Shown here: piece after piece, positions 1 to 45,131 of the stretch
How positions within the stretch are numbered: position 1 is the stretch's first letter
Layout of the letters: the number at the start of each line of letters is the position of its first letter
Assembly (NCBI GenBank): GCA_002304435.1
Contig: NEUZ01000006.1
Location: 1 to 45,131, forward strand
DNA from: Opitutia bacterium Tous-C8FEB
GTDB lineage: Bacteria; Verrucomicrobiota; Verrucomicrobiia; Opitutales; Opitutaceae
DNA: 45,131 nucleotides
Reading direction: 5' to 3'
Made by a program: the position numbers and the translations under genes
Notes under the pieces: generated by a model
The model's input: only the letters and a program-made list of their open reading frames with translations
Databases searched by the model: none
Told to the model about the DNA's origin: nothing

Positions 1-1
1 G

Positions 2-1528
2 TTGACGCTCAACGACGCCGGCCTGGTGACCGTGCGGGCGACTCAGGCCGGTAATGTAGACATCGCCGCGGCGACCCCGGTGGAGCGCTCGTTCAACGTC
101 ACGACGAATTTTCTCGCGTGGCAGACCGCCCGCTTCACGGCGGAGGAGCGGGCTGGCCCCGCCCGCAGCGGCCCCAACGCGGTCTACGGTCTCGATGACC
201 TGCCGAATCTGGTGAAGTACGCGCTCGGCCTCCTGCCCAAGGTGAATGTCACCTCGGAACGTCCCGCACTCACCGAGGATGGCACCCGCTGGGTGTTCAC
301 CTACGATCGGCCAGAGGGCAACGCGCTGGGCAGCGTCCAGTACGCGGTCGAGGTTTTGACGAATCTGCGGGATCCTGCCGCCTGGTCCGGCGCCGGGCTG
401 CTGAACGAACAGGTCTCCAGCGTGGGCGGCAAGGCTCGCTGGCGGGCGACCTATCCCCTCCGCTCAACGACCAATCCCGCCGGCGCGCGCGTGGCGGCGT
501 TCCGGCTCCGGGTTACCACTCCCGAGGGCACCGCGTATTCCCCGGTCCTGGCCGGGATGACGCAGGAGTTGCCGGCGGGGCAGACCACCGCGCTCTCGTT
601 CCCGCTCTATCCGGTGCCTACCTCGGCCGCGCTGATGGCGCGCCTGACGGATACCGGTCCCAACTTTATCGAGGCGGCCGGCGCGGGCTGGACCGCCGCG
701 ACCTTGGGTGACGGCTTGCAGCCGCACTACGTGCGGATCCGCAGCGGCGCTTCCGCCGGGCGCGTGCTGCCGGTGCGGTCCGCGGTCGGCGCGGAGAATC
801 GCCTGGTGCTGGACAGCGGCGGTCTGCCGCTGGCACGTAGCGGAGTCACGACGGGGGCTGCGGGCGATGCCTTCGAGGTGCTGGCCGCGCAGACCCTTTC
901 CGGTGCCTTCAACGCGGTGGCTTTGGCGGCGGGGAATACCGCGGCCGAGGCGGATCAGGTGCAGGTCTGGAGCGGGGCGACCTGGCTCTCATTCTACAAG
1001 CACGCCACGCGCAACCGCTGGGAAGCGGAGCACGATGCGGCGGGCGCTTCGGCGCGTGACGCCTACGCCCTGCGGCCCGATCGCGGCCTGCGCGTGCGTC
1101 GCGGCAACACGGGCCCGGCGGTGCTGTACGTGCATCACGCGGGCCGCGTGGCGGACACCGCGGTGCGGATCGTACACGACCGGCCGGGCTCGACCTTCGT
1201 GGCCCTCGGGTTGCCGGTGGACGCCACCTTGGCCTCCATCGATCCGGGATTGGGCGGCGGCGTGGCGGGTGGTTGGCGCACGGGGGCTTCGCCCGCCTTG
1301 GCCAGCACCACCGCGGACTTGCTGATGGCGTGGAATCCGGCGGGCAACGGCTGGACCACCACCTACAAGAACACTGGCACCGCACGCTGGGAGGAAGCGC
1401 GCGATGGCGCCCAAGCGGTGCGCGACGAGTTGGTGATTCCGGCCGGCCAGCCCTTGCTGGTCCGGCGGGTAGGGGAGGCGGGCGCACAGCTCATCGCCGT
1501 GCCCCTGCCTTATTCGGTTGCCCGCTGA
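2..1528 (+). CDS. Secreted/surface protein, C-terminal part (5'-truncated by window edge); C-terminal region resembles TIGR02597-type verrucomicrobial proteins
   Basis: Long ORF open at the left edge; motif FTAEERAG...GLDDLPNLVKYALGL typical of verrucomicrobial secreted protein C-termini, followed by a repeated beta-rich TIGR02597-like segment. Confidence 0.6.
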   Translation: MTLNDAGLVTVRATQAGNVDIAAATPVERSFNVTTNFLAWQTARFTAEERAGPARSGPNAVYGLDDLPNLVKYALGLLPKVNVTSERPALTEDGTRWVFTYDRPEGNALGSVQYAVEVLTNLRDPAAWSGAGLLNEQVSSVGGKARWRATYPLRSTTNPAGARVAAFRLRVTTPEGTAYSPVLAGMTQELPAGQTTALSFPLYPVPTSAALMARLTDTGPNFIEAAGAGWTAATLGDGLQPHYVRIRSGASAGRVLPVRSAVGAENRLVLDSGGLPLARSGVTTGAAGDAFEVLAAQTLSGAFNAVALAAGNTAAEADQVQVWSGATWLSFYKHATRNRWEAEHDAAGASARDAYALRPDRGLRVRRGNTGPAVLYVHHAGRVADTAVRIVHDRPGSTFVALGLPVDATLASIDPGLGGGVAGGWRTGASPALASTTADLLMAWNPAGNGWTTTYKNTGTARWEEARDGAQAVRDELVIPAGQPLLVRRVGEAGAQLIAVPLPYSVAR

Positions 1529-1889
1529 CAGCGCGCGGCCGCCCCCGGCGGTCGGTTGCCTTCCTGGCTTTCCCGAGGGATCGGGCGCGCTCCGCTGGCC
1601 CAAGGCGGCGCTCGCGGATGCATTTTTTTGCGGCCGCGATGGCAGAAGGCGCCTCGAGGGTCGCGATCGCCTCGTCTCCGCTGCTTCCCGGCTCGCGCTT
1701 ACGCCCGGCGGCTGAGGGCGGTACCCCAGCGCTTCCAGTCGTGGAATCACGTAGTTCCAGGGGCGCAACTTTACCTACGCAAAAATATGATAAATAGAGG
1801 CTTACGGAGTTTTATTCAAAACTAGGTCAAAGACGGCGCCCGCGCGCTCGCCGCTAGACGCGGCGTGGGCAACCGACGACGACAAGGGC

Positions 1890-4469
1890 GTGAACTCCCC
1901 GCTCTTCGCTGCTTCCGGCCTCCGTCTGCTCGCGTCGCTTGTGTTGGCCCTGTCCGGGGTGAACTGGCTGGCAGCGCAGGGTGCGGCGGTCGTGCTCGAC
2001 ACCTTCGGCCCCGCTAGCCTCGGCGGAGTGGTCCCAGGTTCGAGCTGGGAGGGGCAAGTCACGCGCGAGGGGGATGCGCTCGTCGTGGCGGGCACGGCGC
2101 GGGACGACAATGGCTGGCAGGCGCGGGGCTTGAACGTGAACGCCAGCGGGATGACCGCTCTGGCGGTGACCGGCTACCGCTTGGCCGGCAACGCGGCGGG
2201 GTTGCTGGTGATCGAATTGCAGGATGCCGCGCTGAACACCGCGGTCTTTTCGGCTCCGTTGAGCGCCCTGGGCACCGCCTCCAGCACGGTACGAATTCCG
2301 CTGCAGGCGTGGGCGGCGGGCTTTGATTTCACGCGCGTCACGGGCTGGTCGATCGGGGGCGGCGTGCCGCCCCCGGGTAATGACGCCTTCCGGGTCGTTC
2401 TTGAGCATCTGGAACTGAGTGCGCAGGGCGGGCCGATCGTGGCCGCCTTGCCCGTCATCACGGTGCCGCCGGTCGATCAGGCCGCGCCCTTGGACGCGGA
2501 GGTGCGGTTCATCGTCTCCGCGACGGGCCATCCGGAACCGACCTTCCAGTGGCGTCGCGAAGGTCGTCCGATCCCCGGCGCGACGGGCGCGGTGGTGACC
2601 GTGACGGTGACAGCGGACACCGTGGGCCAATACTCGGTCGCGGTGCAGAATAGCGTGGGCTCGGTGCTCAGCGCGCCGGTGCGTTTGAGCGTGGGTGTTG
2701 GCTCTTCGGGGGGAGTGATTGCGGGTACGGGTTCGACTGCGGGTCTGGGTTCCGGAACGAGTGGCGGCACGTCGCTCACCCCAGGAGGTTCGACGGCGGG
2801 AACGGGTTCCGGAACGACTAGCGGCAGTGCGCTCACCGCAGGGGGTTCGACTGCGGGAACGGGTTCCGGTTCTGCAGGCGGCACGACGCTCACCCCAGGA
2901 GGGACGCCGGGTGGGATGAGTGGAAGTTCCGGTTCCGGTTCGACGCTCGCCGCAGGGGGTTCGACTGTAGGAACGGGTTCTGCAGGCAGTACGTCGCTCA
3001 CCCCGGGAGGGGCGACGGGTACGGGCGCCGGCCAAGGCGTTGAGAACCCGGCGGCCGGGGGCGGCTCCGTGGCGGGCGCCTACTTCGGCACGTTGCCGGA
3101 CGGGGGCGTCTGGGCCCTCAACGTCCGCGCGGACCGGCGCGGGATGTTCCTCGCCCACTTCCCGGCCACTGGCACCGCCGCCATCACCGAGGTCACCCTC
3201 GGGGCCGATAATCGTTTTCAAGTCACCGGCACGACTCTCGCGCCGCGTGGCGTGGTCGCGGCCGCGCCCGGTTCCCCGGCCACCGCCTCGGCCCCGGTCA
3301 GCTACACGCTCCGGGCCCAGGTGACCGCGGAGAGCGCCACCGGCGAGCTCCTCGGGTACAGCCTCGCGGCCCCGGTCGATCGCGGGTCGCTGGCCACGGC
3401 GGGCCTCTATCGCGCGCCGGCCCTCTACACCAATGAAGGCAGCACGCACGTGATCATCGGGCCGAGCGGACGCGTCTTCGCCGTGACCACCTCGGCGCAG
3501 ACGGTTGACGCGGTGTCCGGGACCCTTGCGGCAGAGGGCGGCTTCCGGGCGGTAACCCGCCAGGGCGCGGAGGTTACCCTCGGCCTCAATGCGGCCACCC
3601 GCGCCCTTACGCTTGCCTACGCGGCGTCCGCCGATGCCCCGACCATCCTCTTCCACGGTCTGCGCGATACCGAGGTCGCGACCGCGGCGCTGGCCAATCT
3701 TTCCATCCGCACCCTCGCAGGCGCGGAGGACCAGAGCTTGGTCGCCGGGTTTGCGGTGGCGGGCGGCAGCAAGTCCGTCCTCGTGCGTGGCATTGGGCCG
3801 GCGCTGGCGGAATTCGGGGTCGAGGGAGTCCTCGCTGATCCCCGCCTGGAACTGCGGCGTCCGGGCGCGACTGGAATTCTAGTTGCGAACGACGATTGGA
3901 CGGAGGCCGAGGGGCGCGTCTTCCCGCGGGTAGGGGCCTTCGCCCTGCGCGGCGGCAGCCGAGACGCGGCCTTGGTCGCGGATCTGGAAGCCAGCACCTA
4001 CACCGCCCGCCTCAGCGAGGCGGCCGGCGGCTCGGGCGTGGCCCTGTTGGAATTGTACGATACGGGTGCGACGGGCGGTGGCCGTCTGACCAACCTCTCC
4101 GCCCGCTCGGTGGTCAGCCCGGATGGCGGGGCTCTGATCGCGGGTTTCAACCTTACGGGCACCGGCACGCGGCGGCTCCTGATCCGGGCGGTCGGTCCTT
4201 CCTTGGAGGCTTTCGGGCTGGAAGGCCTCCTGTCGGATCCGCGGCTCGACCTGTATGCTGCCGGTGGCTCGGTGCCGCTGGCGACGAATCAGGATTGGTC
4301 CCCCGCGCTGGCGGAAACCTTCCGGCAGGTGGGCGCCTTCGCGCTCCGCGACGGTTCGTGGGATGCGGCGTTCGTGGTGACCTTGCCGGCCGGCAGTTAC
4401 ACCGCGCAGGTGGGCTCCACCAACGGCGCCAGCGGCATCGCGCTGGTGGAGATTTATGAACTGCCCTGA
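1890..4469 (+). CDS. Secreted multidomain protein: signal peptide, Ig-like domain, Gly/Ser/Thr-rich tandem repeats, C-terminal duplicated ~110-aa module
   Basis: GTG start; hydrophobic N-terminus LLASLVLALSGVNWLAAQ; Ig-like segment PVITVPPVDQAAPLDAEVRFIVSATGHPEPTFQWRREG...GQYSVAVQNSVGS; low-complexity repeat; two copies of LVRGIGPALxxFGVEGxLxDPRL. Confidence 0.75.
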   Translation: MNSPLFAASGLRLLASLVLALSGVNWLAAQGAAVVLDTFGPASLGGVVPGSSWEGQVTREGDALVVAGTARDDNGWQARGLNVNASGMTALAVTGYRLAGNAAGLLVIELQDAALNTAVFSAPLSALGTASSTVRIPLQAWAAGFDFTRVTGWSIGGGVPPPGNDAFRVVLEHLELSAQGGPIVAALPVITVPPVDQAAPLDAEVRFIVSATGHPEPTFQWRREGRPIPGATGAVVTVTVTADTVGQYSVAVQNSVGSVLSAPVRLSVGVGSSGGVIAGTGSTAGLGSGTSGGTSLTPGGSTAGTGSGTTSGSALTAGGSTAGTGSGSAGGTTLTPGGTPGGMSGSSGSGSTLAAGGSTVGTGSAGSTSLTPGGATGTGAGQGVENPAAGGGSVAGAYFGTLPDGGVWALNVRADRRGMFLAHFPATGTAAITEVTLGADNRFQVTGTTLAPRGVVAAAPGSPATASAPVSYTLRAQVTAESATGELLGYSLAAPVDRGSLATAGLYRAPALYTNEGSTHVIIGPSGRVFAVTTSAQTVDAVSGTLAAEGGFRAVTRQGAEVTLGLNAATRALTLAYAASADAPTILFHGLRDTEVATAALANLSIRTLAGAEDQSLVAGFAVAGGSKSVLVRGIGPALAEFGVEGVLADPRLELRRPGATGILVANDDWTEAEGRVFPRVGAFALRGGSRDAALVADLEASTYTARLSEAAGGSGVALLELYDTGATGGGRLTNLSARSVVSPDGGALIAGFNLTGTGTRRLLIRAVGPSLEAFGLEGLLSDPRLDLYAAGGSVPLATNQDWSPALAETFRQVGAFALRDGSWDAAFVVTLPAGSYTAQVGSTNGASGIALVEIYELP
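2730..3008 (+). repeat. Imperfect 57-bp (19-aa) tandem repeats encoding a GSTAGTGSG..LTPG linker
   Basis: GSTAGLGSGTSGGTSLTPG / GSTAGTGSGTTSGSALTAG / GSTAGTGSGSAGGTTLTPG / GTPGGMSGSSGSGSTLAAG / GSTVGTGSAGSTSLTPG. Confidence 0.85.
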
Positions 4470-4672
4470 GCAACCGCCCGGCGCGCATTGGCCGGGAGCT
4501 CCCGGCGTGGTGCGCTCAAGGGGCGTAATGCGGCGCCGGCGGGCGTAGTTCTACGGGACCGATTGCCGTGGCTCCAGGGGCGGTTGGGGTAAATCTCGAC
4601 GTCACGGCATTCCTAATGCAAGATTCTCTCCATAAGTTCCGGTTCAGGTCCTTTCCTCACTGATTTTTTGGC

Positions 4673-5968
4673 GTGTTTTACCGTCTCCAGCTTCCGTTCA
4701 GTGTCTTGTCCCGTGTCGCGCGCGGGGGAGCTTGGGGCGTGCTTGTCGTGCTCGCGGGGCAACCGCTCTCCGCGCAGATGGTGCTGCCCGCACCCATGAT
4801 TGAGCCGCTGCTGCCGGCGGCGTTGCGGGCGGAGGATCCGTCCAGCCGGAACTCCGCGCTGCGGGCCGGCTCCGTCAGTCACCCGGGGGCGACGCGCCCG
4901 CCGGCCCCGACCACCCCCTTCACGTACGGCCGGCTGGCCCTCTACCCTCGGGTGAGCGCGTCGTTTTCCTACAGCGAGGGAATCCTTTCCGAGGTGGGCC
5001 GGCCGACGAACTCGTACATTTCCTCCGTCTCGGCCGGGTTCCGGTTCGATGCCGGGCGCAACTGGGCCCTCGATTACGGCACGGGCTGGACCCTTTACTC
5101 CAGCCGGCGCTTCAAGAACTCACCCAACCACAATTTTAACTTCTCGGGCGCCCTGCCGCCGCTGGGCTCGTGGGAAGCGGGTTTTTCCCAAGGCTACAGT
5201 TACGCGCGGGCGCCGCGGATCGAGACGGGGCGACAGACGGAGCGGCAAACCGTGACCACGTCGGGCTCATTTGCCCGGCCTTTGGGAACCAAGCTAACCT
5301 TCCAGAGCAGTCTTTCGCAGAGCCTCAGCTTCATTTCGGCCAGTCCGGACTCGTACTCCTGGTCCTCGAGCAACGCGCTGCAGTACCGCCTTGGGCAGTC
5401 AGCCTCCGTTGGAGGCTCCGTCGGGGTCAGTTACGTCGATGTGAACCCCGGCGTGAATATGGCGGCGGTCACCGCAAGTGGGAATTTCGCGTGGGCGGTG
5501 TCGCCGCGGCTCACGATGAGCGCTTCCGCGGGCACCGATTACCGCTGGATCTTCTCCCGCGGGGTGAAGTCTCCGACCACGCCTGTGTTCCAGCTCGGAG
5601 GGAGTTACCAGCTCTTTGACCACACCTCCTTCAACGCCAGCGCGTCCCGCAGCATTAGCCCGTCCAGCTTTCGCAATCAGCTGTTGGATGGAACGAGCTG
5701 GACCCTGGGTTTTGGGCAGCGGCTCTTGGGCGTCATCCAGATTTCCGGTTCCGTCGGCGGTCAGATTTCCGGCTACAAGGCCTCGCGCCTGGGGGTGGAG
5801 GCGGGGCGAAAGGATGATTCCTATGTTTATTCGCTGAACGCGGGCACGACGGTGCTGCGGCGGATCAGCCTTTCGGTCGGCTTCAGCGCGACCGACAACT
5901 CCAGCAACCGGAGGGGCTACGGCTTCAATAGCCGGACCTACAGCGTGCAAGGGGGCTTTGGCTTTTGA
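4673..5968 (+). CDS. Outer-membrane beta-barrel protein of exosortase/EPS cluster
   Basis: Signal-like N-terminus, alternating amphipathic strands, C-terminal ...SVQGGFGF ending in Phe; stop overlaps the start of the exosortase gene. Confidence 0.65.
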   Translation: MFYRLQLPFSVLSRVARGGAWGVLVVLAGQPLSAQMVLPAPMIEPLLPAALRAEDPSSRNSALRAGSVSHPGATRPPAPTTPFTYGRLALYPRVSASFSYSEGILSEVGRPTNSYISSVSAGFRFDAGRNWALDYGTGWTLYSSRRFKNSPNHNFNFSGALPPLGSWEAGFSQGYSYARAPRIETGRQTERQTVTTSGSFARPLGTKLTFQSSLSQSLSFISASPDSYSWSSSNALQYRLGQSASVGGSVGVSYVDVNPGVNMAAVTASGNFAWAVSPRLTMSASAGTDYRWIFSRGVKSPTTPVFQLGGSYQLFDHTSFNASASRSISPSSFRNQLLDGTSWTLGFGQRLLGVIQISGSVGGQISGYKASRLGVEAGRKDDSYVYSLNAGTTVLRRISLSVGFSATDNSSNRRGYGFNSRTYSVQGGFGF

Positions 5969-6912
5969 ACTCAGGACTCACTGAATCTCGTCCCGCGCTG
6001 CCGGCCGGCGCGGCGTCTGCACCGGCTCCGGCCTATGCCGCCGCGGCGCACCCGCAGTGGCGCCGCTACGCTTGGGCGGCCGGACTGCTCGCCCTCCCGT
6101 TTGGGCTGGTCTTTTACGAGTTGGTGCGGTTCGCGCTGGCGAGCGACCTCTACTCTCACACCCTCCTGATGCCGGTCGTGGCGGGCTACTTCGCCTGGCT
6201 GGCGCGCCCGGACCTGCCGGCGCCGGGCCGGGCCAACTGGTTGTCCGCGGTGCTGCTGGCAGGACTGGCCGGGTGTTTGGTCGTGTGGTCGCTGGGAGTC
6301 ATCGGATCGCGCGGCTGGTCCGTCGAGGACCACTTGGCGGCGCGGGTGGGGGCCTACGTGCTGCTGCTGGCGGCGGCCGGGTTCGCCCTCGTGGGAGCGC
6401 GCGGGGTGCGGGCCGTGGCCTTCCCGCTGGGCCTCCTGCTGTTCGCCTTCCCGATGCCGACGGCGCTGACCAAGGGCATCGAGGTGTTCCTGCAGCACGG
6501 TTCGGCCGAGGTCTCCCACCTCCTCTTTAACCTTACCGGCACGCCCAATTTCCGGACCGACCTGCTCTTCCAGTTGCCTCGCATCAGCCTGCTGGTGGCC
6601 CCGGAGTGCAGCGGCATCCATTCCTCGCTTGCGCTGTTCATCACCAGCTTGGTGGCGGGCAAGTTGTTCCTGCGCGCCTCGTGGCGGCGGATTCTCTTGG
6701 CCGTCATCGTCGTGCCGCTGGCCCTGCTCCGGAACGGATTCCGCATCCTCACCATCGGCCTGCTCTGCGTCCACATCGGGCCGCATATGATCAACTCCGC
6801 CATCCACCACCAGGGCGGCCCGATCTTCTTCGCGCTGTCCCTAGTGCCGTTCGGCGCGTTGCTCTGGTGGCTCCGGCGGGCGGAAGCCCGCTCGCCCGCC
6901 CCGCGATCCTGA
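5965..6912 (+). CDS. Exosortase/archaeosortase family transpeptidase
   Basis: Multi-TM protein with the conserved Cys/Arg/His motifs: LLVAPECSGIHSSLAL, PLALLRNGFRILTIGLL, NSAIHHQGGPIFF; possible TTG start overlapping upstream stop. Confidence 0.92.
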   Translation: MNSGLTESRPALPAGAASAPAPAYAAAAHPQWRRYAWAAGLLALPFGLVFYELVRFALASDLYSHTLLMPVVAGYFAWLARPDLPAPGRANWLSAVLLAGLAGCLVVWSLGVIGSRGWSVEDHLAARVGAYVLLLAAAGFALVGARGVRAVAFPLGLLLFAFPMPTALTKGIEVFLQHGSAEVSHLLFNLTGTPNFRTDLLFQLPRISLLVAPECSGIHSSLALFITSLVAGKLFLRASWRRILLAVIVVPLALLRNGFRILTIGLLCVHIGPHMINSAIHHQGGPIFFALSLVPFGALLWWLRRAEARSPAPRS

Positions 6913-6931
6913 TCCTTTGCCCCTTACCTTT

Positions 6932-9900
6932 ATGCACACGTTCCAGAAGTTGCTGATGGTCCCGGCCTGCCTGCTGGTGCTCGCTGGCTGTTCCCGCGAG
7001 TCCCGCATCGATAAGGCGCTGAAGAAGGGCGAGGAACTGCTCGCCGCCGGCAAGTACGCCGAGGCGGAGCTGGAGTTCAAGACCGCCCAGCAGACGCCGC
7101 AGCCGCAGCCGCGTGCCTTGGTTGGTCTCGGCGAGGTCTATCTGCATCAGGGTCGGCTTGACCGGGCTTCGGCGTTCCTCGCCAAGGCGAAGGAACTGCT
7201 GCCGGACGATGTCGATGTTCGTCTGAAGCTCGCGATGTGCCAGTTGTCCCTCCGGCAGCCGGCGGAGGCGCGCTCCGCGGCGCGCTTCGTGCTGGAGCGG
7301 CGCCCGGCTGACCCCGAGGCCCCACTGCTGCTCGCGGACACCAGCCAGAATGGACCAGAGGTCGAGGAATCGCGTGCGATCCTCAAGGCGCTGCCGGCAC
7401 CGGCGGTGAATGGCGCCCCGGCCCTCGCGGGGCAGGCGATGCTGGCGATCAAGGAGAAGAAGTTTGACGAGGCGGACGCGCTGATTGCCCGGGCCCGGGC
7501 CGCCGACGCCAAGTACTACGCGACCAACAGCGCCCAGGCCCTCCTGCACCTCGCCCGGAACGAGCCGGAAAAGGCGGACGCGGCCCTCCAGGCGGTCACC
7601 GAGACGGCTCCTAACCGCGTGATGCACGAGGTGCGGTGGGCCGCTTTCAAGCTGCAACAGAAGGACGTCGCGGCGGCGCGGCGGATTCTCGAAGGCGTCG
7701 TCCAGCGGCGGGGCGATTACGTGCCGGCGCTGCTGGCGCTGGCACACCTCGAAAACAGTGAACAGAAGGCTGATGCGGCTCTGGAACTGGCGAACAAGGC
7801 GGTCGCCACCGAGCCCTTCGGGGGCGAGGCGATCTTGCTCGCAGGGCAGATCAAGCTGCAGCGGCAGGACTGGGATGGCGCGATCGTGGAATTCGAGCGC
7901 CTGCTCTCCCTCTTCCAAAACAACCCGATGGCCCATTTCCACCTGGCGCGGGCCCACGTCGGCAAGGGGGAGTTGAACAAAGCGATCGTCAGCCTGCAGA
8001 CCGCGATCGGCATCGACCCGACTTACCCGCCCCCCGTCATCCTTTTCAGCACCCTGCACCTGCGCAAAGGGGAGCCAGCTCCCGCCGAGGCACCCCTGCG
8101 CCGCCTGCTCCAGTCGCGGGCTGACTTTTCGCCCGCGTGGGAGCAGCTCGGCGAGGTCCTGCGCGCCTTGGGGCGTAATGATGAGTCCTGGCGCGTTTAT
8201 GATGCGCTGGTAAAGGCGGCGCCGCAGAATGCGGGCTGGACCTTCCGCCGCGGCGAGCTCGCGGTTCGGCTGGGCCGGACCACTGACGCCAAGACCGATC
8301 TGACCAAGGCGCTGGAACTGGATAAGACCCAGCTCGGCGCGCTGGAACTGCTGATCGGGATCGCCTTCGGGGCGAAGCAGGGGCCGGAGGCACTCCGGTT
8401 GGCGCAGGCCAGCGTACAGGCCAATCCGCAGTCTGCCCGCCCGCAGCTGATTTTGGCGCGGGTGCACCTGACGCTGAAGGAGGCCGACAAGGCAGAGGCT
8501 GCCCTCAAGCGCGCCATCGAATTGGAGCCGGATACTTCCGAGCCGTACCTCGCCCTCGCCCAGTTCCTCGGTAGCACCCAGAAGCACGAGGGCGCGGTCG
8601 CGAGCCTCGAGACGCTTTTGGCGAAGAACCCCAAGTCCGCGCAGGCCCTCCTGCTCAAGGGGATGCTGCTCGAGGCCAAGAAGGACTTCCCCGGGGCGCG
8701 CAGCGCCTACGAAGGGCTCTTGGCGGCAGATCCCCAGTCGTGGCTCGCCCTCAACAACCTCGCCTACATCCAACTGGATCATTTCAAGGATCCGGCCAAA
8801 GCCCGCGAGTACGCCGCCAAGGCCCGCGAGGTGGCGCCGGGCAACCCGGCGGTCGCCGACACCCTTGGCTGGAGCCTGTCGCGGCTTAGCCAGTACGCCC
8901 AGGCCGAGCCCCTGCTGAAGGAGGCCCTCGCCGGCCTGCCCGACAATCCGGAGGTGCTCTACCACGTGGGCGTGAACAGCTATTACCTCGGTCAGGAGGA
9001 AGCCGCGCGGAAGGCGTTGCAGCAGGCCCTGAAGCTGGCGCCCGAGTTTCCCCACGCGGCGGAGGCCAAGGCGCGCCTCGCGATCCTCGACTTCGATCCC
9101 GCCAAGGCGGGCGCGGAAGTGCGCAAGCTGATCGAGACGGAGCTTAGCGCGCGCAAGGACGATCCCTTGCTCCTGAGCCGGCTCGCGCTGCTGCAGGAGC
9201 GGGCGGGCGAATTGAAGGAGGCCCTGGCGTCCTGGCAGGCCGCGGCGGCGGCGAGTCCGACTAATGCCGGCTTTGCCCTCGGGATCGTGCGGATCCTCGA
9301 GGCGCAGGGTGAGGGCGAGAAAGCGCTCGAGGCCGCGAAGGCGGCCCGCAAGGTCGCCTCGGCCGATCCCGACGTGGCGCGCGCCCTCGGGCGCATCGCG
9401 AGCCGGCAGGGCCAGCACTCCTGGGGCCTCAGCCTCCTGCGCGAGGCGGCCCGCGGCCGGCCGGGCGTCCCGGAGGTGCAACTCGACCTCGCGGAAGGCG
9501 CGGCGGCTGCCGGTGACCATCGCGAGGCGGAGACGGCCCTACAGGAACTCGTGCAGAGCCACGCCGCACACCCGCTGGCGAAGGAGGCGGCCGCCTTGCG
9601 GACGTTCCTGACCGCGGGAGAAGCGGGCAAGCCCGCGCCGGCGGCGCTCGAGGAGCGGCGCAAGGCCGCGCCGCGTTCGGCTTGGGTGCTGTGGGCGGAC
9701 GGCAAGCTCGCCGAAAAGGCCGGCGACGCGGCCAAGGCCCGCGCGGCCTACGAGCAGTTGCTGGCGGCTTACCCCGAGCATCAGATGGGCCAGCAGCGGC
9801 TGGCCGTGCTCTGGTCCGCGGTCACCGATGCGGACGCCAAACGCACCCTCGAGTACGCGACCAAGTCGCGCGAGCGCTTCCCGGATGATCCGGAGGTGGC

Positions 9901-10156
9901 GAAGGCGCTCGGCGTGGTGTTGTTCCGCCAGGGTAATTTCAACCGCGCGGCGACCCTGCTCGGCGAGGCGGCGCAGAAACGGGAAAAGGATGCCGACCTC
10001 CAGCGTTACCTGGGCCTCGCGCTGCGCCAGGTGAAGCGTCCCAGCGACGCGCGCAAGGCGTTAGAAACGGCGCTGGCCCTGAAGCTCTCGGGCGAGGCGG
10101 CGGAGGAAGTCCGGCGCGCGCTCGAAGAATTGAAGGCGGCGGAGAGCCAGTCCTGA
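6932..10156 (+). CDS. Large TPR-repeat lipoprotein (PrsT-like, PEP-CTERM-system TPR family)
   Basis: Lipobox CLLVLAGCS; about 1070 aa of tandem TPR helices; directly follows the exosortase. Confidence 0.85.
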   Translation: MHTFQKLLMVPACLLVLAGCSRESRIDKALKKGEELLAAGKYAEAELEFKTAQQTPQPQPRALVGLGEVYLHQGRLDRASAFLAKAKELLPDDVDVRLKLAMCQLSLRQPAEARSAARFVLERRPADPEAPLLLADTSQNGPEVEESRAILKALPAPAVNGAPALAGQAMLAIKEKKFDEADALIARARAADAKYYATNSAQALLHLARNEPEKADAALQAVTETAPNRVMHEVRWAAFKLQQKDVAAARRILEGVVQRRGDYVPALLALAHLENSEQKADAALELANKAVATEPFGGEAILLAGQIKLQRQDWDGAIVEFERLLSLFQNNPMAHFHLARAHVGKGELNKAIVSLQTAIGIDPTYPPPVILFSTLHLRKGEPAPAEAPLRRLLQSRADFSPAWEQLGEVLRALGRNDESWRVYDALVKAAPQNAGWTFRRGELAVRLGRTTDAKTDLTKALELDKTQLGALELLIGIAFGAKQGPEALRLAQASVQANPQSARPQLILARVHLTLKEADKAEAALKRAIELEPDTSEPYLALAQFLGSTQKHEGAVASLETLLAKNPKSAQALLLKGMLLEAKKDFPGARSAYEGLLAADPQSWLALNNLAYIQLDHFKDPAKAREYAAKAREVAPGNPAVADTLGWSLSRLSQYAQAEPLLKEALAGLPDNPEVLYHVGVNSYYLGQEEAARKALQQALKLAPEFPHAAEAKARLAILDFDPAKAGAEVRKLIETELSARKDDPLLLSRLALLQERAGELKEALASWQAAAAASPTNAGFALGIVRILEAQGEGEKALEAAKAARKVASADPDVARALGRIASRQGQHSWGLSLLREAARGRPGVPEVQLDLAEGAAAAGDHREAETALQELVQSHAAHPLAKEAAALRTFLTAGEAGKPAPAALEERRKAAPRSAWVLWADGKLAEKAGDAAKARAAYEQLLAAYPEHQMGQQRLAVLWSAVTDADAKRTLEYATKSRERFPDDPEVAKALGVVLFRQGNFNRAATLLGEAAQKREKDADLQRYLGLALRQVKRPSDARKALETALALKLSGEAAEEVRRALEELKAAESQS

Positions 10157-10159
10157 GGC

Positions 10160-11908
10160 GTGGTTGTGAGCGCCGGGAAGACCTTCCTTACGTTCGGGGA
10201 TCGTCTTCCCGGCCGGGCGCTCTTCGCGGGGCTGCTCTTCGCCGCTCTCCTCTGGTGCTACGGCGGCACGGCTTCGGCGCCGCTGTTGCTCGACGACGAA
10301 ATCACCCTGGTTCGCAATCGCTCGATCCAGCAATTGGGAGACTGGGCCGCTGTCCTCTCGCCGCCGGCAGACGGCACCACGGGCGGACGCCCGCTCGCCA
10401 ACCTCTCCTTCGCCCTCACCTACGCCGTGAGCGGAGTTCAGCCTTGGGCTCATCGCCTCGCCAACGTGTGCCTGCACGGGATCGTTTCCCTGCTGGCCTT
10501 CGGCGTGGTGCGGCGGGTGCTCGCGCTCCCCGGTTTCCCCGATCGCTTGCGCGATCGGGCCGGTGAGCTCGGAGCCGTGGTGGCGCTGCTCTGGGCGGTG
10601 CATCCCCTGCTCACCCAGTCCGTCACGTACATCTCGCAGCGCACGGAGGTGCTGATGGCGGGGGGCTATCTCCTCACGCTGTACGCCTTCCTCCGGGCGG
10701 AGACGGAGCCGGCCCGAAGTGACGTCTGGCGCTTCGTTTCCGTCGCGGCCTGTTGGCTCGGTAGCCTGTGCAAGGAGGCGATCGCCACCGTTCCGTTCGT
10801 CGTGCTGCTGGGCCACTGGCTGCTGCTGCGCGTGGATCTCCGGACCCTGTGGCGGGAACGGCTGGGCTATTACGCCACGCTCACGCTGAGCTGGACCATT
10901 TTGGCGGTCAGCCTGAACAAGGTCTACGAGCGCGGGGTGACGTTCGACGCCGGAGTCTCGCCGCTGCAATACGCGACGGTGCAGGTCAGCGCGGTCGTGG
11001 AGTACCTCCGGCTTTCGTTCTGGCCGCACCCGCTGATCTTTGACCATTCGCCGCTGGTGGTCTTCCAGCCGCGGCTTTCCCTGCCTCACGCGCTGGTCCT
11101 GATCGCGCTCTTGGGCGGGGTGGGGTGGTGCTTGGCGCGGCGTTCCCGGTGGGGGTTTGCGGGGGCGTGGTTCTTTCTGATCTTGGCGCCAACCTCGAGT
11201 GTCATCCCCGTGGTGAATGCCGCGGTGGCCGAGAACCGGGCCTACCTTCCCTCCCTCGCGGTCGTGGCGGGTGTGGTGGTCGGGTTGGCGCTGGTTCTTA
11301 ACCGTTGGGTGGCGCGGCTGACCATCGGGGTCCTCGTGGTTTCGGCTGCCTGGGCCACCGTCGGGCGCAATCTCGATTACGCCGACGCGCTTTCACTCTG
11401 GCAGGACACGGTGGAGAAGGAGCCCGGGAATCCGCGCGCCCACGGGCAACTCGCTTTCGCGCTTTACTCCCACGGTCAATCGGAGGCGGCCCTCCGACAC
11501 TATCGGGAGGCACTCCGGCTCGATCCGGACCGGGCTGCTCACCACACCGGGGCCGGGGTGATTTTAGCCGCTCAGCCCGGGGGCCTCGCCGACGCGCAGC
11601 GGCATCTGGCCGAGGCGGAGGCGAATGCCAATCTGGGCTCGGTGTTAGGGCGGTTGGGTAAGGATTTGGCGGGGGCAGAGCGGCACCTGCGAGAGGCGGT
11701 ACGGCTCGCGCCGGGCGATCCCGGGGTCTGGTTCCTGTACGGCGAATTTGTCGAACAACGCCGGTCTGATCTTCCGGAAGCGCGCCGGGCCTATCTTGAG
11801 GCCCTCCGGTTGCGCCCGGGATTCGAGCCCGCCCTGCTGGCCCTCGCTCGGCTGGAACCTGCCGCCGCCCGGCCCGGCGGGCCCCTGACTTCCCCTTCCT
11901 TACCATGA
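10160..11908 (+). CDS. Multi-TM protein with C-terminal TPRs, TMTC/DUF1736-like putative glycosyltransferase
   Basis: LLLDDEITLVRNRSIQQLG...GGRPLANLSFALTYAVSG...NVCLHGIVSLLAF...SLCKEA, followed by TPR (LAFALYSHGQSEAALRHYREALRLDPD). Confidence 0.75.
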   Translation: MVVSAGKTFLTFGDRLPGRALFAGLLFAALLWCYGGTASAPLLLDDEITLVRNRSIQQLGDWAAVLSPPADGTTGGRPLANLSFALTYAVSGVQPWAHRLANVCLHGIVSLLAFGVVRRVLALPGFPDRLRDRAGELGAVVALLWAVHPLLTQSVTYISQRTEVLMAGGYLLTLYAFLRAETEPARSDVWRFVSVAACWLGSLCKEAIATVPFVVLLGHWLLLRVDLRTLWRERLGYYATLTLSWTILAVSLNKVYERGVTFDAGVSPLQYATVQVSAVVEYLRLSFWPHPLIFDHSPLVVFQPRLSLPHALVLIALLGGVGWCLARRSRWGFAGAWFFLILAPTSSVIPVVNAAVAENRAYLPSLAVVAGVVVGLALVLNRWVARLTIGVLVVSAAWATVGRNLDYADALSLWQDTVEKEPGNPRAHGQLAFALYSHGQSEAALRHYREALRLDPDRAAHHTGAGVILAAQPGGLADAQRHLAEAEANANLGSVLGRLGKDLAGAERHLREAVRLAPGDPGVWFLYGEFVEQRRSDLPEARRAYLEALRLRPGFEPALLALARLEPAAARPGGPLTSPSLP

Positions 11909-12897
11909 ACATCCTCGTCGTCGGCGGCGCCGGCTATATCGGCAGTCATTGTGTCCGCCAAATCCTGGCCGCCGGGCATCGGCCGGTCATTCTCGACAAC
12001 TTCGTCTACGGGCATCGGGCGGCGGTGCCCGCGGGAGTGACCCTCCACGAGGGTAATCTGGGCGACGCACCCTTCGTCCGGCGCGTGCTCGAGGCGGAGC
12101 GCATCGACGCGGTGATGCACTTCGCGGCCTACTGTTACGTCGGGGAGTCGGTCACGGACCCGATGAAGTACTACTTCAACAACGTCGTCGCGACCCTCCA
12201 CCTCCTGCAGGCGATGCGGGACGCCGGGGTGCGGCGTTTCATCTTCTCCTCGACGTGCGCGACCTTCGGGGTGCCGGCGACGCTCCCGATTCACGAGAAC
12301 CTGCCGCAGGCGCCGATCAATCCCTACGGCCAGACCAAACTCGACATCGAGCAGGTCCTGAAGGCCCTGGCGGTCGCCCACGGGCTGAGCTTCGCGGTCT
12401 TCCGGTACTTCAATGCCGCGGGCGCGGCCGAGGATGGCAGCATCGGCGAGGACCACGCGCCGGAGACGCACCTCATTCCCCTCGCGATCGACGTCGCCAC
12501 CGGCCGCCGGCCGCACCTGCAGCTGTTCGGCACCGATTACCCGACCCCAGATGGCACCTGCCTCCGGGATTACGTCCACGTGGACGACCTCAGCCGGGCG
12601 CATATCGCGGCCTGCACCCGCCTAGACGCCCCGGGCACCCAGCTCTTCTACAACCTCGGCACGGGCCGTCCGACCTCCAACCGTGAGGTCATCGCGGCGG
12701 TCGAGGAGATCACCGGCCGCCCGGTCCGCGTCGTCGAGTCCCCGCGCCGCGCCGGGGATCCGCCGGCCCTGTTTGCGGATTCGGCGAAGGCCCGCCGCGA
12801 GCTGGGGTGGACGGTGAAATTTCCGGACATCAAGTCGATCGTCGCCACCGCGTGGAAGTGGCATCAGGCGCGCCCGGCAGGCTTCGGGGATCGTTAG
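11905..12897 (+). CDS. galE: UDP-glucose 4-epimerase
   Basis: MNILVVGGAGYIGSHCVRQIL; NPYGQTK (YxxxK); ATGA overlap with upstream gene. Confidence 0.93.
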   Translation: MNILVVGGAGYIGSHCVRQILAAGHRPVILDNFVYGHRAAVPAGVTLHEGNLGDAPFVRRVLEAERIDAVMHFAAYCYVGESVTDPMKYYFNNVVATLHLLQAMRDAGVRRFIFSSTCATFGVPATLPIHENLPQAPINPYGQTKLDIEQVLKALAVAHGLSFAVFRYFNAAGAAEDGSIGEDHAPETHLIPLAIDVATGRRPHLQLFGTDYPTPDGTCLRDYVHVDDLSRAHIAACTRLDAPGTQLFYNLGTGRPTSNREVIAAVEEITGRPVRVVESPRRAGDPPALFADSAKARRELGWTVKFPDIKSIVATAWKWHQARPAGFGDR

Positions 12898-13017
12898 GTC
12901 TTCCCGGGCGGCCGCCTCGGTTGCGACGAGCCGCTCTGATGACCTTGGGGGCGCGGCGTGGCGCGGATGCGGCCGGCGGCCCTTGCTGCAAGCCTCCCGC
13001 GACAGCCGAATTGCCAA

Positions 13018-13063
13018 AAAGTGTAAAGTGACCCCGCCAAAACGCCGGTAGAGCTTACACTTT
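13018..13063. repeat. Inverted repeat AAAGTGTAAAG ... CTTACACTTT upstream of the sigma-54 promoter
   Basis: Arms 13018-13028 and 13054-13063, 25-nt spacer, one mismatch. Confidence 0.6.
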
Positions 13064-13156
13064 GCATTAAGGCTCCACGGAGGGGTGGTCCGAGAGCCTC
13101 TCCCGAGCTCGTTCCAGAGCAGCGAGTTAGGCGTCAATAAGTGGCAATACGTAGGC

Positions 13157-13173
13157 TTGGCACGGCGATTGCT
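13157..13173 (+). promoter_or_regulatory. Sigma-54 (RpoN) -24/-12 promoter
   Basis: TTGGCACGgcgaTTGCT; GG (13159-13160) and GC (13171-13172) separated by exactly 10 nt, matching YTGGCACGN4TTGCW. Confidence 0.85.
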
Positions 13174-13218
13174 TACGGTAGGGCGAATCGCAACTTGATC
13201 GCCTTACCCGCCCCGCCG

Positions 13219-14127
13219 ATGACCTCCGCCCGCCGCTTCCTGCCCCTGCTGCTTGTTTCCGCCCTGTCCACTGTCCCGGCTGCGGCGGCGTCCTATTTCT
13301 ACGCGGTGGGGTCCAATAATCACATCTACGAGGTCAGCGACACCGGGGTGACGCGGGACGTCCGGGACCTCTCGGGCGTGGTCGGCTCCTCGCCGGTGAA
13401 CGGCGCGGCTTTCGACACCGCCCGCAGCCAGTTCTTCTTTGCCGTTCCGGCCGTGAGTGGACCCGGCTCTCTCTGGTATTGGAATCAGGCCTCCGATACC
13501 ACTCCGGTCTCCCTCGGCCTGTTGCCGACCGCGCGCCCGGACAATGGCGCTTACTGGGACGGAGCCTACTGGTACATCCAGCAAGGCACGCACACGCTGC
13601 ACCGCATCGGGCTGCAGTACGATGGGTCAGGTAACCCCACGTTGGCTGCCGGCGGTGACTCCACGGCCACCCTCATCGGCGCGGTCCCGACGGTTAATAA
13701 CAACTATTTCGGCGACATCGTCATTACTAGTGGCGGGACGCTCTACGCCACCACCGCCAATGGGGACGCGTTCTACTCCGTAAGTTTGTCTTCCGGGGCG
13801 CTGAGCGGGAACCGGACGGTCACTTCTCTGGGCTCGGTAGGGTCAGCTGGGGTCGACAAGGTGCAGCTCTCCCTCGACGCGGCTGGCACGACGCTCTACG
13901 GCCACGCCTACGACACGGGGCAGTGGTACACGGTGAACACAACCAACGGTGCGCTCACGACCCTGGCTTTCAGCACGCTCACCGGAGGGGTCTCCAACGG
14001 CTTCCAGGATATCGCAGGCGCTTCCGCCTTGCCGACGCCGTCCGCCGGCGTTCCGGACCGTGGCCCGTGGTTGGCCCTTCTGTCGGTGACCCTTGTCTCC
14101 CTCGTGCTGGCGCGGCGTCGTCGCTGA
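13219..14127 (+). CDS. Secreted VPDxG-CTERM (exosortase-sorted) protein
   Basis: Signal peptide FLPLLLVSALSTVPAAAA; C-terminus GVPDRGPWLALLSVTLVSLVLARRRR* = VPDxG motif + TM helix + Arg cluster. Confidence 0.85.
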   Translation: MTSARRFLPLLLVSALSTVPAAAASYFYAVGSNNHIYEVSDTGVTRDVRDLSGVVGSSPVNGAAFDTARSQFFFAVPAVSGPGSLWYWNQASDTTPVSLGLLPTARPDNGAYWDGAYWYIQQGTHTLHRIGLQYDGSGNPTLAAGGDSTATLIGAVPTVNNNYFGDIVITSGGTLYATTANGDAFYSVSLSSGALSGNRTVTSLGSVGSAGVDKVQLSLDAAGTTLYGHAYDTGQWYTVNTTNGALTTLAFSTLTGGVSNGFQDIAGASALPTPSAGVPDRGPWLALLSVTLVSLVLARRRR

Positions 14128-14196
14128 GCCGGCGAGTCGGATTTCCCGCCGCGATAGTCGCGCCTGTCGCGGCGCATGAGCTCCCGTCATCGGTGC

Positions 14197-15720
14197 CTAG
14201 CCGACCGCGGCTCCGCCGTCCGTCGGAGCGCTCCGGGGACCGGTGATGCGGAGGATCTCACGCTCGCCCTTACCTTTGAGACTGACCACGCCCAGCGACT
14301 CGCCCGCGTAGAGGGCGGCGATCCGGACCCAAGTTGAGGCCTCCACGCAGACGCTCCCCGGGGGCGCCGCCTGCTCCATCCGCGAGGCTATGTTCACGGT
14401 GTCACCCCAGACGTCATACTGATACTTCTGGCGCCCGATCACCCCGGCGCTCACCGGCCCCGCGTGTACCCCAACGCGCAGGCGCCAACCCTCGCCGTGA
14501 GTCGCGGCCGCGCGGGCCAGCTCGAGTCCGCACGCGACGGCGGCCGCCGCTGGGTTCGGCAGCGGGGAAACGAGCCCGGCCACGGCCATAAACGAGTCCC
14601 CGATGGTCTTGATCTTCTCCAGCCCGTGCCGGGCCGAGATCTCCTCGAAGGCCTCCACCAGGCCCTGCAGTTCCCGGTGCACGGCGATCGCTGACTTGCC
14701 GGAGCACCACGAGGTGAAGCCCGCGAGATCGGTGAACAGGACCGCCACTTCCGCCACCGCCCGCGGTTGCACCTGACGCGTCGCCTGCAGCTCTCGTGCC
14801 ACGTCCTTGGGCAAGATCACGTGCAGGAGTTCCTCGATCCGCCGCCGTTGCTCCGCCTCGCGGTCCTGCAGGCGCTTCTTGCCGAGGCACGCGTCGATGC
14901 GCGCCCGCAGGAGGACGGGGTTGAACGGCTTCGGCAGGTAGTCCTCCGCGCCGAGCCCGATGCAGCGCACCACGCGGCTGAGGTCCCGGGACGCGGACAG
15001 CACGATCACCGGCAGGCGCTGTAACTCCGGGTCGGCGCGAAGGATCCGCAGCGTCTCCTCGCCGTCCAGGACCGGCATCTGGAGGTCGAGCAGCACCAGA
15101 TCGCGGGGCGTCCGGCGGAGGAGCGCGAGGGCCTCGCGTCCGTCCGCCGCGCAGAGCACGTCGTGGCCGAGGCGCCGGAGACGCCGCTCCAGCAGCTGGC
15201 GGTTGCCCTCGTCGTCGTCGACGACCAGAAGCCGACCCGGTTCCGCGGCGGGAGCATCGGTGCCCGCCGCCGGCGCTTCCTCGCCGGCGATTTCCTCCGT
15301 CTCAACCTCCAGGTGCCCCGCGGCTGGAGGAACGCCGGCGACCGCGGGAACCGTGAGGGCCGCGATCAGGCGGCCGAAATTTTCCGCGGCGTCGCGGATC
15401 CGGGCCAGATCCGCCGGGGCGTCCGGCAGATCGGGTGGCGCCAGCGCGGCCAGTTGCTCCGCCAGCCCGTGGATCTCCCCCACGAGGCGGGGCCATTCCG
15501 GGGGCGTGCGTGGCGGCCGGCTGGAGTCGGGGCCCTCGGCCGGCGGAGGCGCCAGTTCATCCACGCCGCGTTGCAGGGTCTGGCCGAGCGCGTGGACCCG
15601 CTCCAAACCCCGATGCCACTCGCCGACCTCCGCCGCGTGCGTCTCCTCCAGCAGCATCTCGGAATAGCCGAGGATGTGGTTCAGCGGGGTCCGCAGCTCG
15701 TGCTTTAGCTTTGGCTTCAT
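14197..15720 (-). CDS. HisKA-like segment + response-regulator receiver + class III adenylate cyclase
   Basis: KHELRTPLNHILGYSEMLLEE (H-box); LLVVDDDEGNRQLLERRL...LVLLDLQMPVLDGEE...YLPKPF (REC); AVLFTDLAGFTSW...KIKTIGDSFMAVAG...YDVWGDTVNIASRME (cyclase). Confidence 0.9.
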   Translation of the reverse strand: MKPKLKHELRTPLNHILGYSEMLLEETHAAEVGEWHRGLERVHALGQTLQRGVDELAPPPAEGPDSSRPPRTPPEWPRLVGEIHGLAEQLAALAPPDLPDAPADLARIRDAAENFGRLIAALTVPAVAGVPPAAGHLEVETEEIAGEEAPAAGTDAPAAEPGRLLVVDDDEGNRQLLERRLRRLGHDVLCAADGREALALLRRTPRDLVLLDLQMPVLDGEETLRILRADPELQRLPVIVLSASRDLSRVVRCIGLGAEDYLPKPFNPVLLRARIDACLGKKRLQDREAEQRRRIEELLHVILPKDVARELQATRQVQPRAVAEVAVLFTDLAGFTSWCSGKSAIAVHRELQGLVEAFEEISARHGLEKIKTIGDSFMAVAGLVSPLPNPAAAAVACGLELARAAATHGEGWRLRVGVHAGPVSAGVIGRQKYQYDVWGDTVNIASRMEQAAPPGSVCVEASTWVRIAALYAGESLGVVSLKGKGEREILRITGPRSAPTDGGAAVG

Positions 15721-15872
15721 CGGGCGTGGCGGGGCGTGACGTAAGGGGTAGGCGCCCCGCGGCGCGATCGCAATCCGGCAAGTCCGGCGTGAATACGCGC
15801 CCCTTCCCACCTAGGACGGCGGGAGGGCACCGAACTTGCGTGGCCATCTGCCGCCCTGACGACTTGGGCGGA

Positions 15873-16640
15873 CTATTCCCGGATGAACAGATGCTCGTCC
15901 CCGCCCCGGTAGCCCTCCAGCGCCTCGCGGAAACCACTCTGGGCGAGTCGTTCGGCGACGGCCGCGCGCGTGGAGCGCGGCGGGAAAACCCGCACGAAGA
16001 TCAGCCGTGCCCGGGCCAGGATCGGCAGCGCGGCGTCGAGGATCGGCAGCTCGTGGCCCTCCGCGTCCAGCTTCACGATCGCGAACCCTTCGAGGCCCCG
16101 TGCGGCGCAGTACTCCCGCAGGCCCACGGTGCGCACCGGCAGCGGCCGGCGGAGGCCGAGCTCGGCCGCCTTTTCGCGCAACAAGGTGGCGCCTAGGCGG
16201 GTGCGGGTCGTGAACAGGGTACTGGTGCCATCGCGGACGTCGACCGCCGCCTCTTCGATCTGCCAACGCGACCCGAGGCCATTGCGCCGCGCCAGCGCCG
16301 CGATGTGGCGGGCCAAGCGGGGCACCGGCTCAAAAAGATGGATGCGGGCCTCGGGCCAGCGGTCGGCGACCGAGAGGGCGAAGAGCCCGGTGTGCGCGCC
16401 GACGTCGAGCACCTCCGGCGCCGGGCCGCCCACGAGGTCGCGGTGGCGGTCCAGCGGATAGGTATCTTCGACGAAGATGCGCTCGTACACGCGGCGTTGG
16501 GTCCGATCCCAGATCGGGACCACGAACCCGGAGCGCGAGCGCGCATCGATCGGGAAGCAGCGGATGAAGAGATCCCGCCAGTGGGCACCGAGCCGCTCAA
16601 AAGGCCCGCGCGGCGGACGGGATAAGGTTGCCGGAGGCAT
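15873..16640 (-). CDS. FkbM family methyltransferase
   Basis: LDVGAHTGLFALSVADRWPEARIHLFEPVPRLARHIAAL...FAIVKLDAEGHELPIL. Confidence 0.88.
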   Translation of the reverse strand: MPPATLSRPPRGPFERLGAHWRDLFIRCFPIDARSRSGFVVPIWDRTQRRVYERIFVEDTYPLDRHRDLVGGPAPEVLDVGAHTGLFALSVADRWPEARIHLFEPVPRLARHIAALARRNGLGSRWQIEEAAVDVRDGTSTLFTTRTRLGATLLREKAAELGLRRPLPVRTVGLREYCAARGLEGFAIVKLDAEGHELPILDAALPILARARLIFVRVFPPRSTRAAVAERLAQSGFREALEGYRGGDEHLFIRE

Positions 16641-16694
16641 CGGGGTGAGGGTGAAGTCTGGGCCCGTGTGACTTCGAGGGCGCGGGGCGGCAGC

Positions 16695-17621
16695 TCAGGC
16701 GGTTTCCCGCGCGGCGGTGGTCTCCTCCAGACCGGGGTCGGGGATCGGCACCGGCCGGGACCGGAGGCCTGGGACGGTGGGCAGTGGGCCGTGACCCGCC
16801 AGCCGCGCCAGCAGGTTGGACCACCAGCGCCGGCGCACGACCAGGGTCAGGACAATCGGCTCTCGCCGCACCAGCGAGGCCGCAGCACCGACGTCCAGAC
16901 CGAGCGTGAGGATGCGGGCGAGCTGGCGGTCGACGGCGCCGGCGAAGCCTTCTTTGTTGTTCCAAAAGTGATCCATCCACGGTTCCCCGGGCCGGAGGCG
17001 CCCGCTGGCCCGGAACGCCGTCCCGATCGCCAGCTGTTCGACGAGGGTATGGTGGACGCCGGCGTCCATCAGCCGATCCAGCAGGTCCAACGCCTCGTGC
17101 AGCAGCGCGTGGTGTTGCGCCCCGACGGCGATCAGGCCCGCGTTCCACATTGGATGGGGGGCCGTGAAGCGGAAGCCGGCGACCTGCCGCCCACGGATCT
17201 GCTGCCACAGCCTTTTCTGCCCGCGCCGCCGGGCACGGGAGAGGTCATACTCGTGCTCGTGCAGGAACACGTGGCCGGCCCCTAGATCGGCGCACAGGGA
17301 GGCGAGATTCTTACGAAACAGAATATCGGAGTCGTGGTAGATAATGTGGGCTGGCCCTTGGGCGGCCGCGTGGATCACGCACATCAGCTCCGTCCGCCAG
17401 AAGAAGTCGTGGTGTCCGCGCCAGTGCCGCAGCGTGTCGCGGTCCACCGGCAGGATCCGGATCCGGGAACCGAACCAGCCGAACGACTCCGGCTCGTCGG
17501 TGACCACGCAGAACTCGCTGTCCGGCGGCGCCCACGCCATCGCGGACAGAATCGAAAGGTGGGCCCAGGCCGTAAGGTCTGGCCGGCCGCCGACGGAGAG
17601 CGTGACGAAGCGATTGAGCAT
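16695..17621 (-). CDS. Glycosyltransferase-like protein (putative)
   Basis: IIYHDSDILFRKNL (DxD-like), MWNAGLIAVG; glycosyltransferase-type layout; start taken at MLNRFVTLSVGG. Confidence 0.6.
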   Translation of the reverse strand: MLNRFVTLSVGGRPDLTAWAHLSILSAMAWAPPDSEFCVVTDEPESFGWFGSRIRILPVDRDTLRHWRGHHDFFWRTELMCVIHAAAQGPAHIIYHDSDILFRKNLASLCADLGAGHVFLHEHEYDLSRARRRGQKRLWQQIRGRQVAGFRFTAPHPMWNAGLIAVGAQHHALLHEALDLLDRLMDAGVHHTLVEQLAIGTAFRASGRLRPGEPWMDHFWNNKEGFAGAVDRQLARILTLGLDVGAAASLVRREPIVLTLVVRRRWWSNLLARLAGHGPLPTVPGLRSRPVPIPDPGLEETTAARETA

Positions 17622-17944
17622 GGGGAGGGGAGGGGGCGGGTCCGCGGCGGGCCGGAAGTGGGGCTTCCTCGGCGGGGGCCTTGAAACAAGTGCTCGGGGT
17701 CGGGGCGCGACGGGGTTGGTCGGTGGCGACCCTACCACCGGAAACTTCCGTCTTCAGTGCGAAGACGAAACCCGTTTGCAGGTCGGTAGCGTTGCGCACC
17801 AAGCTGTCAAGCGGGAGCGTGAAACCTGCCGAGCTTTTCAGGTAGGGTCGGCATTCGCTGGCGCGGGAGCGAGGTTTGGTCGGGTCTGCGGCGGCCTCCC
17901 GGATCGGGCAGAGTCCTTGAATCTGCGGGTGCCCATCTCCCTCT

Positions 17945-17966
17945 GGTCCCGGTTTTTCGCGGGACC
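17945..17966. repeat. Hairpin GGTCCCG-N8-CGGGACC
   Basis: Perfect 7-bp stem 17 nt outside the end of the 63-bp repeat; possible element boundary or transcription end. Confidence 0.55.
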
Positions 17967-17983
17967 CCCAGCCTCTCCCGCCG

Positions 17984-18046
17984 GACGAAGTACATCGCTG
18001 AAAATGGGGCGGCCAACGGGATTTGAACCCGCGACCCCAAGATCCA
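17984..18046 (-). repeat. 63-bp perfect direct repeat, copy 1 (tRNA-His 3' part + start of GIY-YIG ORF)
   Basis: gacgaagtacatcgctgaaaatggggcggccaacgggatttgaacccgcgaccccaagatcca, identical to 18330-18392. Confidence 0.97.
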
Positions 18047-18075
18047 TTCTGCCGTACGGCAGAATGCTCTAACCG
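18004..18075 (-). pseudogene. Aberrant tRNA-His-like sequence: intact T-arm/3' acceptor/CCA, partial D-arm, anticodon region replaced by a palindrome
   Basis: Minus strand ...CGGTTAGAGC-ATTCTGCCGTACGGCAGAAT-GGATCTTGGGGTCGCGGGTTCAAATCCCGTTGGCCGCCCCA; no matching 5' acceptor strand. Confidence 0.8.
18045..18066. repeat. 22-bp perfect palindrome CATTCTGCCGTACGGCAGAATG
   Basis: Sequence equals its own reverse complement; sits at the anticodon-arm position of the pseudo-tRNA. Confidence 0.97.
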
Positions 18076-18341
18076 AGGGGTCCGAAGGCGTGTCGGCTGG
18101 CGGCGACAATGTCCTGACGTACGCGATGCCCGGAGCCGGCTTTAAAGTAGCGTTCCCGATGCATCGCTGCGGCGCGGGAGGGGAAAAGCTCCCAGTGGGC
18201 GACGTACGGCTGGAGCAGCTTCTCGCGCGTCGTGCGGGTGCCACCCTCGCAGTGGAGACGGTAACGGCGGATGAGGTGATCTGTATGTCCGACGTACGAG
18301 CGCCCGGTCACTGCGCAAACGAGGATGTAGACGAAGTACAT
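18069..18341 (-). CDS. GIY-YIG endonuclease, 90 aa, starting 9 nt after the tRNA-His CCA
   Basis: MYFVYILVCAVTGRSYVGHTDHLIRRYRLHCEGGTRTTREKLLQPYVAHWELFPSRAAAMHRERYFKAGSGHRVRQ; GIY (VYI), YIG (YVG), Arg, His and Glu (RERYFK) positions all present. Confidence 0.88.
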   Translation of the reverse strand: MYFVYILVCAVTGRSYVGHTDHLIRRYRLHCEGGTRTTREKLLQPYVAHWELFPSRAAAMHRERYFKAGSGHRVRQDIVAASRHAFGPLG

Positions 18342-18392
18342 CGCTGAAAATGGGGCGGCCAACGGGATTTGAACCCGCGACCCCAAGATCCA
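18330..18392 (-). repeat. 63-bp perfect direct repeat, copy 2 (within tRNA-His and start of the GIY-YIG gene)
   Basis: Identical to 17984-18046; period 346 bp. Confidence 0.97.
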
Positions 18393-18428
18393 CAATCTTG
18401 TGCTCTAACCAACTGAGCTATGGCCGCC
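18351..18428 (-). tRNA. tRNA-His(GTG), encoded CCA and G-1
   Basis: Minus strand GGCGGCCATAGCTCAGTTGGTTAGAGCACAAGATTGTGGATCTTGGGGTCGCGGGTTCAAATCCCGTTGGCCGCCCCA; cloverleaf folds; anticodon GTG in loop TTGTGGA; G-1 with discriminator C73. Confidence 0.95.
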
Positions 18429-18489
18429 GTAAAGGGTCGGAAAACGTCGGGGCCGGCGCCGGGACTGTCAACCCATTCCTCGGGCGGTT

Positions 18490-19473
18490 TCAGCGGCGGG
18501 CTTGCAGCACCTGGAAGCGCTGGCCCATCTGCCCCGGGTGCAGCAACTGCAGGAGCGCCTGCTTGCGCGGACTGAAGCGCGCCGCCTCCGCCGCGCTCAC
18601 CGCGGCGATCGCCGGCCCCGCGTGCCGCACGAAGAAAGTCTCCTGAAACTCCAGGCCCGGCGCGCCAAAACCCGCTCCGACCAACTCGGCCGCGAGCCAG
18701 TCCCAGCAAACGTGGCAGGTCAGGTCCTGCTCCCCGGGCCGCGCGAGCAGGTCGCGCTCCTGCCGGTGCCGGTGGTAGGCGCGGACGGTGCCGGCCGGGC
18801 ATCCGGTGCGCAGCTCGAGCTCGGTCTTGCCGTAGTCAAAAGCGAGGAAGAGTCCCCGCCACGGCTGGCGGGCGATCTCCCCGGCCAGCCGCGCCGCGGC
18901 CAAGGGCCGGTCAAACGCATAACTCTCCGGCGCTGGCTGGCCGTCCTCCAGATACGGCACCTCCCCCTCCGCGAGGGTGCCGTCCGCGGCAAGTTCCACC
19001 GTGCGTTCCCACCATTTGCCGCCGCGGTACACGGTCCGCACGCAGGGTTGGGCGTCGAACAGCTCGTTCGAAAACACGACCAGATCCCCGGCCAGGGTCA
19101 GGGGATCGCCGAGCCGCACGGTCCGCACGGCGGCGAACGGATGCTCCACCCCGGCGAGCACGCTCCGCCCGGGCTCGGCTCCGATCTCCACGAAGGTGTG
19201 GCGGGACGCGGCGTCCGGGCCGAGCAGGTGCGCGGCGGCGGCTGCGACGAGTTCCCCGAAGAGCGGACCGACGGTGGCGGACGTGATGAAGTCCGTCCCC
19301 GCCCCGCGGCCCACCCGTTCGCGCCCGGCCCGGTAGTAGCCGACCTCCGGGTGGTAAAGCGCGAGCTCCATAAACCGCGCGAAGCCCAGGCGGCCGGCGG
19401 GCCCGGCGGCCGCGCGGAAGGCGGTCAGGAAGGCCGGGGAGGCGGGGGCGCGGGCGGGGGCGGATGATCCCAT
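18490..19473 (-). CDS. SAM-dependent methyltransferase, MidA/NDUFAF7 (DUF185) family
   Basis: RFMELALYHPEVGYYRAGRERVGRGAGTDFITSATVGPLFGELVA; FVEIGAEPGRS; VVFSNELFDAQP. Confidence 0.85.
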   Translation of the reverse strand: MGSSAPARAPASPAFLTAFRAAAGPAGRLGFARFMELALYHPEVGYYRAGRERVGRGAGTDFITSATVGPLFGELVAAAAAHLLGPDAASRHTFVEIGAEPGRSVLAGVEHPFAAVRTVRLGDPLTLAGDLVVFSNELFDAQPCVRTVYRGGKWWERTVELAADGTLAEGEVPYLEDGQPAPESYAFDRPLAAARLAGEIARQPWRGLFLAFDYGKTELELRTGCPAGTVRAYHRHRQERDLLARPGEQDLTCHVCWDWLAAELVGAGFGAPGLEFQETFFVRHAGPAIAAVSAAEAARFSPRKQALLQLLHPGQMGQRFQVLQARR

Positions 19474-19489
19474 TTACAACGCGAGGGCG

Positions 19490-20782
19490 ATGCCCATCGT
19501 CCGCGGGATGGGCAACCGCTTTCTCACCCTCGTCACCGGCGTCCTGCTGGGCGTCGCCGCGTCCCTCGCGGCGGTGAAGGTGGCGGCCGCGTGGCGCTGG
19601 TGGCCCGACCGGGACCTGGCCCGCGCCTCCGCCTACGTCCGGGAGGTGATGGAGCTAGTGAACGCGCAGTACGTCGACGCCGCCGCCGTGCCGTACGCCG
19701 GCCTCGCCCGAGGCGCGCTCCACGGGATGGTCGAGGCGCTCGACCCGCACTCCGAGTTCCTCGAGAAAACCTCCCACGACCAGGTCGAGGAAGACCTGAG
19801 CGGCGAGTTCGGCGGGATCGGCATCCAGGTCGAGACGCGGCAGAACCGGGTGGTCGTGATCGCCCCGATGGCAGGCACCCCGGGGGAACGCGCCGGCATC
19901 CGCCGCGGGGACGAGATCGTCGCCATCGACGGCCAGCCGGTCGCGACCGGGGGCGTCGACGCGGTGGTCAGCCGGCTCCGGGGCCGGCCGCGCACGACCG
20001 TGACCGTGGGGATCCAGCGCCCCGGCGTGCGGGAGGCGCTCTCGCTCACCCTCACGCGCGAACGGATCCGCATCGAGAGTGTCCGCGGGACGCGGGTGCT
20101 GGCGGACGGGGTGGGGTATGTGCAGTTGACGGAATTTTCGGAACATACCGGAAGGCAGCTCCGGCTCGCGCTGGCGCGGCTCGGGGAACAGGGCATCCGC
20201 GCCCTGGTGCTCGACCTGCGGAACAACCCGGGCGGGCTCCTCGAGGCGGCGGTAGAGGTGGCGCAACCCTTCTTCCGCGAGGGCGAACTGATCGTGGAGA
20301 CGCGCGGCCGCCGGCCACAGGACAACGAGCGTTTCCGCGCGGCCGCGGGCGGCGCCCCGTGGTCCCTACCCATCGCGGTGCTGGTCAACGCCGGCAGCGC
20401 CAGTGCGGCTGAGATCGTGGCGGGAGCGCTTAAGGACGCCGGCCGCGCTGTGGTCGTGGGCGAGCGGACGTTCGGCAAGGGGTCGGTGCAGTCCATCTTC
20501 AAGCTAGGGGACGGCGAGGGCCTCCGCCTGACCACGGCGCGTTACTTCACGCCGGCGGGCACCTCGATCCACGAGCAGGGCGTTCGGCCGCACGTCGAGG
20601 TGGTGATGACCCCGGAGGAGGATTCGCGGCTGGCGCAGCAGCGCTCGCGGCCGGATCTGGAGCCCGTGGAATTCGAGGCGCGGTTCGGCTTCGCGCCCGT
20701 GGCGGACCGTCAGCTCGAGACGGCGCTGGCGATGCTGCGCGGCCTGCGGCTGCTCGACGTTACCGGGGGGACTCGCGGATGA
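19490..20782 (+). CDS. S41 family C-terminal processing peptidase (CtpA-like) with PDZ domain
   Basis: LDPHSEFLEK; FGGIGIQVE; APMAGTPGERAGIRRGDEIVAIDG; LVLDLRNNPGG; LVNAGSASAAEIVAGALKD; GKGSVQ. Confidence 0.93.
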   Translation: MPIVRGMGNRFLTLVTGVLLGVAASLAAVKVAAAWRWWPDRDLARASAYVREVMELVNAQYVDAAAVPYAGLARGALHGMVEALDPHSEFLEKTSHDQVEEDLSGEFGGIGIQVETRQNRVVVIAPMAGTPGERAGIRRGDEIVAIDGQPVATGGVDAVVSRLRGRPRTTVTVGIQRPGVREALSLTLTRERIRIESVRGTRVLADGVGYVQLTEFSEHTGRQLRLALARLGEQGIRALVLDLRNNPGGLLEAAVEVAQPFFREGELIVETRGRRPQDNERFRAAAGGAPWSLPIAVLVNAGSASAAEIVAGALKDAGRAVVVGERTFGKGSVQSIFKLGDGEGLRLTTARYFTPAGTSIHEQGVRPHVEVVMTPEEDSRLAQQRSRPDLEPVEFEARFGFAPVADRQLETALAMLRGLRLLDVTGGTRG

Positions 20783-21828
20783 GCGGCCTGATCTTGGCCT
20801 TGGAGAGTTCGTGCGACGAGTCAGCGGTGGCGCTGCTGGACCCGGCGACGGGGCTCCGCGGCGAATGGGTGCACAGCCAGATCGCCTTGCACGAGCGTTA
20901 CGGCGGGGTGGTGCCGGACCTGGCCACCCGCGAGCACCTGAGGAATCTGCCGGCGCTGCTGGCCCGCGCGCGGGACGAGGTGGGCTTCGGCGGCGTGGGC
21001 GCGGTGGCGGTGACGCACGGTCCGGGCCTCGCGGCGTGCCTCGCCCTCGGGGTGGCGGCAGCCAAGTCCCTCGCTCTGGCGCTCCGCGTGCCACTGCTGG
21101 GCGTCAACCACCTGCGCGGACACGCGTGGTCCCCGTTCATTCCGGTCCACGCAGCCGCCCCAGCGGAGTTTCCCGCGCGCCTCGCCGCGCTGCTGCCGCA
21201 CCTCGGCTTGATCGTGTCCGGGGGCAACACGCTGCTGTTTGTCGTGGACGAGGCCCGGCGCCTCACCGTCCTCGCGCGCACTTTGGACGACGCGGCGGGG
21301 GAGGCGTTGGACAAGGGGGCGAAGCTCCTGGGACTCGGCTATCCCGGCGGCCCCGAGGTCGAGCGGCGGGCGCGTGAAGGGCGAGCGGATGCCTTCTCGT
21401 TCCCGCGCGGCGGCGGGCGCGGCGACGAGCTGGATTTCAGTTTCTCGGGCCTGAAGACGAGCCTGCGCTACCAATTGGAACGGATGACGGTGGCCGAGGT
21501 GGAGGCGCGCCGGGCGGACCTGTGCGCAAGTTATCAGGCGGCAGTGATCGATGCGCTCGCGGGCCGGGTGCGCCGGGTGCTGGCGCGGGAGGGCGGCGGG
21601 CTGCGCAGCCTTGGCCTCTCGGGTGGCGTGGCGAACAACCGCCTGCTGCGCGCGGCGCTGGAGGCGGAGGCGCGGCGCGGGGGGATTCCGTTTCTCGCCG
21701 CGGAGCCGCGCCACACCGGCGACAACGCGGGGATGATCGCCTTCGCGGCCGCGGTCGATCCCGCCGGGGCGGTGACGGGCGATCCCTGCCGGCTGCTCAT
21801 CGAGCCCGATGCGCCGCTCGCGCCCTGA
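20779..21828 (+). CDS. tsaD: tRNA N6-adenosine threonylcarbamoyltransferase
   Basis: LILALESSCDESAVALLD; HLRGHAWSPF; LIVSGGNTLLF; GLSGGVANNRLLR; HTGDNAGMIAFA; ATGA overlap with upstream gene. Confidence 0.95.
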   Translation: MSGLILALESSCDESAVALLDPATGLRGEWVHSQIALHERYGGVVPDLATREHLRNLPALLARARDEVGFGGVGAVAVTHGPGLAACLALGVAAAKSLALALRVPLLGVNHLRGHAWSPFIPVHAAAPAEFPARLAALLPHLGLIVSGGNTLLFVVDEARRLTVLARTLDDAAGEALDKGAKLLGLGYPGGPEVERRAREGRADAFSFPRGGGRGDELDFSFSGLKTSLRYQLERMTVAEVEARRADLCASYQAAVIDALAGRVRRVLAREGGGLRSLGLSGGVANNRLLRAALEAEARRGGIPFLAAEPRHTGDNAGMIAFAAAVDPAGAVTGDPCRLLIEPDAPLAP

Positions 21829-21911
21829 GCGGGCCGGGAACCGCGGCGGGTGCGCGTGGCCTTTGGGCTGGCCGTAGCCCGGGACGCCGGACGAACGTCC
21901 TGTCCCTCGTG

Positions 21912-24269
21912 ATGCGCCTGCAACCCCTCCGCGATCCGCGGCTCGCCCTGTCCCTGATGCTTTCCCTGATCGCGGTCGTCGCCGCCGAGCGCCCGCTCGA
22001 CGAGCGCGCCGCGCGGCCCGATGAGTGGGGTTACCGGCCGGCGGACGGCGCGCGCGTCGCGCTCAACCCGCCGAGCTTCACCTGGATCGCGCCGCCGGAC
22101 GCGGTCACTTATGACGTCGAGTGGTCCGCCGATCCCGCGTTCCCCGCCGGCGGCACGACGACGGCCGCGGGCGTGGTCTGGCCCACCTACACGCACGACG
22201 CGCCGCTGTCGCCCGGCACCCATCATTGGCGTTACCGGGCGCGGGACGCGCGGGGCGCACCCACGGCGTGGAGCCGCACCCGCCGGGTCGAGGTGCCCGC
22301 GGCGGCGGCGGTGCTGCCGCTGCCCGGGCGCGCGGAGCAGCGGGCGCGGGTACCGGCCGGGCATCCGCGGCTGTTTCTACGGCCGGAGGACCTGCCCCGG
22401 CTGCGGGAGCTCGTCCGCGGGCCGGAGGCGCCGGCGCTGGCGGAGTTGTGCGCCGCGGCGGATCGTTTCCTGCTGGCCGGTCCCACCCCGGAGCCGCCGC
22501 ACAAGGGCTCGGCGCGGGACAAGACCAACGCGGAGCTGATCAAGTACTGGTGGCCGAACCGGGTGCAGGTGGAACAGGCCTGCACCGAAGCGGAGACCCT
22601 CGCGTTCGTCTATCTCCTCACCGGCGAGCGCCGCTACGGCGAGGGCGCGCGGCGCTGGCTGCTGCATCTGGCCGCGTGGGATCCCGCGGGCACCACCAAT
22701 TTCACCCTGAACTGCGAGGCGGGGAAGCCCCTGTTGCACCGGCCGGCGCGCGCCTACGACTGGGCGTGGGATGTCTTCACGCCGGAGGAGCGCGGCCGCA
22801 TCCAGGCGACGATGCGCACGCGCGTGCTCGAGGCCTGGAACAGCGGCGAGGTCGCCCGCGGCGTCGGCCACCTGCAGCGCCCCTACGGGAGCCACGCGAA
22901 CCGCGTCTGGCACAAGCTGGCCGAGGCGGGCATCGCTTTCCTCGACGAGATCCCCGAGGCGCCCCAGTGGCTCGATTACGCGCTCAACAAGTTTTATTCC
23001 TGCTATCCCGTCTGGTCGGACGACGACGGCGGCTGGCACGAGGGCGTCAGCTACTGGTCCAGCTACCAGAGCAAGGCGGCCGGTTGGCTCCAAGTAGCGC
23101 AGACGGCGCTGCGCATCGACGGCCTGCGCAAGCCGTTCTTCGCCCAGGTGGGCGACTATCCGCTGTACCTGGCGCCGCCGCATTCCCCCAATTCCGGGTT
23201 CGGGGACCTTTCCTTCCGGCCTCTCGACGCCCCGGCGTTCCTCGAGTACCACGTGCGCGCGCGGGCGGCGAGCGGGGACGGTGGCAACGCCGCGTACTGG
23301 GCGTGGTGGGCGCGCGAGAAACGGCAGCCGGCGAACGGGGGCATCATCGGCCTGCTCTACCGCGCCAACCTGCCCGCCCCCGCGGCGCCGCGGCCGCCGG
23401 CCGACCTACCCGCGTCGAAGGTCTTTCGCGGCATCGGCGTGGCCAGCCTGCACACCACGCTCCTCGACAGCCGGGAGGACGTGCACTTCGCCTTCAAGGC
23501 GAGCCCGTTCGGTTCCCAGAGCCACGGGCACAATCCGCAGAATTCCTTTCTGCTGAACGCCTACGGCGAGGCCCTGCTCGTGGCTAACGGCTACCGTGAC
23601 CTCCACGGCAGCGCCTTCCACACCGGGCACGTGCACCAGACCCGGGCGCACAATGCGGTGCTGGTCGACGGCGAGGGCCAGATCCCGCACACCGCTCGCG
23701 CCACCGGCGCCTTCGTGCGCGCGGACCTCGGATCCGGGCGGGACATCCTCGTCGGCGACGCCACCCCGGCCTACGGCGGCCGCCTCCGCAAGGCCTGGCG
23801 CCACGTGGTCTTCGTGAAGGGGCCGGATCCTTTCGTGGTCTACTATGATGAGCTTGTGGCGCCCGCGCCCGCGACGTTCCAGTTCCTCCTTCACGCTCCC
23901 AGGCCCTTCGCCGTCGAGGCGGCCGCAGGCGCCGCCCGGGTCGAGCAGCCGCGGGCCGCGCTCGGCGTGCAGTACCTTTCGCCGCTCGCCCTCGCGTTCC
24001 GGCAGACGGACGGGTTCCAGCCGCCGCCGACGCGTGAATTCCCGAACCTCTGGCACCTCGAGGCGGCCACCTCGGAGCGGCGGGCAGAGCTGGGGATGGT
24101 CACCGTGCTGGTCCCCGAGCGGGCGGGCCGCCCAGTGGCGTGGTCGGCGCGGCGCGAGGACCGGCCGGATGGGGTGCGGGTGGAAGTCACGGTAGCGGGC
24201 CGGCGGCACACGCTGGAATTCCCGTTCCCGGGCACGGAGCGCCCGGTCACCCTGACGCCGGAACCGTAG
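21912..24269 (+). CDS. Secreted heparinase II/III-like polysaccharide lyase (DUF4962-like N-terminus)
   Basis: Signal peptide; PDEWGYRPADGARVALNPPSFTWIAP; HPRLFLRPEDLPRLREL; SFLLNAYGEALLVANGYRD; TRAHNAVLVDGEGQ. Confidence 0.85.
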   Translation: MRLQPLRDPRLALSLMLSLIAVVAAERPLDERAARPDEWGYRPADGARVALNPPSFTWIAPPDAVTYDVEWSADPAFPAGGTTTAAGVVWPTYTHDAPLSPGTHHWRYRARDARGAPTAWSRTRRVEVPAAAAVLPLPGRAEQRARVPAGHPRLFLRPEDLPRLRELVRGPEAPALAELCAAADRFLLAGPTPEPPHKGSARDKTNAELIKYWWPNRVQVEQACTEAETLAFVYLLTGERRYGEGARRWLLHLAAWDPAGTTNFTLNCEAGKPLLHRPARAYDWAWDVFTPEERGRIQATMRTRVLEAWNSGEVARGVGHLQRPYGSHANRVWHKLAEAGIAFLDEIPEAPQWLDYALNKFYSCYPVWSDDDGGWHEGVSYWSSYQSKAAGWLQVAQTALRIDGLRKPFFAQVGDYPLYLAPPHSPNSGFGDLSFRPLDAPAFLEYHVRARAASGDGGNAAYWAWWAREKRQPANGGIIGLLYRANLPAPAAPRPPADLPASKVFRGIGVASLHTTLLDSREDVHFAFKASPFGSQSHGHNPQNSFLLNAYGEALLVANGYRDLHGSAFHTGHVHQTRAHNAVLVDGEGQIPHTARATGAFVRADLGSGRDILVGDATPAYGGRLRKAWRHVVFVKGPDPFVVYYDELVAPAPATFQFLLHAPRPFAVEAAAGAARVEQPRAALGVQYLSPLALAFRQTDGFQPPPTREFPNLWHLEAATSERRAELGMVTVLVPERAGRPVAWSARREDRPDGVRVEVTVAGRRHTLEFPFPGTERPVTLTPEP

Positions 24270-24332
24270 TCGCGCGGAGCCGTTTTTGCCCTTTTCCCCG
24301 GCCGGCGGGCCGCGCAGTTTCGCGCCACCCCG

Positions 24333-25904
24333 ATGAAGACCTTCCCCTGCCTGCTGCTGCTCCTCGCGTTCCTAGCCGTCTTCGCCCGCGGCGCGGAGCG
24401 CCCGAACGTGGTGCTGATTCTGCTGGATGACCTTGGCTACGGCGACGTCTCCGCCAACCACCCCGCGGGCCGCATCCGCACGCCGCAGATGGACCGCATT
24501 GCGCGCGAGGGGGTGCGCTTCACCGACGCCCACACGCCGTCCTCGGTGTGTACGCCCACGCGCTACGGCCTCCTGACGGGACGCTACAACTGGCGCACGC
24601 GCCTGCAGCAGGGCGTCCTTGGCGGCCTTTCGCCGCGCCTGATCGAGCCGGGCCGAGACACCCTCGCGTCTTTCCTCCGCCGCGCCGGCTACCGCACGAC
24701 CGCGGTCGGCAAGTGGCACCTCGGGATGGATTGGGCGAAGCTGCCCGGCAAGGAGGTCAACGTGCTGGGGATCGAGTCCGCGGCGCAGGCGTGGAGCGTC
24801 GACTACGCCCGGCCCATCGCCAACGGCCCGCTGAGCGTGGGCTTCGACCGTTACTTCGGCATCGCGGCCTCGCTGGATATGGTGCCGTACACCTTCATCG
24901 AGAATGACCGGGTGACTGTCCTGCCGACCATCGAGCGGACCTGGCCGCTGCACCCGGGGCACCCCGGTGAGTGCCGCACCGGTCCGGCGGCGCCCGGATT
25001 CGAGGTCGAGCACGTGCTGCCCGAGTTCACGCGTCAGGCGGTGGCGACGATCGAGGCGGGCGCCGCCTCCGGGCAGCCGTTCTTCCTCTACCTGCCGCTG
25101 GCCTCGCCCCACACGCCGATCGCGCCCAATCCGCCGTGGAAGGGACGCAGCGGGCTCAACCTTTACGCGGACTTTGTCCTGGAGACCGACGACGCGATCG
25201 GGCGGGTGCTCGCCGCCCTCGACCGAACCGGCACGGCGGCGAACACCCTGGTCATCCTCACGAGTGACAACGGCTGCTCGCCGCAGGCGCGGATCGAGGA
25301 GCTCGCCGCTCAGGGCCACGCGGTCAACGGGCCCCTGCGGGGCCATAAGGCCGACTTGTTCGATGGCGGGCATCGCGTACCGTTTCTGGTGCGCTGGCCC
25401 GCGCGAGTGCGACCAGCGGTGAGCGACCAACTGGTCTGCCTTACCGATGTGTTCGCCACCTGCGCGGAGATTCTGGGCCTCCGGCTGCCGGACGAGGCGG
25501 GCGAGGACAGCTTCAGCTTTCTGTCGGTCCTCGAGCGGAGGGGACCCTCGACCCGCGAGTCGGTGGTGCACCACTCGATCAGCGGCGCGTTCGCGATCCG
25601 GCGCGGGCCGTGGAAGCTGGCGTTGAGCCCCGGCAGCGGCGGGTGGTCCGCGCCGCGGGATCCGGAGGCGCGGCAGCAAGGTCTGCCGGAGACGCAGCTG
25701 TACCGGATCGGCGGAGACGATTTGGCCGAGCGCGAGAACCTTGCCGCGCGTCATCCCGAAATTGTGGCCGAGCTGGAGCAGACGCTGCAGCGGCTGGTGG
25801 ACCAGGGGCGGAGCACCCCGGGCCGGCCGCAGGCCAACGCGGTGCCTGTCGTGCTGCGCAAGCCGATTCCTGCCCCGGCGGCGAAGGCGAAGCGCAAGTC
25901 CTGA
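24333..25904 (+). CDS. Secreted arylsulfatase (Cys-type)
   Basis: ERPNVVLILLDDLGYGDVS; formylglycine motif CTPTRYGLLTGR; GKWHLGMD; TSDNGC. Confidence 0.93.
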   Translation: MKTFPCLLLLLAFLAVFARGAERPNVVLILLDDLGYGDVSANHPAGRIRTPQMDRIAREGVRFTDAHTPSSVCTPTRYGLLTGRYNWRTRLQQGVLGGLSPRLIEPGRDTLASFLRRAGYRTTAVGKWHLGMDWAKLPGKEVNVLGIESAAQAWSVDYARPIANGPLSVGFDRYFGIAASLDMVPYTFIENDRVTVLPTIERTWPLHPGHPGECRTGPAAPGFEVEHVLPEFTRQAVATIEAGAASGQPFFLYLPLASPHTPIAPNPPWKGRSGLNLYADFVLETDDAIGRVLAALDRTGTAANTLVILTSDNGCSPQARIEELAAQGHAVNGPLRGHKADLFDGGHRVPFLVRWPARVRPAVSDQLVCLTDVFATCAEILGLRLPDEAGEDSFSFLSVLERRGPSTRESVVHHSISGAFAIRRGPWKLALSPGSGGWSAPRDPEARQQGLPETQLYRIGGDDLAERENLAARHPEIVAELEQTLQRLVDQGRSTPGRPQANAVPVVLRKPIPAPAAKAKRKS

Positions 25905-25933
25905 CCGGTTCGGGCGAGCCCAAGGCCGGCCGG

Positions 25934-26188
25934 TCACGCGGGGGGCGGCGGGGAGGTGCGCACGTGGAGGCAGCAGGAGTGGTAGCGCGCGAGGTACTCG
26001 AGCTCCGCGTCGCTCAGGCCGTGGATCCACCGCCGGCGGAAGTCCTCGCCTTCCGGCCGCAGCCCGTGGAGGGGGCAGAAGGGCGGGTTGCCGTGATCGA
26101 CCGGACAGCCGCGGGTGAGCTCGAACACCTGGCGCTCCAGCCAGCCCCGGCGATCGTACTCGGGAAAGGGGGGCAGCGGCGTGGTCAT
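25934..26188 (-). CDS. Small Cys-containing conserved-looking protein of unknown function
   Basis: 84 aa: FELTRGCPVDHGNPPFCPLHGLRPEGEDFRRRWIHGLSDAELEYLARYHSCCL. Confidence 0.6.
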   Translation of the reverse strand: MTTPLPPFPEYDRRGWLERQVFELTRGCPVDHGNPPFCPLHGLRPEGEDFRRRWIHGLSDAELEYLARYHSCCLHVRTSPPPPA

Positions 26189-26357
26189 AACCGGAAGCAG
26201 CTAGGGCCATCCGGCCCGGGCTCCGGGAAGGTACCACACCACGGTGTTGTCCGCCACGGGCGGGCCGGGAATCCAGCGGGGTGTTTTCCGCCGCCAGGCT
26301 TCCGACAATCCGCTCGCCAGCGCCCGGCCGGCGGCTTTCCCTGCGGCCAGCTTACCC

Positions 26358-28022
26358 ATGTCGCGCCTGCACGCCGCCTCCTTATTCGCCGGCCAACTGG
26401 GCCGTGGCGCGGCCCGCCGGGGCCTCCGGGCGGCGCTGCTCGTTCTCGTGCTGTCGTGGCCGGCCGCGGCGGCGGAGACCACCCTGACCTTCGCGGGGGT
26501 TGCGCTCGACGCCGAGACGGCACGGGCGGATGAGCGGCTACGCGAGTACCTGCGGTCGCGCGATGGCCTCCGCTTCGAACCGCGCGACCTCGACCACGGC
26601 GCCGCGGTGGATCTCCTCGTGGCGTGGGATGCGCGGCGGCAGGGCCCGCTCCTCGCGCGGGTGACCCCTTTCGTCTACCTCGCCGCGGAGATGCTCGGGG
26701 CCAACCTCGACGTGGTGGCCACGGCGGTGAGCCCGCGTGTGCCGGACACCACGCGGCTGAGCCACCTCGTGGTGCGGCGCGGAGCGGGCCTGAGGGGGGC
26801 GGATCCGGACGCGTTGCTGCGCTGGTTGCGGGAACGGGCCGAGCCGGCGCGGTTCGTCTATCCCCACAAGTTCAGCACCTCGGGCTACGTGTTGCCGTCG
26901 GCGTTTTTCCGGCGCGCCGGCGTGTTCACGGGCTCGGGACCCAACGGACCGGAGCAGCGGCACACCTTCATTCGGGCGGAACAGCCCGCGGGCGGGCGCG
27001 GCGCAGCCGAGTTGGTGGGGCTCGTCCGCGAGGGCCGGGCGGAGCTCGCGGCGGTGTGGGACGGCGTGCGCGCGCGCTTCGCGGACGACCCGGATCTCCT
27101 CTTTATCCCGCTGCCGGTACCCGCACCCAACGACCTGCTGGTCCTCTCGTCCGGCGCGGACCGGGGCGTGCGGGAGCGGGTGACCGCGGGCGTGCGGGCG
27201 ATGCGGGCCGGGGAGATCGGCGTGGGGGACACGTTGCGCTGGCAGGACTTCAACGCGGCGCCCGAGGCGCGGCGGGCGCTAGCGGCCCTACGCCGCCAGA
27301 CGCGGGGTGGACCGCCCGCGGTGCCGATCAAGATCCGCGGGCCCGCCGGCGGGGATGCGCTGCCCGATCCGGCCCTGCTGGAGGCGGCACGGCAGGCGGT
27401 CCTCCTCGCGGGCACCGAGTTCACCCTCTACGACGAGGACTTCCACAAGCATTTTGACGTCCTCTGGACCCTGCGCCGCGCGCACGACGACGGGGTCGTG
27501 CTGACCAGCGAGTACCCTGATTTCGGCCTCCCGCCGCAGGAGTTCCACCTGAGCCACCGGCGCGATGATTCCGAGAGCCTCGTGGCCCGGCTAGAGGATT
27601 GCCTCTCGAACCGGATGCACCGCCTGCGCGAGGTGTGGAGCTTCGACGACCGTACGCCGACCGTCCTGCGCGACGTGCGCTTCGCGTTGCCGCCGGGAAC
27701 GCGATTGCCGGCCGTGCGGGTGGTGTGGAACGACCCTGCGAACAATGACCGCGCGGTGGGTTCGCCGTTTGTCACGGAGGTCGCCGCGGGCGACTTCCAC
27801 GCCTTCCGCCTGAAGCCCGACGGGTTTCCCCGGCGGGGCGACGGGGTGCGCCTCGACCTCGATCCTCTCGGTAGCACGTCCTACCGGGTCGCGTTGGTGC
27901 GGCCGTTGGCGGATACCTTCCTATTCCGGCTGGGGACTTCCGTCGTTCTGGTCCTCGCGGTGCTAGCGGCCGTGCTGGCGCTGTGGACCCTGGTACGGCG
28001 TCCGGGCGCGCCGCCGCGATGA
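26358..28022 (+). CDS. PhnD-like (phosphate/phosphonate ABC-type) periplasmic substrate-binding protein with C-terminal TM anchor
   Basis: Signal peptide; ARVTPFVYLAAEMLGANLDVVAT; YPHKFSTSGYVLPSAFFRRAGVF; AELAAVWDGVRARF; C-terminal TM TSVVLVLAVLAAVLALWTLVRR. Confidence 0.75.
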   Translation: MSRLHAASLFAGQLGRGAARRGLRAALLVLVLSWPAAAAETTLTFAGVALDAETARADERLREYLRSRDGLRFEPRDLDHGAAVDLLVAWDARRQGPLLARVTPFVYLAAEMLGANLDVVATAVSPRVPDTTRLSHLVVRRGAGLRGADPDALLRWLRERAEPARFVYPHKFSTSGYVLPSAFFRRAGVFTGSGPNGPEQRHTFIRAEQPAGGRGAAELVGLVREGRAELAAVWDGVRARFADDPDLLFIPLPVPAPNDLLVLSSGADRGVRERVTAGVRAMRAGEIGVGDTLRWQDFNAAPEARRALAALRRQTRGGPPAVPIKIRGPAGGDALPDPALLEAARQAVLLAGTEFTLYDEDFHKHFDVLWTLRRAHDDGVVLTSEYPDFGLPPQEFHLSHRRDDSESLVARLEDCLSNRMHRLREVWSFDDRTPTVLRDVRFALPPGTRLPAVRVVWNDPANNDRAVGSPFVTEVAAGDFHAFRLKPDGFPRRGDGVRLDLDPLGSTSYRVALVRPLADTFLFRLGTSVVLVLAVLAAVLALWTLVRRPGAPPR

Positions 28023-29260
28023 GGGGACCGCGCGAACTCCTGCGGACGCGGGAAGGCCTGCTGCTGCTGCCGCTGGCGGTCGCGGTGGCGGCGCTGGCCC
28101 AGGCGCAGGCCGAGGCGGCGCGGTGGAGTCCGGAGACCTACGCTCTGGGGCACCGCGTGGCGCAGGCCCTGCAGGAACTGGAGGGCGGGCTCGATTTCAG
28201 CGGAGCGGAGGCGGTGCCCAGCTGGATGGTGGCGGCGTTGACGGGCGCGTATTACCTGCTCCAGCCCGCGTTGCTCGCCGGGGCCCTCGTGGTCTGGTTC
28301 CGCGCGCCGACGGCGCGGCCGCTGCGCCTGTTCGTTGGCTCGCTCGTGGCCGCCTACGCGCTCGCGCTCCCGTTCCACCTGCTGCTTCCGGTCCCGGAGC
28401 GATGGGCGTTCCCCGGCTCGGGGGCGATGCTGCTCTCGGATCGGCTCGGGGAAGGCTGGATCCGCGCGGCGCGGCTCTGGAGCAGCCCCGATGACGGGTT
28501 CCCCAGCCTCCATGCGGCGCTGGCCGCCGTGGTGGTGATCGTGGCCTACGCGGTGCGGGCGCGCGGGCGCCACGTGGTGCTCTGCCTCGCGCTGCTGGCC
28601 GGCGCATCCTCGTTCTTCCTCGGCCTCACCTGGCTGCCCGGCCTCGTGATGGGCGTGGCGGTGGCGGGCCTCGCCTTCGCCCTCGCGACGCGCTGGAGCC
28701 GCGGGTGGTATCCCGAGGAATGGCCGTCGCCCCGGGCTTCCGTGGCGGTGGCCGAACCCCAGCCGGCCGGGCCGGGGCCGCACTGGACCGATACCGCGTT
28801 CCCGTTCCTGCGCCCGGGCCGCCAGCGTCGGGTTTTCATCAGCTACCGCCGGGACGGCGCGTCCGACCTTGCGCGCGTGGTGCGGATGGAACTCGAGCGG
28901 CGGGGCTACCCCTGTTTCCTCGACGTGGACGACGTCGGGGCCGGGCGGTTCGACGCGCGCCTGCTCCGGGAGATCGAGGAGGCGCCCAACTTCGTGCTGG
29001 TGCTCGCCGCGGGTTCCCTTGATCGGTGCCGGGAGCCGGACGACTGGCTGCGGCGCGAGATCGCCCACGCGGTGCGGAATAGCCGCCGCATCGTGCCGCT
29101 GGTGGCGGAGGGGTTTCAGTTTCCAGCGGACGCGGACTTACCGCCCGAGGTGGCGCGCCTCGCCGGCCTCAACGCGGTCGTCTATTCGCACGCCTACTTC
29201 GGGGCGTCCTTCGACCGCCTCGAGGAATTCCTGCGCGCGCCGCCGCCGGGCGGGGCCTGA
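28019..29260 (+). CDS. Membrane protein: degenerate PAP2-like N-terminal domain fused to a cytosolic TIR domain
   Basis: ~6 TM segments with DDGFPSLHAALA; then QRRVFISYRRDGASDLARVVRMELERRGYPCFLDVDDVGAGRFDARLLREIEEAPNFVLVLAAGSLDRC...DDWLRREIAHAV; ATGA overlap with upstream gene. Confidence 0.88.
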   Translation: MRGPRELLRTREGLLLLPLAVAVAALAQAQAEAARWSPETYALGHRVAQALQELEGGLDFSGAEAVPSWMVAALTGAYYLLQPALLAGALVVWFRAPTARPLRLFVGSLVAAYALALPFHLLLPVPERWAFPGSGAMLLSDRLGEGWIRAARLWSSPDDGFPSLHAALAAVVVIVAYAVRARGRHVVLCLALLAGASSFFLGLTWLPGLVMGVAVAGLAFALATRWSRGWYPEEWPSPRASVAVAEPQPAGPGPHWTDTAFPFLRPGRQRRVFISYRRDGASDLARVVRMELERRGYPCFLDVDDVGAGRFDARLLREIEEAPNFVLVLAAGSLDRCREPDDWLRREIAHAVRNSRRIVPLVAEGFQFPADADLPPEVARLAGLNAVVYSHAYFGASFDRLEEFLRAPPPGGA

Positions 29261-29278
29261 AGCCCGCGGCGGCGTGGG

Positions 29279-30310
29279 TCAGTTGGCGCGCGGGGCGAAC
29301 TCTGCGCGCGCGGCGGCGAGCCCGCGTTCGTAGGCGGCGATCAGGCGGTCCCATTTCGCGTCCACCTCCGCGTCGATGCCTTGACGCGCTGGGTCCGCCT
29401 CAAACCAGCGGAGCGTGCGCGCGATCCCCTCGCGGAAGGGGACCTTGGGCGCGTACCCGGGCACGAGCCGGCGGAGCTTGGTCAGGTTGAAGAGGGCGGG
29501 GTTGGCCTTGTCGCCGAGGAGCGTGCCGGTGTACTCGGGCAGGCACGCGGTGATGAAATCTGAAGGGATGTGCACGAGTCGCGGTTTCGCGACGCCGGCC
29601 GCGGCGGCGGTGAGCGCGTAGAGCTCGTTCCAAGTCGGGGCCTCCTCGGAGGTGATGTGGAACGCCTCGCCGAGGGCGCCGGGGTGGCCGAGCAGGCCCA
29701 GCAGGCCCTGCGCGAAGTCGGAGTTGTGGGTGATGGTCCAGGGGGTGAGCCCGTCGCCGGGCACGATCAACCCCTTGCCGGCGCGGAGTCGGGCGATGTT
29801 GGTGAAGCTTTTCGTCCAGCAGTTGAGGGCGAGCGGGAAGACGGTGTCGCCGTAGGTGAGCGACGGCCGGACGATGGTGTAAGGAAAACCCTCCTCGCGG
29901 CCCGCGCGGGTGAGACGCGCCTCGGCGGCGATCTTGAGCCGGGAGTATTCCCAGAAGGGGTTCTCCAGCGGCGTGTCCTCGGTGATCACCGCGCGGGCGG
30001 GGGGCTTGCGGTAGGCGCTGGCGGTGCTGATGAACACGTACTGCGCGGTATTCCCGCGGAAGAGGGCGAGGCGCGCCTCGATCGCCGCGGCGTCGTAGGC
30101 GAGGAAGTCGACCACGGCGTCCCAACGATGGCCGGCGAGGGCGGCCGCGGCCGCGAGTGGATCGGCGATGTCGGCCGTAAGCGCGCGCGCGCCGGCGGGC
30201 AGGCCGCGGCCGGAGCGCGTGAGGAGGGTGACGTCGTGGCCGCGCTCGAGGGCGAGGCGAGTGCAGGCGGTGCTGATGACGCCCGTGCCGCCGAGCAGGA
30301 GCAGGTTCAT
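29279..30310 (-). CDS. NAD-dependent epimerase/dehydratase (extended SDR)
   Basis: MNLLLLGGTGVISTACTRLALERGHDVTLLTR; YVFISTASAYRKP; EYSRLK. Confidence 0.88.
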   Translation of the reverse strand: MNLLLLGGTGVISTACTRLALERGHDVTLLTRSGRGLPAGARALTADIADPLAAAAALAGHRWDAVVDFLAYDAAAIEARLALFRGNTAQYVFISTASAYRKPPARAVITEDTPLENPFWEYSRLKIAAEARLTRAGREEGFPYTIVRPSLTYGDTVFPLALNCWTKSFTNIARLRAGKGLIVPGDGLTPWTITHNSDFAQGLLGLLGHPGALGEAFHITSEEAPTWNELYALTAAAAGVAKPRLVHIPSDFITACLPEYTGTLLGDKANPALFNLTKLRRLVPGYAPKVPFREGIARTLRWFEADPARQGIDAEVDAKWDRLIAAYERGLAAARAEFAPRAN

Positions 30311-30981
30311 AAGGCGAGGAGGGGTTCGAGGTGGGTCCAGACCGTCGTGGCCATCACGGCGTGGCCGGCGGCGTTGGGGTGGATGCGGTCGCCGAGGTTG
30401 AGCGCGGGATCGCCGCCGACGCCCGCGAGGAGGAACGGCACGAGGGCCGCGCCGGTGGCGGCCGCGACCTCCGGGAACACGCGGGCGAATGCGGCCGTGT
30501 GCGCCGCACCGAGCTCGGGCGGGAGCTGCATCCCGGCGAGTAGGATTCGGATCGCCGGATGACGCGCGCGGGCGCGCTCGATGATACCCCGGAGGTTGGC
30601 GGCGGTGACGGCGGGATCCACGCCGCGGAGGCCGTCGTTCGCCCCGAGGGCTACGACGAGCACGTCCACCGGCACGCGGAGGGTCCAGTCGATCCGGCGC
30701 AGGCCGCCCGCGGTCGTGTCTCCGCTGATTCCGGCGTTGACGACCTTCCAGGGTCTCCCGGCTGCGCGGAGGCGCTCGGCGATCAGCGCAGGGAAGGCTT
30801 CGCTCGCGGGGTCCGCGAGGCCATAACCGGCGGTGAGGCTGTCGCCGAGGAACACGACCGTGCGGGCCCCGGCGGCGGGGGCGGCCGCGGGCAGCCGGGG
30901 CGCGAGCAGGACGAGGGCGAGCAGGAGGCCGCCGCGGAGGAGGGGGCGGCGGGCGCGGGCGGTGGCATTCATCTTCGGCAT
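30307..30981 (-). CDS. tesA: SGNH/GDSL arylesterase, TesA-like
   Basis: VVFLGDSLTAGYGL; NAGISGDTTAGGLRRIDW; LGANDGLRG; ends overlapping the epimerase start; divergent to ybbA-like gene. Confidence 0.88.
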   Translation of the reverse strand: MPKMNATARARRPLLRGGLLLALVLLAPRLPAAAPAAGARTVVFLGDSLTAGYGLADPASEAFPALIAERLRAAGRPWKVVNAGISGDTTAGGLRRIDWTLRVPVDVLVVALGANDGLRGVDPAVTAANLRGIIERARARHPAIRILLAGMQLPPELGAAHTAAFARVFPEVAAATGAALVPFLLAGVGGDPALNLGDRIHPNAAGHAVMATTVWTHLEPLLAL

Positions 30982-31021
30982 CGGCTGGCGTTCGGTCGGG
31001 GCGTGTGTTTCGTGGCGACGA

Positions 31022-31717
31022 ATGAACGGCCAGACGATGCTGAAAGTCGAGCGGCTGACCCGATCCTACGGCGTGGCCGGGGGCCGGCGGCTCACGGTCC
31101 TGCAGGAGGTGAGCTTCTCCCTCGCGGGCGGGGCGAGCCTCGCGATCGTCGGACCGAGCGGCAGCGGCAAGACCACGCTGCTGGGCCTGTGCGCGGGGCT
31201 CGACCGGCCGTCCTCTGGGGAGGTGGAGCTGGCGGGAACGGCGATCGGCGGGTTGGGAGAGGACGAGCGGGCGCGGGTGCGCAACGCCCACGTCGGCTTC
31301 GTGTTCCAGAACTTCCAGCTCGTGCCGACCCTGACCGCCCTGGAGAACGTACTGGTGCCCCTGGAACTGCGCGGGGAGGGCGGCGCGGCCGCCGAGACGG
31401 AGGCCCGGGTGCTCCTCGCCCGCGTCGGGCTAGGGGAGCGGCACGAGCACTATCCGGTCCAGCTCTCCGGCGGTGAGCAGCAGCGGGTGGCCCTCGCCCG
31501 CGCCTTCATCAACCGCCCGCGCATCCTCTTCTGCGATGAACCCACCGGGAACCTCGACGGCGCGACGGCGCAGGCGATGACCGAGCTCATTTTCGGGCTC
31601 AACCACGAGCGGGGTACCACCCTCGTGCTGGTGACGCACGACCTGGAGCTCGCCCGGCGCTGCGGCCGGATCCTCCGCCTGCGCGGCGGCGCGGTGGTCG
31701 CGGACGGCCCCGCCTGA
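31022..31717 (+). CDS. ABC transporter ATP-binding protein (YbbA/LolD-like)
   Basis: Walker A GPSGSGKTT; LSGGEQQRVALARAFINRPRILFCDEPTGNLD. Confidence 0.95.
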   Translation: MNGQTMLKVERLTRSYGVAGGRRLTVLQEVSFSLAGGASLAIVGPSGSGKTTLLGLCAGLDRPSSGEVELAGTAIGGLGEDERARVRNAHVGFVFQNFQLVPTLTALENVLVPLELRGEGGAAAETEARVLLARVGLGERHEHYPVQLSGGEQQRVALARAFINRPRILFCDEPTGNLDGATAQAMTELIFGLNHERGTTLVLVTHDLELARRCGRILRLRGGAVVADGPA

Positions 31718-31722
31718 TCCGG

Positions 31723-34326
31723 ATGCGGACGCTCCCCTTCATCCTGCGGCTGGCGTGGCGTGACTCCCGCGCCTCGCGGCGCCGGCTGCTGCTCTTCTCC
31801 TCGGCCATCGTGCTGGGCATCGCCGCGCTCGTGGCGATCGGCTCGCTCGGGGCCAACCTTGACCGCGCGGTCGACGGGCAGGCCAAGGGCTTGCTTGGGG
31901 CGGATCTGATCGTGACCAGCCGCAACCCCTTCGACGCGGAGATGCTGGCGCACGCCCGTACGCAGGCGTCCGCCGTAGCGCGCGAGCAGAGTTTTTCCTC
32001 GATGGTGGTCTTTCCCGACGCGGGCGGCGCGACGCGGTTAGTTAATGTCCGGGCCCTCGAGGGGGGATTTCCTTTCTTCGGCGAGTTTACGACGGAACCG
32101 GAGACGGCGCCGGTGCGGCTGCGCGGGGGTGGGGCGGTGGCGATCGTCGAGGAGACGCTGCTGCGCCAGTTCGAGGTGCCGGTGGGCGGCCGACTGCGCC
32201 TGGGCCAGGCGGAGTTCACCGTTGCCGGCGCGCTTCGGAAACTACCCGGCGAGTCGACCGCGTTCTCGGCGACCGCGGCCCCGCGGATCTTGATCCCGGC
32301 GGCAGCCCTGGCGGCGACCGGATTGACGGAGCGCAGCGTACTGGTGCGGCACCGCTTGATGTTGGAGCTGCCGCCCGGGCGCACGCCGGAAGCGGTGGCG
32401 CGCTCCTTTCGGGAGCGGTTTCGCGCGGACGGGCTGGGCTTCGACACGGTGGCCGAGCGGCGGCGGAGCCTCGGGCGGGCGCTGGACAACATCGAGGCGT
32501 ACCTGGGGCTGGTCGGCTTCGTGGCGCTGATCCTCGGGGCCATCGGCGTGGCGAGCGCGATCCACGTCCACGTCCGGCAGAAGCTTGCGACGGTCGCCGT
32601 GCTGCGCTGCCTGGGCGCCTCGGCGGGGCAGAGCTTCGCCGTGTACTTGGTGCAGGGGGTGGCGCTCGGGCTCGCGGGCGCGCTGGCCGGGGCCGCTTTG
32701 GGGGTGGGCCTGCAGCTGGCGCTGCCGCGGCTGTTGGCCGACGTGGTGCCTTTCCCGGTGGAGTTCTTCGTCGCTTGGCCGGCGGTTGCCCGCGGAATCG
32801 GGGCGGGGGTGGTCCTCTGCCTGCTCTTCACTCTCTTGCCGCTGTTGGCCGTGCGGCGGGTGCCGCCCCTCAGTGCGCTGCGTTCCGCGCTGGCGGAGGC
32901 CGAGGGCGTCGGGCGCGATCCCTGGCGGCTGGTGGTCGCGGGCCTCATCGTGCTCGCGATCGCGGGGCTGGCCGCGTGGCAGACGGGCGGCTGGCGGGAA
33001 GGCTTGGGCTTTACCGCGGCGCTCGGAGGTGCGTTGGGCATCCTCTGGCTGCTGGCCCGGGCAACCTCGTGGCTCGCTCGCCGCGCCGTCCCGCGTCGTG
33101 CGCCGTATGTGGTCCGTCAAGGCATCGCCAACCTGCACCGGCCCAACAACCGCACCGTTCTCCTCCTGGTCTCCCTCGGGCTCGGGTGCGCCCTGATGCT
33201 CACCTTGTTCCTCGCCCGCTCCACGCTGCTGCGCGAGCTGGCCTCCGCCGGGGCCGGCACGCGGCCGAACCTGCTCCTCTTTGACATCCAGGACGACCAG
33301 CGCGACCCGCTCGCGCGCGCGCTGGCGGCGGCGGGGGCCCCGTTGCTGGTCGAGGCTCCGATCGTCACGATGCGTCTCGCCGCGGTGCGCGGGCGGCCGG
33401 TCGAGGAACTGCTCCGCGGGGCGCCCCGTGGCCGTCCGGACGAGGCCGAGGTGGGGCGGGACGGGCGGCGGGGCGGCGAGGGCGCGCGGCGTCCGGCGGG
33501 CTGGACCCTGCGCCGCGAGTACCGCACGACGTTCCGCGAGACGCTCGGCGGCGCGGAACGGCTGGTCGCGGGCGAGTTCACCCCGCGGGTCTCGCCCGGC
33601 ACGGAGGTGGTGCCGGTTTCCCTCGAGGAGGGCCTGCTGCGGGACCTTGGGGTCGCACTGGGAGACGAGCTGACGTGGGATGTGCAGGGCGTGCCGGTGC
33701 GCTCCCGCATCACGAGCGTGCGCGCCGTGGAGTGGCGGCGCTTCGAGCCGAACTTCTTCGTGGTGTTCCCCGCTGGCGTGCTGGAGGAGGCGCCCAAGTT
33801 CCACGTGATGGCCGTCCGCACCACGGATGCGGCCCACGCGGCGCGGGTGCAGCGCGCGGTGGTGGCCGCGTGCCCCAACGTCAGCGCGATCGACCTCGCG
33901 CTGGTCCTCGAGACGGTCGACAGCGTGCTATCGCGGGTCGGCTTCGTAGTGGAGTTTATGGCCGCCTTCACCGTGCTCACCGGCCTCGTGGTTTTGGTGG
34001 GCGCGGTGCTCACCGGCCGCTTGCAACGGGTCCGTGAGACCGTGCTGCTCCGCACCCTCGGGGCGAGCGCGGCGCAGCTCCGGCGCATCCAGTTGGTGGA
34101 ATACGCAATCCTCGGGACCTTGGCGGCGGTGGTGGGCGGGGCGCTGGCGCTCGGCGGCAACGCGTTGGTCGCGCACTTCGTCTTCCGCATCCCGCCTGCC
34201 TTTCCGCTCCCGGTGCTCGCCGTGGGCATCTTCGCGGTGGCTGGGGCCACAGTGGCGGTCGGGTTCCTCGCAAATCGGGGTATCGTCCGCCAGCCCCCGC
34301 TCGAGGTCCTGCGCGAGGAAACCTGA
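31723..34326 (+). CDS. ABC transporter permease (YbbP-like, FtsX domains)
   Basis: RLAWRDSRASRRRLLLFSSAIVLGIAALVAIGSL; two FtsX-like TM blocks; adjacent to ATPase. Confidence 0.92.
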   Translation: MRTLPFILRLAWRDSRASRRRLLLFSSAIVLGIAALVAIGSLGANLDRAVDGQAKGLLGADLIVTSRNPFDAEMLAHARTQASAVAREQSFSSMVVFPDAGGATRLVNVRALEGGFPFFGEFTTEPETAPVRLRGGGAVAIVEETLLRQFEVPVGGRLRLGQAEFTVAGALRKLPGESTAFSATAAPRILIPAAALAATGLTERSVLVRHRLMLELPPGRTPEAVARSFRERFRADGLGFDTVAERRRSLGRALDNIEAYLGLVGFVALILGAIGVASAIHVHVRQKLATVAVLRCLGASAGQSFAVYLVQGVALGLAGALAGAALGVGLQLALPRLLADVVPFPVEFFVAWPAVARGIGAGVVLCLLFTLLPLLAVRRVPPLSALRSALAEAEGVGRDPWRLVVAGLIVLAIAGLAAWQTGGWREGLGFTAALGGALGILWLLARATSWLARRAVPRRAPYVVRQGIANLHRPNNRTVLLLVSLGLGCALMLTLFLARSTLLRELASAGAGTRPNLLLFDIQDDQRDPLARALAAAGAPLLVEAPIVTMRLAAVRGRPVEELLRGAPRGRPDEAEVGRDGRRGGEGARRPAGWTLRREYRTTFRETLGGAERLVAGEFTPRVSPGTEVVPVSLEEGLLRDLGVALGDELTWDVQGVPVRSRITSVRAVEWRRFEPNFFVVFPAGVLEEAPKFHVMAVRTTDAAHAARVQRAVVAACPNVSAIDLALVLETVDSVLSRVGFVVEFMAAFTVLTGLVVLVGAVLTGRLQRVRETVLLRTLGASAAQLRRIQLVEYAILGTLAAVVGGALALGGNALVAHFVFRIPPAFPLPVLAVGIFAVAGATVAVGFLANRGIVRQPPLEVLREET

Positions 34327-34397
34327 TCGGCGGGGTTTCCGACCGTCCGGCGCGTGGGCGCTTTGACCTCCCCGCCCTCTGCTCTCCATGCTGTGGG

Positions 34398-36548
34398 ATG
34401 CGGCTCCATCCCCTCCTGCCTGCCTTGGCCGGTCTGGCCTTCGTCGGGCCCCTGTACGGGCTTGGCTTGGTCTCCACCTCGCCCGGGGTGGGCGCGCCCG
34501 CCGATACGCTGCTCCGGCTCACCTGCGCAAGCGAACCTCGGCTCGGCGCCGCCGGTCGGATCCGCATCACGAGCCTCGAGTCGGGCGCGGTGGTGGAAAC
34601 CATCGACCTCGCGGATCCGGCTCCGACCCGCCTCGTGGGCCTTAATCCCACGCCGTACCGTTACCGTCCGGTGCGCGTCGAAGGCCGCGTTGCGGTGGTG
34701 CATCCGCGGGCGGGCGTGCTCGCCGCGGGCGGGGCCTACCGGGTCGATTGGGACGCGGGCGTGCTTGCGGATACGGTCGGAACCCCGCTCGCCGCCGGGA
34801 ACTTCACCTTCAGCATTCGGCCCGAACGCCCTGCCGCGAGCGCGGTGGCGGTCACCGTGGCTGCCGATGGCGCCGGCGATTTCGCTACGGTGCAGGGTGC
34901 GATCGACTGGGTGCCGGCGGGCAACACCGTCCCGCGCGTGATCACCATCCGCGCCGGCGTCTACGAGGAGCTTGTCTACCTCGGGTCACGCCAGCCCTTC
35001 GTCACCCTACGGGGCGAGGATCGGGCGGGCACCGTGATCTCCTACGCGAACAATCAGAACCTCAATCCCGGCAATAACCGCGCGATGGTCGCGATCGACG
35101 CGAACGATGTGACGCTGGCCAACCTGACGTTGCGCAACACGACCCCGCGGGGCGGCAGCCAGGCGGAGGCGCTGCGGGGCAACGGGCGGCGCGTCGTGCT
35201 GGACCGCGTGACGCTCAGCAGCCTGCAGGACACGCTGCTGTGGAACGGGGCTCTGTTCGTCACCGACAGCCTGATCAAGGGCGATGTAGATTTTATGTGG
35301 GGTGGTGGGGCGTGCTACTTCCAGCGGTGCGAGTTGCGCTCGCTCGGATCCGGGTACCTCGCGCAGGTGCGCAACGGGGAGTCGGGGCGGGGCAACGTTT
35401 ACGTGGATTGCCGGCTGACGGCGGCCCCGGGCGTGGGCAATGTCTACCTCGCGCGGATCGACCCGCGGCCGGACGTCGCGAACACCTGGCCGTTCAGCGA
35501 GGTGGTGTTTCTCGGGTGTGCGATCGGGCCGCACGTGCGCCCGGAGGGCTGGCTGCTCAACAACGCCACCGCTGCCCCGCAGGTCCGCTTCTGGGAATAC
35601 GGCAGCACGGATCTCGCGGGCGGTTCGCTCGACTTGTCGCGGCGCCTGCCGGATGCGAGGCGCATCGACCGCGAGACGGCCGAACGCTACCGTGACCCCC
35701 GCTACGTGCTGGGCTGGACCCCGCCCGCTTCCGCTCCGCCCCCGCCGCGCCGGGAGCGCCTCACCGGCCTCTCGACCCGGGCCCGCGCCGGAGCGGAGCC
35801 CGTGATCGTGGGGTTCGTCGTCGCCGGGACCGCCGAGGCCGGGGTGCTGATGCGTGGGGTGGGTCCGACCCTTGGGGCGTTCGGGGTCGGCGAAACGCTG
35901 CCCCGGCCGCGGCTCATGCTGCAGCGCGAAGGGGCCGTGCTCGCAGCGCAGACGGGGGGTCCGGTGCCGGGGCCGGTGGCCGACGCGGCGGCGCGGCTCG
36001 GGCTCTTCCCGTTCCGAACCGGCGCGGCGGATGCGGCGCTCCTCGCGACCCTCGCCCCCGGCGCCTACACGGTGGCGCTCGCCGACGCCGACGGGGCGGA
36101 GGGTAACGGATTGGTCGAGATCTATGATGCGGCGCCCGGCGAAGGGACGCGCCGTCTTGCGAACCTCTCGTCGCGCGCGCTGGTCGGGGAGGGGGACGCG
36201 ACCCTAATTTCGGGGCTGACCGTGGCCGGCGCCGTGCCGAAGCCCGTCCTGGTGCGCGGGATCGGGCCGGCGCTGGCCGGCTTCGGCGTGGAAAGCGCGC
36301 TCGTGCGGCCACGACTCACGGTGTTCCGCGGGACGGAGGTCCTCGCGGCGAACGCGGGCTGGACCGGGGCGGAGAACCCCTTGGAGATCGCCCGCGCCGG
36401 CGCGCTGGTCGGCGCGTTCCCGCTGGTGACCGGCAGCGGGGACACCGCGCTACTGCTGGAACTGGCGCCGGGTAACTACACCGCGCAGGTCAGTGGCCCT
36501 GCCGGAGTGGGGGGCGTCGCCCTGCTCGAGGTCTACGAGGTGCCCTGA
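34398..36548 (+). CDS. Secreted pectinesterase with C-terminal duplicated module
   Basis: VTVAADGAGDFATVQGAIDWVPAGN; GDVDFMWGGGACYFQRCEL; C-terminal repeats VLMRGVGPTLGAFGVGE / VLVRGIGPALAGFGVES. Confidence 0.88.
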   Translation: MRLHPLLPALAGLAFVGPLYGLGLVSTSPGVGAPADTLLRLTCASEPRLGAAGRIRITSLESGAVVETIDLADPAPTRLVGLNPTPYRYRPVRVEGRVAVVHPRAGVLAAGGAYRVDWDAGVLADTVGTPLAAGNFTFSIRPERPAASAVAVTVAADGAGDFATVQGAIDWVPAGNTVPRVITIRAGVYEELVYLGSRQPFVTLRGEDRAGTVISYANNQNLNPGNNRAMVAIDANDVTLANLTLRNTTPRGGSQAEALRGNGRRVVLDRVTLSSLQDTLLWNGALFVTDSLIKGDVDFMWGGGACYFQRCELRSLGSGYLAQVRNGESGRGNVYVDCRLTAAPGVGNVYLARIDPRPDVANTWPFSEVVFLGCAIGPHVRPEGWLLNNATAAPQVRFWEYGSTDLAGGSLDLSRRLPDARRIDRETAERYRDPRYVLGWTPPASAPPPPRRERLTGLSTRARAGAEPVIVGFVVAGTAEAGVLMRGVGPTLGAFGVGETLPRPRLMLQREGAVLAAQTGGPVPGPVADAAARLGLFPFRTGAADAALLATLAPGAYTVALADADGAEGNGLVEIYDAAPGEGTRRLANLSSRALVGEGDATLISGLTVAGAVPKPVLVRGIGPALAGFGVESALVRPRLTVFRGTEVLAANAGWTGAENPLEIARAGALVGAFPLVTGSGDTALLLELAPGNYTAQVSGPAGVGGVALLEVYEVP

Positions 36549-36575
36549 ATAGCGCGCCGAGCCGCACCAAGCGAC

Positions 36576-37388
36576 TCAGCGGTTGTCGCCATCGAGGGCG
36601 CGGCCGAGCCCGCCGAGGACAGAACCCTCCTCGCGACCGCCGCGGGACGCGCTCACGATGCGGCCCGCGAGGCGGGACAGCGGCAAGGACTGCAGCCAGA
36701 TCCGGCCCGGCCCGCGGAGGGTGGCGAAGAAGAGGCCCTCGCCGCCGAAGAGCGCCGTCTTGATGCCCCCGACCAGCTGGATGTCGTAGGAAACGGACGG
36801 CTGGAAGGCCACGATGCAGCCCGTGTCAACGCGCAGGGTCTCGCCCGGGCCCAGGGTGCGCTCGTGCAGGGCGCCGCCCGCGTGGATGAAGGCCCAGCCG
36901 TCGCCGGTCAGGCGCTGGAGGATGAAACCCTCGCCGCCAAAGAGACCGGCGCCGAGGCGCTTCTGGAACGCGATCCCGAGGCTTACCCCGCGCGCGGCGC
37001 ATAGAAAAGAGTCCTTCTGCGCGAGGAGTTCGCCGCCGATGCTCGCGAGCGGAACGGGGATGATCCGGCCCGGGTAGGGCGCCCCAAAGGCGACCTTGCG
37101 CCGGCTAGCCCCTTGGTTCTGGAACACCGTCATGAACAGCGATTCCCCGGTCAGAAGCCGTTTGCCGGCCCCGAGCAGGGAGCCGAGCAGCCCGCCCGCG
37201 CGCGCGGAGCCGTCGCCGAAGATCGTCTCCATCGCGATCCCGTCCTCCATGTACATCATCCCGCCCGCCTCGGCTACGACGGCTTCGCGGGGATCGAGCT
37301 CGATCTCGACGAACTGCAGGTCATCGCCGCGGATGGCGTAGTCGATTGCGTGCATCTGCGGCGTGAGGAAGGGAGGCGACGATTCCAT
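36576..37388 (-). CDS. AIM24/TIGR00266 family protein
   Basis: [65 protein letters not shown]. Confidence 0.88.
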
Positions 37389-37392
37389 AAGT

Positions 37393-39462
37393 TTAGGGGG
37401 CGGCCGGAGAACCCGGCGGCCGCGGGAAAGTTGCAGCACCTTCCCCCGGGGCGTCGAGCCGGAGGTGGCGGAGGCGGAGTGCGTTGGCCACCACGGTGAT
37501 CGAGCTCAGGCTCATCGCGACGCTGGCGACCATCGGGTGGAGCAGCCAACCGGTCCACGGGTAAAGCACGCCCGCCGCGAGGGGCAGCCCGGCGAAATTG
37601 TACGCGAACGCCCAGAATAGGTTCTGCCGGATGTTGCGCAGGGTCGCGCGGCTCAGGCGGGCGGCGCGCACGAGTCCGGCCAAGTCACCCCGCAGGAGCA
37701 CCACGCCCGCGCTCCGCAGCGCGACGTCGGTGCCGTCGCCCATCGCGATGCCGACATCCGCCGCCGCCAGCGCGGGCGCGTCATTGAGCCCGTCCCCGGC
37801 GAAGGTCACCCGCGCCCCGCGCGCGCGCCAGGCCCGCACCAGATCCTGCTTGCCCGCGGGCGAGATCCCCGCGTGCCACGCGTCGAGGCCGAGCGCCGCG
37901 GCGATCGGCGCAGCCGCCTCCGCGCGATCCCCAGTCACCAGCTCCAGCCGCCACCCCAGGGCCTGCAACCCCCGCACCGCGGGCGCGGCGGAGGGCTTCA
38001 GGGTGTCCGCGAGGGCAATGCAGCCGGCGCGCGCGCCGTCCACCCGCACCTCAACCAAAGTGGCCCCGGCCGCCTCGGCCGGTAGCGGCGGAACCGCTCC
38101 CTTGGCGCGGGCAACCTCGACGCGGCGTCCTTCCACGAGAGCGCTGACGCCGTGGCCCGGCTCCGCGCGGAAGTCCTGCGCCACGGGCAGCGCGAGGCCC
38201 CGTTCCCCGGCCGCGGTGACCAGCGCGCGTGCGAGTGGATGCTCGCTGGGCGCCTCCGCCGCCGCCGCGAGGCGCAGCAGTTCCGCGGGAGCCCATTCCG
38301 GGCCGGCCGGGAGCAGCGCGGCGACGCGGGGCCGCCCGGTGGTGAGCGTGCCGGTCTTGTCCAGCAGGAGCACGGTGGTGCCGGCGAGATGCTCCAGCGC
38401 GGCGGCGTCCTGCACCAGGATTCCGGCGCGCGCGCCTCGACCGATGCCCGTCACGATCGACACGGGGGTGGCCAGCCCGAGCGCGCAGGGGCAGGCGATG
38501 ATGAGCACGGCGACGCCGTTCAGCAGCGCCAAGGGCAGGCGCGGTGCCGGTCCGAACGCGAGCCACGCTGCGAACGTGGCCAGCGCGAGGCCCAGCACCG
38601 CGGGGATAAACCACGCGGTCACCCGGTCGGCGAGGCGCGCGATCGGCGCCTCGCTCTCCTGCGCGGCCGTGACGAGGCGGATGATCTGCGCGAGTACGGT
38701 CTCCGCGCCGACGCGCTCCGCCCGGAGCAGCAGCGACCCGGTCGTGTTCAAGGTTCCCGCGCGAACGGGGTCGCCGACGTCTCGGGGAACCGGCAGTGGC
38801 TCGCCGGTGAGCATCGACTCGTCGACGTCGCTGGCCCCGGTGACCACGCGGCCGTCGACCGGCACGTGCTCGCCCGGGCGGACGCGGAGCAGCTCTCCAA
38901 CGCGCACCGCGGCGAGGGGTACGTCCTCCTCGTGACCGTCCAGGTCCACCCGGTGGGCGATCGGTGGGGCGAGGCGAAGCAGCGCCTCGAGGGCCTCGCC
39001 GGTCCGGGCGTGGGCGCGCTGTTCGAGGATCTGGCCGAGCAGCACCACCGCCGTGATGAAGACGACCGCCTCGAAGTACAGGGGCGGGCCATGGGCGGTC
39101 CGCAGCGCGGCGGGAAAGCTGTCCCCGGCGAGGGTGGCAGCCGCGCTGTAGAGATACGCCGCGCCGGTGCCCGTCACGGTCATCGTGAACATGTTGGGGT
39201 CACGTTCCCGGATGGAGCGCCACCAGCGGCGGTTCAGTGGCGCGCCGGCCCAGAGGAAAACGGGCGTGGTGAGCGTGAACTGCACCCAGGCGAGGAAGGC
39301 GGGATCGATCCCGTGCAGCAACCCGGGCGCGACCATCCCGCCCATCGCGAGCGCGAGCACGGGCAGGCCGCAGGCGAGGGCCACCCCGAGCCGCGGGCGC
39401 AAGTGGCGCTCGTGCGGCAGGCCCATATGGACGGGCTCAGTGGGGGAGGGAATGGCGCTCAC
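37393..39462 (-). CDS. Copper-type heavy-metal P-type ATPase
   Basis: [63 protein letters not shown] start, alternative ATG at 39426. Confidence 0.93.
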
Positions 39463-39629
39463 GGCGATGGGACCGGCTCGGGCACGCGGGGTGCGGGCCG
39501 GTGCGGGGCCGGTGCGGGGAGGTGGCGGGGCGGGCCCCCGCGGGGTTGGCGGCAATCGGTGCCAGGTAATCGCGTCCGGTGAGCTGACGCACGCCAACTT
39601 CAGCGGGAGGGCGGCCCGGCCGCGCGCCT

Positions 39630-39956
39630 TCAACCCTTCTTGCCGGACTTCGCGGCCTGCGCGGCGGCCGCGTCGACCTTGGCGAGGAACTTGGCGGGAC
39701 TGGCCTTAAAATCCTCGCCGCAACCCTCGCAGCAGAAGAACACGACGCGGTCCGGCTGGCCGGGCGCGCGGTGGATGTGGCCGGCTGCCTCACCCATGCT
39801 CCCGAGGGGCTCATTGGAGACGAGGCAGGTCTTGAGCGGGTATGCCTTGCGGGCGGCGGCGATGATCTCGGCGTCCGTCTTGGCGGCCGCGGCGGAAAGC
39901 ACGCCGGCGGACAAAAGGAGGCTGGCGAGGAGGGCGGGGATGGATTTCGTGGTCAT
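39630..39956 (-). CDS. Small secreted YHS-like metal-binding protein
   Basis: Signal peptide; [12 protein letters not shown]...[24 protein letters not shown]. Confidence 0.75.
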
Positions 39957-40070
39957 AGACGCCAATCCTTACACCCCGGCGCCGGAAATCCCCCGCTCAT
40001 TCTCGCGCGCGCCGCCCGGCAAGATTGCGCGGGGGATTCGGCTGCCGTCGGGGTAAGGTTGCACGAGCGT

Positions 40071-40373
40071 ATGAGTTCCTCCCCCGATCCCCTCCCACCG
40101 CTATTGGCCACCTGGCGCGTCGAGCCCGCTTCGGACCCCGGATTCCGCCGGGCCGTGCGCGAGCGGCTGCAGGCGGGGTCCGCGAGTGCCACCTGGGCGG
40201 CGTTTGCCCGCCGGCGGGCGGCCCTGGTGGGCGGGGCGCTTGCGGTGGCCCTGGTGGGCGGGGCGCTGGGCGGGCACGGTAGCGCCCGCGCCCGGGTGGA
40301 CGAGGATCGGGCGCGTCTCGCTTCCGCCTATGTCGCGGGCTTGGATGCCCGGCTGATGACGCCGGTGCGCTGA
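40071..40373 (+). CDS. Small single-TM protein, CnrY-like anti-sigma candidate
   Basis: N-terminal cytosolic ~50 aa, TM AALVGGALAVALVGGALGG; first gene of a Y-X-H ordered operon. Confidence 0.55.
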   Translation: MSSSPDPLPPLLATWRVEPASDPGFRRAVRERLQAGSASATWAAFARRRAALVGGALAVALVGGALGGHGSARARVDEDRARLASAYVAGLDARLMTPVR

Positions 40374-40388
40374 ACCAACCGGGCGACC

Positions 40389-40820
40389 GTGACGCGCAAT
40401 CTGCTTCTTACCCTGCTGCTGGCGGCCGCCCTAGCCGCCGCCGGGTTCACGGTAGCCTACTGGATGACAGGAGACCGGGCCCTGCGCGCGGCAGCTCGGC
40501 AGGGAGACGCCCTCGAGTGGCTGCGGGTGGAGTTCGCCCTCGACGGGGAGCGGTTCGCCGCGGTGCGTCGATTGCACGAGGAGTTTAGCATCGAGTGCAG
40601 CGCGCATTGCGCGGCCATCGTCGCGGCGCGGGAGCGGTCGGCCCCGGCGACGGAGATCGCGGCGCTAGAGGAGTACTGCGTGGGGGCGATGACGGCCCAT
40701 TTCCGGCAGGTGGCGGCGCGGATGGAACCCACGCAGGGCGAGCGCTACCTTGCCCTCGTGCTGCCCCGCATTCGCGGACACACCCATCAGGGGGCGCCGA
40801 GCGTGCGGCTCGCGCCGTGA
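40389..40820 (+). CDS. CnrX-like periplasmic heavy-metal sensor
   Basis: N-terminal anchor; helical domain LHEEFSIECSAHCAAI...YCVGAMTAHFRQVAARMEPTQGERYLALVLPRI; stop overlaps sigma factor start. Confidence 0.75.
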   Translation: MTRNLLLTLLLAAALAAAGFTVAYWMTGDRALRAAARQGDALEWLRVEFALDGERFAAVRRLHEEFSIECSAHCAAIVAARERSAPATEIAALEEYCVGAMTAHFRQVAARMEPTQGERYLALVLPRIRGHTHQGAPSVRLAP

Positions 40821-41428
40821 GTTCGGCGGACCCGCCGGCCGGTTGGCCGTCCGTCCCCGCCGCCGGCGAGGAGGCGGCCGCCGTCGACCGGGAGCTGATG
40901 GTCCGGGTGCAGGCGGGAGACGAGGCGGCGCTGGGACGCCTGATGGAGCGCTGGGAACGCCCGGTGAAGTCCGTGATCGGCCGTCTGGTGGGCAACGCCG
41001 CGGAGGCCGAGGAGCTGGCGCAGGAGGCGTTCGTGCGCCTGTGGCAGCAGCGCGAACGTTTCCGGGCCGGGGCGGAGTTCCGGCCGTGGATGCTGTCTCT
41101 CGCGCTGAACCTCGCGCGCAACCGTCTACGCTGGTGGCGACGGCGGCCGCTGGTGACCCTCGAGGAGTGGACGCCCCTGCCGCCGGCCGACACCGCGGAT
41201 GGCGCCGGCGCGTTGGAGGCGCGGGAACGGGCGGAGGCGGTCCGCGCGGCCGTTGCGGTCCTGCCGCTCGAGCAGCGGGAAGCGCTGGTGCTGTTCGAAT
41301 ACGAGGGCTTGGCGCAGGCGGAGATCGCGGTGATCGCGGGCACCACGCCCAAAGCGGTAGAGCGCCGGCTCGAGCGGGCGCGCGCGGCACTGCGGGTCAG
41401 CCTCGTGCGCTGGCTGCGGCGCGACTGA
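40817..41428 (+). CDS. ECF RNA polymerase sigma factor (CnrH/RpoE-like)
   Basis: LMVRVQAGDEAALGRLMERW; EELAQEAFVRLWQQRERF; LPLEQREALVLFEYEGLAQAEIAVIAGTTPKAVERRLERAR; GTGA overlap. Confidence 0.9.
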   Translation: MSSADPPAGWPSVPAAGEEAAAVDRELMVRVQAGDEAALGRLMERWERPVKSVIGRLVGNAAEAEELAQEAFVRLWQQRERFRAGAEFRPWMLSLALNLARNRLRWWRRRPLVTLEEWTPLPPADTADGAGALEARERAEAVRAAVAVLPLEQREALVLFEYEGLAQAEIAVIAGTTPKAVERRLERARAALRVSLVRWLRRD

Positions 41429-41467
41429 TTTTGCCCGAACGCCAATCCCCAAGGGCAGGCCTCCGGC

Positions 41468-42889
41468 TTAGGCCAGCGTACGCAGCTGCACGCTGTCGAC
41501 GCGACGGTCCTCGGCCACGATGTCCGTGGCGATCACCAGCTTATCCCCGGAAGCGGCGCGCCCGCTGCGGCGCAGGAAGGCGAGGGCACTCGTCACCGTG
41601 TCGTTGGGGTCCGCGCTGAGTTCCAGCAGGTGCGGCTCCACCCCGCGGAGCAGCCGGAGCTGCCGCAGCAACCCGACTACCGGGGTGAAGACGATAATCG
41701 GGGCGGCTCCGGGACGCAGTGCGGCGAGGCCTTGGGCCATAAATCCGTGGCGAGTGAAGGTGACGAGGCGCGCGCCGGGGATCTGCCGGGCGAGGGTGAC
41801 CGCGGCGTGCAGGACCTTCATCCGGTCGCCGCTGAACGCCGCGCCCACCCCCTCCTCGCCGGCGGTCTCCCGCTCGATCCGGCGGGCGATCCCGTCGAGC
41901 ATCCGCACGCACTCGACCGGGTAGCGGCCGACCGTCGTCTCGCCCGAGAGCATCACGGCGTCCGCCTGCTCGAAGACCGCGTGCGCGACGTCGGTGATCT
42001 CCGCACGGGTGGGCACGGGCTGGGTGATCATCGACTCGAGCATATGCGTCGCGACGATCACGGGCCGGCCGCGGGCGAGGCACGCGCGGATCGCCCGGCG
42101 CTGGATGACGGGGAGTTCCTCGAACGGGCACTCGATGCCGAGGTCCCCGCGCGCGACCATCAGGCCGTCCGACGCCTCGATGATGGCGTCGAGGTTGGTG
42201 ATCGCTGACTGGTCCTCGATCTTCGCGATGATCCGGGTCCGGGAGCGGTGTTCTTCGAGGAACCGTCGCAGCGACTCCAGGTCCTCCGCCGCGCGCACGA
42301 AGGAGAGCGCGAGAAAGTCGATCCCCTCCTCGATACCGACGAGCGTGTCCGCGCGGTCCTTCTCGGTGAAGGAGGGCAGGGAGACGCGGACGCCGGGCAG
42401 GTTGATGTGGCGGCGCGAACCGAGCTCGCCCGCGAGGAGCGTCCGGCAGGTCAGCCGGGTCGCGTCCTTCGCCTCGACGTGGAAGCGGAGCAGGCCGTTG
42501 TCCACCAGCACGACGGCGCCTACCGGCACGTCGTGGACGAGGCCCGGGTAGTTGACGGGCACGGCGGGGACGCCCGGGCGGGCCGGGGCCGCGGGATTGA
42601 CGACGAGGTCGAGCGGGTCGCCCTCGCGCAGGGCCAGCGCGGCGGGGAGGGTGCCGGTGCGAATCTCCGGGCCCTTAATATCCATCATTACGGCGACCTC
42701 GCGGCCCTGACGAGCGCTGACCTCGCGGATGCGGCGGATGACGGCGCGCGTCCAGTCGTGGGTCGCGTGGGCCATATTGAGCCGCAGGACGTCGACCCCA
42801 GCGTCGAGGAGGCGGCCGAGCATCGCCTCACTCTCGGTGGCGGGACCGAGTGTGGCGATGATCTTGGTGTGGCGGAAGGGGGCGGTCAT
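41468..42889 (-). CDS. pyk: Pyruvate kinase
   Basis: HTKIIATLGPATES; RLNMAHATHDW; MMDIKGPEIRTG; MVARGDLGIECPFE; VMLSGETTVGRYPVECV. Confidence 0.95.
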   Translation of the reverse strand: MTAPFRHTKIIATLGPATESEAMLGRLLDAGVDVLRLNMAHATHDWTRAVIRRIREVSARQGREVAVMMDIKGPEIRTGTLPAALALREGDPLDLVVNPAAPARPGVPAVPVNYPGLVHDVPVGAVVLVDNGLLRFHVEAKDATRLTCRTLLAGELGSRRHINLPGVRVSLPSFTEKDRADTLVGIEEGIDFLALSFVRAAEDLESLRRFLEEHRSRTRIIAKIEDQSAITNLDAIIEASDGLMVARGDLGIECPFEELPVIQRRAIRACLARGRPVIVATHMLESMITQPVPTRAEITDVAHAVFEQADAVMLSGETTVGRYPVECVRMLDGIARRIERETAGEEGVGAAFSGDRMKVLHAAVTLARQIPGARLVTFTRHGFMAQGLAALRPGAAPIIVFTPVVGLLRQLRLLRGVEPHLLELSADPNDTVTSALAFLRRSGRAASGDKLVIATDIVAEDRRVDSVQLRTLA

Positions 42890-42947
42890 CGGGGCGCGAT
42901 CGTGGGCCGCGGGGGGCGCGGGGCAAGCCCGGGTCCGGCGGTCGGGC

Positions 42948-43745
42948 TCAGCCAAGCTCGCACCACGGGGTGGAGACGCCGGGGGGGACGACCGCGAAGG
43001 CGCAGGCGGGCAGGGTGGCGCGGACGCCGGCGAGGGCGGCCTCCACTGCGGCGGGCGTGTTACAGTCGCGCGAGAGGTGGGTGAGGAACACGTGGCGCCA
43101 GCGCGGGCTGGCGACGTCGGCGAGCAACTCGCGCGCCGCCTCGTTGGAGAGGTGACCGTGGCGGCCGGCGATGCGCTGCTTGAGGGCCCAGGGGCGGCGG
43201 GAGTCCGCCTGGAGTAGCTGCGGGCAGTGGTTGGACTCGACGACGATGGCGTCGCAGTCGCGGAGGCACTGGCGGACGTTGACGGGCGCGTGGCCGAGGT
43301 CGGTGAGCCACGCGAGGGTCCGCGGCGGGGAGGCCGGGTCATCCGCGCGCCCGTGGGTAAAGCGGAAGGCGACCGGGTCCTGCGCGTCGTGGGGCACGGC
43401 GTAGGTCTCGACGTCGAGGTCGCGATAGCGGAAGCGGCTGCCGGTCTCGAAGAGCTGCCAGCCTACGTTCCACGAGAGGCCCGCCTGCACGGCGCGGCTG
43501 GTGGCGTGGTTGGCGAACACGCGGAGGTGGGGATGGCGGCGGAGCCCGTCGAGCCCCCCGGCGTGGTCCCCGTGCTCGTGGGTGAGGAACACGGCGTCGA
43601 CGCGCTCCAGGGATTCGCCCTGCGCGGCGAGGAGCTGCGCGAGGCGGCGGGCGGAGAAGCCGGCGTCGATCAGCACGCGCGCCTCCGCCGTCACGAGCAG
43701 CGCTGCGTTGCCCGCGCTGCCGCTGCCCAAAATGGTGAAACGCAT
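42948..43745 (-). CDS. MBL-fold metallohydrolase (YycJ/WalJ-like)
   Basis: MRFTILGSGSAGNAALLVT; VFLTHEHGDHAGGL; VVESNHCPQLL. Confidence 0.9.
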   Translation of the reverse strand: MRFTILGSGSAGNAALLVTAEARVLIDAGFSARRLAQLLAAQGESLERVDAVFLTHEHGDHAGGLDGLRRHPHLRVFANHATSRAVQAGLSWNVGWQLFETGSRFRYRDLDVETYAVPHDAQDPVAFRFTHGRADDPASPPRTLAWLTDLGHAPVNVRQCLRDCDAIVVESNHCPQLLQADSRRPWALKQRIAGRHGHLSNEAARELLADVASPRWRHVFLTHLSRDCNTPAAVEAALAGVRATLPACAFAVVPPGVSTPWCELG

Positions 43746-43872
43746 CGCCACGGGCGGCGATCAAGGCGCGCGCGGCGCTGGCGCCAAACCAAAAGCGTAC
43801 CCGAATCGCAGGGCGGCCACGGAATTCCGGCTCGCCCTCCGGCCGGGCCGAGTTTGGCTAGCCTGGCTGCCG

Positions 43873-45131
43873 ATGCGCCCCTTCGCCCCGCTCCTGCTCC
43901 TCTTGGCCGTGCTCCCCGCAGTCGCTGCGCCTGCTCCTGCCCGACCCAATCTGATCTTCATTTTGGCCGACGACCTCGGTTACACCGACCTCGGGGTGCA
44001 GGGCAGCCGGTTCTACGAGACCCCGCACCTCGACCGCCTGGCGGCGCAGGGCACGCGGCTGATGAACCATCATCATCATCAGAACTGCGCGCCCACCCGC
44101 GCCGCGCTGATGACCGGCCAGTATGCGCCCCGCACCGGCGTCTACACCGTGGGCGGGATCGACCGCTTCGATTGGTCCTCCCGCCCGCTGCGTCCGGTCG
44201 ACAATGTCACCAACCTGCCGCTCGACCGCGTCCTGCTGCCTCAGGTGCTGAAGGGCGCCGGTTACACCACCGCGATGTTTGGTAAGTGGCACCTTGGCCA
44301 GCGCGGGGAGTACCTGCCGGGCCGTCGCGGCTTCGACGAGGCCATCGTCTCGAACGGCCGGCACTTCGACTTCGAGACCGAGCCCGCGACGCCCTACCCG
44401 AAAGGTCAGTACCTCGCTGATTTCCTCACGGACCGCGCGGTCGACTTCATCCGCCGCCACCGCGACCGGCCCTTCTTCCTGTACCTGCCGCACTTTGGCG
44501 TGCACACGCCGCACCAGGCCAAGCCCGAACTCATCGAGCGCTTCCGCGCCAAGCCGGCCGCAGGCGGCCACGGCAACCCGGTCTACGCGGCGATGATCGC
44601 TAGCGTCGACGAGAGCGTCGGGCGGGTGATGGCGGCGCTGGACGAGCTGGGTCTCGCGGAAAATACGCTGCTGATCTTCGCCAGCGACAACGGCGGCCTC
44701 GGCGGCTACACGCGCGAGGGCATCCGCAAGGACCGCGAGGACATCACCGACAACGCGCCGCTGCGCAGCGGCAAGGGCAGCCTGTACGAGGGCGGTACGC
44801 GGGTTCCGTTCGTCGCCCGCTGGCCCGGGCGCATCCCGGCGGGGCAGACCCGCGACGTACCGACCATCCACGTGGACCTGCTCCCGACGCTGGCCGCCGC
44901 CGCGGGCGCGCCGCTGCCGGCTGGGCAGATCCTGGATGGCGAGAACCTCCTGCCCGTCCTCCGCGACCCCTCCGCGCGGCTCACGCGCACCGCGATCTTC
45001 CAGCATTTCCCGGGCTATCTTGGGGCGGGCGCCGGCAGCTGGCGGACGACCCCCGTGAGCCTGATTCACGAGGGCGACTGGAAGCTGATGGAGTTCCTCG
45101 AGGACGGCCGGCTCGAGCTTTACCACCTGCG
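43873..45131 (+). CDS. Secreted arylsulfatase, 3'-truncated by window edge
   Basis: RPNLIFILADDLGYTDLGVQGSRFYETPHLDRLAAQGTRL; CAPTRAALMTGQ; GKWHLGQRG; SDNGG; read directly from the sequence because the ORF is open at the right edge and absent from the supplied track. Confidence 0.93.
   Translation, partial: MRPFAPLLLLLAVLPAVAAPAPARPNLIFILADDLGYTDLGVQGSRFYETPHLDRLAAQGTRLMNHHHHQNCAPTRAALMTGQYAPRTGVYTVGGIDRFDWSSRPLRPVDNVTNLPLDRVLLPQVLKGAGYTTAMFGKWHLGQRGEYLPGRRGFDEAIVSNGRHFDFETEPATPYPKGQYLADFLTDRAVDFIRRHRDRPFFLYLPHFGVHTPHQAKPELIERFRAKPAAGGHGNPVYAAMIASVDESVGRVMAALDELGLAENTLLIFASDNGGLGGYTREGIRKDREDITDNAPLRSGKGSLYEGGTRVPFVARWPGRIPAGQTRDVPTIHVDLLPTLAAAAGAPLPAGQILDGENLLPVLRDPSARLTRTAIFQHFPGYLGAGAGSWRTTPVSLIHEGDWKLMEFLEDGRLELYHL

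Follow-up and report, generated by a model that had tools for sequence, protein, structure and literature searches.

The anticodon region of tRNA genes is a homing target of group I introns, an intron endonuclease of this kind having reportedly been described by Bonocora and Shub in 2001 for the anticodon region of a bacterial tRNA-fMet gene (cited in PMC3984707). Small nuclease genes accompanied by palindromes are found in the REP/RAYT systems, where the RAYT proteins are HUH tyrosine transposases. Proteins of the UPF0213 and Slx1 type are, to our knowledge, seen as repair or structure-specific nucleases or as proteins of unknown function, and not as parts of tRNA-linked elements. Free-standing GIY-YIG homing endonucleases, among them SegB of phages T4 and T6, adjoin tRNA genes of many isotypes, and in the available text of that study tRNA and nuclease are amplified together in tandem (PMC13096335). 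In fungal mitochondria the mORFs of Allomyces atp6 and of Glomus atp6, atp9, cox2 and nad3 are described, in the sections available, as endonuclease ORFs within a gene that bring in a foreign 3' part to give a working hybrid, the native 3' part staying downstream (PMC3630166). The 2006 survey of the GIY-YIG superfamily reports no tRNA-linked layout in its parts on tRNA and gene neighbourhood (PMC1564403). No earlier description in bacteria was found in the literature searched, most subscription papers and preprints lying outside it, and because this coverage is incomplete the novelty of the arrangement described below is probable rather than certain.

The locus studied here lies in a window of 45,131 nucleotides (the whole stretch of DNA that was analysed), contig NEUZ01000006.1 of Opitutia bacterium Tous-C8FEB. 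Like the mORFs, it would have a foreign or rebuilt gene part upstream and the native remainder downstream of the nuclease ORF; unlike it, the mORFs are neither tRNA nor bacterial, lie in protein-coding mitochondrial genes, encode LAGLIDADG or GIY-YIG enzymes and have no hairpin reported in the sections available (PMC3630166). Free-standing GIY-YIG genes with tRNAs of many isotypes, and tandem units of tRNA and nuclease, are shared with the SegB type, but the SegB type is phage-borne with no hairpin half-tRNA noted in the available text (PMC13096335), while the window protein is nearer to UPF0213 and Slx1 and its tRNA-linked pattern is absent from viral contigs. The tRNA group I introns resemble the locus in the target presumed for it and differ in that splicing keeps the gene functional, whereas here a replacement tRNA would do so and there is no intron. 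With the REP/RAYT systems the locus shares a small nuclease gene and palindromes, although its protein is of the GIY-YIG type and its hairpin is fixed in a tRNA arm. The UPF0213/Slx1-type proteins (1ZG2, 1YWL, 4XLG) are the closest to the window protein in both sequence and fold. So far as the mORFs, SegB and the tRNA-fMet intron system are known from the texts available, the combination seen here is absent from all three.

The coordinates of the features are given in Table 1. An earlier note, made from the sequence alone, had proposed an intact tRNA-His(GTG) with encoded CCA followed after 8 nt by a 90-aa GIY-YIG ORF with the canonical motif; the tRNA was borne out by ARAGORN and Rfam and the ORF by its Pfam match and by the invariance of the motif residues in relatives, the gap from CCA to ATG being 9 nt on measurement. 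The perfect 63-bp direct repeat was exact on re-checking, and comprises the tRNA 3' half, the spacer and the first 12 nt of the ORF, the two copies being spaced 346 bp apart. The stop codon TAG of the ORF lies in GGTTAGAGC (18066-18074), and it does fall within the second tRNA-like sequence, in the D-arm piece. The reading frame is open back through the tRNA as a 108-aa ORF starting from TTG, which is unremarkable and gives no sign of importance. The unit measures approximately 320 bp and contains a single ORF; no gene for a tyrosine or serine recombinase was found inside it, and the integrase that the note had found lacking is not needed to explain the layout. No Rfam intron match was obtained at E-values up to 1, and the tRNA-His is uninterrupted. 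Inspection of the sequence ahead of the ORF revealed no promoter or terminator besides the TTGACA at 18466-18471. Rfam gave the tRNA and one antisense match at the locus and nothing else. The antisense match, to RF04354 (Plastid-ycf2 5'UTR), covers 18353-18427 on the plus strand below the family cut-off, and suggests that this family may model antisense tRNA.

Table 1. Features of the tRNA-His/GIY-YIG locus in the window
Feature	Position	Strand	Basis
TTGACA, probable -35 element of the promoter ahead of the tRNA (predicted)	18466-18471	minus	sequence
Intact tRNA-His(GTG), CCA encoded	18351-18427	minus	ARAGORN; Rfam RF00005, 72 bits
9-nt spacer, CCA to ATG	18342-18350	minus	sequence
GIY-YIG nuclease ORF, 90 aa	18069-18341	minus	Pfam GIY-YIG, E 5.6e-10
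63-bp direct repeat, upstream copy	18330-18392	minus	100% identity
63-bp direct repeat, downstream copy	17984-18046	minus	100% identity
Second, incomplete tRNA-His copy	18005-18074	minus	sequence
D-arm segment GGTTAGAGCA of the second copy, giving the ORF its TAG stop	18065-18074	minus	sequence
22-bp perfect palindrome CATTCTGCCGTACGGCAGAATG, replacing the 5' half of the anticodon arm	18045-18066 (18-nt insert 18047-18064)	minus	sequence
tRNA-His 3' half, position 35 to CCA	18005-18046	minus	sequence

The same parts were present in independent assemblies. A contig of G009 contained the parts of the locus up to the ORF, a contig of G021 contained the ORF end through the half-tRNA with 3.2 kb of flank at 87% identity, and the layout occurred three times in tandem in the single-contig 5.96-Mb genome G029. 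An assembly artefact is therefore unlikely and was rejected, and the repeat, for which the earlier note had allowed an assembly error, can be taken as real.

An alignment of 38 relatives of the protein revealed that V4, Y5, L7, Y16, G18, R26, H30, E63 and K67 were invariant. The GIY and YIG motifs, the central Arg, the C-terminal Glu and the fold of approximately 90 aa place it in the GIY-YIG superfamily, and the predicted structure consists of a single GIY-YIG domain (pLDDT 90.7) with no extra region. The profile search gave UPF0213 at 7e-19, Slx1 at 1e-8 and I-TevI at 0.0097; the nearest matches in the structure search were Slx1 and UPF0213, none with an E-value below 0.001. Known homing endonucleases carry a DNA-binding part. 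The window protein is a bare catalytic domain of about 90 aa, nearer to UPF0213 and Slx1 than to the I-TevI/Seg enzymes and without their NUMOD DNA-binding region.

In the organism's own genome each of the three GIY-YIG domains found follows a tRNA encoded on the same strand, at distances of 10, 157 and 191 nt (coordinate difference). Among 57 related genomes, 45 of the 86 small GIY-YIG genes were within 500 nt of a tRNA, compared with 0 of 42 UvrC GIY-YIG domains (p = 9e-11, with loci treated as independent). The tRNA was upstream and on the same strand in 41 of these 45, and at least one tRNA/GIY-YIG pair occurred in 23 of the 35 genomes having a small GIY-YIG gene. A sequence pattern consisting of a tRNA 3' end and then a GIY-YIG start within approximately 30 nt gave one match in the window and none in 100 shuffles. 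It was found in 9 of 286 genomes of the same class, where the reversed pattern gave 0, and in at least 118 DNA stretches among GTDB species of many phyla, the hosts including Verrucomicrobiota, Chloroflexota, Acidobacteriota, Nitrospirota, Bacteroidota, Armatimonadota and Omnitrophota, several Patescibacteria and many Pelagibacteraceae. A chance neighbourhood is ruled out by the UvrC control, the shuffles and the reversed pattern. Carriage as phage or plasmid cargo was also rejected, there being no match in 2.9 million viral contigs and no phage protein match, and plasmid matches only to distant relatives. The recurrence of tRNA-adjacent GIY-YIG starts in relatives, which the earlier note had put forward as a check, agrees with its proposal of a minimal element linked to a tRNA whose gene stays functional. 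As the association is general across relatives and phyla, the contrary case of homologs with no tRNA association does not apply.

The downstream copy had been described as a rebuilt tRNA 3' half. The 3' half is present, but the D-arm piece and the 22-bp palindrome that accompany it had been overlooked: in this copy tRNA positions 27-34, the 5' half of the anticodon arm, are swapped for a hairpin. It is instead best read as an amputated half with a hairpin, the upstream intact tRNA being the rebuilt or imported copy. The tRNA 3' end had been the suggested target, but the breakpoints described below point to a break within the anticodon arm. The palindrome of the window recurs in G021 and G015, and CATTCTGCTGGCCAGCAGAATG occurs in G019 and G017.

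Judged from its sequence, the window locus is probably, if not securely, one copy of an element that is selfish, is driven by its nuclease and enters tRNA genes in a homing-like manner. For such an element we infer the following course of cleavage, repair and movement. The ORF would be transcribed off the tRNA promoter, as the tail of the tRNA transcript, and the small GIY-YIG nuclease would attack a resident gene for a tRNA of that isotype, breaking its DNA in the anticodon arm. Repair would copy the element in with the two tRNA halves as homology arms, giving a complete tRNA (imported or rebuilt) and the nuclease ORF, and behind them the D-arm piece with the hairpin, attached to the 3' half cut off from the resident tRNA; the hairpin would strip the target from this leftover copy. 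With tRNA halves as homology arms, spread between distant hosts would be possible. A break in the resident anticodon arm and repair from an element-bearing copy, one with a complete tRNA, the nuclease ORF and a tRNA remnant containing a hairpin, is most likely the simplest account of all forms. Counting against the homing-like reading, the nuclease has no obvious DNA-binding region, some hairpins lie in other arms, and the intact tRNA still has the presumed target, so that self-cleavage must somehow be avoided.

The hallmark of the element is the half-tRNA with a hairpin. Outside tRNA-Glu, a second tRNA 3' part was present behind the ORF in 57 of 79 rows, a count that includes array-internal copies and counts arrays more than once; among tRNA-Glu rows, of which the sampled ones were Pelagibacteraceae, it was present in 0 of 46. 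Of these 57 rows, 36 have a stem of at least 6 bp immediately ahead of the second 3' part, and the strongest stems are rarely matched in random windows taken from these loci. The hairpin arms are often TCCCGAC...GTCGGGA or CCCCGAC...GTCGGGG, with the general form (T/C)CCCG...CGGG(A/G). With Ser and Leu tRNAs left aside, both boundaries could be placed in 32 cases, and 27 of them have a replaced interval that touches the anticodon loop; a few loci have the hairpin in the D or T arm instead. The breakpoints recur per isotype in distant hosts, that of tRNA-Asn being 24/35 in both Chloroflexota and Verrucomicrobiota, and others are 26/35 for His, 38/47 for one Met type and 27/43 for another. The ORF stop codon is part of the half-tRNA in many loci. 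Other forms were also found: tandem arrays of ORF and half-tRNA (Arg, three times, in the single-contig genome G029; Ala, three times, in L197), a mirror form at tRNA-Pro in which the ORF lies between a 5' half and the intact tRNA, and, in G015, G019, G020 and G029, a tRNA 5' half with a hairpin ahead of the intact tRNA.

The main rival to the homing-like reading is a hairpin-directed, REP-like mechanism. The nuclease would act in a structure-specific, Slx1-like way on hairpins in single-stranded DNA and carry palindromes along with its own gene; insertion would fall at tRNA genes since these fold into hairpins, and tRNA replacement would be a by-product. The stems and their recurring form are consistent with this, as are the nearest structures, Slx1 and UPF0213, and the tRNA-free small GIY-YIG genes flanked by palindromic repeats such as TGTCATTCTGAGCGCAGCGAAGAATCCA. 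However, the hairpin motif CCCGACNNNGTCGGG is not dispersed, having 0-9 copies per genome, some of them at these loci, which does not support its identity as a dispersed REP; the high-copy palindromes and HUH transposase of the REP/RAYT systems are thus not seen here, the protein being GIY-YIG. The breakpoints are also fixed per tRNA isotype and Pelagibacteraceae loci have no half-tRNA, and we regard the hairpin-directed mechanism as unlikely.

The origin of the intact tRNA can be followed in G017. On contig C190 the intact tRNA-His reads GCGATCA...TGGTCGC, with CCAGA/TCTGG as its anticodon stem; behind it come the ORF, the hairpin and then a 3' half whose end is TTGGCCGCCCCA. This 3' half and the flank after it match contig C248 of the same binned genome, which may be two strains. 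On C248 the half is part of a whole tRNA-His (GCGGTCA...TGGCCGC, stem CAAGA/TCTTG), the flanks of the two contigs being 96.8% identical over 156 nt. The intact tRNA of C190 differs from the tRNA-His of C248 in the acceptor and anticodon stems, and these sequences are best explained if the half-tRNA is what is left of the resident gene and the intact tRNA is of foreign origin. At L123 (Thr), L124 (Gly), L125 (Ser) and L221 (Val) the half-tRNA and the intact tRNA differ at 5-9 of 28 positions with 5/5 T-stem pairs kept, and the 5' acceptor strand of the intact tRNA, where readable, pairs better with its own 3' strand. A foreign part upstream and a native part downstream of the ORF, as in the mORFs, is therefore seen in G017 and, by the compensatory T-stem changes, in these four loci. 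Since the half-tRNA at several loci belongs to another functional tRNA, one that shares the isotype, the intact tRNA there looks imported. At 27 further loci, one being that of the window, the sequence from the T-arm to CCA is identical in both copies, and tRNA origin at these cannot be read for that reason.

That identity, together with the perfect 63-bp repeat of the window and the tandem arrays, would fit a local duplication, in which a GIY-YIG gene lay behind a tRNA and the 3' end of that tRNA was copied by slippage or unequal crossing over, the hairpin being a product of decay or a terminator and the unit having no mobility. Half-tRNAs derived from another functional tRNA, in G017 and the loci with compensatory changes, already disfavour such an origin, which also leaves unexplained the anticodon-arm hairpins of independent loci and the occurrence at other tRNAs in many phyla. 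Local duplication is accordingly considered improbable.

The nuclease is under purifying selection, with dN of 0.014-0.212 against dS of 0.167-5.2, the larger dS values being saturated, and dN/dS of approximately 0.04-0.13. Within the genus the tRNA-His is mostly without the element, which is present in G000, G009, G017 and G019, partly present in G021 and decayed in G012. Because of this patchy occurrence fixed vertical inheritance, named in the earlier note as evidence against mobility, does not apply. The note had also proposed comparing relatives for an empty tRNA-His site. Most have the tRNA without the element, but the closest of these, G007, is rearranged downstream and was rejected as a clean empty site: its upstream side is orthologous (97% over 106 nt into the tRNA) with no nuclease, and an insertion-sequence-like region lies behind the tRNA. 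The window copy is not brand new, as G021 shares the insertion and the 87% identical flank. The D-arm piece, hairpin and 3' half (approximately 70 nt) are identical in G000 and G021, which suggests constraint or gene conversion.

Selection on the nuclease and the conservation of the half-tRNA and hairpin within this more divergent flank are also compatible with a host-serving nuclease in a tRNA operon, acting in tRNA quality control, stress or defence, for which the half-tRNA would be a regulatory or decoy 3' tail. Many Pelagibacteraceae species with a GIY-YIG gene behind tRNA-Glu and no half-tRNA point the same way. Set against this are the patchy and decaying occurrence in one genus and the many isotypes, and a host role appears very unlikely. 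That the locus is what remains of an ordinary integrative element inserted at a tRNA att site is highly improbable: a directly repeated tRNA 3' half is what att sites usually show, but these units are only about 320 bp long with a single ORF, are found intact across many phyla, have no recombinase, and have a repeat that reaches the anticodon and comes with a hairpin.

The nuclease tree, which has few resolved forks, tracks tRNA isotype more closely than expected by chance: it required 26 changes of isotype with Glu left out, compared with at least 33 in all 300 shuffles (mean 37.5). For phylum it required 23 changes against a shuffle mean of 27.9, a weaker signal than for isotype. We tentatively propose, with doubt slightly ahead of conviction, that such loci may be phylum-spanning and previously undescribed minimal mobile elements (about 320 bp, one nuclease of 80-90 aa) that home into tRNA genes and replace the tRNA, the tRNA halves serving as universal homology arms and the hairpin protecting the leftover copy. 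If this is true, very small elements with neither integrase nor intron invade tRNA genes and swap them between many bacterial lineages, and a nuclease has put foreign copies in the place of some essential tRNA genes. It would also give a role to many ORFs annotated as 'GIY-YIG nuclease family' with no function, and provide a naturally occurring means of replacing sequences at tRNA loci.

Several further arrangements were observed. In Pelagibacteraceae (L117, L121, L122 and others, approximately 46 rows) the GIY-YIG ORF starts about 8-23 nt behind tRNA-Glu(TTC), and a further ORF comes directly after it in the loci inspected; this SAR11 form is possibly domesticated or ancient. In the organism's own genome two convergent tRNA-Ser genes (CGA, GCT), with downstream sequences that are mutual inverted repeats, enclose a second GIY-YIG gene (L001:1255-1978, C13), and the tRNA arrangement is similar in G009 and G015. 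In a second class (L035, L023, L017, L047 and similar) the GIY-YIG genes lie about 34-370 nt behind a tRNA with direct repeats on both sides; these repeats start within the final bases of the tRNA or immediately ahead of them, and several have a hairpin. The tRNA-free small GIY-YIG genes of L039, L041, L042, L049, L054 and L065 are flanked by palindromic repeats of the types TGTCATTCTGAGCG.AGCGAAGAATCC or TTGTCATTGCGAG, and a link between these repeats and the nuclease is possible. Finally, a lone 45-nt tRNA-His 3' half with no hairpin lies downstream of a transposase-like sequence in G007 (L292, C163, reverse strand near 1332), and looks like an ordinary attachment-site remnant.

Follow-up and report, generated by a model that had tools for sequence, protein, structure and literature searches.

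A conserved Opitutaceae gene pair joins a PhnD-like periplasmic protein to a PAP2 membrane protein with a SARM1-type TIR domain: a possible two-protein transmembrane receptor

Introduction

Bacterial TIR NADases commonly have a role in defense (for example, PMC12162218). A glutamate is critical for the NADase activity of TIR domains, and its conservation by itself is no proof of that activity (PMC7075850). The best match to the TIR domain described here is that of the animal NAD+ hydrolase SARM1/TIR-1. A 2020 survey found no bacterial homologues of SARM1 (PMC7075850), and in a 2026 preprint SARM1 falls inside a lineage of bacterial sequences, its TIR being proposed to be of bacterial origin (PMC13142454). 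Bacterial SARM1-type TIRs are therefore already known in general; their role in bacteria is not described in the literature that we found.

Two further families bear on this locus. PAP2 phosphatases, such as PgpB and undecaprenyl-diphosphate phosphatase, carry a conserved motif, C3, that reads H207-W208-P209-x-D211 in PgpB, where no activity is detectable in the H207A mutant and little is left in D211A (PMC7413402). In the periplasmic binding proteins PtxB, which binds phosphite, and PhnD, a Ser-Thr-Ser motif binds the P-oxyanion of the ligand (PMC5700983). Here we describe a pair of genes in which relatives of all three families meet, an architecture of which we found no description in the open-access literature searched; a search for Thoeris type III by name also gave no relevant result.

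The gene pair and its distribution

The pair lies in a stretch of 45,131 nucleotides (the window) and has the following features.

26358..28022, + strand: PhnD-like exported, membrane-anchored protein, 554 aa (open reading frame; PF12974 above cut-off; orthologues in 6 other genomes)
26358..26474, + strand: predicted Sec signal peptide, residues 1-39, RRGLRAALLVLVLSWPAAAA (hydrophobic stretch 22-40 by hydropathy; cleavage site inferred from sequence)
26652..27251, + strand: phosphonate-binding (Venus-flytrap) domain, residues 99-298 (Pfam)
26874..26882, + strand: S173-T174-S175, the P-oxyanion-binding Ser-Thr-Ser motif of PhnD/PtxB (alignment with true PhnD proteins)
27312..27917, + strand: second periplasmic region, residues about 319-520, very conserved and of no known family (many invariant residues)
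27939..27995, + strand: predicted C-terminal TM anchor, residues 528-546, with a short basic tail (hydropathy scan)
28019..28022, + strand: ATGA start/stop overlap, translational coupling (kept in 7/7 genomes)
28019..29260, + strand: PAP2-TIR membrane protein, 413 aa (open reading frame, Pfam, orthologues)
28055..28690, + strand: predicted six-TM PAP2-fold domain, residues 13-224, N-in/C-in, pocket on the periplasmic face (hydropathy, positive-inside rule)
28499..28513, + strand: PAP2 motif C2, FPSLH (H165), retained (family alignment)
28628..28642, + strand: PAP2 motif C3, TWLPG, with His replaced by T204 (the nucleophile position) and Asp by G208 (lost in the window clade)
28826..29233, + strand: SARM1-type TIR domain, residues 270-405 (PDB profile search, Foldseek)
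29057..29059, + strand: E347, equivalent of the catalytic E642 of SARM1 (alignment to SARM1)

The two reading frames share the ATGA exactly as a sequence-only reading of this DNA had claimed, and each of the seven genomes with the pair has ATGA at this junction. Both genes are real and constrained, since dN/dS among close relatives is low for the main domains (0.03-0.13 overall; 0.09-0.13 for the PhnD-like gene, 0.05-0.11 for the PAP2 part and 0.03-0.11 for the TIR part). Beside the pair and divergent from it lies an 84-aa open reading frame of unknown family (window 25934-26188, - strand). A similar sequence accompanies the pair throughout the window clade and is apparently frame-shifted in two of its genomes (G010 and G021), and it may not be a gene.

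The hosts are freshwater and groundwater Opitutaceae bacteria. Both genes are intact in an identical set of genomes (G000, G009, G010, G015, G021, G023 and L022/G515), with the upstream gene split by a contig end in G009. Among 60 relatives, the genomes with an intact copy of one gene and those with an intact copy of the other coincide, five in addition to that of the window, with the two genes adjacent; a family-wide search detected the PhnD-like gene in 7 of 252 Opitutaceae genomes, one of which (G515) belongs to a different genus. When genomes from 85,488 species were scanned with seeds, six loci emerged, each in an Opitutaceae/Verrucomicrobia record; five were genomes already found and the sixth, L022, in which the two genes are adjacent too, fits the coordinates of the G515 match. 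The coverage consisted of one contig scan with exact peptide seeds and of samples of the phylum and order, and may not have reached highly diverged relatives in other phyla. Viral contigs scanned with the TIR contained no relatives, and among plasmids a distant SARM1-type TIR turned up on just two replicons, both from Paraburkholderia. In a co-conservation check set beforehand as a refutation test, the pair occurred together in 7/7 genomes, never as one intact gene alone.

The pair occupies three different neighborhoods. Within the window clade the surrounding synteny is common to the members and forms one housekeeping context; by our reading, a LacI-type regulator lies upstream and a large outer-membrane-receptor-like gene downstream in G023, and a sigma-factor-like gene follows the pair in L022. 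Some window-clade genomes that retain the pair have lost the heparinase and sulfatase genes that adjoin it in the window, or have them in broken form, which rules out a functional tie to them. As these flanks vary while both genes stay together, it is the pair that forms the conserved unit. It is also dispensable, since a close relative (G007) has lost both genes in a single clean 7.2 kb deletion corresponding to window 21947-29154 (against G007:C6, L029), which removed the heparinase, sulfatase, PhnD-like and PAP2-TIR genes and left a 36-codon TIR tail with a stop.

A SARM1-type TIR domain

The downstream protein had been read as ending in a TIR domain with the glutamate-containing WLRREI helix. 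The domain scores 43.8 bits with TIR_2 (PF13676; cut-off 28) and the glutamate, E347, is invariant in the family (7/7); what that reading overlooked is the type of TIR. Profile, fold and tree comparisons indicate that it is SARM1-type. A family profile searched against the PDB aligned with SARM1/TIR-1 along the full domain at 123 bits (about 1e-34), well ahead of the solved TIRs that came next, TIR-STING (23 bits) and TIR-SAVED (19 bits). With a predicted model whose pLDDT in the TIR region is mostly 60-78, the first 21 Foldseek matches were all SARM1/TIR-1, with TM-scores of 0.80-0.85 against isolated SARM1 TIR chains. Over its full length the human SARM1 TIR is 37% identical to the window domain, 44% to that of G023 and 40% to that of G515, whereas TIR_2 domains of the ordinary kind from Verrucomicrobia reach 17-24%. 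In a maximum-likelihood tree the family, SARM1 and a few other bacterial TIRs form one group (support 87/84, recovered in 90% of bootstraps), within which the tree gives no firm branching order.

Pocket residues of SARM1 other than E642 are also important. The family keeps the equivalents of Y568, R569, R570, D594, F603, W638, E642, N679, H685 and Y687, with W662 changed to F/Y and E599 to G (the SARM1 numbering was checked by the E642A, G601P and H685A mutants in PDB titles). The likeness to SARM1, which is unusually close, thus comprises the full-length TIR, the catalytic glutamate and most of the pocket. The remainder of the protein differs: Pfam shows PAP2 and TIR alone, with no ARM or SAM domain, and in place of these the bacterial protein has a membrane PAP2 domain and a periplasmic partner.

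A PAP2 domain that has lost its catalytic pair

The PAP2-like fold proposed from sequence alone also stood, as did the claim of several TM helices, of which six are predicted from hydropathy and the positive-inside rule. The Pfam PAP2 score of the window protein (19.9) is below the cut-off of 27.2; the label is nevertheless correct because the G023 and G515/L022 orthologues exceed the PAP2_3 cut-off of 27 (39.2 and 30.9, respectively). In the predicted topology both ends are inside, the PAP2 motifs periplasmic and the TIR cytoplasmic. The domain shares with PAP2 phosphatases the six-TM fold, a C1-like Arg and the C2 motif PSxH, and in G023 and G515 it weakly matches models of PgpB and of undecaprenyl-diphosphate phosphatase.

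The initial reading had overlooked that the catalytic His and Asp are lost in the window clade. Motif C3 is intact in the two distant relatives (HWMPD in G023, HWLPD in G515), whereas it reads TWLPG in 5/5 window-clade genomes; the window-clade protein thus differs from the phosphatases in having neither C3 residue and in bearing a TIR. Given this loss and the PgpB H207A and D211A data, the window PAP2-TIR protein is almost certainly no phosphatase, while the PAP2 domains of the distant relatives may still be. Despite the loss, the PAP2 part remains under purifying selection in the window clade (dN/dS 0.05-0.11), where its role is probably to bind or couple without catalysis. PgpB H207A is strongly stabilized by phosphate or pyrophosphate, which its authors read as repacking of the TM bundle (PMC7413402). 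By analogy, this mutant would be a precedent for a dead PAP2 domain as a ligand-driven switch, and the window protein might behave likewise.

The PhnD-like periplasmic protein

The upstream protein scores 30.7 bits with Phosphonate-bd (PF12974; cut-off 27), which upholds its description as PhnD-like, and the claimed export and C-terminal TM anchor are both predicted by a hydropathy scan. With PhnD and PtxB it has in common the Venus-flytrap domain and the Ser-Thr-Ser oxyanion motif, which is invariant in the family. The relationship is distant, however, with orthologues scoring far under the TIGR01098 and PhnD model cut-offs, and the protein adds a C-terminal region and a TM anchor. Residues about 319-520 have no significant Pfam or NCBIfam match, and the AlphaFold model (pLDDT 38) is too poor for its fold-search matches to have meaning. 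The ligand may not be a phosphonate, as the ligand His of PhnD is not clearly aligned or conserved; its class is our guess.

An orthodox phosphonate importer can be ruled out, with neither a PhnC ATPase nor a PhnE permease next to the pair. The source genome (70% complete) contains no second PF12974 protein, and weak PhnD matches in two other genomes (G472 and G604) proved to be ordinary phosphonate-transporter genes. The statement that no ABC permease or ATPase lies nearby was not literally true: an ABC ATPase at about 30.9-31.7 kb and a MacB/FtsX-type permease at 31723-34326 lie ~1.7 kb downstream of the pair, behind genes on the opposite strand, and are not PhnC/PhnE-type. Overall, the calls of PhnD-like, PAP2-like and TIR domains and the coupling of the genes are supported by HMM scores and co-conservation, and chance or mis-called domains are ruled out by Pfam, the PDB profile search, Foldseek and the Pfam scores of orthologues.

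A possible transmembrane receptor

A periplasmic sensor feeding a membrane-tethered TIR output, as first suggested for this locus, is topologically plausible. We consider the chances about even that the two proteins make up a transmembrane receptor, with a SARM1-type NADase in the cytoplasm under the control of sensing in the periplasm. The PhnD-like protein, held by its C-terminal helix, would sample the periplasm for a phosphorus-type oxyanion, with phosphate, a phosphonate or a phospho-headgroup as candidates. In the same membrane, the PAP2-TIR protein would present its PAP2 pocket to the periplasm and its TIR to the cytoplasm. Binding of ligand by the PhnD-like domain and/or the PAP2 pocket would alter the packing or oligomerization of the membrane domains, bringing TIR domains together and switching on NAD+ cleavage; in the window clade, the PAP2 domain without its catalytic pair would serve as the binding or coupling module. 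We infer that the two proteins form a physical complex and that the TIR is an active NADase under such gating.

The best circumstantial support for receptor function comes from another Opitutaceae genus (G570, locus L081), in which a TIR of this type has been connected to a sensor independently.

L081:1468-3006, - strand: CHASE2-TM-SARM1-type TIR protein (order sample search)
L081:960-1433, + strand: DUF4231/SLATT gene beside it

This protein (CHASE2 98 bits, TIR 59.6 bits) shares with the pair an extracytoplasmic sensor, TM helices and a C-terminal SARM1-type TIR; it differs in its CHASE2 sensor and in being apparently a single-gene receptor, with no PAP2 or PhnD partner seen.

Alternative readings

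The pair may act in anti-phage abortive infection, with an envelope module that detects phage entry or membrane damage and a TIR that depletes NAD+ so that the infected cell dies. Bacterial TIR NADases are often defensive, the pair is patchy (7/252 Opitutaceae genomes, deleted in one relative), its TIR has partial PADLOC/NCBIfam matches to TIR defense proteins, and the related CHASE2-TIR gene adjoins SLATT/DUF4231, a conflict-associated effector family. We nonetheless regard this as unlikely: the main clade keeps the pair in one syntenic housekeeping context, both genes are strongly conserved and not diversifying, and detecting phage would be a strange task for a sensor of the phosphonate type. 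The suggestion of a defense pair made at the outset is also unsupported by the neighborhood, PADLOC having no match among ten neighbors in the three neighborhoods. A known defense system is ruled out, as the best PADLOC/NCBIfam matches of PAP2-TIR are partial, confined to the TIR and below a meaningful level, and the neighbors are clean. Thoeris ThsB/ThcB4 and TIR-SAVED have the TIR_2 superfamily in common with PAP2-TIR, but the TIR matches are partial and low-scoring and the pair has no SLOG, SAVED or other known partner.

Alternatively, the pair could serve phosphorus or envelope-lipid homeostasis, monitoring phosphate, phospholipid or undecaprenyl-phosphate, with the TIR giving a NAD-derived signal or acting as a scaffold and no killing. 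Both extracytoplasmic modules are phosphorus-recognizing folds, G023 and G515 retain the PAP2 motifs and weakly match the two phosphatase models, and purifying selection acts on both genes. However, no Pho, Phn or lipid genes were identified adjoining the pair, nor was a separate response partner, and the largely intact SARM1-type pocket argues against a pure scaffold; such a role seems improbable to much the same degree as abortive infection. Functionally unrelated genes can also overlap, and the two proteins might be merely co-transcribed and act independently. This is very hard to reconcile with complete co-occurrence in seven genomes and three neighborhoods at identities down to 50-55%, in which neither gene is ever intact alone while the adjoining heparinase and sulfatase vary. 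The biological role may thus be either anti-phage death or stress and phosphorus/envelope signaling.

Significance and other SARM1-type TIR proteins

A bolder version of the receptor reading, which we put forward tentatively and with some doubt, is that the pair represents a new bacterial receptor class in which a periplasmic Venus-flytrap protein, together with a PAP2 domain devoid of catalysis, would switch a SARM1-type NADase in response to ligand, such that an extracellular phosphorus-type ligand directly triggers NAD+ loss. If true, the pair would be a prokaryotic, ligand-gated counterpart of SARM1. It offers a compact natural SARM1-type TIR, with identity to the human domain of up to 44%, that is linked to extracytoplasmic modules; the family includes natural versions with the PAP2 active site intact and others with it broken. 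The pair makes testable both the idea of bacterial SARM1-type TIRs as ligand-gated receptors and the outside-in control of NAD+ hydrolysis.

By our reading, SARM1-type TIRs with a TM or extracytoplasmic-looking part are also present in other members of the phylum, G172, G427 and G311, and G290 has one on an NB-ARC/TPR-like protein. Further SARM1-type TIR proteins were noted at L044:1477 onward, L045:7062 onward, L043:7815-9056 and L049:4797 onward, a set that comprises Verrucomicrobiota (TIR-TM, some by reading with PDZ-like tails) and a Paraburkholderia caribensis megaplasmid.
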